Shown here piece by piece: positions 1 to 60,259 of a DNA stretch of 60,259 nucleotides (position 1 is its first letter; every line of letters begins with the position of its first letter). The notes beneath the pieces were generated by a model, which saw only the letters and a program-made list of their open reading frames with translations, was not told where the DNA came from and made no database searches. Both the position numbers and the translations under genes were made by a program. Source of the DNA: Marinifilaceae bacterium (lineage in GTDB: Bacteria > Bacteroidota > Bacteroidia > Bacteroidales > Marinifilaceae); contig JAFGYE010000015.1 in NCBI GenBank assembly GCA_016936255.1, positions 1 through 60,259 of the forward strand, given 5' to 3'.

Positions 1-139
1 CTTCTAATGTCCAACGTCTTTTCATACCCTAAATTTAACTGTTTTAAATCTGAAATTTTACTCCAGTCTTTTTAGGGGCTAAACTACTACCATTTCTATA
101 TTTCCATCAAATTGGAATCTCCCCATTCCATTTTCTAGG

Positions 140-346
140 TTGAGCATTGATATTAATGATTACATTATTAATATCAATTCTGTAATAACCAATATAATTG
201 CAATCATATTCTATTTTGTTTTCATTAAAGTTATAGTCACCCTATTAATGATTGTAAAAAGAATATTTAATCTATTTATTGAAGAGATTAAATACACTAA
301 TGAAGAAAACAAAATTGATGTCAAAGATTATGAAGATTATGATTAG
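140..346 (+). CDS. Possible small hypothetical membrane protein
   Basis: A 68-codon open frame beginning with TTG reads one long hydrophobic segment (about residues 8-40, rich in Ile, Phe and Val) followed by a charged, acidic tail ending DYEDYD. That layout suits a single-pass membrane protein with a cytoplasmic tail. The start is weak, there is no clear ribosome binding site, the region is very A+T-rich and I recognise no family. It may be the end of a longer decayed gene or chance. The rest of bases 1-461 shows nothing else I can support. Confidence 0.25.
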   Translation: MSIDINDYIININSVITNIIAIIFYFVFIKVIVTLLMIVKRIFNLFIEEIKYTNEENKIDVKDYEDYD

Positions 347-461
347 TTTTTTTTCAACTCTTGTCAATGATCCTAAGCATTTTCCTAAATTTGGATTATC
401 ATCGGAAATCAAAATTATACAATGAACAAAACAAACTATCAAAAAGAAAAAACAGAACCAA

Positions 462-974
462 ATGAAAAAATTAAATTTTAAACAAAGAATCCTATTTGTC
501 TTGTTATCTGGCATTCCCTATGGGATTGTGCTTCTGCTTCTGAATTATTTCTTTGACCTTTATACCATCAAGAGTGTTTTATATCAGACCCTGCTTTTCA
601 CAATTCTGTTTGGAATAGGTTTTCCTTTTGTAATGGAAAAACTCGTGCCAAAAATGCTTTCTAAGCTTAAAACTCCGGAAATGGAGGATGATGAAATTAT
701 TATTTATGAAGATGGTGCCAATTTGTTTAGCGGCACTTGGGTAGCTGTTGGCGGCAAGTTGTTTTTAACCAATAAACGATTGATTTTCAGCCCTCACAAA
801 TACAATTTTCAAAAGGGTGAAACATCTATCTACTTAAGTGAGATTACAGAAATCAGTAAAAGAAAAACAAGCCGAATTGTGGACAATGGCTTGCGGGTAG
901 TAACAAAAGACAATAATAAATACGATTTGGTGCTGAACGATCGGGATGAATGGCTTAAACAATTGAAAAAATAA
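462..974 (+). CDS. GRAM/bacterial-PH-like membrane protein
   Basis: This 170-residue protein has two hydrophobic segments near the N-terminus (about residues 9-30 and 38-60), so it should sit in the inner membrane. They are followed by a soluble domain at about 75-168. The stretch GGKLFLTNKRLIFSPHKYNF, then a predicted strand EITEISKRK, is the usual pattern of GRAM or bacterial PH-like domains, which bind membranes or peptides in better-known homologues. Nothing indicates a catalytic role. It is followed 67 bases later by a secreted peptidase on the same strand, but no shared function is evident. Exact family and ligand are unknown. Confidence 0.6.
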   Translation: MKKLNFKQRILFVLLSGIPYGIVLLLLNYFFDLYTIKSVLYQTLLFTILFGIGFPFVMEKLVPKMLSKLKTPEMEDDEIIIYEDGANLFSGTWVAVGGKLFLTNKRLIFSPHKYNFQKGETSIYLSEITEISKRKTSRIVDNGLRVVTKDNNKYDLVLNDRDEWLKQLKK

Positions 975-1041
975 TTGACCAATGATTGCAACTTATTTCA
1001 ATTTCCGGCAACAGAAACAAAACACAACTAAGAATTAACAA

Positions 1042-2256
1042 ATGAAGAAAATATTATTTTTTATTTTACTGGTAAGCAGTTGGCACGCCGGCGTTTCGCA
1101 AGAGAATACAGCGGTTAAAATAGCTGATCAAACAATTTTTGTTTATGGCGGCGATATCAATCTAAAATTCACCCAATATGTTGTTGACTTAACAAAGAAA
1201 TCGAATCCTAAAATCTGTTACGTTCCTACTGCAAGTGCCGATAACGAGAGTAATATTAAACTATGGAATTTCTATTGCAAAAAACTCAATATCGAAGCCT
1301 GCGTGTTAAAAGTTTGGGTAGCCTCTAGCGAAAAGAATAAATCGTTTGAAGACCAATTGCTGGGTAAGGATGCTATTGTTGTTGGCGGAGGAAATACTTT
1401 AAATATGTTAGGAATTTGGAAAGCGCAAGGCATCGATACCATCTTGCACAAGGCACTGGAAAAAGGAATTATACTATCGGGCGGTAGTGCAGGATCTATT
1501 TGTTGGTTTCAATCGGGTATCAGCGACTCACGTCCTACACATTTATCTGTAATCGATGGTTTGTCTTTTCTTCCATTCAGCAATTGTCCGCATTATTCCG
1601 ACAGCATCAAAAAACAAGTATATCACAAACAAATTAAAAGCCAAACAATCAATTCGGGTTATGCCTGCGATGATCGTTCGGGCATACTTTTCAAGAACGG
1701 TAAGTACATCGAAACAGTCAGCCTGAACGATGTTAACAACTCATATTTCGTCGCTTTAAATAAGGGTACTGTTCAGTCTTCGAAATTGCCAACAAGAATT
1801 CTGGTAAATAAAGATGCTTTATCGGTAAGCGATTATAAAACGATAGAGGTAAACAAAGCAGTGAGCAAATATGCTGAAATCAACAATCAAGACTCCCCTA
1901 TCAATGCTTTCATTTCTTTTAAATACATAGCCGCCAAAGGCAGGCAATCAAAATTTCGGGAATTATCATCTTTCGCTCAGCAAAATAAAATGAACGAAGA
2001 TACTCCTGACAAAACAGTGGATGAAAAAACCCAAAACAAGCATCTGCATACAATTGTGAACAAAATATTTATCTATAATGATTCGCTTGCAGGAGTTGTT
2101 AATAGAATGTATGATGATTATTATGGATTATGGTATTTTTTTAAGGAAGATGGAAAATGGATGAGCGCGGGAGAAGATATAGGAGATACCGAATTGGAAT
2201 GTGAAATTGTATTTCGGGAAAAAGCAAAAATGCGTGCAAAAAGCATTAAAAAATGA
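1042..2256 (+). CDS. Secreted S51 (peptidase E/cyanophycinase-like) peptidase
   Basis: The N-terminus (MKKILFFILLVSSWHAGVSQ) is a signal peptide, so the enzyme acts outside the cytoplasm. Residues about 30-260 look like the peptidase S51 fold: a GGGNTL loop at about 115-120, a GGSAGS nucleophile elbow at 147-152 (Ser149), an Asp shortly after (Asp162) and CPHYSD at 182-187 (His184). This matches the Ser-Asp-His arrangement of E. coli peptidase E. Family members hydrolyse Asp-X dipeptides or cyanophycin-like polymers; the substrate here cannot be read. The protein is 404 residues against about 230 in PepE, because of a C-terminal extension of about 110 residues (about 290-404). Its stop overlaps the next gene's start (ATGA), so the two peptidases are probably co-translated. 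Confidence 0.8.
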   Translation: MKKILFFILLVSSWHAGVSQENTAVKIADQTIFVYGGDINLKFTQYVVDLTKKSNPKICYVPTASADNESNIKLWNFYCKKLNIEACVLKVWVASSEKNKSFEDQLLGKDAIVVGGGNTLNMLGIWKAQGIDTILHKALEKGIILSGGSAGSICWFQSGISDSRPTHLSVIDGLSFLPFSNCPHYSDSIKKQVYHKQIKSQTINSGYACDDRSGILFKNGKYIETVSLNDVNNSYFVALNKGTVQSSKLPTRILVNKDALSVSDYKTIEVNKAVSKYAEINNQDSPINAFISFKYIAAKGRQSKFRELSSFAQQNKMNEDTPDKTVDEKTQNKHLHTIVNKIFIYNDSLAGVVNRMYDDYYGLWYFFKEDGKWMSAGEDIGDTELECEIVFREKAKMRAKSIKK

Positions 2257-3665
2257 CCCATTTACGAATTCAGAAAATCATGAAACGAACACTTAGTCTT
2301 GTATTAATGTGCATTTGCCTGCAACAGTTTGTTACGGCCCAGCAGTATGTACCCCAATATTTCGCAAAACAGGAAATGGAGCAAGATCTTGTGTTTTTAC
2401 ATCAGAAACTGGCAAATGTTCATCCTAAGTTTTTGAATAAGGATTTCGCCAAAGAGTGGCAGACAAAATACGATTTGTTATTCGGACATCTGTCCGATAG
2501 TATCAGTAAAGTGGAAAGCTTTGTAGCTCTATCGAAATTATTATCGGAGGTGGACGATGATCATACTGCTCTTTATTTCCCTTATTCGACAAGAATTAAT
2601 TACATGAAGAATGGAGGCCTTAGCATGCCGTTTAGCATTCGGGTAAGGAACAACAAGCTGTATATAAACGAATATTTTGCCGAACAAGCCGTAAATGGAA
2701 TTGCAGGTGCTGAACTTCTGTCCATCAACTCGATTGATTCGAAACAACTACTGCATGATGTAAGGGTTTTAACAGGCAATAAAAACGGAACCAGCGGTGA
2801 TAAATCGGTTGAGCGGCTTTTTGCAATGTGTTACTGGATGTTATACGGCGAAACCAAGCAATACGAACTTAAAATAGCAGGCTTCAATTCTGCAGTACTT
2901 TGCAAAGCGGTAACTAACGATAAGTATTTTCAGCTAAAGAATAAGTTTTATCCGCCTAAGGAGGAAAAGTCTTTCGGTCTGCAGTTTTCTGAGAACAATG
3001 AATTTGCCTGTTTAAAAATTGCCTCCTTTTACGATACTGAAAAGTTAGCTTCTTTTCTCAGTCATGCTTTCGATAGTATACAGGAAAACAAGTGCGGGAA
3101 ACTGATTATTGATGTAAGTAATAATCCGGGTGGCAGAAGCTCCAGTGTTGATAGTTTACTAAATTATTTAACAAGCAAACCTTACTCTCAGTATTCATCC
3201 ATTTCGGTTCGCCCCAGCCTCGAACTAAAAAGCAAATACAAGAAGAGCAAACCAGACTTTTACAAACTAATTGCCAATATTCCTGTCGATTCGCTTTATC
3301 GCATAACCGACAGTTTGTTGATACAGATACCCCGCAAAACCAATTCTCCATTTACAGGTAAGGTTTTTGTTTTAGTAAATGGCAGAAGCAATAGTGCTGC
3401 AGCCACTTTTGCCGGAGCTGTTAAAAGGTATCACCTCGGACAAATTATTGGTGAACCTACCGGAGGAACAATAAAATATTACGGCGATTTTTTAACATTC
3501 ACACTCCCCTGTTCAGGTCTAAAATTCGTTGTTTCGGCCAAAGAGTTTGTTCAATACGGAAACAGAAAACTTACTGAAGGTGTATTGCCGGATTTTATTC
3601 TGGCAACTCCAAATGCTGAACTGTCAGAAATTATTTTTCTCTTAAAAAACACCATCAATAACTAA
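2253..3665 (+). CDS. S41-family serine peptidase, secreted
   Basis: A tail-specific-protease-like enzyme. The frame opens at an ATG overlapping the previous stop by four bases. An internal ATG at 2280 gives a cleaner signal peptide (MKRTLSLVLMCICLQQFVTA) and is an equally good start. After a helical N-terminal domain and a PDZ-like stretch around residues 130-170, the S41 catalytic domain shows the strand LIIDVSNNPGG and the nucleophile region VLVNGRSNSAAATFAG, whose second Ser is the expected catalytic residue. The C-terminal LTEGVLPD is also typical. Coupling to the S51 peptidase suggests that the pair processes peptides in the periplasm; the substrate is unknown. Confidence 0.85.
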   Translation: MTHLRIQKIMKRTLSLVLMCICLQQFVTAQQYVPQYFAKQEMEQDLVFLHQKLANVHPKFLNKDFAKEWQTKYDLLFGHLSDSISKVESFVALSKLLSEVDDDHTALYFPYSTRINYMKNGGLSMPFSIRVRNNKLYINEYFAEQAVNGIAGAELLSINSIDSKQLLHDVRVLTGNKNGTSGDKSVERLFAMCYWMLYGETKQYELKIAGFNSAVLCKAVTNDKYFQLKNKFYPPKEEKSFGLQFSENNEFACLKIASFYDTEKLASFLSHAFDSIQENKCGKLIIDVSNNPGGRSSSVDSLLNYLTSKPYSQYSSISVRPSLELKSKYKKSKPDFYKLIANIPVDSLYRITDSLLIQIPRKTNSPFTGKVFVLVNGRSNSAAATFAGAVKRYHLGQIIGEPTGGTIKYYGDFLTFTLPCSGLKFVVSAKEFVQYGNRKLTEGVLPDFILATPNAELSEIIFLLKNTINN

Positions 3666-3731
3666 CAATTGACTTCGCACATCAAACAATACATATTTCA
3701 GGAAACAACATCAACCAATCCCCCCCTCTTT

Positions 3732-4103
3732 ATGGAAAAATTTAAAAATGCCCTTACCCTTGTGCTCACTATTTTAGTGGTAGTGGTGCTCTACTTTGTG
3801 GTATTGGGCAACAGCAAACTAAAAGAAACGCAGAATGCCATCAATCAGGTAAACAACGAACTGTCTGTTTTAAAAGACAGCATCGGCAAAACACAACAAT
3901 CCCTAAGTCTCGTTCTTAACAAGCTGGAGTTTACCGAAAACGAGCTGAAAATTCTGAAAAACGAACGCGATATTCTCGAGTTGGAAGAACTGCAAAGAAG
4001 AACCCGGGATAAGGAAGAACTAAAAATTTTGAAAGGACAAATTCTGGAAAAAGAAGAAATGAAAAAAGAACTGCAAACATATGCCAACACCTTCGAATTA
4101 TGA
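3732..4103 (+). CDS. Membrane-anchored coiled-coil protein
   Basis: Starting at the ATG at 3732, this 123-residue protein has one N-terminal membrane span (LTLVLTILVVVVLYFVVLG) and then a nearly continuous heptad-rich region (about residues 32-120) dominated by Lys, Glu, Leu and Gln. This is a short N-in anchor with an extracytoplasmic coiled coil. An upstream in-frame TTG at 3669 would add 21 residues but puts a polar stretch before the anchor, so I prefer the ATG. The stop overlaps the next start by four bases (ATGA). No family was recognised; a spacer or tether role is inference. Confidence 0.55.
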   Translation: MEKFKNALTLVLTILVVVVLYFVVLGNSKLKETQNAINQVNNELSVLKDSIGKTQQSLSLVLNKLEFTENELKILKNERDILELEELQRRTRDKEELKILKGQILEKEEMKKELQTYANTFEL

Positions 4104-4651
4104 AGAATACCCTACTACTGCTGATTATTTTAGCATTTAGCTGTACTGCGGGCGCTCAGGAGCACGTGGGCCTAAAAAAATCTCCGCTTCAGTACTGCAC
4201 CTCGAACCAATCGCCTTTGCAGCTTGTGGTTGGCGATACTCTGGTTATCATGTGCGATACCATGTATCTGATTAATAAAACGAGATACCAGTTTTACAAG
4301 AGCATTCACAAAGCCACTTTGGAAGATGATAATATAGAATGTAAAAATCTGCTTAAAGCTTATGAAACCCGTTTGGAGGAACACGAATCGTCCTACAGTA
4401 AATTATTGGCCAACAGCCGTAACACTGAAAAAATCACTCGCGATTTTATCGAATACACCCAAAAATCGTTGGAAAACACGCAAAAAACATTGCAGTACAC
4501 ACAACAATCTCTCGATTCTTCGATGCAAAACCTCGATCGTGCCAATGAGCTGATCCGCAAAGAAAAATGGAATGCCCGGGGCCAAAAACTACTTACCGGT
4601 ATTGCTGGTGTTGGCGTGGGTATTTTGCTTGGTGTGTTGGTTTCGCGCTAA
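4100..4651 (+). CDS. Exported coiled-coil protein with C-terminal membrane anchor
   Basis: This 183-residue protein begins with a signal peptide (MKNTLLLLIILAFSCTAGAQ), then an approximately 45-residue region containing two Cys, then a long coiled coil (about residues 65-160) with near-repeats around EYTQKSLENTQKTLQYTQQS. It ends with a glycine-rich hydrophobic segment (TGIAGVGVGILLGVLVSR) that should span or insert in a membrane. It overlaps the upstream coiled-coil gene by ATGA, so the two are very likely made together and could form one coiled-coil assembly in the envelope. I recognise no domain family. Confidence 0.6.
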   Translation: MKNTLLLLIILAFSCTAGAQEHVGLKKSPLQYCTSNQSPLQLVVGDTLVIMCDTMYLINKTRYQFYKSIHKATLEDDNIECKNLLKAYETRLEEHESSYSKLLANSRNTEKITRDFIEYTQKSLENTQKTLQYTQQSLDSSMQNLDRANELIRKEKWNARGQKLLTGIAGVGVGILLGVLVSR

Positions 4652-4713
4652 AAACACTGTTGGGCTTGAACAAGTTTGGGCTTCCTCATCAGCACAAAGA
4701 TATTCCAAACAGC

Positions 4714-4752
4714 AAAAAAAGAGACGCAACTTAAAGCCTGCGTCTCTTTTTT
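4714..4752. terminator. Bidirectional Rho-independent terminator
   Basis: The stem GAGACGCA (4721-4728) pairs with TGCGTCTC (4739-4746). It is flanked by an A-run on the left and a T-run on the right, so it can end transcription of the coiled-coil pair on the plus strand and of the BLUF gene on the minus strand. Confidence 0.85.
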
Positions 4753-4770
4753 ATTGTAGAATATCCTGTT

Positions 4771-5196
4771 TTAGATGTACTTGCGAAAGCTATACAACAG
4801 ATGTCTGACAGCTGCTGCACATTTTACATTATCAATTTCAGAATGCTTGTTTTGCATGAAATCAGAGTAGCCAGGCAATTGCATGTTCTGCTCCTTACTA
4901 ATTTTACGAAAACCCATTGACCAATCGGGAAAAGCTCTTTTAGTAATTGGTTCCTCTAAAAGTTTGAGCACATTGGTATGGCGTGTGTCTTTACAAATCA
5001 GATCGAAAATCTTATTAATCATTTCCCTATCGCCTTCAATTACCTGAATAAAGGCCTCATCGTTATAGAGAAGCAAACCCGTGATGTTTTGAATCTCATT
5101 TTTTCGCCGGATTACTGCCAATAAGTCATTCAATTCATTTTCTGATAATTCTTTGGATGAATAACTCAAATAAACGATATGGATTAAATCGGTCAT
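4771..5196 (-). CDS. BLUF-domain blue-light sensor (short, stand-alone)
   Basis: Residues 1-100 form a complete BLUF domain, the FAD-binding blue-light sensor fold. The residues of the photo-switch are all present: Tyr9 (in HIVYLSYSS), Asn37 (NITGLLLY), Gln51 (FIQVIEGD) and Trp92/Met94 (DWSMGF). The signature DTRHTNV is also there. A tail of about 40 residues follows the domain, with no output domain such as EAL or a cyclase, so it is a short BLUF protein that must signal through a partner. The gene is monocistronic, facing away from the M4-like peptidase's direction of termination and sharing a terminator with the coiled-coil pair. The partner is not evident nearby. Confidence 0.93.
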   Translation of the reverse strand: MTDLIHIVYLSYSSKELSENELNDLLAVIRRKNEIQNITGLLLYNDEAFIQVIEGDREMINKIFDLICKDTRHTNVLKLLEEPITKRAFPDWSMGFRKISKEQNMQLPGYSDFMQNKHSEIDNVKCAAAVRHLLYSFRKYI

Positions 5197-5279
5197 AGTT
5201 GGAGATTTTGATTCAAGTCTAAGAAATATACCAATACTTCTCCAAAAGAAAAAAGGAAGACCAGCCTGTCACTTTAAAA

Positions 5280-5336
5280 AAGGAGCAAAAACAAGCTCTT
5301 TCTTTTGAATGAATCCTTCAAAAGAAAGAGCTTGTT
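5280..5336 (-). terminator. Long perfect hairpin terminator
   Basis: A perfect 20-bp inverted repeat (5290-5309 with 5317-5336) with a 7-base loop lies downstream of the minus-strand metallopeptidase gene. Read on the minus strand it is followed by a short T-run (TTTTTG), fitting an intrinsic terminator with an unusually long stem. Confidence 0.7.
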
Positions 5337-5460
5337 AATAGAGCTAACAAATTTATCATCAGCAAATTTGTGTAAGTTGTCTTGTGTTTTCAAAACTCTG
5401 GATACCGCACTCCATTTTTAATTCATCTTAGGAACAGATCTAGAAAATAATCAACTTCAA

Positions 5461-6984
5461 TTACTTAAATTCAGTTTTAAGCTCATTCAACTCCTCGCGC
5501 AAAATAAGCTCATCAGATAAAATCATGCCTGAATTTTTACGCAGTTCAATCAAATCTTTTTCCATATTCTTAATATCCTGATCAAATTCAATTGATTGCA
5601 TGGTACCGCAACAACGGGATCTGTCCTGACCTGTGATTACAGAAGGATGATTTGGCAATGCAATTTTCAGATTCATAAAATCTTCGCCTCCATCAGCAAA
5701 ATTCTCGTTTGTATAATCAATCAATCCTTTGCTCATAATTGTTAATGGAGTTGGAGACAGAATAATCTCTCTGTAAGTAAAGCGATTCCTGATAAAACTT
5801 CTGTAAATAGCAGGATCTCCTTTTTGCTTGGAAATAGTAAGCATATTATTTACCACATCAGTAAAAGTGGCACTTTTATCCGGCGACTTAATAATTGCTT
5901 CAATCAAAAGCCTGCATAGTTTTTCATTTACGTCAAGTAAAATATGCCCTGGTTGTTTTTTATTAATATTTCTTCGGTATTCGAAGGCAAAGATATCTGC
6001 CAAAATATCATATATCGCACCTGTAAACACCTGAGAAATATCGTGAACCTGGTTGCTCACCTCACTCAACCGCAGGTTATTATCAGCATTCCGCAATCCC
6101 ATTGGGCGTCCTAAAGCATCTCCCAACTCCTCGGCTAAAGCGGCAAGGAAATTTTTAGCATGCAAATCGGCTTTGGTCACGGAAATAAATGCTTCCACCT
6201 GATCGAGATCAGATAAAGTAAGGAATATTGCAGAAAGATCTGCGAACGATTCATGCAATGCACCGGTTTGCGGGATATTTCGGGCACTAATCCAAGAAGG
6301 TTTTAAACCATCAAGAATAGCATGTCCTGTTTCATGAGCAACAATATCCAATGACCGGCAAGTGTAAACAGCTTCTATTTCTCCGATTGGAATAAAATGG
6401 AAGAAATTAAGCGATTTATGATACCTGCTGTAATAGGCATTGGCAGCCACTCCTGCCCTTGGATACAGACTTAATACATCGGCATTTCCATCTTTGTTCC
6501 AAGCCCAGGGAATGTGTTTTCCGTTTAAGGCACGTTCGTACATTTTAATTGTATTCCATGCAACGGTAAAAGTGTGAGCACAGTCTGCCTCCGGAGTATC
6601 CCCGTGAAAAATAAAATCACCATACACGTTCCGGTTAACAGGAGTTACCTTTGGCAACACTGTTTTAAAGCGGGAATCTCTGGGACCATTTAGAATAACT
6701 CCCGGTAGATATTCCAATCTACGTCCCAAGCTTCCTACAGATGGATCTTGTTTCCAAATCAACATTCTGGTACCAAAACTTACAGGTACAGGAAATGGAT
6801 TAGGAACAGGGTTTGGTCTTGGCATTGGCACATTTGCCTGTATTACATGACGCTGACCAATCAATTCATCGTAAAACTGTTGGGTTGGTTCGGGCACAAG
6901 TGGATCTTTTACATGCCCATCCGTTTTCATTTTTGATTCTTTAGTTAACATATCGTTTGGGTTTAAGATTTTAAATCTGCTCAT
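5461..6984 (-). CDS. Thermolysin-like (M4/gluzincin) zinc metallopeptidase without signal peptide
   Basis: The 507-residue protein carries the zinc site HETGH (217-221), with Glu218 as catalytic base, and the third ligand in GALHESFADLSAIF (Glu245). This matches the thermolysin GxxNExxSD pattern. A downstream QVHDISQVFTGAIYD resembles the region holding thermolysin's second catalytic His. There is no signal peptide, propeptide or membrane span, which is unusual for this normally secreted family, so a cytoplasmic role or a different export route is implied. The N-terminus is Pro-rich (about residues 52-68). Upstream lies a long gene-free stretch, so it is probably transcribed alone. The substrate is unknown. 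Confidence 0.75.
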   Translation of the reverse strand: MSRFKILNPNDMLTKESKMKTDGHVKDPLVPEPTQQFYDELIGQRHVIQANVPMPRPNPVPNPFPVPVSFGTRMLIWKQDPSVGSLGRRLEYLPGVILNGPRDSRFKTVLPKVTPVNRNVYGDFIFHGDTPEADCAHTFTVAWNTIKMYERALNGKHIPWAWNKDGNADVLSLYPRAGVAANAYYSRYHKSLNFFHFIPIGEIEAVYTCRSLDIVAHETGHAILDGLKPSWISARNIPQTGALHESFADLSAIFLTLSDLDQVEAFISVTKADLHAKNFLAALAEELGDALGRPMGLRNADNNLRLSEVSNQVHDISQVFTGAIYDILADIFAFEYRRNINKKQPGHILLDVNEKLCRLLIEAIIKSPDKSATFTDVVNNMLTISKQKGDPAIYRSFIRNRFTYREIILSPTPLTIMSKGLIDYTNENFADGGEDFMNLKIALPNHPSVITGQDRSRCCGTMQSIEFDQDIKNMEKDLIELRKNSGMILSDELILREELNELKTEFK

Positions 6985-8047
6985 ACCAATGAAAACTTTT
7001 TTGCGAACTCACATCTCATTAGCTATGAGCCTTTACACATTTGAGTATAAATAATTAATCAGAGATAATTAGCCGCCAATCCTGAGCTTAACGGCAACAT
7101 CAGTTGTTAAGCGCATTCGCAAATTTGGATAAAACGCTGCTTATACAACAAGTTAATTGAAACACAGTATAATCATAGATTGCAGATGAGGATAGCAGTG
7201 GTTTATTCTTTTGCAAATTTTCCAACTTTCATTTTAAGCTTATAAAAACATTTACAAAACAGCAAAGGAGTTTTGCCGGTTCGAGCTCATCCTTTTATTG
7301 AGAGGATTCCTTCCTTTTTAAACCAAAACACTTAAACAAAGTTACTGGTTTAATGTTTAAATGTCAATAAATCAGTCTAATTTTGCTTAACAAACCATCC
7401 CCTATTATGAATAGCTAAACATCATCAAAATTTACCTTAATAGAATTCAATCATATTATAAAATATCGATTCTATTGATGTACAATTCATAAAATATCAT
7501 TCCAAAATCTCTTCCTTGTTACAGTCCCTGTATAATTCAAATCCTCTTCCTTTACCAACGAATTAAATTTACATATAAATGCACTTCAGATATTTGCATA
7601 TGCATTGGCAAAGCATTCTATCATGCCAAAAAAAAATCCTCAAAACAATTTCATGGATTTTTATTTTTGTGCAAAGCCAAAGCAGCATTGAAGCTCAACA
7701 GCTGCAGGCAAATGCAATTTGTATAGAAATGAACGTTAAACACCAATATTGTCCTATTTATTTTTTTGTATTGTGCTATCCGCCCAAACCTGACTTCATA
7801 TTTTTGGCTTTATCCAAAAAATATATCCATACTGCTTTTAAAATAATTTCTTTAAAAGTGTACAATCTAACAAAACCCCGCACAAATAGGCCAACTGATG
7901 ATGAAGTCCTTCCTAAATACAATGAAAAAATTAAATAAATGAATTACATTAGTGTTCATAAAAAGCAAACTACTAAATATTACAATAACAAAAACAGACA
8001 ACTATCCTGTTAATTATAAGAACTTGATTAGATAAACAACATTAAAA
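6985..8047. other. Gene-poor intergenic region of about 1.06 kb
   Basis: This A+T-rich stretch separates the metallopeptidase start from the APC permease start and must contain their divergent promoters. A 119-codon frame at 7579-7938 has no family resemblance, odd composition and no ribosome binding site, so I do not call it. I see only short, unremarkable inverted repeats such as CTTAAC near 7090. Confidence 0.5.
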
Positions 8048-9814
8048 ATGACAAAGAAAAAACTTGGTGTTTTAGCTTCAACTGCTATTTGTGGAAATGA
8101 CATTAGCTCTTCCGTACTATATGTATCTGCTTTATCTATTGGCTTTGCAGGCCAGTATGCATGGATCACCCTGCTTATAGTGGCTGTGGTTTTATTTCTT
8201 TTCCGGAAAATTTACGGAGAGGTAGTTGGTGCTCTTCCTTTAAACGGAGGTGCATACAATGCACTGCTTAACACTACAAGCAAATCAACTGCATCCTTGG
8301 CCGCAACCCTTACCATTTTATCTTATATGGCCACTGCGGTGATATCTGCAAACGAAGCAATGCATTATTTTCATCACGTTTTTACTCAATTGCCTATTAT
8401 AGCTGCAACGGTCGGTCTCCTGTTGATTTTTGCCATTCTCACCATTTCAGGAATTACAGAATCCGCGAAAGTGGCCACCGGCATCTTTATTTTCCATCTT
8501 TTTTCATTGTCCGTATTGGCTTTGTTTATAATATTCTATTTGTTTCAAAATGGATTTTCTCAATTCATTGAAAACTGGAACTTACCCGTAGAAGGAAGCA
8601 TTACCATGGCAATATTTTTGGGTTTCTCGGCTTCCATGCTGGGCATATCAGGATTCGAAAGCTCTGCTAATTTTGTAGAAGAACAACAACCGGGCGTTTT
8701 TCGAAAAACACTTTTAAATATGTGGATTGTAGTAAGCATCATCAACCCATTAATGGCATTCCTTGCCCTAAGTCTGGTTCCTATTCCTGAAATAAGATCA
8801 GAATACTCTACAACTTTATTATCACATATGGGTAGTTTATCAGCCGGAGAATGGTTATCAACACTAGTTTCTCTTGATGCTGTTTTGGTGTTGAGCGGAG
8901 CTGTCTTAACTTCTTACATTGGTGTTTCAGGATTACTTGAACGAATGACTTTGGATCGAATTCTACCACAATTTTTCTTGCGGAAAAACAAAAAAGGAAG
9001 TTCATACCGAATCATTGTCATGTTCTTTATTCTTTCTGTTTCCGTTCTGCTGATCACCAATGGTAATGTGGGGGTTTTAGCCGGAGTTTACACCATTTCA
9101 TTTCTATCGGTTATGTTTCTCTTTGGGTTTGGTAATATCCTGCTAAAGGTTCGCAGAGCAAAACTTCCTCGTCCGGAAACAGCAAAATGGCTGAGTGTTT
9201 TTGTGGCCATTATAGCTGTAATAGTTGCCCTTACCGGTAACATTATGATGGAACCTCAGAGTGAAAATGCACCTTCGAATGTGAGCGTATTTTTAAGCTA
9301 TTTTATTCCTGCTATTATATTTATTTCGATAATGCTTAACCGGGTTGCTATATTAAGAGCCTTATTAGGTGTCTCCATTTACATTTTCAATTATATTAAA
9401 AACTGGTTTTTACAAATAAGTTCTCACCTAAACAATGTTATTAATTCAATTAATGCCCAACAATTTATCTACTTTGCAAAACGCGACAACATAGCCATTT
9501 TAAACAAAGTAATGTTGTATATAAAAGACAATGAACACACCAAAAACCTTAAAATTGTTCATGTTATGGATCCTGCAAATGAAGATGAATCTGAATTCAT
9601 AGCAAGCTTTAAAAAAGTCGTTGAAATTATTGATGAAGAATATCCGGAAATTGATGTGGAGGCATTAATTGTTGAAGGAAAATTTGGTCCCGAACTAATC
9701 AAAGAATTATCGAACAAATGGAATGTTCCAATCAACTTCATGTTCATTGCATCACCAGGAGATCATTTTCTTTATAAAGTAGAAGATTTAGGCGGCGTAA
9801 GACTGATCATTTAA
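8048..9814 (+). CDS. APC-superfamily amino-acid permease with C-terminal cytoplasmic domain
   Basis: Residues about 1-440 hold roughly 12 hydrophobic spans. The first is the unwound TM1 region ASTAICGNDISSSVLY, followed by GEVVGALPLNGGAYNALL, both characteristic of the amino acid-polyamine-organocation (APC) transporters. The last 135 residues or so are soluble, with alternating strands and helices (LKIVHVMDP, IDVEALIVEG, VPINFMFIASPGDHF), and resemble a universal-stress-protein-like regulatory domain. The substrate is probably an amino acid or other small organic cation. Two MscS-type channels follow in the same direction 40 and 65 bases apart, suggesting an operon for solute and turgor control. 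Confidence 0.85.
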   Translation: MTKKKLGVLASTAICGNDISSSVLYVSALSIGFAGQYAWITLLIVAVVLFLFRKIYGEVVGALPLNGGAYNALLNTTSKSTASLAATLTILSYMATAVISANEAMHYFHHVFTQLPIIAATVGLLLIFAILTISGITESAKVATGIFIFHLFSLSVLALFIIFYLFQNGFSQFIENWNLPVEGSITMAIFLGFSASMLGISGFESSANFVEEQQPGVFRKTLLNMWIVVSIINPLMAFLALSLVPIPEIRSEYSTTLLSHMGSLSAGEWLSTLVSLDAVLVLSGAVLTSYIGVSGLLERMTLDRILPQFFLRKNKKGSSYRIIVMFFILSVSVLLITNGNVGVLAGVYTISFLSVMFLFGFGNILLKVRRAKLPRPETAKWLSVFVAIIAVIVALTGNIMMEPQSENAPSNVSVFLSYFIPAIIFISIMLNRVAILRALLGVSIYIFNYIKNWFLQISSHLNNVINSINAQQFIYFAKRDNIAILNKVMLYIKDNEHTKNLKIVHVMDPANEDESEFIASFKKVVEIIDEEYPEIDVEALIVEGKFGPELIKELSNKWNVPINFMFIASPGDHFLYKVEDLGGVRLII

Positions 9815-9854
9815 ATGATCTTATTTTAATCTTATTTATTAAATCCGAACAAAC

Positions 9855-10646
9855 ATGATCGAATTACAGGAAATATCAAACAAAACAATCGAACTACTTC
9901 CCAAAATAGGATTGGGAGGAATCATCTTGTTCTTGTTTATAATGGTTTCATTGCTGATAAAGAAAATAGTAACGAAAAGAATTAAGCCTAAAACAAAAAA
10001 TCCATTGCTTGCTGAATTTTTAGGAAAAGTTGTTGCTTTTATTATCTCTATAACTGGATTTGTTCTTTTTCTTCATATTATAGGGTTGGGAGGAATTGCC
10101 AAAAACATTATGGCTGGTGCCGGAATCACTACATTTGTAATTGGTTTTGCCTTTAAAGATATTGGTGAAAATTTTCTTTCCGGGATATTAATGGCCTTTA
10201 AGAGTCCGTTTAAAGTCGGCGACCTAATTGAGACAAATGGGACAATTGGTTACGTTAATGAGCTTAATCTTCGGGAAAGCATTCTTAAAACACTGGATGG
10301 CAAAGATGTATTCATCCCAAATTCTCAAATTATAAAATCTCCCTTATTCAACTATACAATTGATGGTTTTTTACGATATGAAATAACTATCAGACTGGAT
10401 TACAAGGTAGACTTTAAAAAGGTTTCGGAGATTATTAATAGTATTTTAGCAGAAATTCCTGAGGTTCTGAGCGGTGATAAAAAACCCATGATCGTTATTG
10501 ATGAACTTGATGCAAGTACTGTGAACCTGAAAATTTTGTATTGGATAGATACTTTTAAATCAAAATCCAAAGCATATCACCTGCAGATTAAGTCGCAAAT
10601 TCTCATAAAAACGATTGAGGATCTTACCAAAAACGGCCTTTATTAG
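9855..10646 (+). CDS. MscS-family mechanosensitive channel
   Basis: Small-conductance mechanosensitive channel homologue of 263 residues. Two N-terminal spans (about 19-37 and 55-80) precede the glycine/alanine-rich pore helix AGAGITTFVIGFAFKDIGEN. The MscS beta domain follows (SPFKVGDLIETNGTIGYV...VFIPNSQI), then a C-terminal alpha/beta domain. Members gate in response to membrane tension and release solutes on osmotic downshock. It lies 40 bases after the APC permease and 65 bases before a second MscS gene, so the three probably form one operon. Confidence 0.88.
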   Translation: MIELQEISNKTIELLPKIGLGGIILFLFIMVSLLIKKIVTKRIKPKTKNPLLAEFLGKVVAFIISITGFVLFLHIIGLGGIAKNIMAGAGITTFVIGFAFKDIGENFLSGILMAFKSPFKVGDLIETNGTIGYVNELNLRESILKTLDGKDVFIPNSQIIKSPLFNYTIDGFLRYEITIRLDYKVDFKKVSEIINSILAEIPEVLSGDKKPMIVIDELDASTVNLKILYWIDTFKSKSKAYHLQIKSQILIKTIEDLTKNGLY

Positions 10647-10711
10647 CTTGCCAATATTGTTGAAATAAAAACAAGCCCAATTAAATAAAAATCAAACAGA
10701 TAAATTTTCAC

Positions 10712-11641
10712 ATGAATAAATTCTTTAACACAGAAGTGTTTGCCGCCAGATTCATCAAGGCACAGGAATGGATACTAACAGACTTACCGGTAATTGTAAT
10801 AATTACCATCTTGCTGTTCATCACTTTAAAATTAGGAAAGTATTTTATCCGTGGTCTTAGCAAAACGATATTAAGTCATTCCGAAAAAAATGAAAAAGTT
10901 GATTTTTTGGAAGCCGAAAAAAGAATTAAGACCCTGATGGGAATCATATCCGGAGTATTTAAAATAATGGTTTACGCCATCTATTTTATGATATTGCTGC
11001 AGAAATTTGGGATAAACATTGCTCCAATTTTGGCTAGTGCCGGAATTATTGGTTTGGCAGTTGGTTTTGGTGCTCAGGAACTGGTTCGTGATGTTATTTC
11101 CGGTTTCTTTATCCTACTCGAAAATCAGGTTAGAACAGGCGATGTTGCCATTATTAATGGAACCGGCGGACTTGTCGAAAAAATTGAGTTACGCACGATT
11201 ACCCTACGGGATTTTTCGGGTGTTGTTCACATTTTCCAGAATGGTAAAATCAATACACTTTCCAACAGAACCAAAGAATGGTCGGCTGCAGTATTCGACA
11301 TTGGTGTTGCCTATAAGGAAAATGTGCAACAGGTAATGGATCTGATGGAGCAGTTGGGAAAAGAACTGCAGGAAGATGAAAATTTTGCAGAAAGTATTAT
11401 TGAGCCTATTGAAATTTTTGGACTCGACCAATTTGCTGACAGTGCTCTAATTATTAAGGCCCGCATAAAAACAAAACCATCCATGCAGTGGCTCATTTCC
11501 AGAGAATACAACAAACGTTTAAAAGTCGCTTTTGACAAACATAACATTGAAATTCCATTCCCCCATACAACTGTTTACTGGGGAGAGAAAATTACTCCTC
11601 TTCATTTGGAAATAAATGATTTTCAATCATTAAAATCTTAA
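10712..11641 (+). CDS. MscS-family mechanosensitive channel
   Basis: Second MscS homologue in tandem, 309 residues. Spans lie at about 25-45 and 82-102. The pore helix region is ASAGIIGLAVGFGAQELVRD, followed by the beta domain (ISGFFILLENQVRTGDVAIINGTGGLVEKIELRTITLRD). Sequence divergence from the upstream copy is large, so this is not a recent duplication; the two may have different thresholds or form separate heptamers. A strong terminator follows about 70 bases downstream, closing the permease-MscS-MscS unit. Confidence 0.9.
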   Translation: MNKFFNTEVFAARFIKAQEWILTDLPVIVIITILLFITLKLGKYFIRGLSKTILSHSEKNEKVDFLEAEKRIKTLMGIISGVFKIMVYAIYFMILLQKFGINIAPILASAGIIGLAVGFGAQELVRDVISGFFILLENQVRTGDVAIINGTGGLVEKIELRTITLRDFSGVVHIFQNGKINTLSNRTKEWSAAVFDIGVAYKENVQQVMDLMEQLGKELQEDENFAESIIEPIEIFGLDQFADSALIIKARIKTKPSMQWLISREYNKRLKVAFDKHNIEIPFPHTTVYWGEKITPLHLEINDFQSLKS

Positions 11642-11707
11642 AATGCAATAAGTAAAAAAACGGATGTAATAATAAATTTTTGCCCCCTTGTTTCCAGGGA
11701 ATAGAAA

Positions 11708-11750
11708 AAGCAAAATCCTCAGGATCTTATATCCTGAGGATTTTTTTATT
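11708..11750. terminator. Bidirectional Rho-independent terminator
   Basis: The arm AAAATCCTCAGGAT (11712-11725) pairs with its exact reverse complement (11731-11744) around the loop CTTAT, followed by a T-run. The left flank is A-rich, so it also works for the convergent minus-strand gene that ends at 11762. Confidence 0.9.
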
Positions 11751-11761
11751 CTCATTTCAAA

Positions 11762-12601
11762 CTAAAATTCCACTGTTGCCATCACAGGCAGGTGATCGGA
11801 AGGATACCTCTCCTCTATCTGATCATCAATAATTTTAAACTGATTCACAACCCCATCGCCTTTGCTGACAAATATGTAATCGATGCGATCGGTAACCGGC
11901 TCGGTATGCTTAAATGCGTTAAAAGTCCCTTGCGGACCGGAGCAATTTTCGCCAGCCAAACTTTTTGTTTCATCCAATACCTCACTCAAATATTGAATTG
12001 GCGCAGTTTCGGGAGTCAGATTCAAATCGCCCATTAAAACACAAGGATATTTCTCTGGATTGTGCTCGGTAATTTTACTGTAAATCAATTTAGAACTGTT
12101 CAGTCGGGCCAACTCACCTATATGATCAAAATGAGTATTGAAAACATAAAATCGCTCCCCGCTTTGTTTGTTTTCCAAAAGCAAATAGGTACAAATACGT
12201 TCCAAAGCAGCATCCCAACCTACCGATACTTCTTCCGGAGTTTCCGACAGCCAAAAAGTTGCCTGCTTAACTACTTCATATTTGGCCGGCTTGTAAAAAA
12301 CAGCACAATACTCGCCTTTTTGTTTTCCGTCATCGCGCCCGACACCCACGTAAGAATAATCCGTTAATGCACTGTCCAAATAAGTAATCTGATCGTTCAA
12401 ACCTTCCTGTGTTCCAAAAACATCAGGTTGATATTTAGTAATCAAACCAACAACATTGGCTTTTCTTGCGTCCCAACAATTCACTCCATCACCGGGATTG
12501 TTATAGCGCAAATTGTAAGTCATGAATTTTTGAGACTGTTCCTGTTTTGTGCATCCAAATGCAAGTAAAACAAGCAATAAGAAGAAATAATTTTTCATCA
12601 T
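11762..12601 (-). CDS. Endonuclease/exonuclease/phosphatase-family lipoprotein
   Basis: A lipoprotein signal with lipobox LAFGC (Cys17) precedes an EEP-fold hydrolase. The metal and catalytic motifs are present in order: YNLRYNN, GTQEGL, FNTHFDHIG, MGDLNLTPE and the terminal SDHLPV. The fold hydrolyses phosphodiester or phosphoester bonds. Envelope-located members in Bacteroidota often accompany glycan-degradation genes. It follows the GH92 mannosidase by only a short gap and is probably co-transcribed, so dephosphorylation of mannose-phosphate-containing glycans or phospholipids is a plausible but unproven role. Two adjacent Met codons begin the frame; either could be used. Confidence 0.8.
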   Translation of the reverse strand: MMKNYFFLLLVLLAFGCTKQEQSQKFMTYNLRYNNPGDGVNCWDARKANVVGLITKYQPDVFGTQEGLNDQITYLDSALTDYSYVGVGRDDGKQKGEYCAVFYKPAKYEVVKQATFWLSETPEEVSVGWDAALERICTYLLLENKQSGERFYVFNTHFDHIGELARLNSSKLIYSKITEHNPEKYPCVLMGDLNLTPETAPIQYLSEVLDETKSLAGENCSGPQGTFNAFKHTEPVTDRIDYIFVSKGDGVVNQFKIIDDQIEERYPSDHLPVMATVEF

Positions 12602-12646
12602 TGTTTTTATTAATTGTGTTGCAATTCCAATTTACAGGCTTTACTA

Positions 12647-14827
12647 TTAAGCGCCCAAAACAAACTTCAATTCTCCACCTTTCATCAGCTGTTGATGAGT
12701 AATTGTCAACTCCTTATATTCTTCGCCGTTCAGATAAACAGCCTGAATGTAATGATTTTGTTCTCCCTGATTTTCCGCAGAAATAGTAAAGATTTTTCCG
12801 TTTGGCAGATGAATCACTCCCTTACTTACCGAAGGCGAAGTTAAATCATAAACTCCGTTGGCCGGATTTGTTGGGTAAATCCCCAGTGACGACATCACCA
12901 ACCAAGCTGACATTTGCCCGCAATCCTCATTTCCACAATAACCATCAGGCTTGTTTGTGTATTGAGTAGTAATTATTCGGCGAACCATTTCCTGTGTTTT
13001 TTCCGGCTGACCAATATGATTGAAAAGATAGGCCACATGATGACTTGGTTCATTGCCATGTGCATACTGACCGATCATTCCCGTACTAAAAATAGGCAAA
13101 TCGTCGGTCGTTGCCGGATAGTAGGTGAACATAGAATCCAACTTGGCAGTGAATTTATCCTTCCCTACTGTGGCGATAAATTCAGGAATATCTTGCGGCA
13201 CATACCAGAAGTACTGCCATGCATTGCTCTCACAATAGTAATTGGTATAATCTTTCGCTGCAAAATCGGGGATGAAATTGCCATGCTCATCTTTCGGACG
13301 GAAGAAAGTCGATTTTGGATCGTATAAGTTCTTCCAGTTCTCTCCTCTCTTCAAAAAATATTGATAATCATCTTCCTTGTTCAACGCTTTTGCAAACTGA
13401 GCAATGCACCAGTCATCATAAGCATATTCCAGTGTCTTGGAAACTGACCAGTTCTCTCCTTCGGCATCGGCAGGGACGTATCCTAATTTCATATACTCAT
13501 CAATCTGTCTGCCTTTTTCCATGGCTGATTCTTTACAGGCAGTATAAGCTTTCTCAGCATCCATTTCAATTCCTTTGAAATACGCATCAACAATTACCGG
13601 CACGGCATGGTAACCAATCATCATATTTGTTTCGTTTCCTGCCAGCGACCAAACCGGCAGCAAACCTGTTTCATCGTAGTGAGCCAAAAATGATTTGATA
13701 AAATCAACAACTTTATCAGGACACAAAATAGTATACAAAGGGTGAGCTGTTCGGTAGGTATCCCATAAAGAAAAGGTGTCGTAACGATCAAATCCTTCGG
13801 TTTTGTGATTCTTTCCATCTGCTCCTTTGTGCATTCCATCAACATCCGAAAGCAAGGATGGTGTCAAATACAAATGGTACAAATTGGTGTAGAATATCTC
13901 CTTCTGAACTTCCGATCCGGTAATTTCAATCTGTGAAAGTACTTTCTCCCATTCCTGATCAGCGCTCTTAACTGCAGCATCAAAATCCCATGCCGGCAAT
14001 TCAGCCTTCAGGTTTTTCTTTGCGCCTTCCACCGAAGCCGATGACAAAGCCACCTTTACCAATATTTGTTCCTTTTCCGTAGTGGGAAAATGGGCAACAA
14101 TTTTGGTTTTTGCTCCATTCACTTCACTCTCTTCTGATTTTGTATCCGCCTCGAACAAATCGGCACTTTTAAAAGCTTTCGAGAACTTCGCTGCGAAATA
14201 CACACGCTGATCTTTCGCCCATCCGCTGGATTTTCTATAACCGGAAATGGTAGAATCATTTTCGATGGTAATTTGTGTGGCATACGGACTGTCCCAATTC
14301 ATTCTGAATCCTAAATCCAGAATAATCTGTGACTTCTCATCCTCAGGAAAAGTATAGCGATGAAATCCGACCCGCTTGGTGGCAGTTAATTCTGCAACAA
14401 TGCCGGAGCTTAGCAAATCAACTTTGTAATATCCGGGTGATGCTTCCTCTCTATCGTGAGAAAATTTAGAATAGGGACGATAATCGCCTTCAGGAGTTAA
14501 ACTTTCAGTAAAACGACTGTTCATTGGCATGAACAACAAATCGTATAGATCTCCTGCTCCTGTTCCCGATAAATGTGTGTGGCTAAAACCTGCAATGGTT
14601 GAATCGGGCCAAAAATAACCTGCTATTCTGTCCCATCCGGGCAAACCGTTATCAGGACTCAACTGAACCATTCCAAAAGGAGCAACTGCTCCCGGATAAG
14701 TATTACCCGGACCATCAGTCCCAACAAAAGTGTTTACGTAACCAGTAAGCTTGTTCTCGCTTTCAACATTCTTTTCACTACACGCAAAAAGACAAATCAT
14801 TGCCCAACAAGTGGCTAATAATCTCAT
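12647..14827 (-). CDS. GH92 alpha-mannosidase, lipoprotein
   Basis: I place the start at the ATG at 14827, which gives a lipoprotein signal (MRLLATCWAMICLFAC, Cys16). An upstream GTG at 14860 would add 11 residues. The remaining 710 residues or so match glycoside hydrolase family 92: the N-terminal beta-sandwich starts YVNTFVGTDGPGNTYPGAV with FGMVQLSPDN and GFSHTHLSGTGAGD, and the (alpha/alpha)6 barrel carries the family hallmark HGNEPSHHVAYLF. Family members are Ca2+-dependent inverting exo-mannosidases acting on alpha-1,2, 1,3 or 1,4 links of N-glycans or yeast mannan. The enzyme would be tethered to a membrane facing the periplasm or surface. An EEP-family hydrolase follows. Confidence 0.92.
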   Translation of the reverse strand: MRLLATCWAMICLFACSEKNVESENKLTGYVNTFVGTDGPGNTYPGAVAPFGMVQLSPDNGLPGWDRIAGYFWPDSTIAGFSHTHLSGTGAGDLYDLLFMPMNSRFTESLTPEGDYRPYSKFSHDREEASPGYYKVDLLSSGIVAELTATKRVGFHRYTFPEDEKSQIILDLGFRMNWDSPYATQITIENDSTISGYRKSSGWAKDQRVYFAAKFSKAFKSADLFEADTKSEESEVNGAKTKIVAHFPTTEKEQILVKVALSSASVEGAKKNLKAELPAWDFDAAVKSADQEWEKVLSQIEITGSEVQKEIFYTNLYHLYLTPSLLSDVDGMHKGADGKNHKTEGFDRYDTFSLWDTYRTAHPLYTILCPDKVVDFIKSFLAHYDETGLLPVWSLAGNETNMMIGYHAVPVIVDAYFKGIEMDAEKAYTACKESAMEKGRQIDEYMKLGYVPADAEGENWSVSKTLEYAYDDWCIAQFAKALNKEDDYQYFLKRGENWKNLYDPKSTFFRPKDEHGNFIPDFAAKDYTNYYCESNAWQYFWYVPQDIPEFIATVGKDKFTAKLDSMFTYYPATTDDLPIFSTGMIGQYAHGNEPSHHVAYLFNHIGQPEKTQEMVRRIITTQYTNKPDGYCGNEDCGQMSAWLVMSSLGIYPTNPANGVYDLTSPSVSKGVIHLPNGKIFTISAENQGEQNHYIQAVYLNGEEYKELTITHQQLMKGGELKFVLGA

Positions 14828-14949
14828 ATTCTCTACTAATTTGAATTTCTGATTTTTCACAAGATCAGAAACAATATGGAAATTTGGCTTTTGGAGATTA
14901 TGACGTCAAATATACGGAAAAGAACAACATCCTCTTATGCTTTGATTAA

Positions 14950-14987
14950 ACAAGAATAAAAAAAGGATCGGCCACAGCCGATCCTTT
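14950..14987 (-). terminator. Rho-independent terminator of the xyl operon
   Basis: A perfect 11-bp stem (AAAGGATCGGC at 14962-14972, partner 14977-14987) with loop CACA is followed on the minus strand by a T-run. It lies 100 bases past the xylE stop and separates the xylose genes from the GH92 gene. Confidence 0.88.
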
Positions 14988-15086
14988 ACATTATCCATTA
15001 TCTTAAACCAATAAAACCCACCAACTTATCTATTAATTAGCGATAATGGATATAACATGTACAACTACTAACTAACTATTTTAAAA

Positions 15087-16694
15087 TTATTTTTTCCACA
15101 AGCGTCCCATTTCTTCCAAAGTTTTTCCTTTGGTTTCAGGAACTACTTTCCATACAAACAATGCTGATAATAATCCCATTGCACCATAAAGCCAATAGGT
15201 AAATCCGTGATTAAACTGATTGGTCAACCATGAGTTGTCATTCATCATTGGGAAAGTCCATGAAACAATCATGTTTGCAATCCACTGAGCGGCAACAGCC
15301 ATCGACATGGCACTACGAATTGAGTTCGGGAAAATCTCTGATAACAACACCCAGGTAACCGGTCCCCATGACATGGCAAAAAAGGCAACATATCCTAACA
15401 TGGCGAACAAAGCAACCAAACCCAACTGATTGAAATAGAAGGCAAAACCCAATGCGAACATACAGATTCCCATACCAATGCCACCAATCATCATTAACGG
15501 CTTACGTCCAAACCTATCAACAGTATAAATTGCCAATACAGTAAAGATCAAATTAATTGCCCCAACCAAAATGGTTTGAAGTAAAGAAGTATCGGTATCG
15601 CTGCCCATATTTCTGAAAATCTCGGATGCATAATACAACACCACGTTGATACCTACAAATTGCTGGAATACAGACAATAATATTCCAATAACTATAATTA
15701 ATCCTCCAAAAGTTAACCATGGAGCGTTATTTTCTTTTAACGACTCTTTAATATCGACTAACAGACCCGGAGCTTTTTCCGAACCAACAATCTTATTTAA
15801 AAGAGTTTTTGCTTCCTCTTCTCTCGATTTCATAATTAGAAACCGTGGAGTTTCAGGAACGAAATACAGCAATACCAAAAAGATAGTTGCAGGAATGGTT
15901 TCAGATGCAAACATGTATCTCCATCCTATTTCATTTAACCAACCATCATCACCACTTGAAGCAATAATGTAATTCACAAAATAAACCACCAACATACCAA
16001 AGATGATTGCAAACTGATTCCATGAAACCAATTTACCACGAATGTTTGCTGGTGCAATTTCAGCAATATACATAGGAGAAAGCATTGATGCTATTCCTAC
16101 ACCCATACCACCAATAATACGGTAAAAAATAAATGAAGTGATGGTTCCGGCTCCGAAAATATTCATAATTTCAGGCATAGCCGAACCAATTGCAGAAATA
16201 ATAAACAGAACTGCAGCAAGAACTAAACCTCTTTTTCTACCAATATTCTGACTAACATATCCGCCAATAGAACCTCCAATAATACAACCTATAATGGCAC
16301 TCGAAATCGTAAAACCATTAATCGAATTTAAGGTGTTTTCAGAAATTTCGTTTACAGATACCCAAAACTGAGTGTACCAGATTATGATTCCTGCAACAAT
16401 TACAATTCCACTGTATATCATTCCCTTCTTCTTTCCATACATGCGAAACATGAAACTGGAAACCAGCAAGGAAACAACTACAAAACACAAAGAAATGATA
16501 ATCTTATATTCTCCAATAACCTGCAGTGCGAGAGCATGATCAGATTCTAATGGAGTAACAAAAAATACTTTTAGTGCTTCAATAGCACCATTAATTACGG
16601 CAGTATCGTAACCAAACAACAATCCCCCAAGTGTTGCCACTAAGGTGATGGTTAAGATAAACGAATTACTCCCCTGGGTTTGGGCTTGAGACAT
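15087..16694 (-). CDS. xylE: D-xylose:H+ symporter (sugar porter family, MFS)
   Basis: Twelve-span major facilitator of the sugar porter family, 535 residues from the ATG at 16694. An upstream in-frame ATG at 16724 adds ten residues with no membrane character. Hallmarks are GGLLFGYDTAVINGA in TM1, RKRG after TM4, PMYIAEIAPANIRGKLVS, the PETPRFLI loop, QQFVGINVVLYYA in TM7, DRFGRKP, and PETKGKTLEEM at the end. The QQ-GIN motif and the gene's place after xylA and xylB point to D-xylose imported with protons. It is the last gene of the operon, 59 bases after xylA. Confidence 0.9.
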   Translation of the reverse strand: MSQAQTQGSNSFILTITLVATLGGLLFGYDTAVINGAIEALKVFFVTPLESDHALALQVIGEYKIIISLCFVVVSLLVSSFMFRMYGKKKGMIYSGIVIVAGIIIWYTQFWVSVNEISENTLNSINGFTISSAIIGCIIGGSIGGYVSQNIGRKRGLVLAAVLFIISAIGSAMPEIMNIFGAGTITSFIFYRIIGGMGVGIASMLSPMYIAEIAPANIRGKLVSWNQFAIIFGMLVVYFVNYIIASSGDDGWLNEIGWRYMFASETIPATIFLVLLYFVPETPRFLIMKSREEEAKTLLNKIVGSEKAPGLLVDIKESLKENNAPWLTFGGLIIVIGILLSVFQQFVGINVVLYYASEIFRNMGSDTDTSLLQTILVGAINLIFTVLAIYTVDRFGRKPLMMIGGIGMGICMFALGFAFYFNQLGLVALFAMLGYVAFFAMSWGPVTWVLLSEIFPNSIRSAMSMAVAAQWIANMIVSWTFPMMNDNSWLTNQFNHGFTYWLYGAMGLLSALFVWKVVPETKGKTLEEMGRLWKK

Positions 16695-16753
16695 GGATTT
16701 GAAAATTAGAATAAACTCCCGCATGTTCGATTGCAGGAGTTTATAAGATTTAT

Positions 16754-18079
16754 TTAAATATACCAGTTAATTAACTGCTCTAACATTTCTTGTTTTCCAC
16801 TTAGTTGTTTTGGTTCCCCAACTTCTTTTGCAATCTTTCTAAGATCTTCTAAAGAAAGGTCTCCGTTAGCAAATGCTTTTCCATTTCCTGATTCGAATGA
16901 AGAGTAACGGTCTTTTTTCATTTGTAAATATGGAGATTCGGTTCTGATTTTATCCGCAATAACCAATGCACGTGCAAAAACATCCATTCCACCAATGTGA
17001 GCAATGAAAATATCTTCTAAATCAGTTGAATTACGTCTGGTTTTTGCATCAAAATTGATACCTCCGTGAGTAAATCCACCATTCTCAAGAATTGGTAACA
17101 TAGCCGCAACACTTTCATAAATGCTGGTAGGGAATTCATCAGTATCCCATCCATTTTGATAATCACCTTTATTCGCATCAATACTTCCCAACATGTTGTT
17201 GTCAACAGCAGTTTGTAATTCGTGCTCAAAAGTGTGACTTGCAAGTGTAGCATGATTTACTTCAATATTAATTTTGAAATCGTCAGCCAAACCATACTTA
17301 TTCAAGAATCCCATTACAGTAGCCGAATCAAAATCGTACTGATGTTTCATTGGCTCCATTGGCTTAGGCTCGATAAGGAAAGTTCCCTCGAAACCATTCT
17401 TACGACCGTAATCACGGGCCATAGTCAGGAATTGTGCCATATGATCCAATTCCTGTTTCATATCGGTATTGAAAAGAGACATATAACCTTCACGACCTCC
17501 CCAGAATACGTAACCAGTACCACCTAAAGCAATAGTAGCATCCAATGCATTTTTAACCTGAGTACCCGCATTAGCGATTACATTAAAATCAGGATTGGTA
17601 GAAGCTCCATTCATGTAACGGGCATTCGAAAATACATTCGCTGTTCCCCACAACAATTTAACTCCTGAGTCAGCTTGCTTTTGTTTTGCATAGTCAACCA
17701 TAGTAGTCATTCTCTTCTCAATCTCGAAAACAGTACCATCACCAACAACATCAGTATCGTGGAAACAATAGAATGGCACTCCTAATTTTGTAATAAATTC
17801 AAAAGCAGCATCCATTTTCGATTTAGCAGCACTAATTGCATCAGCTTCATTTCCCCAAGGAAATTTTTGAGTTCCCGGTCCGAATGGATCTCCGCCATCG
17901 CCGCAGAAAGTATGCCAGTAAGCCACTGCAAAACGCAAGTGATCTTTCATTGTTTTGCCTCCAACAACGCGGTTCTCATCGTACCACTTATATGCCATAG
18001 GATTTTTAGATTCTGGTCCTTCGTAAGCAATCTTACCAATTCCAGGAAAATACTCTTTGTCTCCTTTTAGAATAGTCAT
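16754..18079 (-). CDS. xylA: Xylose isomerase
   Basis: Interconverts D-xylose and D-xylulose in the cytoplasm. At 441 residues it is the cluster II (long) type. Active-site motifs are complete: CFHDTD at 105-110 with catalytic His107, [16 protein letters not shown], the metal-binding [29 protein letters not shown], and [20 protein letters not shown]. It lies 48 bases downstream of xylB in the xyl operon. No separate promoter or operator resembling the xylB one is visible upstream. Confidence 0.97.
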
Positions 18080-18126
18080 GATGTTTTTCTTATTAAATTA
18101 TCAATCTGTTTATTAGCTATCTTTTA

Positions 18127-19608
18127 CTATAAATTCTTTTGCAATTCTTTGTTCCAGCGATTATATGCCTTCAACATTTCTTCACGAAGGTTTTCGTCAG
18201 GCTTGATAGTACTGATTTTTTCCAATCCTGCAAATGCTTCTTCCAGCGAAGAATAAATGCCCGCACCAAATCCGGCTCCTCTTGCGGCTCCCAACGAACC
18301 ATCAGTATCATACAATTCAATGGTTGCACCCGATACGGTCGCTAAAGTTTCCCGAAACAAGGGACTTAAAAACATGTTTGCATGTCCGGCACGAATTACA
18401 TTTGGCTGTACGCCGATTTCCTTCATTACTTCCATTCCATAATAGAATGAAAATGCAATTCCTTCCTGCGCAGCTCTGTAAATGTGAGCATCGGTATGTC
18501 GGTTCAAGTTCAGATTCAAAATTTGAGCACCTATTTCAAGATTCTTCAAAACACGCTCCGCACCGTTACCAAACGGCAGAATTGTTATGCCATCCGATCC
18601 AACAGGAATTTCCATGGCCTTTTCGTTCATTTCAGCATAGGACAATCCTTTCGCCACATTATGATTTAACCATGAATTCATAATTCCGGTTCCATTAATG
18701 CACAGCAAAATTCCAAGACGATTGTTTTCTTTGGTATGGTTTACATGAGCAAATGAATTTACTCTTGAATAAGGATCAAACTTCACCTCGTCGCTAACAC
18801 CATAAACCACACCCGAAGTTCCTGCTGTAGTTGCTACTTCTCCTGGTTTTAACACATTCAGGGACAATGCATTATTTGGCTGATCTCCTGCGCGATAAGA
18901 AACCACGGCATTCTTTGAGAAACCTAATTCTTTGGCTATTTCCGGAAGCACTTGTCCCTGATTTGAAAAAGTATCAACAATCTTTGGCAATACATCTGCC
19001 GATAGATCATAGGCCTTCAGCACATCTTCCGAAACTGAATTATTTTTAAAATCCCAGAAGATTCCTTCCGACAAACCTGAAACAGTGGTGCAGGTTTCTC
19101 CGGTTAACTGCATCGCAATAAAATCTCCGGGCAACATTATTTTGTGAATTTTCGCAAATGTTTCAGGCTCATTCTCTTTTACCCAAGCCAATTTACTTGC
19201 TGTAAAATTCCCCGGCGAATTCAGCAGGTGCGACAAACACTTGTCTTTTCCAATACTGGCAAAAGACTTATCGCCAATTTCAACAGCTCTGCTATCGCAC
19301 CAAATAATTGAAGAACGAACTGGCTTCAAACCTTTATCAACACAAACCAAACCATGCATCTGATAAGAAATACCAATGGCTTTAACCATTTCTTTATCCA
19401 CATTAGCAGTCTGCATTACACTTTTAATGGCCAGCTTTAAATTACTCCACCACATTATAGGATCTTGCTCGGCCCAACCTATTTCATGTGCCGTAATTTG
19501 CATTTCCTTTTTTGGGAAAAAATCAGCAGCCAAACATTTGCTGCTCTCAGCATCCAATAAAGATGCTTTAACTGATGAACTTCCTATATCTAAACCTAAT
19601 AAATACAT
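18127..19608 (-). CDS. xylB: Xylulokinase (FGGY family)
   Basis: Phosphorylates D-xylulose to xylulose 5-phosphate, which enters the pentose phosphate pathway. The 493-residue protein opens with the ATPase motif LLGLDIGSSSVKASLLD, has QMHGLVCVD and SSIIWCDSRA typical of xylulokinases, PGDFIAMQLTG, and the second-domain segment AGDQPNNALSLNVL with the phosphate-binding TTAGTSGVVYG. It is the first structural gene of the operon, preceded by a TAnnTTTG box and the AACAGAACAGG motif also found before the regulator. Confidence 0.94.
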   Translation of the reverse strand: MYLLGLDIGSSSVKASLLDAESSKCLAADFFPKKEMQITAHEIGWAEQDPIMWWSNLKLAIKSVMQTANVDKEMVKAIGISYQMHGLVCVDKGLKPVRSSIIWCDSRAVEIGDKSFASIGKDKCLSHLLNSPGNFTASKLAWVKENEPETFAKIHKIMLPGDFIAMQLTGETCTTVSGLSEGIFWDFKNNSVSEDVLKAYDLSADVLPKIVDTFSNQGQVLPEIAKELGFSKNAVVSYRAGDQPNNALSLNVLKPGEVATTAGTSGVVYGVSDEVKFDPYSRVNSFAHVNHTKENNRLGILLCINGTGIMNSWLNHNVAKGLSYAEMNEKAMEIPVGSDGITILPFGNGAERVLKNLEIGAQILNLNLNRHTDAHIYRAAQEGIAFSFYYGMEVMKEIGVQPNVIRAGHANMFLSPLFRETLATVSGATIELYDTDGSLGAARGAGFGAGIYSSLEEAFAGLEKISTIKPDENLREEMLKAYNRWNKELQKNL

Positions 19609-19633
19609 TTTCTATTCTTTAAATCCATTCTGC

Positions 19634-19658
19634 CCTGTTCTGTTCTGATGCAAATTTA
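19634..19658 (-). promoter_or_regulatory. xylB promoter -7 box and putative regulator operator
   Basis: Read on the minus strand, a Bacteroidota-type -7 box TAAATTTG (19658-19651) is followed six bases later by AACAGAACAGG (19644-19634), a tandem AACAG. The same box-plus-motif with identical spacing occurs before the regulator gene. The motif would sit at or just after the transcription start, a good place for repression. Binding is inferred, not shown. Confidence 0.65.
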
Positions 19659-19695
19659 GAAATGTTTTTTAAATAAAAAAACATCTTTCAAAAAA

Positions 19696-20691
19696 CTATA
19701 AAGATTTTCTCATTACGAGCTGAGTAGGAACACAATAATAAACTCTTTCGGAGGTAGTTACAAACTCTGCAACTTTCCTGCCCATCAAATTAAAATCTGT
19801 TGATATTACAGTAATTCCTTTGTCGATATACTTTTTCATTGGTGTTTCATTAAAGGAAATAAGCCCAATATCCCGGCCAAATTCAAGATTTTTGTCTCGG
19901 GCTTTATCCAGGATTTTAACCATTGCCCGATCGCTTACAGAAAGATATGCAGCACCTTTTTTCACTTCAATGGAATCTGCATCGGTATAAATGGAATGTT
20001 TTATCTTGTTTTGTTTACAAAAACGTAGAAAAAACTCAACGGTGTCGTAGGGATGATAAGTATAATCCGGGTAAATCATACAGAACTCTTTGTATTTCCT
20101 GATCTCCCCCAAACCAGATTGCAGGGAAGCAAGAACAGACTCCCCAAAATCCTGAAAGATCTGAGAATGTTGGTCATCCGCATTAATATTCCAGTCAATT
20201 ATCATTACATTTTTTGGATCCAACTGCTTTAAACAAGCTGCCACTTTGGGATGATCAAAATTCATGATAATGTATTTGCTGTACTTGCCAACACTCTCTC
20301 GAACTTGAGACTGAAACACATCAATATTGTAATGATGAAAATGCAGATCCACAATTACATTATCTGCTAATTTTTTTCTAAAACTATCGTATAAAACCTC
20401 CTTGTAAGCTTTGAAAGTATCCAAAAACAAAAACACTCTGGTGATCTCACCTGAAACAAAATATCCTTTATTGGGAACAGATTCAATCACATTCCTTTTC
20501 TTTAATTCTAAATACGCTTTAAATACCGTATCCCGGGATAAAGAACACTCCCTGCACATCTCGTTTACTGAAGGTAACACATCTCCAGGTACGAATATTT
20601 TTTGACTGATCGCATCCTGAAAGGCTTGAATTAATTGTTGAAATTTCGGTATTGGAGAGTTACTATCCGGAGTAAATTGGAATGCCTTCAT
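19696..20691 (-). CDS. GntR-family transcriptional regulator with sugar-binding-like domain (xylose regulator)
   Basis: Residues about 1-85 are a GntR-type winged helix (IPKFQQLIQAFQDAISQKIFVPGDVLPSVNEMCRECSLSRDTVFKAYLELKKRNVIES). Residues about 88-331 resemble a LacI-type periplasmic-binding-protein-like effector domain, a combination common among Bacteroidota sugar regulators. It lies 87 bases upstream of xylB on the same strand and so most likely senses xylose or xylulose and controls the xyl operon and itself. Both promoters carry the same AACAGAACAGG motif. It is not the AraC-type XylR of E. coli, so I leave the symbol blank. Confidence 0.85.
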   Translation of the reverse strand: MKAFQFTPDSNSPIPKFQQLIQAFQDAISQKIFVPGDVLPSVNEMCRECSLSRDTVFKAYLELKKRNVIESVPNKGYFVSGEITRVFLFLDTFKAYKEVLYDSFRKKLADNVIVDLHFHHYNIDVFQSQVRESVGKYSKYIIMNFDHPKVAACLKQLDPKNVMIIDWNINADDQHSQIFQDFGESVLASLQSGLGEIRKYKEFCMIYPDYTYHPYDTVEFFLRFCKQNKIKHSIYTDADSIEVKKGAAYLSVSDRAMVKILDKARDKNLEFGRDIGLISFNETPMKKYIDKGITVISTDFNLMGRKVAEFVTTSERVYYCVPTQLVMRKSL

Positions 20692-20713
20692 AAGCGTTAT
20701 TTGTTACAAGTGT

Positions 20714-20738
20714 CCTGTTCTGTTATGGCTCAAATGTA
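20714..20738 (-). promoter_or_regulatory. Regulator promoter -7 box and putative operator
   Basis: On the minus strand, TACATTTG (20738-20731) is followed after six bases by AACAGAACAGG (20724-20714), 23 bases before the regulator's start. This is the same architecture as at xylB and suggests autoregulation. Confidence 0.65.
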
Positions 20739-20818
20739 TAAATAAATTTTTAATCGGTAAAAACTGAGCTTTTTATTTAGTAAATTGATATTTCTAATTC
20801 GATCAAATTTATTTGTCA

Positions 20819-22264
20819 ATGAAAATACTACTTACAGGAGCCAACGGTTACATAGGGAAACGATTACTACCCGTTCTACTGGAACAAGGGCATACTGTAG
20901 TTTGTTGTGTACGTAACAAAGAACGCTTCTCACCACAAGAAATTGATCATCCCAATTTGGAAGTCTTCGAAGCCGATTTATTGGATTTACAATCTTTAAG
21001 CAAACTACCAGTGGATATTGAGGTAAGTTATTATTTAATTCACTCTATGCTTCACAGTACAGATGGGTTTGAAGAATTGGAGCAAATATGTGCCCGAAAC
21101 TTTGTACAATACCTCGACAAAACACAAAACCGGCAAATTATCTATTTGAGTGGAATTGCCAATGTAGAAGTGCTTTCGAAACACCTGGAATCAAGGAAAC
21201 AAGTAGAAGAGATCCTGAAAAAAAGCAGAAGTTACCATACCATTTTGCGTGCTGGAATTATTGTAGGCTCTGGAAGTGCGTCATTCGAGATTATTCGGGA
21301 TTTGGTTGAAAAACTTGCCATTATGATAGCACCCAGATGGTTACTCACAAAATGTCAACCCATTGCAATCCGAAACGTTATTGATTTCTTAACCAAAGTT
21401 GTCTGTCACGAAGATTGCCTTAACCAAACTTTTGACATTGGCGGACCCGAGGTGTTGAGCTATAAAGAAATGCTGCAGCAATATGCCGAAGTTAGAAAGC
21501 TACCAAGAATCATTACCACCCTTCCGGTAATGACTCCGCGCCTATCTTCTTATTGGCTGTATTTTATCACTTCAACTTCTTATAATCTGGCCTTAAACCT
21601 AGTCGACAGCATGAAAATTGAAGTGATTTGCCGTCCGAATAATTTGGCCTCAATACTGAAAATTAATTTAATGCCTTACAAAGAGGCCATAGAGCGGGCA
21701 ACCGGAAAAATAAAACAGCAAATGGTCATCTCTTCATGGACAGATGCTTTGAGCAGCGGTATTCTGCCCAATGAAAAAATGAAGTATGTTGAACCTCCTG
21801 ATTTTGGATGTTATACCGATAATAAACGTTATAAATTTACCAATAATCCGGAACAGGTAATTGAGAATGTTTGGGCTTTAGGCGGCGACAGAGGTTGGTA
21901 TTACGGAAATTGGCTTTGGCATTTACGTGGCGTGCTCGACAAACTTTTTGGTGGTGTTGGTTTGAACAGAGGGCGCAGACATCCGACTGAAATAGAAATG
22001 GGAGATTCTCTTGACTTTTGGCGGGTACTTCTTGCCGATAAAGAAGGCGGAAGACTATTGTTGTATGCCGAAATGGTTTTACCGGGTGAAGCCTGGCTCG
22101 AATTCACAATTCACAGTAAAAACAATGAAAATTTCATCTCTCAAAAAGCTACATTTCGCCCCAAAGGAATTATGGGACGATTGTATTGGATTTTAAGTTA
22201 TCCATTTCATCTTTTTATTTTTAGGGGAATGGTAAAGGGGATTATTAATTACCAAAAGAAATAA
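20819..22264 (+). CDS. NAD(P)-binding SDR protein with C-terminal DUF2867
   Basis: Starting at the ATG at 20819 (a TTG lies six bases upstream), the protein has an N-terminal Rossmann fold with the dinucleotide motif TGANGYIG (residues 6-13) and an extended-SDR course to about 290 (LSGIANVE, LRAGIIVGSGSASFEIIRDLV). The last 150 residues or so (GDRGWYYGNWLWHLRGVLDKLFGGVGLNRGRR and FRPKGIMGRLYW) look like the DUF2867 domain often fused to such reductases. Members are predicted nucleoside-diphosphate-sugar epimerase or oxidoreductase proteins of unknown substrate. It is transcribed away from the xylose regulator. Confidence 0.8.
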   Translation: MKILLTGANGYIGKRLLPVLLEQGHTVVCCVRNKERFSPQEIDHPNLEVFEADLLDLQSLSKLPVDIEVSYYLIHSMLHSTDGFEELEQICARNFVQYLDKTQNRQIIYLSGIANVEVLSKHLESRKQVEEILKKSRSYHTILRAGIIVGSGSASFEIIRDLVEKLAIMIAPRWLLTKCQPIAIRNVIDFLTKVVCHEDCLNQTFDIGGPEVLSYKEMLQQYAEVRKLPRIITTLPVMTPRLSSYWLYFITSTSYNLALNLVDSMKIEVICRPNNLASILKINLMPYKEAIERATGKIKQQMVISSWTDALSSGILPNEKMKYVEPPDFGCYTDNKRYKFTNNPEQVIENVWALGGDRGWYYGNWLWHLRGVLDKLFGGVGLNRGRRHPTEIEMGDSLDFWRVLLADKEGGRLLLYAEMVLPGEAWLEFTIHSKNNENFISQKATFRPKGIMGRLYWILSYPFHLFIFRGMVKGIINYQKK

Positions 22265-22398
22265 CTCATAAAGAATATCACATGAAAAAAAATAACTGGG
22301 ATTGGGATTATCTTTTTCAAATCTCACGCCCATGAAAACAGTCTCCTCTTTGTTTTTAATCATTTAAGTAAACAACAATCTTTCAGTTTAACACACAC

Positions 22399-22830
22399 AT
22401 GAATAATCCAATTGTAGAATTTCACAATCCATTTAGCATTGCATCGGAAAAATTGAAGTATTCCATCGTTTGTTCTCAATATCAAAATAATTGGGTGTTT
22501 GTTCGTCATCGCTTGCGGGAAACCTGGGAATTGCCTGCCGGACATATCGAAAAAGATGAATCGGCCTTAATGGCTGCCCGCAGAGAATTGTATGAGGAAA
22601 CAGGTGCAACTCATTTTAGCTTACGTACAGTTTGCGATTATTCCTGCGAATGGCAGGGAGAAATCAAATATGGTAGAATCTTCTTTGCTATTATACAACA
22701 ATTAGGTAAATTACCCGAAATGGAAATTGCTGAAATCAAACTTTTCAGAAATTTACCCAAAGAACTGACCTATCCTGATATTCAAAACTTAGTTTTTGAG
22801 AAAGTAAAAGAGTTTTCGAATAAGATCTAG
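22399..22830 (+). CDS. Nudix hydrolase
   Basis: A compact 143-residue Nudix-fold enzyme. The 23-residue Nudix box at residues 48-70 is perfect: Gly48, Glu54, then RELYEETGA, with the REUxEE metal site intact. Members cleave nucleoside diphosphates linked to another moiety. The N-terminus (NPIVEFHNPF) and the conserved aromatic residues do not identify the substrate. A small ASCH-domain gene follows 52 bases downstream, perhaps in the same transcript. Confidence 0.9.
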   Translation: MNNPIVEFHNPFSIASEKLKYSIVCSQYQNNWVFVRHRLRETWELPAGHIEKDESALMAARRELYEETGATHFSLRTVCDYSCEWQGEIKYGRIFFAIIQQLGKLPEMEIAEIKLFRNLPKELTYPDIQNLVFEKVKEFSNKI

Positions 22831-22882
22831 ATACTTTCATTAAACAATTATTTGATTTACAGAAACTACAATAGTAAAAGCC

Positions 22883-23194
22883 ATGTCTCAAATTCATTTT
22901 CACGAAGATTTTTACATTCCTGTTCTTAAGGGAAGTAAAACACAAACAGCACGGTTCGATGAACCCTGTCCGGAATTAGGAGCTGGAACAGCGATTTTTG
23001 ATCATGGTAAATCAATTCCCATTGAAATAACCGCTGTTTCGTACAAGAATTTTGAAGAAATGAGTTTGGAAGAGGTTCACAAAGATGGGTTCAAATCGAA
23101 AGATGAACTTTGGTATGCTTTACTTACCTTTTACCCTGATCTAAAAAAAACAGACTTGCTTCTACTGATTGAATTTCAATCTGTACAAGAATAA
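22883..23194 (+). CDS. ASCH-domain protein
   Basis: A 103-residue protein matching the small ASCH (PUA-like beta-barrel) fold. The signature KGSKTQTARFDEP near the N-terminus corresponds to the family's GxKTxTxR motif, and a beta-strand with an acidic helix follows (EMSLEEVHKDGF). Known ASCH proteins bind RNA or hydrolyse N4-acetylcytidine, but which applies here cannot be told. It lies just after the Nudix gene and its stop is seven bases from the stop of the convergent lactonase gene. Confidence 0.75.
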   Translation: MSQIHFHEDFYIPVLKGSKTQTARFDEPCPELGAGTAIFDHGKSIPIEITAVSYKNFEEMSLEEVHKDGFKSKDELWYALLTFYPDLKKTDLLLLIEFQSVQE

Positions 23195-23201
23195 CCCAAT
23201 C

Positions 23202-24329
23202 CTACTTTTCAAAAAGAATGCAAACCGGACTGGGCGCTTTTATTTCATCGATGAAAGTTAGCATGCCGGTTACAGAATCTCTTTTAAAACTCACAATATT
23301 GTTGGTGTTTTTGTTGGCAACCAGCAAAAATTTATCGTCGGGCGATAAACTGAAATTACGGGGATGATCGCCTCGTGTTGATTCATGTCCAACCAATTTC
23401 AAAGCTCCGTTTTCCTGTACTTCGAAAATAACAATGCTGTTGTGCCCCCGGTTCGATCCGTATAAAAATTTACCGTCCTTTGAAATATGTATATCGGCAG
23501 TATTGCTTACTCCCTCAAAGTTGGCCGGCAAAGTACTGACATTCGAAATCATACTAATTTCTTGACTATCTGAAATTGAAAAACCAGTAATTGTATTGTC
23601 AAGCTCATTAATCACATAAAATATTTTTCCGTTGGGGTGAAAAGCCAAATGCCTTGGTCCTGCCCCGTCAACCAAAGAAACTTTTGCCTGATTTGCCGGC
23701 ACAAATTGATTGCTGGCAGAATCGATGCTCGAAATCCACAATTCGTTGGTTCCCAAATCGACCGCAATGATATGATTGGAATTGGGTTGAAACCAAACAC
23801 TATGCGCATGTGGCTGATCCTGACGATTTGCAAGCGTTCCGGAACCTGTGTGTTGCTGCACACTCAATAGATCAGACAATTCTCCGTTCTCATCAACTTT
23901 TAAGTATCCAATATTACCTCCTGTGTAGTTCGCCGCTAATACAATTCCTGCATCATTTGCCGTAACAAAACAGGGATGCGCTCCCCCACTTGATTTTCTA
24001 CCAATCAACTTCAACGAGTCTTTAACCTGATAGGATTCAACGGTTCCCATATTATTATCCAGACTGATCTCGTTAATTGCCAAAAGAGTTCTTTGATTGT
24101 TGGCAAAAGTCAAAAAAGAAGGATTGGCTGTTTCAGCAACCAAACCAATCATTTTTAAATGACCATCTGCTTCCATTTTCAACTTGTAAATTCCTTTGGA
24201 ATCACCATCGGTGTAGGTTCCCAGAAAGAAGGAGTATGTATTTTGATTCACAGAAGATTTGGATTTAGAGTTTTGACAAGCTGCAATCATCAAAATTGAA
24301 GCAATTAGTATAATATTTCGTTTGATCAT
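23202..24329 (-). CDS. Lactonase-family seven-bladed beta-propeller lipoprotein
   Basis: The lipoprotein signal has lipobox MIAAC (Cys18). The rest has repeating blades, as in 6-phosphogluconolactonase-type (YbhE/Pgl, lactonase family) propellers: FLGTYTDGDSKGIYKL, AHPCFVTANDAGIVLAANYTGGN, QDQPHAHSVWFQPNSNHIIAVDLG, GAGPRHLAFHPNGKIFYVINELDNT, RGDHPRNFSLSPDDKFLLVANKNT. The cytoplasmic enzyme hydrolyses 6-phosphogluconolactone. The lipidated, exported forms common in Bacteroidota probably act on another lactone, so the pathway assignment is open. Confidence 0.85.
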   Translation of the reverse strand: MIKRNIILIASILMIAACQNSKSKSSVNQNTYSFFLGTYTDGDSKGIYKLKMEADGHLKMIGLVAETANPSFLTFANNQRTLLAINEISLDNNMGTVESYQVKDSLKLIGRKSSGGAHPCFVTANDAGIVLAANYTGGNIGYLKVDENGELSDLLSVQQHTGSGTLANRQDQPHAHSVWFQPNSNHIIAVDLGTNELWISSIDSASNQFVPANQAKVSLVDGAGPRHLAFHPNGKIFYVINELDNTITGFSISDSQEISMISNVSTLPANFEGVSNTADIHISKDGKFLYGSNRGHNSIVIFEVQENGALKLVGHESTRGDHPRNFSLSPDDKFLLVANKNTNNIVSFKRDSVTGMLTFIDEIKAPSPVCILFEK

Positions 24330-24442
24330 GAATGTGATTTTTTAGAGGCTTAAAGATAAGGAAATATCGTAATTAGAGAGAAAAATGGAAGAAAGAAACA
24401 TTTGGTTTTTTTGTTGAAGCCATTTCAGAGGTTCGAAATATT

Positions 24443-27058
24443 TTAAATCACTACAATCTTCTTCTTCACCATTCTATCCAAAAAATGAATGACTAAAAAA
24501 TAGATTCCAGCCGTTAAACTACTCAAATCCATATCTGTTCGGTTGCCCGACTCTTGGTACCGAGAAAGCTTCCGCCCCTCTGAATCGTAGATATCCACTT
24601 GAAACTCTGTTACCGTATCGTCTTCAATCACAATCGTGAATTCTCCCTTATTGGGATTGGGAAAAACTTTCACTGCGCCCAAATCTTCTTCTCCCGGCTC
24701 TTCGGGTGTTGGGTCGGGATCAGGATCGGTACCCGGATTGGGATCTGCGGCAAGAGTATCACGTACCAAGATTGTATGATTTCCACCTGGCAAATCAACT
24801 GTAAGCTGAAGAATTCCATCCGAATTTGAATCTCCTGACCGCTCTAAAACATCATCTACAAAAACCCCAAAAGATGTTTTACTTTTCAAATCGAGAGCAA
24901 ATATTTTAATGGCCCGATTACCAGCAATGTCTTGAACAGAATAAGACACTGATACCGTATCTCCCTGCGCCTGGAACAAATACAAATGATTCTCCCAGTC
25001 AACGCCAATGGTACTTTCGTTAGAATAAAGTTTTCCACCTGCAACTGCCTGATTTAAATTGTCACCAATCTTAATCGTATGCAAAAAAACGGTATTTTCC
25101 TTCACGACAATTGGTTCCACTTCAATTCGCCAGAATCCAGGGTGTTCGTCACCCAAATCCACACTTCGGTTTGGCGGATAATTGGTTCCATCCACCCAAT
25201 ATTCATAACCGCTGCCACCTATTAAAGTTGTTGCACTAACTGCCGGCAATAAGGTTCGAACCGCAACACTCCCCTTGCCATTAGTCGTTTTGTAATCCTT
25301 CCCGTTATAAGTAATAATATGATTCGAAACCTGTGTATTCGTAACGTCTCCGCTGATATCCGGTCTGTTTACAAAGTGATTGATGTACTTGGCTTTTCGT
25401 ACTTTCGAACTGGTATTCAGCAAGTGAACATGATCCAAAATAATCACGTGATCGGGTTTGTGATAGAGCAATCGACGCTCAAATCGATCCAGTTTATTCG
25501 TCTGGTAAGAATCTGCTGCATCAGCCACCTGATAAGAAAAATCGACACCTGAAACATAACGAATCCATTTTCCTCTTCTGTGCTGAGAAGAAAAAACATC
25601 ATCTAAATTTTCCAATCTATCCGATTCTATTTGTCCTCCGTCATTGGAAACATTTCGCCCAAAGTTTTGATAATTTTCTGTTCCATCGTAAACACAAATG
25701 GAATTGTGCGCTATGGTTCGCGTGTAGTAATTATTATAATGAGAAGTGCCAAACGAATCGTAAAACCCGGCATCTAAAATCAAAGGTTTATCTTTTACAA
25801 TTGTAAATGTGTTATTATCACGGTGTTCATGATCGGCACGTTTAGCAGGAGCATTGTAAAACCATAGCATTGCCGCATCCTCGTTCCAGGAAGTACGACT
25901 CACCGATAAGCCGGATTTATCGGCCCAATAATTAAGTGGCGGCTGAGGATGCGGTACGTAAGAAGCTGTAAAATCCTTATACATCAGTTTAATAAAAACC
26001 AAGATTGTATTGTTTAGATATTGTGATTGATTGAAAACCTGAACCAGATACTGACTTCGGGCATCCTGATATTCTGCTGCATGACGATACATCGCACGAT
26101 TTGCCTGATCCAATTTTACAATGGCATCACCCAAGTGAATGCAATAATTGTTCGGACGAAAAAAATACCAATACTGATTGACCGACTCACGAATCCAAGG
26201 CTGAGTTTGATAATAGTCCCGATCTGTTCCGTACTTCATATCGTCGAAGAACTGGTATTGATTGGGTAAATTTATCATTCCGTAGGCTGCACCCCAATTC
26301 CATCCGCCATCATCATTACGAAAGTGCGCAAAAGCAGGAAGAATGCCGTTTTCCCACTTCCCAAGCAAAGTTTGATACCATGAATTAACCTGAGACAATT
26401 GCGAAGATGAAAGGCCATCGGCTCCATGCAGTGCAATAGCTGCACGCATTGTCATGATACAATTGTTTATGTTGTGACTGGTTACATAACTATTTCCTGA
26501 ACCTGTTAAAATATAGTTGCTCATAAAATACTCCAGAACCCGATAGAAGGAAACAGATAAATTTTGCCGCTGCGTTACAGGAATATAATCGTAAGTCCAA
26601 TCGAGAAGAATAGCGCCAAACTCACAATTTTCGCGAAGCAAATTCTCTTGAGTATCTCCTGAATAATTGTCGAAATTAATTCCATCGATATAAGTAATGT
26701 ATTTCTCAATAATAAATTCACACCTCGCCTGAGCCAAATTATCAGTCCCTAACTGCAGTAAAAAAGCTGTCATTTTAGATAGCATATAGGAATCACCATT
26801 CGTCCAATCATAAGTCCACTGAGCTGAATTTGAACCAGCTAAGTAGTGATCGGAATCTGTAGTCCAATTGTTATTGTAGCTATTTATAAATGTATTGTAG
26901 GTACTGCCGCTATCACCACCCGAAATATTCGACTTTAGCCAATCGAATCTTTCCTTCCCCAATTCTACTCTTGGCCTGTTCGCATTTACCTGCGAATAAA
27001 CCTGATAATAAGATTGGATAAGAAATAGAAATAATATGATTGTCCTGAAGCCCCTCAT
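24443..27058 (-). CDS. Heparinase II/III-like protein with T9SS type A sorting domain
   Basis: Domain order over 871 residues: signal peptide (1-22); alpha/alpha toroid, about 30-400 (TYDWTNGDSYMLSKMTAFLLQ, RNDDGGWNWGAAYGM); heparinase II/III-like beta-sandwich, about 400-700, with the characteristic HEHRDNNTFTIVKDKPLILD and YYTRTIAHNSICVYDG; a beta domain; an acidic Asp/Pro linker (about 772-790); and a T9SS type A C-terminal domain (VFPNPNKGEF...LTAGIYFLVI...KKKIVVI). Relatives are polysaccharide lyases on uronic-acid glycans such as heparin or alginate. It should be exported by the type IX system to the surface or medium. It stands alone on the minus strand with no SusC/D pair. Confidence 0.85.
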   Translation of the reverse strand: MRGFRTIILFLFLIQSYYQVYSQVNANRPRVELGKERFDWLKSNISGGDSGSTYNTFINSYNNNWTTDSDHYLAGSNSAQWTYDWTNGDSYMLSKMTAFLLQLGTDNLAQARCEFIIEKYITYIDGINFDNYSGDTQENLLRENCEFGAILLDWTYDYIPVTQRQNLSVSFYRVLEYFMSNYILTGSGNSYVTSHNINNCIMTMRAAIALHGADGLSSSQLSQVNSWYQTLLGKWENGILPAFAHFRNDDGGWNWGAAYGMINLPNQYQFFDDMKYGTDRDYYQTQPWIRESVNQYWYFFRPNNYCIHLGDAIVKLDQANRAMYRHAAEYQDARSQYLVQVFNQSQYLNNTILVFIKLMYKDFTASYVPHPQPPLNYWADKSGLSVSRTSWNEDAAMLWFYNAPAKRADHEHRDNNTFTIVKDKPLILDAGFYDSFGTSHYNNYYTRTIAHNSICVYDGTENYQNFGRNVSNDGGQIESDRLENLDDVFSSQHRRGKWIRYVSGVDFSYQVADAADSYQTNKLDRFERRLLYHKPDHVIILDHVHLLNTSSKVRKAKYINHFVNRPDISGDVTNTQVSNHIITYNGKDYKTTNGKGSVAVRTLLPAVSATTLIGGSGYEYWVDGTNYPPNRSVDLGDEHPGFWRIEVEPIVVKENTVFLHTIKIGDNLNQAVAGGKLYSNESTIGVDWENHLYLFQAQGDTVSVSYSVQDIAGNRAIKIFALDLKSKTSFGVFVDDVLERSGDSNSDGILQLTVDLPGGNHTILVRDTLAADPNPGTDPDPDPTPEEPGEEDLGAVKVFPNPNKGEFTIVIEDDTVTEFQVDIYDSEGRKLSRYQESGNRTDMDLSSLTAGIYFLVIHFLDRMVKKKIVVI

Positions 27059-27205
27059 TGATCCCGTCAGTTTAATACAAACATCAAATTACAAAAAATC
27101 GGGGAATCGAAATCTAAAAAAGATACATCGGAGACTTATTTAGAATCGCAAACTTTTGCATTTTATAAGCCTGATGAAAAAACAAGCTTGCAAAAACAAA
27201 TTCAA

Positions 27206-28567
27206 CTAAATTGCAATTTTCTGATTTAGCTTCCGTAATTCTCTTACTAAAAATATACTTGCTATAACCGCTGAACCAACATCGGATATGGGACCGGCAA
27301 ACCAAACACCATCCAATCCAAGAAAAGTAGGAAGAATAAAAAGAATTGGTATCAATAAAATAACCTGACGCATCAATGTGAGCATAGCCGAAATGCCTGC
27401 TTTTCCGATAGACTGAAAATAATTTCCAACAACCACTTGAAAACCAACTACTGGTAATGCGATCAGAATAATCCGTAAGCCGTAAGAACCCATATCCAGT
27501 AACTCGGCACTGGAATTATTGAAAGCCCGCACAATTAATTCAGGAAATAACTGTACACCCAGAAAGCCAAAAATTACAATTCCGGTAGCTGCTTTCATGC
27601 ACAATATCAAACATTCTTTAACCCTTGCGTAATTTTGTGCCCCATAATTGAACCCGAAAATAGGTTGGGCCGCCATATTTAGAGCCACAACAGTCATTAC
27701 AATAAGCATGGCAACTGAGTTAATTACACCCATTGCAGCTATGGCGATATCGTTACTGTAAGCTACCAACTGAACGTTGAACAACGCTTGAACAAAACTT
27801 CCTGCCAATTGCATAGAAAATGGTGCAAAACCTATGGTTAAAATGTAAAAAACAATCTCCCTATTCAATTTAAAATTTGAAAACCGCAATTTTATTATGG
27901 ATTTTTCACTTCTGAAATGACTAATAACCCATATGCATAAAATGAATTGTGAGATGATTGTAGCATAAGCTGCGCCTGCAACTCCCATGTCCAAAACAAA
28001 AATAAATATCGGATCGAGAATGATGTTTGTTCCTGCGCTAATGAGCATTGAATACATCGCTATTTTTGCGTTTCCTTCGGAACGGATCAAATTGTTAAGA
28101 GAAAAACCAACAACACTAAAAATGGCTCCGTAAAGAATGATATTTAGATATTCATTGGCTACCGACATCGTATCATCGCCCACTCCAAACATCCTAAGCA
28201 GTGGATCCTTTATTAAAAATCCAATAATGGTAATAATAAGAGAAACGATGATCATGAGAACAAATGAATTTCCCAAGACCCATTCGGCTCTGCCAAAATC
28301 TTTCTTTCCCAGATTAATCGAAATCCTGACTCCTGCACCAATTCCTATCAGCATTCCAAATGCCATCATTATTAACATGATCGGAAACACCGCACTTAGA
28401 CCCGATAAAGCAATTGCACCAACACCTTGGCCAATAAAAATCCGGTCGACAACATTGTACAATGAGTTAATAACTACCCCTGTAAAAGCTGGTAAGAAAT
28501 ACCTCCAAAGCAAGCTTTTGATGCTTGCACTCTCCAACTCCTGAACATTCTTACTATTCTTATCCAT
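27206..28567 (-). CDS. MATE-family multidrug/metabolite efflux protein
   Basis: Integral membrane protein of 453 residues with about 12 hydrophobic segments and the MATE layout of two six-helix halves. TM1-2 read FLPAFTGVVINSLYNVVDRIFIGQGVGAIALSGLSAVFP and TM7 begins with APFSMQLAGSFVQALFNVQL; these are typical of the DinF/NorM superfamily. Members export cationic drugs or metabolites using Na+ or H+ gradients. The gene is divergent from an MscS gene, with 323 bases between. The substrate is not readable from sequence. Confidence 0.9.
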   Translation of the reverse strand: MDKNSKNVQELESASIKSLLWRYFLPAFTGVVINSLYNVVDRIFIGQGVGAIALSGLSAVFPIMLIMMAFGMLIGIGAGVRISINLGKKDFGRAEWVLGNSFVLMIIVSLIITIIGFLIKDPLLRMFGVGDDTMSVANEYLNIILYGAIFSVVGFSLNNLIRSEGNAKIAMYSMLISAGTNIILDPIFIFVLDMGVAGAAYATIISQFILCIWVISHFRSEKSIIKLRFSNFKLNREIVFYILTIGFAPFSMQLAGSFVQALFNVQLVAYSNDIAIAAMGVINSVAMLIVMTVVALNMAAQPIFGFNYGAQNYARVKECLILCMKAATGIVIFGFLGVQLFPELIVRAFNNSSAELLDMGSYGLRIILIALPVVGFQVVVGNYFQSIGKAGISAMLTLMRQVILLIPILFILPTFLGLDGVWFAGPISDVGSAVIASIFLVRELRKLNQKIAI

Positions 28568-28890
28568 AAATTCACTTGTGACACAAAAGTATCAATTAAT
28601 GACCATCTGTATTCAATTTTATCTATTAAAAAAGTATAAAAATCGGTAAATACAAGTTATTGAAGGGTAAAGCAACAACAAATGGCATGCTATCCATAAT
28701 CAATTTGTAATTCTTCCTATTCTCAAATTAATTCGTCTTTGATTTTTCGGTTTCATTACAAGTGCAATATTTATTTATTATTAATATTCATGAAACTTTT
28801 GCAGATTATAAAAAAAATAATAGTTCTTTTGCGGAAATTATTTACGAAATTAAGGTCTTTTAAAAATTGCATTTAAGAATAAGATCCAAG
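28568..28890. other. Divergent promoter region (323 bases)
   Basis: A+T-rich gap between the MATE gene (minus) and the MscS gene (plus). It should contain both promoters. I see no clear operator, hairpin terminator or small RNA. Confidence 0.4.
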
Positions 28891-29727
28891 ATGTTAGAAA
28901 CAGTTACTGAAATATTAAAATTTGAACTTGTAAGTATTGACAATCATAAAATCAGAGTCTTCTCTTTAGTTAGTATTTTGCTTATTTATATACTAACTAA
29001 AGTATCTCTTTATTTAATCAAGAAAACTCTGTTTCGCAAGCATAAATTTGTGAAAACAGATGCTGGCAACACTTATGCTCTTTACCAGATCATAAAATAT
29101 GTAGTTTGGGTAATTGCAATCGGTCTAATGCTTGAAGCCCTAAACATAAAAGTAACGGTACTTATTGCTGGTTCTGCTGCTTTATTGGTTGGTGTTGGTT
29201 TAGGTTTGCAGCAAACTTTTAATGATATTATTTCGGGGATTATTCTCCTTTCCGAGCGATCAATCAAAATTGACGATGTATTGGAAATAGACGGAGACAT
29301 AATTAAAATTCAGAGCATTGGATTACGAACCTCAAAAGGTTTAGACAGAGATGAAATTTCGGTTATTATCCCTAACTCACTAATTACTACAAACAAAGTG
29401 ATTAATTGGAGTCATCAATCTAAAAAAACCCGATTCCGAATTCCTGTAGGGGTAGCCTATGGTTCGGATGTTGACCTAATATTAAAAACGTTAGAAGAAA
29501 GTGCTTTTGAACATCCCGATATTTACGAAAGACAATCTATTGAAGCCCGACTTGTAAATTTTGGTGCCTCTTCATTGGATTTTGAATTGTTATTTTTCAG
29601 CAAAAACATCTTTAGAATAGGCAAGGTGAAAAGTGATATTCGTTTAATTATAAATAAGAAATTTACTGAAAAAAATATAATTATCCCTTTCAATCAATTA
29701 GATGTAAATCTGAAAAAGGAAATCTAA
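28891..29727 (+). CDS. MscS-family mechanosensitive channel
   Basis: Third MscS homologue in the window. From the ATG at 28891 it is 278 residues (a TTG 24 bases upstream is an alternative). Membrane spans lie at about 20-40 and 65-85. The pore helix is AGSAALLVGVGLGLQQTFNDIISG and the beta domain runs IKIDDVLEIDGDIIKIQSIGLRTS to ISVIIPNSLI. The RimB-RimK-aspartoacylase-like cluster follows on the same strand after 267 bases, too far to assume one operon. Confidence 0.88.
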   Translation: MLETVTEILKFELVSIDNHKIRVFSLVSILLIYILTKVSLYLIKKTLFRKHKFVKTDAGNTYALYQIIKYVVWVIAIGLMLEALNIKVTVLIAGSAALLVGVGLGLQQTFNDIISGIILLSERSIKIDDVLEIDGDIIKIQSIGLRTSKGLDRDEISVIIPNSLITTNKVINWSHQSKKTRFRIPVGVAYGSDVDLILKTLEESAFEHPDIYERQSIEARLVNFGASSLDFELLFFSKNIFRIGKVKSDIRLIINKKFTEKNIIIPFNQLDVNLKKEI

Positions 29728-29994
29728 TTGCAAATCACACCCATTTTGCTGTTTTTATTATTTTTCTTGTATTAAAAGTATAAATAGCTTTAGGTTAAGG
29801 TGCAAAAATCATAAAAAACAAGTTCGTTTCTCACCTTTCGGGAAATAATTTTACGACTGCTTCGTATCAATTACAAATTGGAATGGGGAGATATCAAAGT
29901 TAAATTCAGGGAGAAAGGCATTTAAAATTAATTTTCCTACATTAGAAAATTTTAAGATACTTCCCTACAAGAAAAATAATGAAATCACAATTGC

Positions 29995-30447
29995 ATGAAA
30001 ATAATCATTGGGAAAATTGACAGAGCTGATTTTCCAGACCTGCATTTATCAAATATTGATTTAAAAGTTGATACCGGAGCATATACGTCTTCAATTCATT
30101 GCCATCAAATTGAGGAGTATCAGTTCGGTGATGAAACACATCTAAAATTTAGACTTTTGGATCCATCACATCCAGATTATAATGAAAAAGAATTTACAGT
30201 TAAAAATTACAAAAGAAAAAGAGTTAAAAATTCTTTCGGCAAATCAGAAACCCGTTTTGTAATTGAAACAATCATTATATTATTCGATAAGGAATTCTTA
30301 ATTGAACTTTCCTTAAGCGAGCGAAGTGAAATGAAATATCCGATACTGATCGGAAGAAAACTTTTAAATGGAAAATTTATTGTTGATACTTCAAAACGCA
30401 ATATTTCTTTCAAATTGAAGCAAAAAAACAGCAATAAAGAATTATAG
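29995..30447 (+). CDS. RimB-like retropepsin-type aspartic endopeptidase (PF05618, 'ATP-dependent zinc protease' family)
   Basis: A 150-residue single-domain protein. The motif LKVDTGAYTSSIHC near residues 23-36 carries the D-T-G-A of retropepsin-like aspartic proteases, and the later YPILIGRKLLNGKFIVDTSK is the family's second signature. It is the RimK-associated family long labelled a zinc protease. It precedes rimK by 28 bases, and the family's usual partner is exactly RimK. In Pseudomonas a RimB member removes glutamate tails that RimK adds to ribosomal protein S6, so a similar trimming role is likely, though the target here may differ. Confidence 0.85.
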   Translation: MKIIIGKIDRADFPDLHLSNIDLKVDTGAYTSSIHCHQIEEYQFGDETHLKFRLLDPSHPDYNEKEFTVKNYKRKRVKNSFGKSETRFVIETIIILFDKEFLIELSLSERSEMKYPILIGRKLLNGKFIVDTSKRNISFKLKQKNSNKEL

Positions 30448-30475
30448 TCCATCCAATAAATGTTAATTACTTATT

Positions 30476-31351
30476 ATGAAAATTGTTATTTTATCAAGAA
30501 ATCCTAAATTATATTCTACAAAAAGATTAGTTGAAGCAGCAGAAAAGAGAGGACATGAGGTACTTGTTGTGGATCATTTAAAATGCATTATTGAAATTGA
30601 GAAAAAAAGACCAAAAATCTTCTATGATGGTGCATACCTGCAGGATGTTGACGCTATAATTCCACGAATTGGAGCTTCTGTTACCTTTTACGGATCAACA
30701 GTAGTCCGCCAATTTGAAATGATGAAAACATTTACCGCTGTTGGTTCTGAAGCATTGATAAAATCCCGGGATAAATTAAGAAGCTTACAGGTTCTTTCAC
30801 GTGCCGGAGTAGGTTTACCCCGCACCGTTTTTACGAACTACACAAAAGATGTTAATCATGTAATTCAATCAGTTGGAGGAACTCCACTGGTTCTTAAACT
30901 ACTGGAAGGAACGCAAGGTTTAGGTGTTGTTTTAGCGGAAACTCAAAACGCTGCCACTTCAGTTATCGAAGCATTTAATGGGCTAAAAGCGCGTGTGATT
31001 GCTCAGGAGTTTATCAAAGAATCTAAAGGCGCTGACATAAGAGCTTTTGTTGTTGACGGAAGAGTGGTTGGAGCTATGAAACGACAAGCAATTAAAGGTG
31101 AATTTCGATCTAACCTTCACAGGGGAGGATCTGCAACAATTATTGAATTGACTGATGAAGAGGAAAATACTGCAATCAAAGCAGCAAAAGCAATGGGATT
31201 AGGTATTGCTGGTGTGGACATGCTCCAATCAGCAAACGGACCTTTAGTTTTGGAGGTAAATTCATCACCAGGTTTAGAAGGTATCGAAGTTGCAACCAAA
31301 AAGGACATCGCAAAACAAATAATTAGATTCATTGAAAGGAATGTTGATTGA
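30476..31351 (+). CDS. rimK: RimK-type ATP-grasp glutamate ligase
   Basis: The 291-residue protein matches ribosomal protein S6-L-glutamate ligase in length and motifs: the N-terminal domain starts [22 protein letters not shown], and the ATP-grasp domain has [48 protein letters not shown] and the metal-binding [15 protein letters not shown]. It adds glutamate to a carboxyl-terminal or side-chain acceptor using ATP. It overlaps the next gene by 11 bases, so ligase and aspartoacylase-like hydrolase are translationally linked. Whether S6 is the target cannot be read. Confidence 0.93.
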
Positions 31352-32336
31352 TAAGTATACTATACTAGGCAAAGAAATTCAGAAAGGCGAGCGTGCCTTC
31401 TTAGAATTGGAAGTTGCGAAATTGCACACCCGAAATACGATTAAGGTACCTGTAATTGTAGAGCGTGCGAAAAAGGATGGCCCTACCTTGCTTTTAATGG
31501 GTGGCGTGCACGGAGATGAAGTTAATGGAGTTGCCATTGTTCGAAATATCATTCGAAAAAGATACAACAAGCCAAAAAGGGGAATGATTATCTGCATCCC
31601 CGTTTTTAACGTATTTGGTTTCCTAAATCTCCGAAGAGAATTTCCTGACGGCAGAGATTTGAACAGAATGTTCCCGGGTTTTTTAAATGGATCACTTGCC
31701 AGTCAATTTGCGTATCGCTTTACAAAAGAAATTGCACCAAAAGTAGATTATGTGATCGATTTTCATTCAGGTGGCGCTGACAGGTCAAATTCCCCTCAAA
31801 TTCGATGTGTTATTAAGGAAAAAGAATCATTAAAGCTTGCTCAAATTTTTAATGCTCCATTTATTTTGAATTCTGATTACATTTCCAAATCTGTTCGCGA
31901 TACTATTCGCAATTTGGGAAAAACAATTCTATTATTTGAAGGAGGAAAATCAAATGACTTGGATGAAGATGTTATTAGTTGCGGTGTTGAAGGCGCAGTA
32001 AACGTAATGAAATATTTAGGATTGCAGAATGGAGATTTGCAATTAAAACAAACACCAATTGTGATTCCTAAGGCTCAATGGTTAAGGGCTTCCAATTCAG
32101 GTATGTTTCAATTGCGGGTTGCAAATGGAAGTTGGGTCGTTAAAAAACAAATTTTAGGTGAAATAACGGATCCTTACGGAGGATATGAAAAAAAAGTAAT
32201 TGCTCCGTTTGATTGTTATGTGTTTTGTGTAAATACTGCACCTATGGTGCACAAAGGAGATGCTCTGTTTCACGTTAGTATTGAAACAGATAAATTGAGT
32301 ACAGATCTTACTTCTTCAGACTATTTGGTAGAATAA
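31341..32336 (+). CDS. Succinylglutamate desuccinylase/aspartoacylase-family zinc hydrolase
   Basis: I choose the ATG at 31341, inside the end of rimK (an in-frame TTG lies at 31332). Zinc-site motifs of the M14-like AstE/ASPA family are complete: GGVHGDE (His57, Glu60), [10 protein letters not shown], and DFHSGG with the third His. The C-terminal beta domain (about 240-331; [18 protein letters not shown]) is typical of the RimK-linked members. The family hydrolyses N-acyl amino acids or amide bonds. Linked to RimB and RimK it probably removes or edits the modification that RimK installs. Confidence 0.9.
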
Positions 32337-32688
32337 AATGCACTTTACTAATCTCTATCCAACTTATGTGCATATACTAAACGATTCCAAATCATTATAA
32401 CTCTTCAAAATATTATTTATTCAAATAATATTTACTTCTTTCAATACGACTCAATGCAGGCAAAAATCGTATTAAATATATAATCCTGCCAGTCAATATT
32501 AAGCTTGGAATAGTAACACAACAGCCAACCAATGACCTTGCCTGCAATTTGAAAGATTCAACAATTCGGATTTTATCCATATTTTTTTTACATCTTTATT
32601 AAAGATATCAAAGCCAAATCAATAACCCTTAAGGTATCTAACGATAAATAAATTATAATTTTAGCTGTCAAATTATACTAACCAAACA
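32337..32688. other. Intergenic region with perfect A/T inverted repeat
   Basis: The 352 bases between the RimK cluster and the TIM-barrel gene contain a perfect 11-bp inverted repeat (AAATATTATTT at 32408-32418, partner 32423-32433, loop ATTC). It may serve as a weak terminator for the upstream cluster. The promoter of the downstream gene must lie in the rest; nothing else stands out. Confidence 0.5.
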
Positions 32689-35268
32689 ATGATGAATCCA
32701 AATAAATACTTTTCTATTCTAATTGGTAGTTTCATAATCCTTTTCATTTTATCAACGAACCTCTCTCTGGCACAGGACGTTGATCCCAACAGGACTCAAG
32801 TTCCATTTTCAACAGACACACAAAATTTCACTGTTTGGAATGGGGAAAACTATGTGCCTTTTTTTATTAAAGGAATTAACCTTGGCGTTTCAATTCCCGG
32901 AACATTCCCCGGCGAACTGGCTGCAAGCAAAGATCAATATGCTCGCTGGATAGAGGATATTCATGATGTAGGTTTTAACTGTATTAGAGTCTACACACTT
33001 CATTACCCTCGTTTTTACGAAGCTTTAAAAGAATTTAACGATGCAAATCCAGCAAGTCCGATGTATATAATGCATGGTGTTTGGCTGGAAGAAGAGTTAA
33101 GTGGGTACACCCAAGATTTACATGAATTAAATGAGGTATTCAATCAGGAAATTAAAGACGTACTCGACTGTATTCACGGAAATAACAGTATAGATCACCG
33201 TTTTGGAAAGGCCTACGGTTTATACACCGCTGATGTATCGCCTTGGATAATGGCTTATATTATTGGTCGAGAGATTCACCCTGCTGAAATTGAAGAGACC
33301 AACACTAAACATGCCGGCCAAACATCATTTTCAGGTACTGCTTTTAAGTTGGCAGGTGCATCTCCGTCCGAAGTTTGGGCAGCATCCCATTTAGAATCTC
33401 TTGTGCTATACGAACGCAACAATTACAATACAGAGCGTCCTGTTAGTATTTCCAGCTGGCCTACTTTGGATCCCTTAACACATCCAACAGAAACTACAAC
33501 AGATGAAGACAAGCAATCATTGGATTTAGCCAACTTAGATTTATCGGGAGCACCTGCCGGTTATTTTGCCAGCTTTCACGCATACCCATATTATCCTGAT
33601 TTTATTAGCGAAGATCCCGGCTATAAACAATACTCCGATCCCCTTGGTCCGAACAGTTATTTGGGTTATATCAGCGATCTCAAGAATCATTATAAAAATT
33701 TCCCGGTTCTTATTGCCGAAATTGGAACCCCTTCAAGTTGGGGAATTGCACATTATGCATCCAATGGAATGAATCATGGTGGTTGTTCAGAAATTGAACA
33801 AGGACTCAATTTCCTAAGACTTCTTGATAATATTGAAGAAGCAGGTTGCGCAGGAGGAATACAATTTTCATGGATAGATGAGTGGTTCAAACGAACCTGG
33901 ATTACCGATGCTTTTGATTTCAATCCTGAAGCAAGAATACTTTGGCACAATATTACCGCTGCAGAACAAAATTTTGGTTTAATCGCATTTCGACCGGCAG
34001 AAACCACCTACACCGAATTAGAAGATTTTGGCACCAATAAACCCATAAAAAAAATCCTTACTTCTGCAGACTATGATTTTTTCAACATTCGTTTGATGCT
34101 TGAAAAAGAGCTTTCGAACATTGATACCATTTGGATGGCAATTGACACCTATGATGCCAACTTGGGCGAATCGATATTGCCTTCGGGAACTACGATTACC
34201 AACAGAGCGGAATTTGCCCTACGTATCACCAACTATTCTGCCGAATTATTTGTAACTCAGGCTTATGATTTATTTGGTTTATGGCATGGTGTTTCAGAAG
34301 ACAAGCAGCTTTATCATTCTGTTGCAACAGATGGAGCTCCATGGAATCTGGTTCGCTGGAAGAATAATGACGAAAACTATGAAATACAATACGTTGGAAA
34401 TTTAAAAACCCGGAGAACAGAACTACCTCCTTCAAGTTTGGATGCTGTCATCATCTCAAATGATTCAATTGACATTCATCTTCCCTGGTCGTTATTACAG
34501 GTTACCGACCCTGCTAATGCAAAAGTGATGAATGATGACAGAGCCACACCAGAAACAGAAGAAGCCATCTCTGATGGCATAGCCCTAAGCGTTCTCCATA
34601 ATGATGTATTACTGGAAGGAAATAATAGATTCATTTGGAGTTGGGGAATCCCAACAAACTATGTAGAAGTGAAAAAGCAATCATACTATGTTGTAAAAGA
34701 TGGATTGATTGAATTTAATAATGTACCAATTGCATATACTGATAGATATTCAACAAATCAGGGCGAAAATCTGATAATTGATGCTGAAAATGGACTCTTG
34801 GCCAATGACTTTGATTTTGATGGCAATTCATTCTATTCAGAATTATCCGAATTCTGCGAAAATGGCTTTGTTTTCCTTTCAGAAGATGGATCCTTTGAAT
34901 ACATTCCTGATACTGGCTACAGTGGTGAAGATTTTTTCACATACCGCGCTTTCGACGATAATGGCCACTCAATTAAGACAAAAGTGACTATTAATATCAC
35001 TCCTGTTACTGCTGTTGATGATTTTACAAAAGAAGATTTTGCACTTGCTGTTTACCCAAATCCCGTAAGCACATTTTTACGTATTGATTTGCCAAATAAT
35101 CGACCAACTCAATTGCGAATAATCAATCTAAAAGGATCTATTATTTACCAGAAACAAATAAGCGACACAAAGCACATCATTGATGTTCATTCATTTTCAA
35201 AAGGTGTTTACTTACTCAATATCCAAACAAGCAATAATCTACTGAGCAAAAAAATCATCATCAATTAA
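32689..35268 (+). CDS. T9SS-exported TIM-barrel glycoside-hydrolase-like protein
   Basis: Domain order over 859 residues: signal peptide (1-29); (beta/alpha)8 barrel, about 40-430, of the clan GH-A type (FFIKGINLGVSIPG, VGFNCIRVYTLHYPRFYEAL); a region of beta-rich sequence, about 430-690; a cadherin/tandem-95-like Ig domain, about 690-770 (GLLANDFDFDGN, GSFEYIPDTGYSGEDFFTY); and a T9SS type A domain ending KKIIIN. The likely acid/base is Glu195 in IIGREIHP and the nucleophile Glu344 in VLIAEIGTPSSWG. Residue 194 is Arg where most clan A enzymes have Asn, so activity and family number are uncertain. The gene is monocistronic, followed by a strong terminator. Confidence 0.78.
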   Translation: MMNPNKYFSILIGSFIILFILSTNLSLAQDVDPNRTQVPFSTDTQNFTVWNGENYVPFFIKGINLGVSIPGTFPGELAASKDQYARWIEDIHDVGFNCIRVYTLHYPRFYEALKEFNDANPASPMYIMHGVWLEEELSGYTQDLHELNEVFNQEIKDVLDCIHGNNSIDHRFGKAYGLYTADVSPWIMAYIIGREIHPAEIEETNTKHAGQTSFSGTAFKLAGASPSEVWAASHLESLVLYERNNYNTERPVSISSWPTLDPLTHPTETTTDEDKQSLDLANLDLSGAPAGYFASFHAYPYYPDFISEDPGYKQYSDPLGPNSYLGYISDLKNHYKNFPVLIAEIGTPSSWGIAHYASNGMNHGGCSEIEQGLNFLRLLDNIEEAGCAGGIQFSWIDEWFKRTWITDAFDFNPEARILWHNITAAEQNFGLIAFRPAETTYTELEDFGTNKPIKKILTSADYDFFNIRLMLEKELSNIDTIWMAIDTYDANLGESILPSGTTITNRAEFALRITNYSAELFVTQAYDLFGLWHGVSEDKQLYHSVATDGAPWNLVRWKNNDENYEIQYVGNLKTRRTELPPSSLDAVIISNDSIDIHLPWSLLQVTDPANAKVMNDDRATPETEEAISDGIALSVLHNDVLLEGNNRFIWSWGIPTNYVEVKKQSYYVVKDGLIEFNNVPIAYTDRYSTNQGENLIIDAENGLLANDFDFDGNSFYSELSEFCENGFVFLSEDGSFEYIPDTGYSGEDFFTYRAFDDNGHSIKTKVTINITPVTAVDDFTKEDFALAVYPNPVSTFLRIDLPNNRPTQLRIINLKGSIIYQKQISDTKHIIDVHSFSKGVYLLNIQTSNNLLSKKIIIN

Positions 35269-35283
35269 GGAAAACAATGAATA

Positions 35284-35322
35284 CAAAAAAAAACCTCGTT
35301 CAACGAACGAGTTTTTTTTTAC
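35284..35322. terminator. Bidirectional Rho-independent terminator
   Basis: The stem CTCGTTC (35295-35301) pairs with GAACGAG (35305-35311) around the loop AAC, flanked by runs of A on the left and T on the right. It serves the convergent genes ending at 35268 and 35335. Confidence 0.88.
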
Positions 35323-35334
35323 CTGCTAATATTG

Positions 35335-37725
35335 TTAGATATCTTTCTCTGAGTGCTGGACTCCACTTCCTCTTTTTTTAGTTTTTAACACATTGTACTT
35401 TTTACCAAAATTATATCGGAAGGTCAAATTTGCCACCCTATTTTCAAAATTGTACTTCATTCTTTGAGTAAAACGATCTCCTGAAGTATTTACATTATAC
35501 TTACTGCTATTTAAAACATCGTAAATCCATAAAGATATACTTGCTTTGCCTTTCATTATTCTCTTACCAAAAGCGAAATCTACTTGAAAGGATTGATCGT
35601 AATTTCCTTGAACAACAGGCATATCAGAGTCATAACGCAAAGTTGTTTGAAAATTGAACCACTTAGGTATTCGCATGGTTGAAGTTAGCTTTCCAAAAAA
35701 ACCAAAATCGTCATTGGTAGAAAAACTCACTTTAGCAGAGGGTGTATACTTTTGATAGATTCCGGACAAGTAGGAATTAACACTCCACCATTTGTTAAAT
35801 TTTGTAGATATATTAAAATCAACACCTGCATATTGTAGATTTCCAACATTCTCATAAGTCACAATCGCCACATTGCTTTCATTAACAGAACGATACTGTC
35901 TTATGATATTATCCTTGTACTGATAATACAAATTTGTAGTATAGGTTATCTTATCTCTTTTGTAAACAAAAGTTAACTCCGGCATATGCGTATAATAGGC
36001 TCCCAATTCTTTAGAACCCAATCTCTGATTTTCCGGATCTTGAAGATTTTGAAATGGATTCAACATTCTGGAATCAGGACGATAAACCATTTTAGAATAA
36101 GTCAGCAATACCTGCTTATTGTCGGATAATTTATAGGAAAGATGTACGCTGGGGAAAAAATCTAAATAATCGTCATTATACGCTTTATTCGTCTCAATAT
36201 CCGAATACTCAGACCGCAAACCAAACTGATATCCAAAATCTCCTTTCTCTCCACTAAATTGAAAATACAAACCATGAATGCTCTCTTTATAATTAAACGC
36301 AGTAGATAAATCAATAGGCTCATTGTACTTTATCTCATTCGTTCGGTACAAATATCCGGTTTCTATCGAACCCACTTCACCTAAAGGCTGTTTGTAATCC
36401 ATTTGAATAATTGCTTCCTCGCGGTTAGAATTGAAAAAGTCACTAGTATTCCCTTCTACTTCATCAGTATAATTTCCGTAATTTTCTGCTTTATTACTTG
36501 TATAGCTTGCATCAAAAGAAAATTCCTGTCCTTTTCTATCAAACTTACGAATATAAGAGGCGTTGTACACCCAGGAATTCAAATCAATATCAACAGCACT
36601 TTCACGGGATGTTTCATTTGAAAAAGTACTACTGGTAATTAAATTCCGTGAATAGTTATAGGTTCCATTCCGATTTTGCTTCACATTTCGATTGGTAACA
36701 GAAAAACTCACGGTGTTCTTATCATTTATTAAATAATCCATGCCCAATTGTCCAATGTGACTTCTATCGCCTAAATCGACATCGGCACGGCTATTCAACA
36801 TCTCAACATTATTGTCTATTTCTGTAAATCGTGATAATTCATAATCTCTGCCAGACCAATCGTTTCGATAGCTATATGATCCTGACAAATTGATCTTTCC
36901 GGTTCGTAAATTAAGTGCAGTCCGACCCGAATGCTTGTTGATCGTACCAATGGTGGCGGAAGCATTTCCATTAAACCCCTTGGCTCTATCCGTCTTCATA
37001 ATAATGTTTACAATCCCAGCAGAACCTGAGGCATCATATTTTGATGATGGACTCGTAATTACTTCAACCCGATCAACATCTGCTGCCGGCATGTTACTCA
37101 AAACATCTTCAGGACTCATTCCAAGTAATCCACTTAATTTCCCATCGATCAATATTTTCACGTCAGAACTTCCACGTAATTGTATTCCACCGTTAGCAGT
37201 AACATTTAACTTAGGAATTGTGGCTAAAACTTCATTTATAGTACCTCCATCAGAAACTGGTGATTTAGATACATTGTAAACGATTTTGTCTAATTCGATT
37301 CTGGCAAAATCACGATTCCCGGTAACTTCCACTTCCGTTATCCTTTGAGTATTGGCACGTAAAGTAAGTGGTTTAGACAAGAATAGCTTTTCATTTTCTT
37401 TTAAAAGAATTGGCTTACTGCTATAGCTCTCAAATCCAAGATATTCAACTCTGTAATAGCAGTTTAAGCTCTCTAATCCAGCTAGTTCAAACTCTCCTTT
37501 TCTATTTGTGATAGTTCCCTTAACCAATAAAGAATCAGGTAAGGAATAAATTGATACTGTGGCATACTCAAGAGGCTTTTGATGTTCGTTTTCGACAACA
37601 ATACCATTCAAACCTGAATTTGTTGCAGTTTTTGCTGAATCCTGGGCATATAAATGCACTGAGGGGCTTAAAAAAAACAGAAGGACCGGCAATAATCCAT
37701 TTCTGTAATTAAGTTTTAGATTCAT
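35335..37725 (-). CDS. TonB-dependent-receptor-like outer-membrane beta-barrel protein
   Basis: The 796-residue protein has a signal peptide (MNLKLNYRNGLLPVLLFFLSPSVHLYAQ), a carboxypeptidase-regulatory-like beta domain (about 37-120; GLNGIVVENEHQKPLEYATVSIYSLPD), a plug (about 125-250; VSDGGTINEVLATIPKLNV, VEVITSPSSKYDASGSAGIVNIIMK) and a C-terminal barrel with many aromatic-capped strands ending around RYNFGKKYNV. This is the outer-membrane beta-barrel (PF14905-like) group of TonB-linked proteins. There is no SusD-type partner, so the substrate is open. An unusual basic 20-residue tail follows the last strand. Confidence 0.85.
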   Translation of the reverse strand: MNLKLNYRNGLLPVLLFFLSPSVHLYAQDSAKTATNSGLNGIVVENEHQKPLEYATVSIYSLPDSLLVKGTITNRKGEFELAGLESLNCYYRVEYLGFESYSSKPILLKENEKLFLSKPLTLRANTQRITEVEVTGNRDFARIELDKIVYNVSKSPVSDGGTINEVLATIPKLNVTANGGIQLRGSSDVKILIDGKLSGLLGMSPEDVLSNMPAADVDRVEVITSPSSKYDASGSAGIVNIIMKTDRAKGFNGNASATIGTINKHSGRTALNLRTGKINLSGSYSYRNDWSGRDYELSRFTEIDNNVEMLNSRADVDLGDRSHIGQLGMDYLINDKNTVSFSVTNRNVKQNRNGTYNYSRNLITSSTFSNETSRESAVDIDLNSWVYNASYIRKFDRKGQEFSFDASYTSNKAENYGNYTDEVEGNTSDFFNSNREEAIIQMDYKQPLGEVGSIETGYLYRTNEIKYNEPIDLSTAFNYKESIHGLYFQFSGEKGDFGYQFGLRSEYSDIETNKAYNDDYLDFFPSVHLSYKLSDNKQVLLTYSKMVYRPDSRMLNPFQNLQDPENQRLGSKELGAYYTHMPELTFVYKRDKITYTTNLYYQYKDNIIRQYRSVNESNVAIVTYENVGNLQYAGVDFNISTKFNKWWSVNSYLSGIYQKYTPSAKVSFSTNDDFGFFGKLTSTMRIPKWFNFQTTLRYDSDMPVVQGNYDQSFQVDFAFGKRIMKGKASISLWIYDVLNSSKYNVNTSGDRFTQRMKYNFENRVANLTFRYNFGKKYNVLKTKKRGSGVQHSEKDI

Positions 37726-38092
37726 TTGTAGTGTGTAAATTAGTTAGTGTACCTAGTAATATGTTGCACAAAAGTAGAAAATTTATGTTATTAAACAATT
37801 AAATTTAAAAAAACTTTCCCATCAATTTACAAACAGAAACAATCAGTTTGTCATCAGTTTACATGTACTCGCACCAAAAACACCACAAACACTGATTGTT
37901 CGACTAAGCCAACAAAAACTCAGTACAATTTAGTGTAAACATATTTAACAAAGGAAACCTGAAAAACAACTAACTATTTTTCAAAATTGTTTTTCAAGCC
38001 AGATGTAATGTCAAAAACATCTTGCTTTTGATATAAAAAAAGCATCAATTCGTGAAAGAATGATGCCTGCCATATAAAAATATAGTCAACGA
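37726..38092. other. Upstream region of the barrel gene with spaced inverted repeat
   Basis: The 367 bases contain the barrel gene's promoter and the terminator of the LytTR operon. AACAATCAG (37838-37846) and its complement CTGATTGTT (37892-37900) form a widely spaced inverted repeat, extended by TTTGT/ACAAA with a two-base offset. This could be an operator, but no binder is known. Confidence 0.4.
38030..38066 (-). terminator. Rho-independent terminator of the sensor operon
   Basis: Read on the minus strand, GCATCA (38066-38061) pairs with TGATGC (38047-38042). The stem is extended inward by TTC/GAA with one bulged base, and a T-run follows. It lies 27 bases after the LytTR stop. Confidence 0.75.
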
Positions 38093-38845
38093 TTAAATTT
38101 CCAATTGCAACTTCAATTGCTTAAATCCATTTCGACTGACGTTTAAACTTTCCCCGGTTTTTAAAATTACTATCCAATGATCCTTCTCATAAGGTTGCAA
38201 TTGAACTATCTGATCAATCTTCACCAAATATGTACGATGTATCCTGCAAAACTCATTCGGGTTTAAATGGCTTTCAAAATATTTCATTGTCTTTTGCTTC
38301 AGGTATCTTCCCTCATTGGTATAAATCATCACATAATCGTCCTGAGCCTCAAAATATTTTATTTTATCGATTGCAATTACATCAATTTTATTTCTTGATT
38401 TCACCACCACCCGAGTCAATAACTCTTCCGAGGAATCGTTGTGCTTCTTTATTTTTTCAATTTGTTCTTCGCTCGTCACAGAATTTAAAATGCGTTCCTT
38501 CACCTTTCGCACTGCATCTTGGAAACGCTCATTAGAGAATGGTTTGAGCAAATAATCAATTGCATTGTGCTCAAATGCTTTTATTGCATATTCATTATAA
38601 GCTGTCGTAAACACAATATTGCAAGACTTATCAAGTAATTCCAACATTTCGAAACCTGTCAGTTTAGGCATCTGAACATCCAAAAACACCAAATCAGGAT
38701 CCAATTCATTAATTGCTTTTAAGCCTTGAAATCCATCAGAATATTCACCTAAAATTTGAATGTCCTGATCAACTTCCAAATACGACCGAACCAGATTTCT
38801 GGCCAATGTTTCATCATCTATGATAATTGCTTTAATTGCTTCCAT
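38093..38845 (-). CDS. LytTR-family response regulator
   Basis: From the ATG at 38845 (250 residues) the receiver domain begins MEAIKAIIIDDETLARNLV, with the phospho-acceptor Asp56 in LVFLDVQMP and the conserved Lys in LLKPFSN. The C-terminal LytTR DNA-binding domain (about 145-250) includes VVKSRNKIDVIAIDKIKYFEAQDDYVMIYT and FCRIHRTYLVKIDQI. An upstream frame extends to 38905 inside the kinase gene, but the ATG four bases after the kinase stop is the natural start. Together with the LytS-like kinase it forms a two-component system. LytTR proteins bind paired direct repeats; I did not identify the target sites. Confidence 0.92.
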   Translation of the reverse strand: MEAIKAIIIDDETLARNLVRSYLEVDQDIQILGEYSDGFQGLKAINELDPDLVFLDVQMPKLTGFEMLELLDKSCNIVFTTAYNEYAIKAFEHNAIDYLLKPFSNERFQDAVRKVKERILNSVTSEEQIEKIKKHNDSSEELLTRVVVKSRNKIDVIAIDKIKYFEAQDDYVMIYTNEGRYLKQKTMKYFESHLNPNEFCRIHRTYLVKIDQIVQLQPYEKDHWIVILKTGESLNVSRNGFKQLKLQLEI

Positions 38846-38849
38846 ATCT

Positions 38850-39899
38850 TTATATAATTTGCGGAAATTCCAGATGAACAGTAAATTGATCTTCTCCTTT
38901 GACAATTCGCATCAAATCGGCACGGCCGTAAATTAAATGCAAGCGTTCCTGTATGTTACGCAATCCAATACCATTTCCCCTTGCAGGGATCGATTCAGGA
39001 TCAAAATTATTGCTGATACTAATTTTTAAAATATCATTCCCGCAACTGCACTTTGTTTGTACACAAACCGGATCAAGACTTTCGTGCACACCATATTTAA
39101 TCGCATTTTCATACAAAGGCTGCAAAATGAGATTTGGAATTTTCAGTTGCCCGCAATTGATCGAAAGATCAAAATGAAGCTGCAGACGATCCCCAAAACG
39201 GACTTTCTCAATCTCCATGTACAAACGAATATTACTTAATTCATTGCTCAAATTATTCAACTCCTTTAAATCCTGAGCAAGCGAATAACGCAAGTAGGTT
39301 GATAGTTTCACAAGCATATCTCTGGATAGTTCCGGCTTTGATAAAGTAAGCGAACTTACTGAATTTAAACTATTGAATAGAAAGTGCGGATTAATCTGAG
39401 ATTTTAATGCTGTTAATTCTGCTTCTTTCACTAACTCTTTCAACTCAGACTCACGGACCAATTTGTCTTGAAAATTACGATAATACATTACTAAATAATA
39501 CACAATCACTATATAATCGTACATACCAAAGGCCATCAGAATCTGCCAATGTACAGGAATAAGATAATCAAAACCTTCACTGCCTGCACCAAACAATACG
39601 ACTCTTAATTGATATGCAGACGATATCCAGATCCCCACCACGATTAAACCTGCAGTTAAGTGATGCAAAAAAAAATGGAAAAGCCCCAGACTTTCGATAC
39701 TGGTAAACACAACAACAAACCAAATACATGCTCCCAATATTAGTAATGGAAAAGAGAAACAAAATGCATTTACAAATGCATCATAAAATGGCCTCTCTTC
39801 GAAATACCATCCAATAATAAATAGCAACGAAGCAAAAAATGCCCAGGACGCCACATAAATTGGAATGGCAAAACGATTTTTTAGAAGCGGATGCTGCAT
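38850..39899 (-). CDS. LytS-type membrane sensor histidine kinase
   Basis: This 349-residue protein has four to five N-terminal membrane spans (about 12-140) and no large extracytoplasmic loop. The His_kinase domain follows with the phospho-acceptor motif LKSQINPHFLFNSLN (His172) and a C-terminal ATPase domain (LQPLYENAIKYGVHE, GNGIGLRNIQERL). It is translated just before its regulator and five bases after the LiaF-like gene, so all are in one operon. It probably senses membrane state through its spans or its LiaF-like partner. Confidence 0.92.
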   Translation of the reverse strand: MQHPLLKNRFAIPIYVASWAFFASLLFIIGWYFEERPFYDAFVNAFCFSFPLLILGACIWFVVVFTSIESLGLFHFFLHHLTAGLIVVGIWISSAYQLRVVLFGAGSEGFDYLIPVHWQILMAFGMYDYIVIVYYLVMYYRNFQDKLVRESELKELVKEAELTALKSQINPHFLFNSLNSVSSLTLSKPELSRDMLVKLSTYLRYSLAQDLKELNNLSNELSNIRLYMEIEKVRFGDRLQLHFDLSINCGQLKIPNLILQPLYENAIKYGVHESLDPVCVQTKCSCGNDILKISISNNFDPESIPARGNGIGLRNIQERLHLIYGRADLMRIVKGEDQFTVHLEFPQII

Positions 39900-39904
39900 T
39901 TGAA

Positions 39905-40618
39905 TTATTTATATGATTTAATTTCGCAACCACCCAAAGCAACAAAGCCTTTTATGATTAGTTCCTTTTTAGGCTCCACCAGATAATTTGTTGTTGGTAT
40001 CCGTTTGTCGGAAACACCACCTAAAACAGCAGAGACTTCAACCTTAACGTCCCAATCGGATGGAACAACCAGAACACAACCTCCAAACATCGTAAATACG
40101 TCAATTATGTTTGTGCCTTCGGCCAGATCGGCATTGGTGAGATTTAATTCTGTTCCTCCAAAAACACAGGTAACTTTTCCTCCTCTAAAATTTTTGGTGT
40201 TGATTACTTTTTCACCACCGCCAAATATATTTAGCTCATCGATATAATCAGAATCTGATCCTACCGCCGATCGCTTGCTAACATCACATCCGTTTCGTTT
40301 TCGGATAACCACAACTCCTATTACAATTAGCATTACAGGCCAAAATAAGCCTCGCCAGTTAAAGCTCCAATCGAATACAATAGGCATTAAAAACACCCCT
40401 CCCACTGCCATTAGAACAATTCCTGTAGTTTTATCATCTTTACCAAAAAAGAAAAGTGCCCCTAAACCAAACAGTAACATTGGCCACGAAAAGATAACAT
40501 GCCTTAAGTCATAGGGAATAAAATCCAGATTTTTAAGAACCAATAAGCATCCAAATAGAATTAAGAAAATACCGAATATTGCACGGTTGTTTGGGTTTGA
40601 TTTATGTTGTGATCTCAT
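39905..40618 (-). CDS. LiaF-like membrane protein (DUF5668 plus LiaF C-terminal domain)
   Basis: The N-terminal half has four short membrane spans in the DUF5668/LiaI-LiaF layout (FGIFLILFGCLLVLKNLDFIPYDLRHVIFSWPMLLFGLG). The C-terminal half is the LiaF-type beta-helix (LNIFGGGEKVINTKNFRGGKVTCVFGGTELNLTNADL, FGGCVLVVPSDWDVKVEVSAVLGG). In Firmicutes LiaF inhibits the LiaS kinase that senses cell-wall antibiotics. Here it sits directly before a LytS-like kinase, so an analogous sensor-modulator role is likely but inferred. Confidence 0.85.
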   Translation of the reverse strand: MRSQHKSNPNNRAIFGIFLILFGCLLVLKNLDFIPYDLRHVIFSWPMLLFGLGALFFFGKDDKTTGIVLMAVGGVFLMPIVFDWSFNWRGLFWPVMLIVIGVVVIRKRNGCDVSKRSAVGSDSDYIDELNIFGGGEKVINTKNFRGGKVTCVFGGTELNLTNADLAEGTNIIDVFTMFGGCVLVVPSDWDVKVEVSAVLGGVSDKRIPTTNYLVEPKKELIIKGFVALGGCEIKSYK

Positions 40619-40642
40619 GATGATATATTTTATGATATGAAT

Positions 40643-40987
40643 TTATTTATTTTTACAACAATATGGTGAATCAGGAGAAAAAATAAACGCAATGCCTCCT
40701 AAAATAAGTAGTACAGGAAAAAACCATATCTCCCAATTTTGTGGTAGAAAATACAAATCATCCATAAGAAAGTATCCTCCGACAGCTATGGCCATCAGAC
40801 CTCCAAAAATTCTTCGACGAACCAAAATCTGCAGTACGCCAATTAAAATTAAAACAGATTCCCACCGATACAAATAGGTTTCTATAAAATCAGACTGATA
40901 ATTGAGCCGTTCCAAAATAATTACGATTCCAACTATTATTAACCCAAGCCCAACAAACAGACTTTTATTTTTTTTATTTTCATCCAT
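40643..40987 (-). CDS. DUF5668/LiaI-like small membrane protein
   Basis: A 114-residue protein with about four short membrane segments (LFVGLGLIIVGIVIILERLNY, WESVLILIGVLQILVRRRI, IFGGLMAIAVGGYFLMDDLYFLP, IWFFPVLLILGGIAFIF). These resemble the N-terminal half of the neighbouring LiaF-like protein, from which it could derive by partial duplication. It is the first gene of the four-gene operon with the LiaF-like protein, LytS-like kinase and LytTR regulator. Confidence 0.75.
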   Translation of the reverse strand: MDENKKNKSLFVGLGLIIVGIVIILERLNYQSDFIETYLYRWESVLILIGVLQILVRRRIFGGLMAIAVGGYFLMDDLYFLPQNWEIWFFPVLLILGGIAFIFSPDSPYCCKNK

Positions 40988-43411
<2,424 letters not shown>

Positions 43412-43463
43412 AACAAAATTAAAAGTTTTAGTCCTTGTTTCTTTACTCTTTTATCTTAAAAAA

Positions 43464-44051
43464 ATGAATTTTACCGCTATAGATTTCGAAACAGCAAACG
43501 GACAACGAAATTCTGCCTGTTCGCTTGGTTTGGTTCGTGTTGAGAATGGAATTATTGTTGAAAGCAAAGATTGGTTGATATCGCCTCCTGAAATGTATTT
43601 TCATCCGATGAATGTTAGTATACATGGAATTACAGAGGAAGATGTAATGAACGAACCCAGCTTCAATTACATATGGGAAGAAGTGGAAGATTATCTTCAT
43701 GGTAAAATGGTGATTGCCCACAACGCCAGTTTTGATGTATCGGTACTTCGCGCCTGTTTAGACACTTATGGCATTCGTTTTCCGGAATTTGATTACCTAT
43801 GCACCGTACAAATCAGCCGTAACATATGGCCCAATATGCCAAACCACAAGCTGAATACAATGGCTCACTTGTTCGATATTCCACTTAAACACCACGATGC
43901 ATTAGAGGACACTTTGGCTTGTGCTAAAATTGCAATAAAAGCATGCGAAGTAATGAATATGAATAGTCTTACCGATCTGGCAAATGAGTTACGCATTGCC
44001 CCAGGCAAACTGAATTCAAATGGTTACAAGGCTCCAAAAAAAATTAAATAA
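43464..44051 (+). CDS. DEDDh 3'-5' exonuclease (DNA polymerase III epsilon-like)
   Basis: The 195-residue protein is an exonuclease-fold DnaQ-like enzyme with the three DEDDh motifs: FTAIDFETAN (Asp-Glu), VIAHNASFDVSVLRACL (Asp) and HDALEDTLACAKI (His and Asp). It lacks the polymerase-binding tail of true DnaQ and any fused domain, so it is a stand-alone nuclease for DNA or RNA ends rather than a proven proofreading subunit. It follows ligA by 73 bases, probably in the same transcript. Confidence 0.88.
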   Translation: MNFTAIDFETANGQRNSACSLGLVRVENGIIVESKDWLISPPEMYFHPMNVSIHGITEEDVMNEPSFNYIWEEVEDYLHGKMVIAHNASFDVSVLRACLDTYGIRFPEFDYLCTVQISRNIWPNMPNHKLNTMAHLFDIPLKHHDALEDTLACAKIAIKACEVMNMNSLTDLANELRIAPGKLNSNGYKAPKKIK

Positions 44052-44160
44052 GCTTAATTTATGATTTACAAAATGATTTTTTTCATAACTTGTGGTTTCA
44101 AATTGTGATTGCCTGTGCAACCCATAAATACAAGCCTTCAACTTAACTATCGAATATAAA

Positions 44161-44700
44161 ATGAGTTTTTTTCAGAATATTAAAAATCAGCTTGCCGGAT
44201 TAAAAATCAAAAGCAAGCTAAAAAAAAATACACGCAAAAAGGAGTTTCACAATTTAGAAAGTTCTAAAAGTATAGGGATCCTGTTTGATACTCTTCAGGA
44301 AAAGAATCACTCTGTAGTAAAAAAGTTCGCAGAAGATTTAAGCCAAAAAGGCTATAAAGTGCAAACCGTTGGTTGGGTTAACGCCAACGAACTGCCTGAT
44401 TTTGGTGTGGCTCAAAAAATAGTTTTCTATACCAATAAGGATGTGAAATGGAGCGGAGAACCAATCATTCCCGAATTAATTGAATTCATCAATACTAAGT
44501 TTGATTTACTCTTTGTTCTTACTAAATCGGAACATCTGTCGATAAAATACATTACACAAGTTTCATTGGCATCCTGCAAAGTTGGTTCATTGGTGGACAA
44601 CTGTGAACATCTTGATTTAATGATTGATCAGGGGAAAAACAATTCTATGGAAAATCTAATCAGCGAAAGCTTAAAGTATCTTTCACAGATTAAAAAGTAA
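44161..44700 (+). CDS. Conserved Bacteroidota protein, DUF6913-like
   Basis: A 179-residue soluble protein with a basic N-terminus (NQLAGLKIKSKLKKNTRKKEFHNL) and then alternating strands and helices (SIGILFDTLQEKNHSVVKKFAEDL, FDLLFVLTKSEHLSIKYITQVSLASCKVGSLVDN). It is the protein usually found just before dapA in Bacteroidota; I match it to DUF6913 from memory. The gap to dapA is five bases, so they are surely co-transcribed. No function is known; a role tied to diaminopimelate or cell-wall supply would be a guess. Confidence 0.65.
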   Translation: MSFFQNIKNQLAGLKIKSKLKKNTRKKEFHNLESSKSIGILFDTLQEKNHSVVKKFAEDLSQKGYKVQTVGWVNANELPDFGVAQKIVFYTNKDVKWSGEPIIPELIEFINTKFDLLFVLTKSEHLSIKYITQVSLASCKVGSLVDNCEHLDLMIDQGKNNSMENLISESLKYLSQIKK

Positions 44701-44705
44701 TAAGG

Positions 44706-45590
44706 ATGAACAGCAACAAATTTACAGGAACAGGCATAGCTCTTATTACTCCATTTAAAAATAATGGAAGTGTCGATTATACTGCACTTAGCGACACTGT
44801 TAATTTTCAGATTAAAAATGGTATTAATTATTTAGTAGTGCTGGGAACTACAGGTGAGGTATCAACACTTTCGTGTGATGAAAAAATTTCCGTCATCAAC
44901 CACATTATTGAGGTGAATGCGAAGCGCGTTCCTTTGGTGGTTGGCTTTGGAGGAAACAATACACAGGCTGTTATTCAGCAGATTCAGGAGTTCGCCGAAT
45001 TTGATGAAATTGACGCCATTCTATCAGTTGCTCCTTACTACAACAAACCCAGTCAGGAAGGCTTGTTTCTGCATTATCAGGCCATTGCAAATGCCAGTCC
45101 GGTTCCGGTAATTCTTTATAATGTACCAGGCAGATCTGGTGTTAACATCAGCGCTGAAACCTGCGTAAAACTGGCTTCGGAAATTAAAAATATAATTGGT
45201 GTAAAGGAGGCTTCAGGTAATATGGAACAACTTATGAACATTCTTAAAAACAAACCAAAAGACTTTTTAGTGATATCGGGTGATGATGCCATAACCTTTC
45301 CTCTTATTTCATTAGGAGGCAACGGTGTTATTTCTGTACTTGGGAATGCTTTTCCAAAGGAATGGAGCCAGATGGTAAGATTAGCATTAGATGGCAAAAA
45401 CAAGGAAGCTCTTCAGATTCATTATAAGATGTTTGGAATCATCCAAAACCTTTTTACAGAAGGCAATCCTGCCGGAATTAAAGCAATTCTAAGCATGAAA
45501 AAACTCTGTGAAAATTGTTTGCGTTTGCCTCTCACTCCAATTAGTAAATCGCATTACCTAAAACTATCAAAATTAGTAGAGGATTTATAA
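44706..45590 (+). CDS. dapA: 4-hydroxy-tetrahydrodipicolinate synthase
   Basis: Condenses pyruvate with aspartate semialdehyde in lysine and diaminopimelate synthesis. The 294-residue TIM barrel has the signature GTTGE (47-51), the catalytic Tyr138 in VILYNVPGRSG and the Schiff-base Lys167 in IIGVKEASGNM. These align with Tyr133 and Lys161 of the E. coli enzyme, and the pyruvate-binding loop ISGDDA is also present. Diaminopimelate feeds peptidoglycan, which fits the nearby LpoB-like gene. Confidence 0.97.
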   Translation: MNSNKFTGTGIALITPFKNNGSVDYTALSDTVNFQIKNGINYLVVLGTTGEVSTLSCDEKISVINHIIEVNAKRVPLVVGFGGNNTQAVIQQIQEFAEFDEIDAILSVAPYYNKPSQEGLFLHYQAIANASPVPVILYNVPGRSGVNISAETCVKLASEIKNIIGVKEASGNMEQLMNILKNKPKDFLVISGDDAITFPLISLGGNGVISVLGNAFPKEWSQMVRLALDGKNKEALQIHYKMFGIIQNLFTEGNPAGIKAILSMKKLCENCLRLPLTPISKSHYLKLSKLVEDL

Positions 45591-45676
45591 TCATATTGGC
45601 ATAAAAATTGTGATTACCTGAATACAATTTACTTCAAAAAATTAGAATATTATTTATAACAAAAAATGAAAATATT

Positions 45677-46261
45677 ATGAAGTATTCATTTCGCTTATTT
45701 GTTTTCGCACTGGCTGTATTAGCTGGCGTTTCGTGCTCGAGACAAGTTACCCGGGTATCTCCTGATCAACAAATTGATTTAAGTGGTCGATGGAACGATA
45801 CCGATTCAAAATTGACTGCCGAGGCTTTAATTGATCAATTACTTAATCAAAATTGGATTGAAGATTATCAACAGGAATTTAATCGTAAACCTGTTGTTAT
45901 TGTTGGCTTAATCACCAATAAAAGTTCAGAACACATCGATTCGGATACTTACATTAAAGACATCGAAAAAGCCATTTTAAATGACAGTCGGGTTCGCTTG
46001 GTACAAGCGGGTGCCAAACGAGAAGATCTTCGTCAGGAACGTGCAGACCAACAAGATTTTGCATCCAAAGCAACTCTTAAAAAATGGGGACAGGAATTAG
46101 GTGCTGACTTCATATTACAAGGTGACATTAATTCGATTATAGACAGTTATAAAAAAGAAAATGTTCGTTACTATCAGTTAAATCTGGAGTTAACTAATCT
46201 TGAAACCAGCGAACTGGTTTGGATGGGTGATAAGAAAATTAAAAAGTACGTAAACAAATAA
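45677..46261 (+). CDS. Penicillin-binding-protein activator LpoB-like lipoprotein
   Basis: A lipoprotein signal (MKYSFRLFVFALAVLAGVSC, Cys20) precedes an LpoB-type domain: DLSGRWNDTDSKLTAEALIDQLL, KPVVIVGLITNKSSEHIDSDTYIKDIEKAILNDSRVRLV, LGADFILQGDINSI, NLELTNLETSELVWMGDKKIKK. In E. coli LpoB spans the periplasm to activate PBP1b. At 194 residues it lacks the long disordered linker of E. coli LpoB, as usual in Bacteroidota. It is followed by a COG3014-like lipoprotein with which LpoB homologues often cluster. Confidence 0.85.
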   Translation: MKYSFRLFVFALAVLAGVSCSRQVTRVSPDQQIDLSGRWNDTDSKLTAEALIDQLLNQNWIEDYQQEFNRKPVVIVGLITNKSSEHIDSDTYIKDIEKAILNDSRVRLVQAGAKREDLRQERADQQDFASKATLKKWGQELGADFILQGDINSIIDSYKKENVRYYQLNLELTNLETSELVWMGDKKIKKYVNK

Positions 46262-46319
46262 ATTAGTACTCAACAGGAAGTCATTGGTTGGCTTCCTGAA
46301 TTTCTTTATTCCTTTTTCG

Positions 46320-47741
46320 ATGAAGCAAAAATTATCCTTACATATATCGGGTAAAATACTCCCTGTTTTTTTATTTGGTGTTCTTCTTCTATTATCTGGT
46401 TGTGCTACCTATTACATGCAAAATGAAGCTTTTAACAACTATTTTTTGCAGGGCGACATAGCGAGTGCCGAAAAAGTACTGGATAAAGATAAAAAGAGCA
46501 ATCGAAACAAAAATAAAGCCTTGTTTTTACTGAATAAGGGAACTTTATCGTGGATGCAGCAAGATTATGTTTCGGCGACTAAGTATTTTAACGAAGCGGA
46601 TCTTTTCATTGAAGATCAACGTAAAAATATTGGTTCGGAAGCATTGGCAATGCTTACCAATCCAATGGCCAGACCCTATGTTCCAGAGGATTTTGAGAAT
46701 GTAATGCTCAATTTCTATAAAGCGTTAAGCTATTTGGAAATGGGCGATACGGAAGCGGCTTTGGTTGAATGCCGAAGAGTAAATGAAAAATTGTATGCCC
46801 TGAACGATAAATATCCAAAGAATTATCAGAACAGATACAGCGATGATGCCTTTGCCCATACACTAATGGGGTTAATTTACGATTCGTCGGGAGATTCGAA
46901 CAATGCCTTTATTGCTTATCGGAATGCCCTTAAAATTTATGAGGACAATTATCTGAAAAACTTTAATACTACTGCACCGCAGCAATTGAAAGAAGATCTT
47001 CTTCGAACTGCCTATAAAACCGGTTTGATGGAAGATTATGAATTTTTCAAAAATAAATTTGGCTTCGATTTCCAAAAGGCCGACAAGACTGAAGGAGATG
47101 TAATAATCATCTGGTTGTCGGGGCTTGGTCCGGTAAAAGCAGAATGGAGCATCAATTTTAGCGCCGTTAATGGCCGCGATGGCTATCTGACCATGGTGAA
47201 CAATGAAGAAAATGTTACGTTGCCTTTTTTTGTAGGAAATATGGATAGCCGGACACAAAATTCTTTTAGTGATCTGGATTTTGTTCGTGTTGCTTTTCCA
47301 AAATATCAGGAACGAATTCCCTACTACACAAATGCCGATATCATTATAAATGATTCGCTTAGCTATCCTTTGGATAAAGGAGAAGACATAAACGCAATTG
47401 CTTTTAAAACATTAAAAGACCGAATGGTACGCGAAATGGCAAATTCTTTACTTCGACTTGCCACCAAGCAGGCAATTGAAAGTTACACAAGAAGTAAAGA
47501 TGAAAATTTAGGTGCTATTATCAGCATTTTTAATGCCGTTACTGAAAAAGCCGACACCAGAAATTGGCAAACCCTACCCAACTCTATTCACTACACCCGA
47601 ATTCGATTGAAAGAGGGAAAACATACCGTTACTCTTAGAGTAAATTCTCCAAACGGAGATAGCAAAGATCAGCAATTTGATCTTGAAGTGAAGGCCGGGA
47701 AAACCAAATATTTTACCTTTCACAATATGGAATCAAACTAA
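46320..47741 (+). CDS. COG3014-like TPR lipoprotein of the LpoB neighbourhood
   Basis: From the ATG at 46320 (473 residues) there is a lipobox LLSGC (Cys28); a TTG 36 bases upstream would bury it. Residues about 40-260 contain TPR-like helices (ALFLLNKGTLSWMQQDYVSATKYFNEAD, FAHTLMGLIYDSSGDSNNAFIAYRNALKIY). The C-terminal half is beta-rich (IIWLSGLGPVKAEWSINF, NSIHYTRIRLKEGKHTVTLRV). I match it to COG3014, the conserved companion of LpoB. Its stop overlaps the end of the convergent H-NOX-like gene by nine bases. Confidence 0.75.
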   Translation: MKQKLSLHISGKILPVFLFGVLLLLSGCATYYMQNEAFNNYFLQGDIASAEKVLDKDKKSNRNKNKALFLLNKGTLSWMQQDYVSATKYFNEADLFIEDQRKNIGSEALAMLTNPMARPYVPEDFENVMLNFYKALSYLEMGDTEAALVECRRVNEKLYALNDKYPKNYQNRYSDDAFAHTLMGLIYDSSGDSNNAFIAYRNALKIYEDNYLKNFNTTAPQQLKEDLLRTAYKTGLMEDYEFFKNKFGFDFQKADKTEGDVIIIWLSGLGPVKAEWSINFSAVNGRDGYLTMVNNEENVTLPFFVGNMDSRTQNSFSDLDFVRVAFPKYQERIPYYTNADIIINDSLSYPLDKGEDINAIAFKTLKDRMVREMANSLLRLATKQAIESYTRSKDENLGAIISIFNAVTEKADTRNWQTLPNSIHYTRIRLKEGKHTVTLRVNSPNGDSKDQQFDLEVKAGKTKYFTFHNMESN

Positions 47742-48284
47742 CACCTCATTTTTTGAAAGGGTGAAACAGACCAATTTGCTCTTCTCTGAAATAAATTCAG
47801 TATTTAAAGTCAATTCTTCATTAAAAAACCTTTGACAGCCCATAAATAATCCAATGGCCAAATCAATCAGTAATTTTTCAGTCTGATAACTCATCTGAAA
47901 CGTGGAATCATTAATTTTCACCGCTCTAAAACGTGGAATTTCAACCGGAGTAAAGCGTTCCTGAATTTTATTGTGGATGAACTCATCTATCTGATCTAAG
48001 AAATCGAATATGCTGCTGTTACCGGCAAAACTGGGGCGAAACAAAATTACCAAACGGGAGAAAAGATATTCTCCAAAATTTTTTACTACATCAGAAACTG
48101 AACTTTTCACCTCGAAACCAAGCAAATTGCACAACTCAACAAATTGACTGTACGGATAATCTGTTGTTGCTTCATAAACACCATTATTACCTGTTCCCAG
48201 ATCCGAAATAATTTTTTCGGTTAAGATTAAACCATACTCCCTCTCTACCATTTCCAAAAACTCTGTGAAAAATATTCCCTTCAT
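47733..48284 (-). CDS. H-NOX-like (heme NO-binding domain) protein with altered YxSxR motif
   Basis: The ATG at 48284 is preceded by GGAGGAACG, an unusually clear Shine-Dalgarno for this genome, so I prefer it over a frame extending to 48308. The 183 residues follow the H-NOX fold: MKGIFFTEFLEMVEREYG at the start and FLDQIDEFIHNKI, where His104 aligns with the proximal heme ligand (His102 in the Thermoanaerobacter protein). The heme-propionate motif YxSxR reads Tyr133-x-Thr135-x-Lys137. The protein may bind heme weakly, differently or not at all. No kinase or cyclase partner is adjacent. Confidence 0.75.
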   Translation of the reverse strand: MKGIFFTEFLEMVEREYGLILTEKIISDLGTGNNGVYEATTDYPYSQFVELCNLLGFEVKSSVSDVVKNFGEYLFSRLVILFRPSFAGNSSIFDFLDQIDEFIHNKIQERFTPVEIPRFRAVKINDSTFQMSYQTEKLLIDLAIGLFMGCQRFFNEELTLNTEFISEKSKLVCFTLSKNEVLV

Positions 48285-48437
48285 CGTTCCTCCGCTTTTA
48301 CTATCCACCCAAGCAAATTTATTGCATCAGTAAAAATACACATCACTACTGTTATAGTGTGTAACGAACTAGAATAAAAGTAATTGTATTGAAGAGCAAA
48401 TAATTTTAAAGGAATTAATATTTCATCTTGTTTTACA

Positions 48438-49622
48438 TTATAAATCTATATTCTTTTGAGTTTTATTTTCAAGTTCAACCAGTAATTTCTGCATCGTAAT
48501 GAATTTATTCTCATAATCCCATCTTCCTTTGTCTTTGTTATGGGCAATCTCATAAAACCTGACTGCTTCCTTAGGTTGGTTAACCCTTTCGTAAATTTCA
48601 CCTACGTAATAAAATGATTCTGCTCTTTCGGGATAATTGGAAATAGAATATTTTAAAAAAGCCATTGCGTCATTATATCGTTCAGCATCTTTAAGCTGAA
48701 TACAAACACTCTCAAGCAGAGAATAGGGCAATTTTTCATTTCTGCCATAACTCAGCAATACTTTTCTTTGATAAGTTTCAGCAACCTCAACGCCCTTTTC
48801 AACTAAAATCTGTACATCAGGATATTTGTACTCTGCGAAAATAGTTTCCATGCCCTGCATTAAACTTTTACGATAGAGTGTGTAATGACTTTCGTCGGGC
48901 ATCCATGCATAATTCCATTTGAGATCGGATGGTGCTTTTGTTTCTAAAGACAAAATTAAAGCTTTACAGGATTTTAACATCTCCGTAGCTTCCTCGGCAA
49001 AAGAAACAAACAGTTGTTTTCTAATGGATGAATTGTTGCTTAAGAACTGGTCAATATCGTTCACAATCGCCTTATTATTCCACCAAAGAATCGGACTAAA
49101 GGCTAAATATTTATCAAACAAATCGGGTCGTGAAGAAAATGCATATACAACAAAAAGTCCACTATAACTGTGTCCCATGACCAATCGCTGAGTACTCGCT
49201 CTAAAATTATCCGTTATGAATGGAAAGACGTCTAACTCGAGGGTTTTAATAAAATCATCTGCTCCTCCGCGGGTTCGGAAAATATTTTTATTCATAATTG
49301 AATCGACAGGAGTCATATCGCGAAAGCGATCGATATTGGGCAGACCAACAACAATATGCGGAGGAATAAAATGATTATCCATGAGAAAACTTAAAATCTC
49401 AATTCCCATATCAAAGTTCATTTCTGCATCCAACAAATAGATTGTTGGGTACTTATAATATGTGTCGTCGTATTCGTTGGGAAGCAATACTTTTACGTCG
49501 CGGTATTCTTTTAGAACAGTAGAATAGACACGGGAATTACGCAAATTTTTCAAGTTTACTTCAGCTGAAGTATTCGAGCAGATAAGTAAAGCAAATAGAG
49601 CTGAAAACAAAATTCGCATCAT
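48438..49622 (-). CDS. Secreted alpha/beta-hydrolase esterase with TPR tail
   Basis: Signal peptide (MMRILFSALFALLICSNTSA), then an esterase-D/Fes-like alpha/beta hydrolase (about 25-260): YKYPTIYLLDAEMNF, VVGLPNIDRFRDMTPV and the nucleophile elbow GHSYSG (150-155, Ser152), with His in PDESHYTLYRKSL. The C-terminal 100 residues carry two TPR-like helix pairs (RYNDAMAFLKYSISNYPERAESFYYVGEIYERVNQPKEAVRFYEIA). Related enzymes hydrolyse acyl esters, siderophore trilactones or feruloyl esters; the substrate here is unknown. The second Met (49619) is an alternative start. Confidence 0.85.
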   Translation of the reverse strand: MMRILFSALFALLICSNTSAEVNLKNLRNSRVYSTVLKEYRDVKVLLPNEYDDTYYKYPTIYLLDAEMNFDMGIEILSFLMDNHFIPPHIVVGLPNIDRFRDMTPVDSIMNKNIFRTRGGADDFIKTLELDVFPFITDNFRASTQRLVMGHSYSGLFVVYAFSSRPDLFDKYLAFSPILWWNNKAIVNDIDQFLSNNSSIRKQLFVSFAEEATEMLKSCKALILSLETKAPSDLKWNYAWMPDESHYTLYRKSLMQGMETIFAEYKYPDVQILVEKGVEVAETYQRKVLLSYGRNEKLPYSLLESVCIQLKDAERYNDAMAFLKYSISNYPERAESFYYVGEIYERVNQPKEAVRFYEIAHNKDKGRWDYENKFITMQKLLVELENKTQKNIDL

Positions 49623-49744
49623 AATAACTTTGGTTTAGATTTAAAGCTTGAAACAAATTACGATTATTTATAACAAAAAAAAAGATTTAATAGTATTTAC
49701 AAGGCATCCCGACTATTGTTGATATTAACCGAATTGCCAAAATA

Positions 49745-49781
49745 TGTACAAAAAAAGCCGAAATATGAATATTCCGGCTTA
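49745..49781 (-). terminator. Rho-independent terminator of the YceI gene
   Basis: AAGCCG and CGGCTT form a hairpin, extended inward by AATAT/ATATT with one mismatch. On the minus strand it is followed by a T-run. It lies about 20 bases past the YceI stop. Confidence 0.8.
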
Positions 49782-49801
49782 CGTTTTTAAAGAATAATAC
49801 T

Positions 49802-50401
49802 TTACTCTAAATACAAATCTAAATTTAGTTCAAAATCATCATAAATGGTCTTGTCTCCTAAATTATCGAAGAAAGAACCCGATCCGTAACGTACGTTAAA
49901 CTTAGTTCTATCGATAGTTATTTTTCCACTTACATGTACTGTCGCATCATGTTTGTGTAAATTCACCATAAATTCAATGGATTCAGTAATTCCTTTGATT
50001 GTTATATTTCCTTTTACCTTGTAATTACCATCTTCCATTTTCTCGGCATTGGTAATTTCAAATTTTGATTCAGGAAATTTCTCAGTACCAAAAAAATCGT
50101 CAGATTTTAAATGACCTTCTAATTTTGCTTTGTAACCTTCATCCTCAATGTCAGTATTTACAATACTTGTCATGTTAACAACAAAACTTCCTGCTACAAT
50201 CTTATCTTCGTCCATCACCAAACTTCCACTGTTAAGATTGATGGTTCCTGAGTGTTCTCCTGTCACTTTTTTACCTAACCATTCAATTTTACTATTTTCA
50301 GCATTCAATTTTAAATTGTCTTTTTTTGCAAATGCCTTGCTTGGAGTCAAAACAACACTGGCAACAAGAACTACTATCATTACTAAACCTAATCTCTTCA
50401 T
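49802..50401 (-). CDS. YceI-family periplasmic lipid-binding-like protein
   Basis: This 199-residue protein has a signal peptide (MKRLGLVMIVVLVASVVLTPSKAFA) and a lipocalin-like YceI domain: NSKIEWLGKKVTGEHSGTINLNSGSLVMDEDKIVAGSFVVNMTSI, HLKSDDFFGTEKFPESKFEITN, GNITIKGITESIEFMVNLHK and a C-terminal DDFELNLDLYL. The fold binds isoprenoid or other amphiphilic ligands in homologues. The gene is monocistronic, with its own terminator. An AraC regulator lies upstream on the same strand, 120 bases away; a regulatory link is possible but not shown. Confidence 0.92.
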   Translation of the reverse strand: MKRLGLVMIVVLVASVVLTPSKAFAKKDNLKLNAENSKIEWLGKKVTGEHSGTINLNSGSLVMDEDKIVAGSFVVNMTSIVNTDIEDEGYKAKLEGHLKSDDFFGTEKFPESKFEITNAEKMEDGNYKVKGNITIKGITESIEFMVNLHKHDATVHVSGKITIDRTKFNVRYGSGSFFDNLGDKTIYDDFELNLDLYLE

Positions 50402-50520
50402 AACTTCAAATATTAATTAATTTCTTTTATTGATTTTAAAATCTTTGTAAGAACTTTACAATTACAAATTTAGCAGATGATTGTTCATTAGTAAATGGAC
50501 AAATTCCCTTTATTGTTGGA

Positions 50521-51399
50521 TTATTTTCTAATTAGGCTTCGATAGTCGCTCAATGTTTGACTTGTATATTTTTTAAAGAAGCGGCTAAAGTAAGCCGGAT
50601 CATTAAAACCCAAATTATAAGCTATTTCCTTTGTATTCAAATCAGAACCATAAAGCATTTTCTTTGCTTCTTTTATCACTCTATTTCTGATTAATTCTCC
50701 TGCTGTGATACCAGTTGTTTTCTTTGTTATTTCATTTAAACATGTTGCTCTCAAGTTAAGCATATCGGCATAGGAAGAAACATTTTTTTGTTCCTTGTAA
50801 TTATCATCTATCAACTGTTTAAATTTAATGATGACCGAGCCAGGATGCTCTTCGTCTAAACTCACATCCAAATCGTGCTGCTCTTCGTAAATTCTTCTTG
50901 ATTCCAATAAAAACAACTTCAATTGCTGCAATAACATCTCGTGACGGTATCGATCGTCGTTCCCAAATTCCTTTTCCATCAATTCTGTAATTCCCTTAAA
51001 AACCGTTTGTTGTTCTTCATTCAATGTAATAATAGACCGGAAATCGGGGTTGCTAAACAATGTTGAATCGGAAACAGAATCTTCACCGTTCTCTTTAACA
51101 GCAAAAAATGCTTCGTTAAAGGTTATAGAATAACCTGTGCAATGTGCGTTACTAATAAAACGATGTACTAAGCCCGGAGGAACAAAAAGAATCGAATTTT
51201 TCCGTAATGTATACTCCACATATTTGGTGGCATGTATTGCTTCTCCTTCCTTAATCCATGTAATGGTGTAGAAATTATGCATATGATCGTCCCCATTCTG
51301 CTTTCTAACTTCATTACACATATTTTGAAGTTTATGAATGTGGAAAAGTGCTTTGGATTCTTCAAATTCCTCAAATAATTCTGAAGGTTCTTTATTCAT
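50521..51399 (-). CDS. AraC-family transcriptional regulator
   Basis: From the ATG at 51399 (292 residues), residues about 20-110 form the cupin-like sensing domain (HNFYTITWIKEGEAIHATKYVEYTLRKNSILFVPPGLVHRF). Residues about 190-290 are the AraC double helix-turn-helix with the typical TKEIAYNLGFNDPAYFSRFFKKYTSQTLSDYR. An upstream frame to 51462 has lysine-rich sequence unlike the family, so I do not use it. Regulators of this type in Bacteroidota often control adjacent stress or efflux genes; the YceI gene downstream is the nearest candidate. Confidence 0.9.
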   Translation of the reverse strand: MNKEPSELFEEFEESKALFHIHKLQNMCNEVRKQNGDDHMHNFYTITWIKEGEAIHATKYVEYTLRKNSILFVPPGLVHRFISNAHCTGYSITFNEAFFAVKENGEDSVSDSTLFSNPDFRSIITLNEEQQTVFKGITELMEKEFGNDDRYRHEMLLQQLKLFLLESRRIYEEQHDLDVSLDEEHPGSVIIKFKQLIDDNYKEQKNVSSYADMLNLRATCLNEITKKTTGITAGELIRNRVIKEAKKMLYGSDLNTKEIAYNLGFNDPAYFSRFFKKYTSQTLSDYRSLIRK

Positions 51400-51695
51400 A
51401 TAATCGTAATTTGCTTTTTTTTTTCGTGTAATAGTAAATTTATACAATAAATTCCAGACCATTATATCTTTTACTTGTTAATCGATTGTTAAAACTTCCC
51501 TAATATTCATATATCCCACGCTAAATCTCTTCGAAAACCGGGCTTCTTAACTTTTTGCAGTAAAAATTCTTCCATTGTAAAATCCTCCCGCTAAAGTCCT
51601 TAGCAAGATCATTCATTTTTATCGCTAAAAAAACACCAAAACATTTGGAGGAATCGGTCTAAAACCCCTATATTTGCAGGGCAATTAAGAAAAAA

Positions 51696-51769
51696 GGACG
51701 CGTAGCATAACTGGATAGTGCACCTCGTTACGGCCGAGGAGGTTGGGGGTTCGAATCCCTCCGTGTTCA
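51696..51769 (+). tRNA. tRNA-Arg (anticodon ACG)
   Basis: A full cloverleaf is present. The acceptor stem GGACGCG pairs with CGTGTTC (with G-U pairs), the D stem GCAT pairs with GTGC, and the anticodon stem CCTCG/CGAGG encloses TTACGGC with anticodon ACG at 51730-51732. The T arm is GGGGG TTCGAAT CCCTC and the discriminator base is A. CCA is not encoded. A hairpin terminator follows immediately. A34 would be converted to inosine, decoding CGU, CGC and CGA. Confidence 0.96.
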
Positions 51770-51774
51770 CAGAA

Positions 51775-51806
51775 AAACTCATCAGGAAACTGGTGAGTTT
51801 TTTTTT
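51775..51806 (+). terminator. Rho-independent terminator of tRNA-Arg
   Basis: The stem ACTCATCAG (51777-51785) pairs with CTGGTGAGT (51790-51798, one G-U pair) around a GAAA tetraloop, followed by a run of T. It begins six bases after the tRNA. Confidence 0.92.
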
Positions 51807-51892
51807 ATGGGCTAATTGCCCAAATTTTCTGCTTGAACCAAAAAATGCCACCCGAATTATCAAGTGGCATTTCAAAATTATTAAGCTTCTAA

Positions 51893-52537
51893 TTATTTGA
51901 CAACTATGCCCAAAACTTCCAATTTCTGACGCTCGCTACCCTCGTAAAACAAATCGAGACAGGCACGCAAATCGGAGCAATAGGCCATAAATTCGACATA
52001 GTACTCTTGTTTTTGAGCGGTGGCTTGCTGCGCTTCTCCATCCTCTTTTTCAGCCTTCAGCTTTAAGTCATCCAGTTTTACCAAGTCTGCCTGCAATGCT
52101 GTAATTGCATCGGGCGTTAAACTAGCCAGTGTCAGTTTTTCCTGAATAGCTTCATGTGTAATAATTGCACTTACAGTATCATCAGCTAAAGATTTCCACT
52201 CAGGATATGCCGCCGGCACTTCCTTATTTAAACGCAAAAGGGTTGATAATTCAAGATCATTTTTAAAAAAGTAGCGCCCCACCTTACGAATACGAATCAG
52301 CTTATCGCGCAGCATCGTGTAAAACCCGTTGAATTCCCGAGTTGCCTGACTGGATTCAATACCTTCGATATTTTGAAGCTCGAAAGCTGTTTTGGTTTTT
52401 GTATAAAGCGACTTTCCCAATTCGATACGCTCTTCGGAATAGATTGGCTGTATGCATTCCTTAATGGATTCATCAGCCGAAATACCATAAACCAATAGTC
52501 GTCCTTTTTCCAGTTCTTTTAAATAACTTTCTTTCAT
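51893..52537 (-). CDS. Conserved helical protein, DUF6261-like
   Basis: A 214-residue soluble, mostly helical protein without signal peptide or membrane span (ERIELGKSLYTKTKTAFELQNIEG, FYTMLRDKLIRIRKVGRYFFKND, ALQADLVKLDDLKLKAEKEDGEAQQATAQKQ). Its layout of two long helical repeats resembles the DUF6261 family found in Bacteroidota, a match made from memory. No enzymatic motif is seen. It is monocistronic, just after a convergent tRNA. Function unknown. Confidence 0.6.
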   Translation of the reverse strand: MKESYLKELEKGRLLVYGISADESIKECIQPIYSEERIELGKSLYTKTKTAFELQNIEGIESSQATREFNGFYTMLRDKLIRIRKVGRYFFKNDLELSTLLRLNKEVPAAYPEWKSLADDTVSAIITHEAIQEKLTLASLTPDAITALQADLVKLDDLKLKAEKEDGEAQQATAQKQEYYVEFMAYCSDLRACLDLFYEGSERQKLEVLGIVVK

Positions 52538-53135
52538 ATGATTATAATTTGTTTTTGATTTGCCATATGGAACTTTCCATGAGTTAATAATTATTGAATC
52601 ATGAATGTTTCATAACATTACTTTTTAAATGCTCTTTTTTTTATTTGCCATAATGAAATTATTATTCTCAAGTCTGAAAAGCAAAAACTATTCAATAAAT
52701 TTTTTATGATATATTTCACACTTTGGAAATTCTGCTTCTATTTTGAATTCATTTTTTATGACTTTCTGTCACTTTTTGATGATTCCCCCGGCTTTTTAGC
52801 TTTTCCCTGCACTTTTCTCCGACTTTCTGTCATTTATGTTCAATCTCCCCACAGTTTGGAAGTGTTCCCCTCACTCATCTCTAATTTTATTGTACTTGAG
52901 TAGAATTTTCCTGAGCTTTTTAGCTCCTCTCCTCTCTGTTTTGAGATTTTATGCTACTGATGTGATGCTGAATTGTGCTTTTATGGGATTTTAGAGTGGT
53001 TTGGAGGGTAGAAAACTGGTGTGGCGTGTTTTTTCTTGGGGTTGAAAGACAAAAGGCTGAGCGATGGGCTCAGCCTTGTATATTAATAGTTAAAGTAAAT
53101 ACTTTAAGAGGCTCAATTTAAACAGCCTGTACGGG
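52538..53135. other. Intergenic region with strong strand bias and short repeats
   Basis: The stretch from about 52720 to 53000 is strikingly pyrimidine-rich on the plus strand (purine-rich on the minus). Within it GACTTTCTGTCA occurs at 52760-52771 and 52821-52832, and GCTTTTTAGCT at 52791-52801 and 52916-52926. The second copy of the latter forms a small GAGCT/AGCTC hairpin. A 65-codon frame here is a by-product of this composition. Confidence 0.55.
53044..53077 (-). terminator. Rho-independent terminator of the KAP NTPase gene
   Basis: A perfect 10-bp stem (AAGGCTGAGC at 53053-53062 with 53068-53077) around the loop GATGG is followed on the minus strand by a T-rich run (TTTTGTCTTTC). It lies 59 bases after the NTPase stop. 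Confidence 0.85.
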
Positions 53136-56100
53136 CTAATTCTCCGCTACTTTCAGCTCCTCTATCATTTTATTATACTTACTGTAGGGTATAATTGACT
53201 TATCGATATAAACGGGTGTTTGAATTGATAGAATTTCAAATTTATCCTTATTTGCCTTGAGATAGTCAACAATGCTAGAATATTTGAAGTTTGGCAATCT
53301 TTTTTCGATTAAGGTGAGGTACGAATGTTTACCCTCTATTATAGAAATGGAGTCCTTTATTTTGTAAATCTCAATTTGATTATCGGGGTGATCACCGTCT
53401 ATTACATCCTTTACACTTTGTTGTCCATTAACTTTAACATATATAGTCTGATAATCGGAAACCTCAGCATGATTCTCTTTCATAATATTAAAATAGAAAG
53501 GTGTAAATCGTGATAAATATTCGTTATCCTTTCTCAAATCGTGCAATTCCAATAAATGATGAAATTCTCTTATTAATTTATCATCGGGGAATTTATCAAC
53601 GCATTCTTTCTCAAACTTATTTATATCAGTAAAAACTTTAAAGATTGCTGAACTAAACTTAAAAATATTATAATCAGATCCAACAACTTTTAAATATTCA
53701 AATAATCGACCTTCATTGCTATATAGATAATCACTAAAGCCAATATCAGCATCTGACACTCCCAATTCACTATCCAACACATCACTTATGCAAACAAGTG
53801 ATGAACCGTATTTAAAATCAACGTTCTTAATATATTCTTTTGTTTTTGAGATTAGAATTTCTCTTATTTCGGAATGACTACTTCCCCAATATGACATATC
53901 ATCCATACTTCCTCTTCTATTACCAGTAGAATCCACTTGGCTATATAAAGATAGAATTGTACCAATTTTGTACTCTATATCTATTCCTTTATTATCCCAT
54001 AAATTCTCTTTAAAGAATTTAGTAAACTTTTCCTTAGAATTATTAAATACAATTTTTAATACCTCATCATATTTAAAAATAAACCTTAACAAAACATGTA
54101 CTATTAAGTCCCTATCCTTTGATGAATCAACTTTATAACAAGTACAAATTGTATTCTTTATTTTTTCCTCAGAATCAAAAGTAATATCTAACTCAAGAAA
54201 CTTATTGCACAGTTTCCTCCTAATGTCACCTATGATTTCTCCTTCATTATTCTTCAATAAATCATCAATGTATTCTTCAAACTTATTCGTTCCTAATTTA
54301 GAATTAAATTCAACATTGGATATATCATCATTACGAAGAAGAATTTCAAAATAGATATGTGTTCTATCATAATTTTGTATTGAATACCGATTGTCAGGTT
54401 TATATACTCTACTTAAATTATATTTATCAGCACCTACTAATTCTTCGGCAGACTTTTGGTTAACTACTGATTTTTGAAGGCTCTCGCCATTCCTATTAAA
54501 ATTAAATAGCAGAACAAACAGACGTCTAAAAAGCAACTTTTTATTACCGTCGGTAAAACGGAGATTATTTATCATATCATCAATAGTAAAATTCTCAAAT
54601 AAAATATTCTTCTCCTTAAATTTTATTACTCTCACCTCAGCAATCCCTATTGTAGATCTATCGGTACTTCCCTCCATGAATATTTCAGAGAAATTATCAT
54701 ATAAATACCTGACTTGTTTAGGGAAGTGTCTATTCATTAAAGTAAAGTGCAGTAAATCAATAAAATCGACATCTTCGGTCAATAAACACAAATTCGTACA
54801 ATAAATATTAGTTAGGACCTTAACATCCCTATAGTTAAACACAAACTTATCCAATAGAGTCTTATTCAATGTTTCTACATTTATTACAGCTTTCAATTTT
54901 TCAGCATCGATCCCCGTTTCTTTACGCAGAACCATTTCAGAAAATGCACTAAAGAGCTCTACACTCCTGTGTGGTGGGACAAACATTTCGTACTGAAAAT
55001 ACTTATCCAAATACATTAAATCTTCGCCAATCGTTTTAGCGACGTAATCTTTATCGTAGGCAACAAGAAAAATGGTATTGGGGAAATTCGCTGTATTTCT
55101 AATAATTCTGAGCACCTCAAATATCTCGTCCTTCCCTAATCTGTCCACATCATCGATAATAACGATGGTCTTAATATCGATTTGTGTAAATATCTCTTTC
55201 AAGTCTTCGTAAGCCTGGCTGGCCGATTTGTTCTCGGCAAACCAATCAGCAGGTTTTAGTAAGCCTTGAATATCTTTTTTCCCATTAAGGCCAAGTTCGA
55301 TCAACTTGGCTGCATAGGCAAGCATGCTCTGATTCAAGTTACCATGGTATTTTTTTAATTTGAATGCTAATAGCGTAAATAAATCCGTACTGATCTGTTC
55401 AGGTTTATGGCTGTAGGCGGGTAGAAATTCAATTACTTCAAACCTTTGGGACTTCAATTTATCTTTAAATTCTTCTCGCAAATGGTTTACAAAACTAGAT
55501 TTGCCGTTTCCATAAGGTCCTATTATGCCAATACTAAAGGCCTTACCAAACTTTTGTTTCACCAATTTTGGGACTAAAACATCAGTTAACTTCTTATATT
55601 GTTCGCTTTCTTCATCACTAATCGCATTCTCTTCTTCGGAGTCTTTTAATTTCTGGCCTTCAATATCACTACGGGTCTTCTTTTCATCTGAATCTTTTAA
55701 TGGTACATCTTCTTCGAAAAAAGCATTATCATTTTGTGGAGCTTCTTTCTTAAAGTACGCTACACATCCCTTATATTTTTCGGATATGTATCCATAAATT
55801 TTAGCAACCCACAGGTATACCCTGTTATATGTCTTACTAAAAACAGATCTGAAAATCACGGATAAAGGATATAACAAACTAAGCCATAAAATATCAATCA
55901 ATTTGATATCATAAATAAAAGGTTGCCAATGCCATTTTACGATTTCATTACCAGCTTCTATCTTCAAAAATGACCAATCTTCTCCATATCTTGCAAAAAT
56001 AAATAGGGCCATTATAAAGCCGTATGCCAGCCATTGATTGAATGACATGATATAGGAATTTTTAATCCAGCTACATTGTTTCAAGATTAACAACACGGCT

Positions 56101-56258
56101 AAGCCAACAAATACAGCACTCACATAGTTATTCCAAACTATTTTATCAAAAATATATGTGACAGGATACTTGTAGATAAGATCAAAAATTAAAGAAGCTC
56201 CACCAAACAATAGGAATAATGGGAACAACAAAAGGGTTAATTTTCTAGGTCGTTTCAT
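53136..56258 (-). CDS. KAP-family membrane P-loop NTPase
   Basis: The 1040-residue protein has about four membrane spans at the N-terminus (7-28, 42-60, 74-90 and about 118-140), an acidic low-complexity linker (about 180-225), then a KAP P-loop domain. Walker A is GPYGNGKSS (247-255), Walker B is TIVIIDDVDRLGKDE (364-378), followed by FLVAYDKDYVAKTIGE. A long helical C-terminal region of about 550 residues has no recognised domain. KAP proteins include the phage-exclusion protein PifA and the neuronal scaffold Kidins220, and many bacterial members are suspected in defence. It is flanked by a hairpin-rich repeat region and has lower G+C than its neighbours, which suggests acquisition. Confidence 0.9.
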   Translation of the reverse strand: MKRPRKLTLLLFPLFLLFGGASLIFDLIYKYPVTYIFDKIVWNNYVSAVFVGLAVLLILKQCSWIKNSYIMSFNQWLAYGFIMALFIFARYGEDWSFLKIEAGNEIVKWHWQPFIYDIKLIDILWLSLLYPLSVIFRSVFSKTYNRVYLWVAKIYGYISEKYKGCVAYFKKEAPQNDNAFFEEDVPLKDSDEKKTRSDIEGQKLKDSEEENAISDEESEQYKKLTDVLVPKLVKQKFGKAFSIGIIGPYGNGKSSFVNHLREEFKDKLKSQRFEVIEFLPAYSHKPEQISTDLFTLLAFKLKKYHGNLNQSMLAYAAKLIELGLNGKKDIQGLLKPADWFAENKSASQAYEDLKEIFTQIDIKTIVIIDDVDRLGKDEIFEVLRIIRNTANFPNTIFLVAYDKDYVAKTIGEDLMYLDKYFQYEMFVPPHRSVELFSAFSEMVLRKETGIDAEKLKAVINVETLNKTLLDKFVFNYRDVKVLTNIYCTNLCLLTEDVDFIDLLHFTLMNRHFPKQVRYLYDNFSEIFMEGSTDRSTIGIAEVRVIKFKEKNILFENFTIDDMINNLRFTDGNKKLLFRRLFVLLFNFNRNGESLQKSVVNQKSAEELVGADKYNLSRVYKPDNRYSIQNYDRTHIYFEILLRNDDISNVEFNSKLGTNKFEEYIDDLLKNNEGEIIGDIRRKLCNKFLELDITFDSEEKIKNTICTCYKVDSSKDRDLIVHVLLRFIFKYDEVLKIVFNNSKEKFTKFFKENLWDNKGIDIEYKIGTILSLYSQVDSTGNRRGSMDDMSYWGSSHSEIREILISKTKEYIKNVDFKYGSSLVCISDVLDSELGVSDADIGFSDYLYSNEGRLFEYLKVVGSDYNIFKFSSAIFKVFTDINKFEKECVDKFPDDKLIREFHHLLELHDLRKDNEYLSRFTPFYFNIMKENHAEVSDYQTIYVKVNGQQSVKDVIDGDHPDNQIEIYKIKDSISIIEGKHSYLTLIEKRLPNFKYSSIVDYLKANKDKFEILSIQTPVYIDKSIIPYSKYNKMIEELKVAEN

Positions 56259-56346
56259 TTATACGAACTTTATAAGGTCAAAATGCGAAATGCAATGACT
56301 TAATGAAGTTCGAATTTATGAAAAATAAGAATAGCTACAAGAAAAA

Positions 56347-56444
56347 TGTAGATTATCAGGTTGATAATTACAGCTTACAAATCTGAAAAGAGCAGTAATT
56401 ACGAAACTCTGACAGGGATTATACGCTGTCAGGATATCGTAATT
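56347..56444. repeat. Two palindromic structures upstream of the KAP gene
   Basis: First, ATTATCA (56352-56358) pairs with TGATAAT (56362-56368) around GGT, extended by TGTA/TACA past one bulged base. Second, a nested hairpin: the outer stem AATTACGA (56397-56404) pairs with TCGTAATT (56437-56444), an internal 4/4 loop follows (AACT and GATA), and the inner stem CTGACAG (56409-56415) pairs with CTGTCAG (56426-56432). All stem pairs in the nested structure are exact. Confidence 0.7.
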
Positions 56445-56480
56445 GGACTGAACTGATCAACGAGTTTTTATTATTATTTC

Positions 56481-56727
56481 GGGTTATAAATCCTATTGCT
56501 CAGAACTCCTGATTGCAAATCAGGGGCAGCAGCGGTAATCTTTAGTCATACCCTGACATTTACAGCTTCTCTATAGTCAGAGCATGACAAGAAAAATATT
56601 TTAAGGCGATACGGCTGGCCCTGATTTGTTATCTGGATTTAATTAGTTGGCGATTTATAATCGCCCAAGCTGAAAATAGAGGATTGAAAATCCTCAACTC
56701 GAAACCTGCAGATTACAAATCTGCAGG
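56481..56727. repeat. Array of short palindromes sharing xGATT-N3-AATCx
   Basis: Six palindromes follow one plan: arms of 5-10 bp ending in GATT (or GTT), a 3-base loop, then AATC. They lie at 56481-56493 (GGGTT/AATCC), 56508-56524 (CCTGATT), 56620-56636 (CCTGATT, decayed partner), 56649-56665 (GGCGATT), 56679-56695 (GAGGATT) and 56705-56727 (CCTGCAGATT). Centres are 29, 112, 29, 30 and 29 bp apart; the large gap holds the REP-like element. Outer arm bases differ between units but stay complementary. Confidence 0.8.
56544..56603. repeat. REP-like hairpin element, copy 1
   Basis: GTCATACCCTGAC (56545-56557) and GTCAGAGCATGAC (56576-56588) form an inverted repeat that, as minus-strand RNA, pairs in all 13 positions with two G-U pairs. 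The loop is 18 bases. A conserved tail (CAAG, then ATATTTTAAG) follows. The same arms, loop length and tail recur at 60112-60170. Confidence 0.85.
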
Positions 56728-56801
56728 AGCGCGGAAAATTATAAGATGTTGTATTTGTGTGATTTTTCAAATTATTTCTTCTGCTCTATAGAATGTTTGC
56801 C

Positions 56802-57263
56802 TTACTTATTCTTGTATTTCTTTTGCAGTGCATTCAAAAAATATCTTAGGTACTGATCTAAAAATTCTCGATAGTGTTTATGATCTGGATTACGGAAAAA
56901 AGCACTCAACTCATGTTTGCTTATTTTTTTATCTATTAAGGCGAGCATATCTAAGATGTCATCTGATTTCAAGTCCAATGCAATTTTTAGTTTCCGAAGA
57001 ATCATATTATTGCTTAAAGGATCTTCTGGCTCTGGTAGTGGACCTTCTCTTTTTCCGCGTTTTTCAATGATTAATCCGTTGAGGAAAATAGCCAGTTCTT
57101 TATCTGTGATTTCTACTAATAATGGGTCATCATCTTTTTTAAACCAACCATCCAAATCCGCTTTACTGACATCGTAATTGGCCAATTTAAAAAGTTCAAT
57201 CATTTTGAGATCACTAAAGTCAAACACGTAACGAACACGTCTTAATATATCATTATTGGTCAT
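56802..57263 (-). CDS. DUF1456 (YehS) family protein
   Basis: A 153-residue protein made of two similar helical halves, each beginning with the family pattern: NNDILRRVRYVFDFSDLKMIELFKLANYDVSKADLDGWFKKDDD and NNMILRKLKIALDLKSDDILDMLALIDKKISKHELSAFFRNPDH. This duplicated layout is the DUF1456/YehS family, broadly conserved but without known function. The second half is preceded by an acidic-proline linker (GPLPEPEDP). The gene lies downstream of the GH3 gene on the same strand, separated by a terminator, so it is probably transcribed independently. Confidence 0.88.
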   Translation of the reverse strand: MTNNDILRRVRYVFDFSDLKMIELFKLANYDVSKADLDGWFKKDDDPLLVEITDKELAIFLNGLIIEKRGKREGPLPEPEDPLSNNMILRKLKIALDLKSDDILDMLALIDKKISKHELSAFFRNPDHKHYREFLDQYLRYFLNALQKKYKNK

Positions 57264-57417
57264 ATTGTCTTTTATTTAATTTTCACTTCATTCATAATTT
57301 TCATTTTCCTAATCTAACTCCCGTTACTTGTGAGGCAGTTGCGCTAATCAACTCTTATTGTATTCAGGTTCCCGAAACTACAAAACAATAAGTGCTTACC
57401 AAAAGAAACAAGAAGAA

Positions 57418-57448
57418 ATAAAAAAAGACCACCCCTTGCGGGATGATC
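57418..57448 (-). terminator. Rho-independent terminator of the GH3 gene
   Basis: Read on the minus strand, GATCATCCC pairs with GGGGTGGTC (two G-U pairs) around GCAA, followed by seven T. It lies 110 bases past the GH3 stop. Confidence 0.85.
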
Positions 57449-57560
57449 TTTACCTAAATGAATGAAGGGATTACTTCTATTTCCTTCGGTATGCAAAAAC
57501 GATTTAAGTAGTTGTTTCAGCCCGTCGGAATTCTTCTAATCTAAATAGCTGTAACCGTTA

Positions 57561-59921
57561 TTATGGATTATAAGTGAAACTCTTACATTTTTCAACCAAT
57601 TCCATTACCTGAGCTTGAGATATTTCGCCATTGGTTATGTAAGGATATTTTATCATTGGATGATCGACCATGAAGCCTGGGAAATCTGCATTATAACCCG
57701 ATTTTCCTTCTCCTGTGAAGCCTTTGATCCAATTTGGAACTAATTCCATCAGCAATGCACGGGTTTGCTTGTTTTTCCAGTATTCGCTAAAAAATGTGTA
57801 CTCGTCGAAAGCCAAAGGAACTTGTTGTGTTGATTGCAGGGCAACAACTTCAGATAATCTGATATCGCGTGATGATGCTGCTGCAGAAATTGTAAATTCG
57901 CCGCTTTCAGCAATCCACATCTCTCTTTTTCCATCGTAGCAGGAGAAATCCCGGGCTTCCAATTTAAAGGTCACTTCTTTTTCTTCTCCCGGCTCTAAGT
58001 CAATTTTCGCGAACTTCTTCAACTCTTTTTTAGGGCGCAATAGTGTACTTTTATTATCGGTAACATACAATTGCACAACTTCTTTCCCTTTTACATCACC
58101 TGTATTTTTAACTGTTACTGTTGCGCTTACTCCTTCTTTATCGGTCGTTTTTTTAGCCGATAGTTTAAGATTACTGTATTCAAAAGTTGTATAAGACAAT
58201 CCAAATCCAAAAGGAAACAGAGGTTCAATTTTCTTTTCATCGTAGTAACGATAGCCAACAAATATGCGCTCTCCGTAAAGGACTTCGCCTTGCTCACCCG
58301 GGAAATTTAAAAATGCCGGCGTATCCTCCAATTTCACAGGAAATGTTTCGGCCAGTTTGCCTGATGGATTTATTTTCCCAAACAAAACATCGGCAACAGC
58401 ACCAGCTCCGGCTTGTCCGCCCAGCCAGGTTTCCAAAATACCATCCACTTCATTTATCCATGGCATGGTAACTGCGCTTCCGTTGGTAAGTACGACAACT
58501 GTGTTTTTCTGAACTTTCGCAATCTCACTAATTAGTTTGTTATGAGATACAGGCATATTAATATGGGTTCGGTCTATGCCTTCGGATTCGTACTGCAATG
58601 GTAAACCTGCAAATACCAAAGCAATATCGGCATCGGCAGCTGCTTTTTTGGCTTCATCTATTAGCGACGTATCATTATCATCAGATAATTTATAGCCTTG
58701 CGCATAGCTTATTTTTATGTCCTTGCCATATTCTTTTGTGATGATGTCAAGCGCTTTATCAAGCCGGGTAGGTTTCACTTCAGAGCTTCCGTTTCCCTGA
58801 TAACGGGGAGCTGAGGCAAATTCTCCAATAATGGCTACACGCTTGTACTTCTCTTTTGTTACAGGTAATATCTGATTTTTGTTCTTCAAAAGTGTTATGG
58901 CTTCTGATTCAACCTGCCGTGCATAAGCGTGATGCTTTTCAGCATTGAGTTCAGCACCTTCTTTTTCGAGAGCTTTTGCTTTAAATACAATTGTCAGGAT
59001 CTCTTTTACCAATCCATCAACAACGGCAATATCCAAATCTCCGTTTTTAACCGCTTCTACAACAAGAGAATCATTTACACCACTAACTCTGGGCATTTCG
59101 ATGTGCATGCCTGCTTTCATTGCTTCAACCCGGTTAACCACTGCAAACCAGTCTGAAATAACAATGCCTTTAAATCCCCATTCCTTTTTAAGCATATCGG
59201 TTAACAAATACGGACTTTGAGTGCCGTAAACGCCCTGAACCCGATTGTAACAGGCCATAATTGTCCATGGTTGTGCCTTTTTAACCGCTATTTCGAATGG
59301 AGTGAGGTAGATTTCGTGCAGGGTACGATTATCCATATTGGAGTTGTTGTACATGCGCATGGTTTCGACATTGTTGGCTGTATAATGTTTTAATGATGTT
59401 CCCACGCCCTGACTTTGAACTCCGTTGATATAGGCCGCTCCCAGTTCGCCTGATAAAATTGGGTCTTCAGAAAAGAACTCAAAATTTCTTCCGCCCAAAA
59501 CCGATCGTTTGATGTTGACACCCGGCCCCAGAATTACATTCACTTTTTGCGCCTGACATTCTTCACCTATGGCTTGTCCAACTTTATTGACCATATCTAA
59601 ATTCCATGTTGCAGAAAGTGCCGATGCAGTTGGAAAGCAGGTAGCCGGCAACTGATCGCCGTAACCAGCCTTATTGGTTGCCGGCGCCCGGCGCAGACCA
59701 TGAGGACCATCTGCGACCCAAATCCATGGGATATTAAGGCGTTCGACCGGCTGTGTGCTCCAGTCATCGCGACCGGAGCAAAGGGCTGCTTTCTCCTCTA
59801 AAGTCAATTTAGAAACCAATTGGTCAATTTTATCATTGACATCCAGGTCTGATTTTTTAGTCTGTGCTTTCAATACCATATTTGATAGTATTAGGATGGA
59901 AAACAATAGTAAATTTTTCAT
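57561..59921 (-). CDS. GH3-family beta-glucosidase (BglX-like), secreted
   Basis: The 786-residue enzyme has a signal peptide (MKNLLLFSILILSNMVLKAQ), the GH3 N-terminal barrel with DGPHGLR (71-77), KHYTANN (178-184) and the nucleophile Asp257 in GIVISDWF. The GH3 C-terminal domain follows (AIIGEFASAPRYQGNGSSEVKP, DIALVFAGLPLQYESEGIDRTHI), then a fibronectin-III-like domain (GYRYYDEKKIEPLFPFGFGLSYTTFEYSNLKL). It removes terminal beta-linked glucose, or xylose in some members, from oligosaccharides in the periplasm. It stands alone with its own terminator; the upstream region carries the second REP-like copy. Confidence 0.93.
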   Translation of the reverse strand: MKNLLLFSILILSNMVLKAQTKKSDLDVNDKIDQLVSKLTLEEKAALCSGRDDWSTQPVERLNIPWIWVADGPHGLRRAPATNKAGYGDQLPATCFPTASALSATWNLDMVNKVGQAIGEECQAQKVNVILGPGVNIKRSVLGGRNFEFFSEDPILSGELGAAYINGVQSQGVGTSLKHYTANNVETMRMYNNSNMDNRTLHEIYLTPFEIAVKKAQPWTIMACYNRVQGVYGTQSPYLLTDMLKKEWGFKGIVISDWFAVVNRVEAMKAGMHIEMPRVSGVNDSLVVEAVKNGDLDIAVVDGLVKEILTIVFKAKALEKEGAELNAEKHHAYARQVESEAITLLKNKNQILPVTKEKYKRVAIIGEFASAPRYQGNGSSEVKPTRLDKALDIITKEYGKDIKISYAQGYKLSDDNDTSLIDEAKKAAADADIALVFAGLPLQYESEGIDRTHINMPVSHNKLISEIAKVQKNTVVVLTNGSAVTMPWINEVDGILETWLGGQAGAGAVADVLFGKINPSGKLAETFPVKLEDTPAFLNFPGEQGEVLYGERIFVGYRYYDEKKIEPLFPFGFGLSYTTFEYSNLKLSAKKTTDKEGVSATVTVKNTGDVKGKEVVQLYVTDNKSTLLRPKKELKKFAKIDLEPGEEKEVTFKLEARDFSCYDGKREMWIAESGEFTISAAASSRDIRLSEVVALQSTQQVPLAFDEYTFFSEYWKNKQTRALLMELVPNWIKGFTGEGKSGYNADFPGFMVDHPMIKYPYITNGEISQAQVMELVEKCKSFTYNP

Positions 59922-60259
59922 GTTTTATTAATTACAAATTATAGGGTTTAAGGTACAAATAATTATCATTATACACATTTAAAATCCGGCTTAAACAATC
60001 AACATAAAAGATTGATTTAAAAATCATTTGACACGAAAAAACTGATTTTAAACTTACCTATTATACCAAATCAACATCAAAATTGATCTTATAAAATAGT
60101 GCTTAGTATCAAGTCATACCCTGACAAGAACGGCTTGGATATAGTCAGAGCATGACAAGCTGATATTTTAAGCAGGATTTTGAAATTAAAACTGATTTTA
60201 AACTTGCCAATTACACCAAATTAACATCAAAATTGATCTTATAAAATAGTGCTTATAGA
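59922..60259. repeat. Upstream repeat region: two 68-bp direct repeats around a REP-like element
   Basis: Two copies of a 68-bp sequence (60038-60105 and 60188-60255) are about 94% identical (four differences) and offset by exactly 150 bp. Between them at 60112-60170 is the second REP-like element, with arms 60113-60125 and 60144-60156 identical to copy 1. The loop is again 18 bases but differs in sequence except for AC, GCTT and TATA. The window ends inside or just after the second direct repeat, so the array may continue. The GH3 promoter must lie within or beyond this region. Confidence 0.85.

Follow-up and report, generated by a model that had tools for sequence, protein, structure and literature searches.

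The short palindromes at 56481-56727 of the window, as we call the whole stretch of 60,259 nucleotides analysed here, are very probably one REP and one REPIN of a two-hairpin type that goes with the REP-associated tyrosine transposases, or RAYTs, of subclass 2.6 (group 5, Bacteroidetes). RAYT group 5 was reportedly defined in a paper of 2017. In each REP a linker joins a long hairpin to a short one, and the spacing of about 29-30 bp between neighbouring hairpins follows from this layout. A GCT tag occupies the same hairpin-foot position in all three REPs of the window, and the loops, read on the tagged strand, run in the expected direction in six cases out of six (TGT, TAT, TTC, TGT, TGC and TAT). 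By these tags and loop directions the palindromes resolve into one single REP and one inverted pair of REPs, that is, a REPIN (PMC6006769), which is likely to be the mobile unit:

56479-56531, minus strand: single REP, with a short hairpin at 56481-56493 (decayed), a linker and a long hairpin at about 56506-56526
56528-56530: tag of the single REP, AGC, which is GCT on the minus strand
56543-56591, no strand assigned: second dispersed repeat, a bulged hairpin between the two REP elements and not part of the REP
56613-56731, no strand assigned: REPIN, a long-short/short-long inverted pair with the tags facing outward
56613-56665, plus strand: left REP of the inverted pair, with the tag GCT at 56614-56616 and a short hairpin at 56649-56665
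56617-56639: long hairpin of the left REP, decayed, with its core at 56623-56633, followed by the linker and the short hairpin
56679-56731, minus strand: right REP of the inverted pair, with a short hairpin at 56679-56695, a linker and a 10-bp hairpin at 56705-56727
56728-56730: tag of the right REP, AGC, which is GCT on the minus strand

The first-pass annotation had described six palindromes sharing one GATT-N3-AATC layout. Six short hairpins are indeed present at 56481-56727, centred at 56487, 56516, 56628, 56657, 56687 and 56716, but the exact core is found in four of them (starting at 56511, 56652, 56682 and 56711), and the other two are decayed: 56481-56493 reads GGTT-ATA-AATC and is held by a G-T, and 56620-56636 reads GATT-TGT-TATC. 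Perfect stems with 3-nt loops measure 7 bp at 56508-56524, 56649-56665 and 56679-56695 and 10 bp at 56705-56727. These four stems of at least 7 bp compare with a mean of 0.025 and a maximum of 2 in 2000 dinucleotide shuffles of the region. In the whole window GATT-N3-AATC occurs 10 times against 2.99 expected, a count reached in 0 of 100 shuffles, and pairs of exact cores separated by 12-24 were found in the genome at 56481-56727 only. The spacings of 29, 29, 30 and 29 bp given earlier are correct by hairpin centres. They do not, however, make up a single regular array of about 29 bp: a 112-bp jump between centres separates two elements, and 29-31 bp separates the two hairpins of one REP, or the two inner hairpins where REPs form an inverted pair. 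Likewise, the REP-like hairpin held to interrupt the series (about 56543-56591) turned out to be a copy of a different repeat family.

All three REPs match R1, a covariance model built from 15 sequences. The single REP (E 6.9e-11) and the right REP (E 1.0e-14) are themselves members of that building set, and the left REP, which is outside it, was matched on the minus strand with E 3.6e-5. In the single REP the tag stands exactly 6 bp outside the GATT core, the same as in relatives. Folded alone this REP is unremarkable (z -1.0, 32 of 200 shuffles as low), and the REPIN, folded as DNA over 56612-56732, reaches -24.0 kcal/mol, a value that none of 200 shuffles matched (z -5.1). The long arm of the left REP has an A in the congeneric genome G007 where our genome (G000) and the same-species G059 have a T, and its long stem, read by eye, is better preserved in G006. 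No ORF of at least 60 aa lies within 56259-56801, and the likely mobile unit thus lacks the internal transposase gene of an IS200/IS605 insertion sequence.

The second repeat is about 46 bp long, an imperfect bulged hairpin of the form GTCAT..CTGAC..GTCAG..ATGAC, with 75 matches in the nine genomes of the genus, our own included, and another copy in the window at 60112-60159. It was rejected as a flank of the three subclass-1.2-like Y1 genes of our genome, since BLAST gave no hit in their loci (L019-L021). Near that other copy, a 25-bp perfect direct repeat (60081-60105 and 60231-60255) lies at the contig end and is perhaps the reason why the contig ends there.

The link to transposases comes from related genomes. 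Core pairs were found in 16 of 58 of them (17 of 59 with our own genome), some single pairs possibly being due to chance. In G023 a core pair comes immediately after the stop codon of a gene for a Y1-type transposase, and in G034 four cores lie within about 150 bp of such a gene, three to one side and a single one to the other. Scanning the species genomes with these two proteins gave at least 587 pattern matches, 535 of them confirmed among those listed, and flanks were counted at the best 80 of the at least 535 confirmed RAYT loci. At these 80 loci the density of exact cores is 7.06 per kb within 200 bp of the RAYT match, 1.70 at 201-400 bp and 0.54 at 401-600 bp, then 0.21 and 0.34 in the two bins beyond 600 bp, and 0.184, 0.17, 0.02 and 0.009 in four further kilobases beyond 1 kb. 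An exact core lies within 300 bp of the RAYT at 60 of the 80 loci and is absent there at 20. When these 20 were inspected by eye, 15 showed multiple palindromes built on different cores, for example GATT-N4-AATC or GGAC-N4-GTCC, and flanking palindromes were not clearly seen at L077, L102, L108, L111 and L115.

Among the RAYT loci fetched, the closest partner by element is that of Ancylomarina sp. DW003 (L119), where the RAYT is bracketed on either side by CAACTCGAAACCTG, the same stretch as in the right REP of the window. At L119 the core of the inner hairpin adjoining the shared linker is a different one, GGTC-GAA-GACC, and one of the three tags scored is TCT, not GCT. Within the genus, no GATT-type RAYT was found beside GATT-type REPs. 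The RAYTs of the loci L136, L137, L138 and L143 are flanked by another hairpin, CGAGCT-TGT-AGCTCG (loop TGC in L136), in which the same loop type is kept, with GCT nearby; no hairpin was seen in the flanks of the L132 RAYT. The suggestion that REP-type transposases be looked for beside such palindromes in relatives has thereby been borne out, as palindromes flank them (60 of the 80 loci, G023, G034, L119). Of the origins proposed at the outset, the end of a non-autonomous mobile element gained support, although no such transposase stands beside the array in the window.

The RAYT flanks also define the anatomy of the REP. Of 147 neighbouring core pairs near RAYTs, 43, 44 and 25 are spaced by 29, 30 and 31 bp, respectively (112 in total), and a pair usually consists of one long and one short hairpin. 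In 273 cores from 60 loci, pairing at the outer positions 1-6 is 0.94, 0.69, 0.65, 0.58, 0.60 and 0.59, and at positions 7 and 8 it is 0.22 and 0.23, the level of shuffled partners; the long stem therefore stops sharply at 10 bp. Directly 5' of the foot of this 10-bp stem there is a tag, G-[C/T]-T, with G in 94, C or T in 92 and the final T in 93 of 104 units, these being the units left from the 147 pairs when those with equal stems or with a long stem shorter than 9 bp were dropped. The commonest tags are GCT, GTT and GTC. Since they are not GT[AG]G, the element is not a canonical REP. The loop of the 10-bp hairpin is mostly T-G-Y. With the pairs oriented by stem length alone, the long-hairpin loop (88 of 104 scorable) has T first and no final A in 85 units and is reversed in three, and the short-hairpin loop runs in the expected direction in 81 units and is reversed in one, the unscored units having 4-nt or undecided loops. 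The hairpin thus has a direction that is tied to one strand.

Selection for structure, for which the first-pass annotation had argued and had proposed covariation as the check, is supported both by the cores near RAYTs and by an alignment of whole REPs. Summed over the six outer positions, pairing in the 273 cores amounts to 4.05, and shuffled partners reach at most 2.58. Cores more than 1 kb from RAYTs had been considered as a control for arm pairing and were rejected, as the 53 such cores pair about equally well (0.79, 0.60, 0.64, 0.62, 0.60 and 0.53), presumably because they too are dispersed REPs; shuffled partners are consequently the sole control. The alignment, A4, comprises 15 REP units from the window, G007, G002, G006, G004 and others, drawn from 18 candidate units with L026 (two odd orientations) and L035 left out. 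In it 92.1% of the pair cells are paired, and both-sided change is observed in nine of 17 pairs, in 26 cells against 9.7 when shuffled (0 of 500 as high), a count in which several rows are orthologous copies, so that the independent events are fewer. Sliding the partner by 1-3 columns abolishes the covariation. One of the five measures, further pair types, falls within the shuffle range (43 of 500). The claim that pairing is kept in the arms therefore holds far above shuffled partners when relatives are included, but two of the six hairpins in the window are decayed. The companion claim that decay would not keep such pairing was too strong, the elements being orphans here with those two hairpins already decayed. 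In G007 (L152/L007) the last long hairpin has identical arms and the loop TGT, against ACA in G000 and G059, which by its sequence looks like the inversion of a palindrome.

The protein of L119 has a Pfam Y1_Tnp match and scores 110.4 bits with the NCBIfam model REP_Tyr_transpos (cut-off 80) and 20.9 bits with the NCBIfam IS200 model, which is below the cut-off of 55. Its AlphaFold model (pLDDT 93.3) has as best PDB match in a fold search 4ER8 (E 4.5e-8, TM 0.62, 16% identity), the structure of the E. coli RAYT together with a REP hairpin. A sequence search of the PDB with this RAYT gave no match at E <= 0.001, and PADLOC reported none for it. All three motifs of subclass 2.6 are present in the L119 RAYT: NH[LIV]H, WQ and YIH[QN]NP. 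Across 100 RAYT loci, five of which have neither the HuH nor the Y motif and five of which have frames shorter than 100 aa, NH[LIV]H is found in 81, YIH[QN]NP in 58 and WQ followed by D, E or G in 78. The RAYTs beside these REPs, assigned by motifs, thus fit subclass 2.6 (group 5, Bacteroidetes).

The tag follows the protein. On a quick tree of 95 RAYTs, 41 rows of which were labelled by hand with GCT or GTT/GTC from the tags of the 104 units, the tag can be explained by a single change, where shuffles need 8.3 (0 of 500). No label was given to loci with GGT, TGT, GCC, ATT or further tags; L049 (two GTT, one GCT) was entered as GTY, L109 (two GCT, one GTT) and L075 (one GCT, one ACT) as GCT, and L119 and L123 were set to GCT by reading. 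For a count by residue, long palindromes with any core were oriented by their loops, which scored 72 of the 100 loci, 71 of them with a usable protein: 40 have GCT, 19 GTT/GTC and 12 other tags. At position 128 (L119 numbering), K is found in 37 of the 40 GCT loci, with E, I and L once each. The 19 GTT/GTC loci, 18 distinct ones since L042 and L122 are one contig, have E in 16, Q in two and V in one, and no K; the 12 other-tag loci have E in three, K in two and Q in seven. Position 128 is W+7 after the WQ motif, the same offset as that of E. coli H101, which PMC6006769 discusses among the guide-contacting residues; the same paper states that subclass 2.6 lacks conservation in this tag-contacting region. 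The association between position 128 and the tag represents very few independent changes among related sequences. K128 as the sole determinant of the tag was rejected, as GCT occurs with E in L067, with L in L091 and with I in L125. We tentatively propose, from sequence comparison and at somewhat less than even confidence, that group-5 RAYTs may use a bipartite single-strand signal, in which a GYT-tagged 10-bp hairpin with a TGY loop would be followed by a linker and a second hairpin, and the middle base of the tag would be read by position 128.

In our own genome, which is 99.99% complete, no RAYT of this group was found at E <= 1e-15, and the elements are therefore orphans. The three Y1_Tnp proteins that the genome does encode all carry Y..NQ..HH, a mark of subclass 1.2 (PMC6006769). 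In nine genomes of the genus there are 93 R1 matches at E < 1e-3, orthologous copies included, with 1-31 per genome: five in G000, four in the same-species G059, 12 in G007, 31 in G004 and one in G005. As 150 candidates were scored per genome, these counts are perhaps lower bounds, and of the five in G000 three are those of the window, two of them model members. Most of the 93 have no neighbour within 300 bp. The 22 pairs of REPs that are neighbours within 300 bp are minus-plus in 12 cases (four of them one orthologous site, that of the window REPIN), plus-minus in four, plus-plus in four and minus-minus in two. A 13-bp gap within the pair recurs at one orthologous site in G000, G059, G007 and G006, and G004 has it twice.

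Eight of the nine genus genomes, our own included, have a match to the DUF1456 gene that adjoins the array. Behind it the REPIN is present, whole or in part, in G000, G059, G007, G002 and G006, and it was not seen there in G005, G001 (where the gene match is partial) and G004. Set against the empty site of G005, the insert in G006 and G002 finishes on its right side no more than about 2 nt from the AGC tag; at the left end there are about 30 extra bases in G006, G002 differs further, and the alignment of G000 is scattered. To judge by these sequences, the filled and empty sites would agree with insertion or deletion of the unit and fall short of proving transposition. G007:C4:122872 was rejected as a second filled/empty site, being a compound of several repeats in G007 with no clean boundary. 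On the left-hand side of the REPIN site, different sequences are found in G000, G002, G005/G006 and G059/G007, a pattern that resembles a hotspot of variable genes, perhaps ones of defence. At 53136-56258 there is a 1040-aa KAP-family NTPase (Pfam 94.6 bits; PADLOC PifA model, E 1.4e-32), with only distant matches in two of the eight other genus genomes (33% and 26% identity).

That the hairpins sit 3' of the DUF1456 gene would also suit a role in RNA, with the hairpins at the 3' ends of DUF1456 transcripts as terminators or stabilisers and selection acting on RNA structure. On the minus strand the hairpin 56695-56679 is followed by TATTTTCAGC, a terminator-like arrangement found once against a mean of 0.1 in shuffles, and REPs elsewhere are reported to stabilise mRNA and to cause termination (PMC6006769); one hairpin could be a weak terminator of the DUF1456 transcript. 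We nevertheless regard RNA as an unlikely explanation of the array, since the RAYT neighbourhood, the tag, the inverted pairing and the link between tag and transposase are all unpredicted by it, G005 and, in part, G001 have the DUF1456 gene without the element, and no Rfam family reached the gathering score, tRNA being the only finding of an Rfam scan of the window.

Considerably less probable still is an array to which a host DNA-binding protein would bind, with its sites spaced by three turns of the helix. The 112 of 147 pairs exactly 29, 30 or 31 bp apart would suit it, but the spacing is set inside a unit and not along a series, the arms vary while they continue to pair, which a reader of double-stranded sequence would not favour, and the loop direction is tied to one strand. 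Short repeats and regular spacing also recall a CRISPR-like or an integron attC array, to which we give next to no weight: there are only six hairpins, their arms differ, a repeat search of 55800-57400 found no direct-repeat array at the site, and relatives have the unit beside RAYT genes.

For a REP and a REPIN of group-5 RAYTs, we infer that the element is, or was, mobile. When the strand becomes single, for instance as the lagging-strand template, the tagged strand would fold. By analogy with the cutting and rejoining of single-stranded tagged hairpins in work on E. coli, Stenotrophomonas and Marinomonas proteins, as presented in part of PMC8266576, the RAYT would read the tag and the loop, cut with its tyrosine and rejoin, and the inverted pair would in this way be copied or moved. 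The second hairpin may serve to hold the partner REP or another subunit of the protein. In the lineage of our genome the partner RAYT would have been lost, leaving copies that would now be immobile and decaying; the elements of the window are most likely relics without a RAYT.

The kind of element described here, REP-type mobile DNA, is already known. TnpA-Y1 subclass 2.6, or RAYT group 5, is flanked by 'atypical secondary structures', which were called weaker (Quentin et al. 2018, PMC6006769). With these the present elements share the occurrence in Bacteroidetes, the RAYT motifs, the lack of a GT[AG]G tag, the position flanking the gene and the presence elsewhere in the genome. Their tag, loop, stem length, two-hairpin layout and covariation are not described in the main text of that paper, whereas the long hairpin here typically has a perfect 10-bp stem and a GCT or GTT/GTC tag, and the window copy differs in that no RAYT adjoins it. 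Among the matches listed in the literature searches we recognised no description of the sequence of this REP in Bacteroidota, and among those listed for four core strings none was on REPs by title. The sequence definition and the tag-protein link appear new relative to the main text of PMC6006769 and the literature searched. They turn the 'atypical structures' beside Bacteroidota RAYTs into a searchable definition (tag, 10-bp stem, directional loop, second hairpin) and offer a specific hypothesis of protein-DNA recognition that is testable in vitro. The elements of the window also show that REPs exist in a lineage with no detected transposase of the group and that, among close relatives, one site occurs in both a filled and an empty state.

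REPINs were reportedly described by Bertels and Rainey in 2011 as inverted REP pairs. Like them, the unit in the window consists of two inverted REPs that form one symmetrical unit with outward tags, but here there are two hairpins per REP and so four per REPIN. E. coli is said to hold about six hundred REPs in the relevant part of PMC8266576, and copy number here is very low, with at least five matches at E < 1e-3 in our own genome. With the E. coli TnpA-REP/REP complex (4ER8) the system shares the fold, as the best PDB match, and a tag 5' of the hairpin foot. The E. coli REP itself has GTAG and a bulged stem, where the REPs described here have GYT, a perfect stem and a second hairpin.
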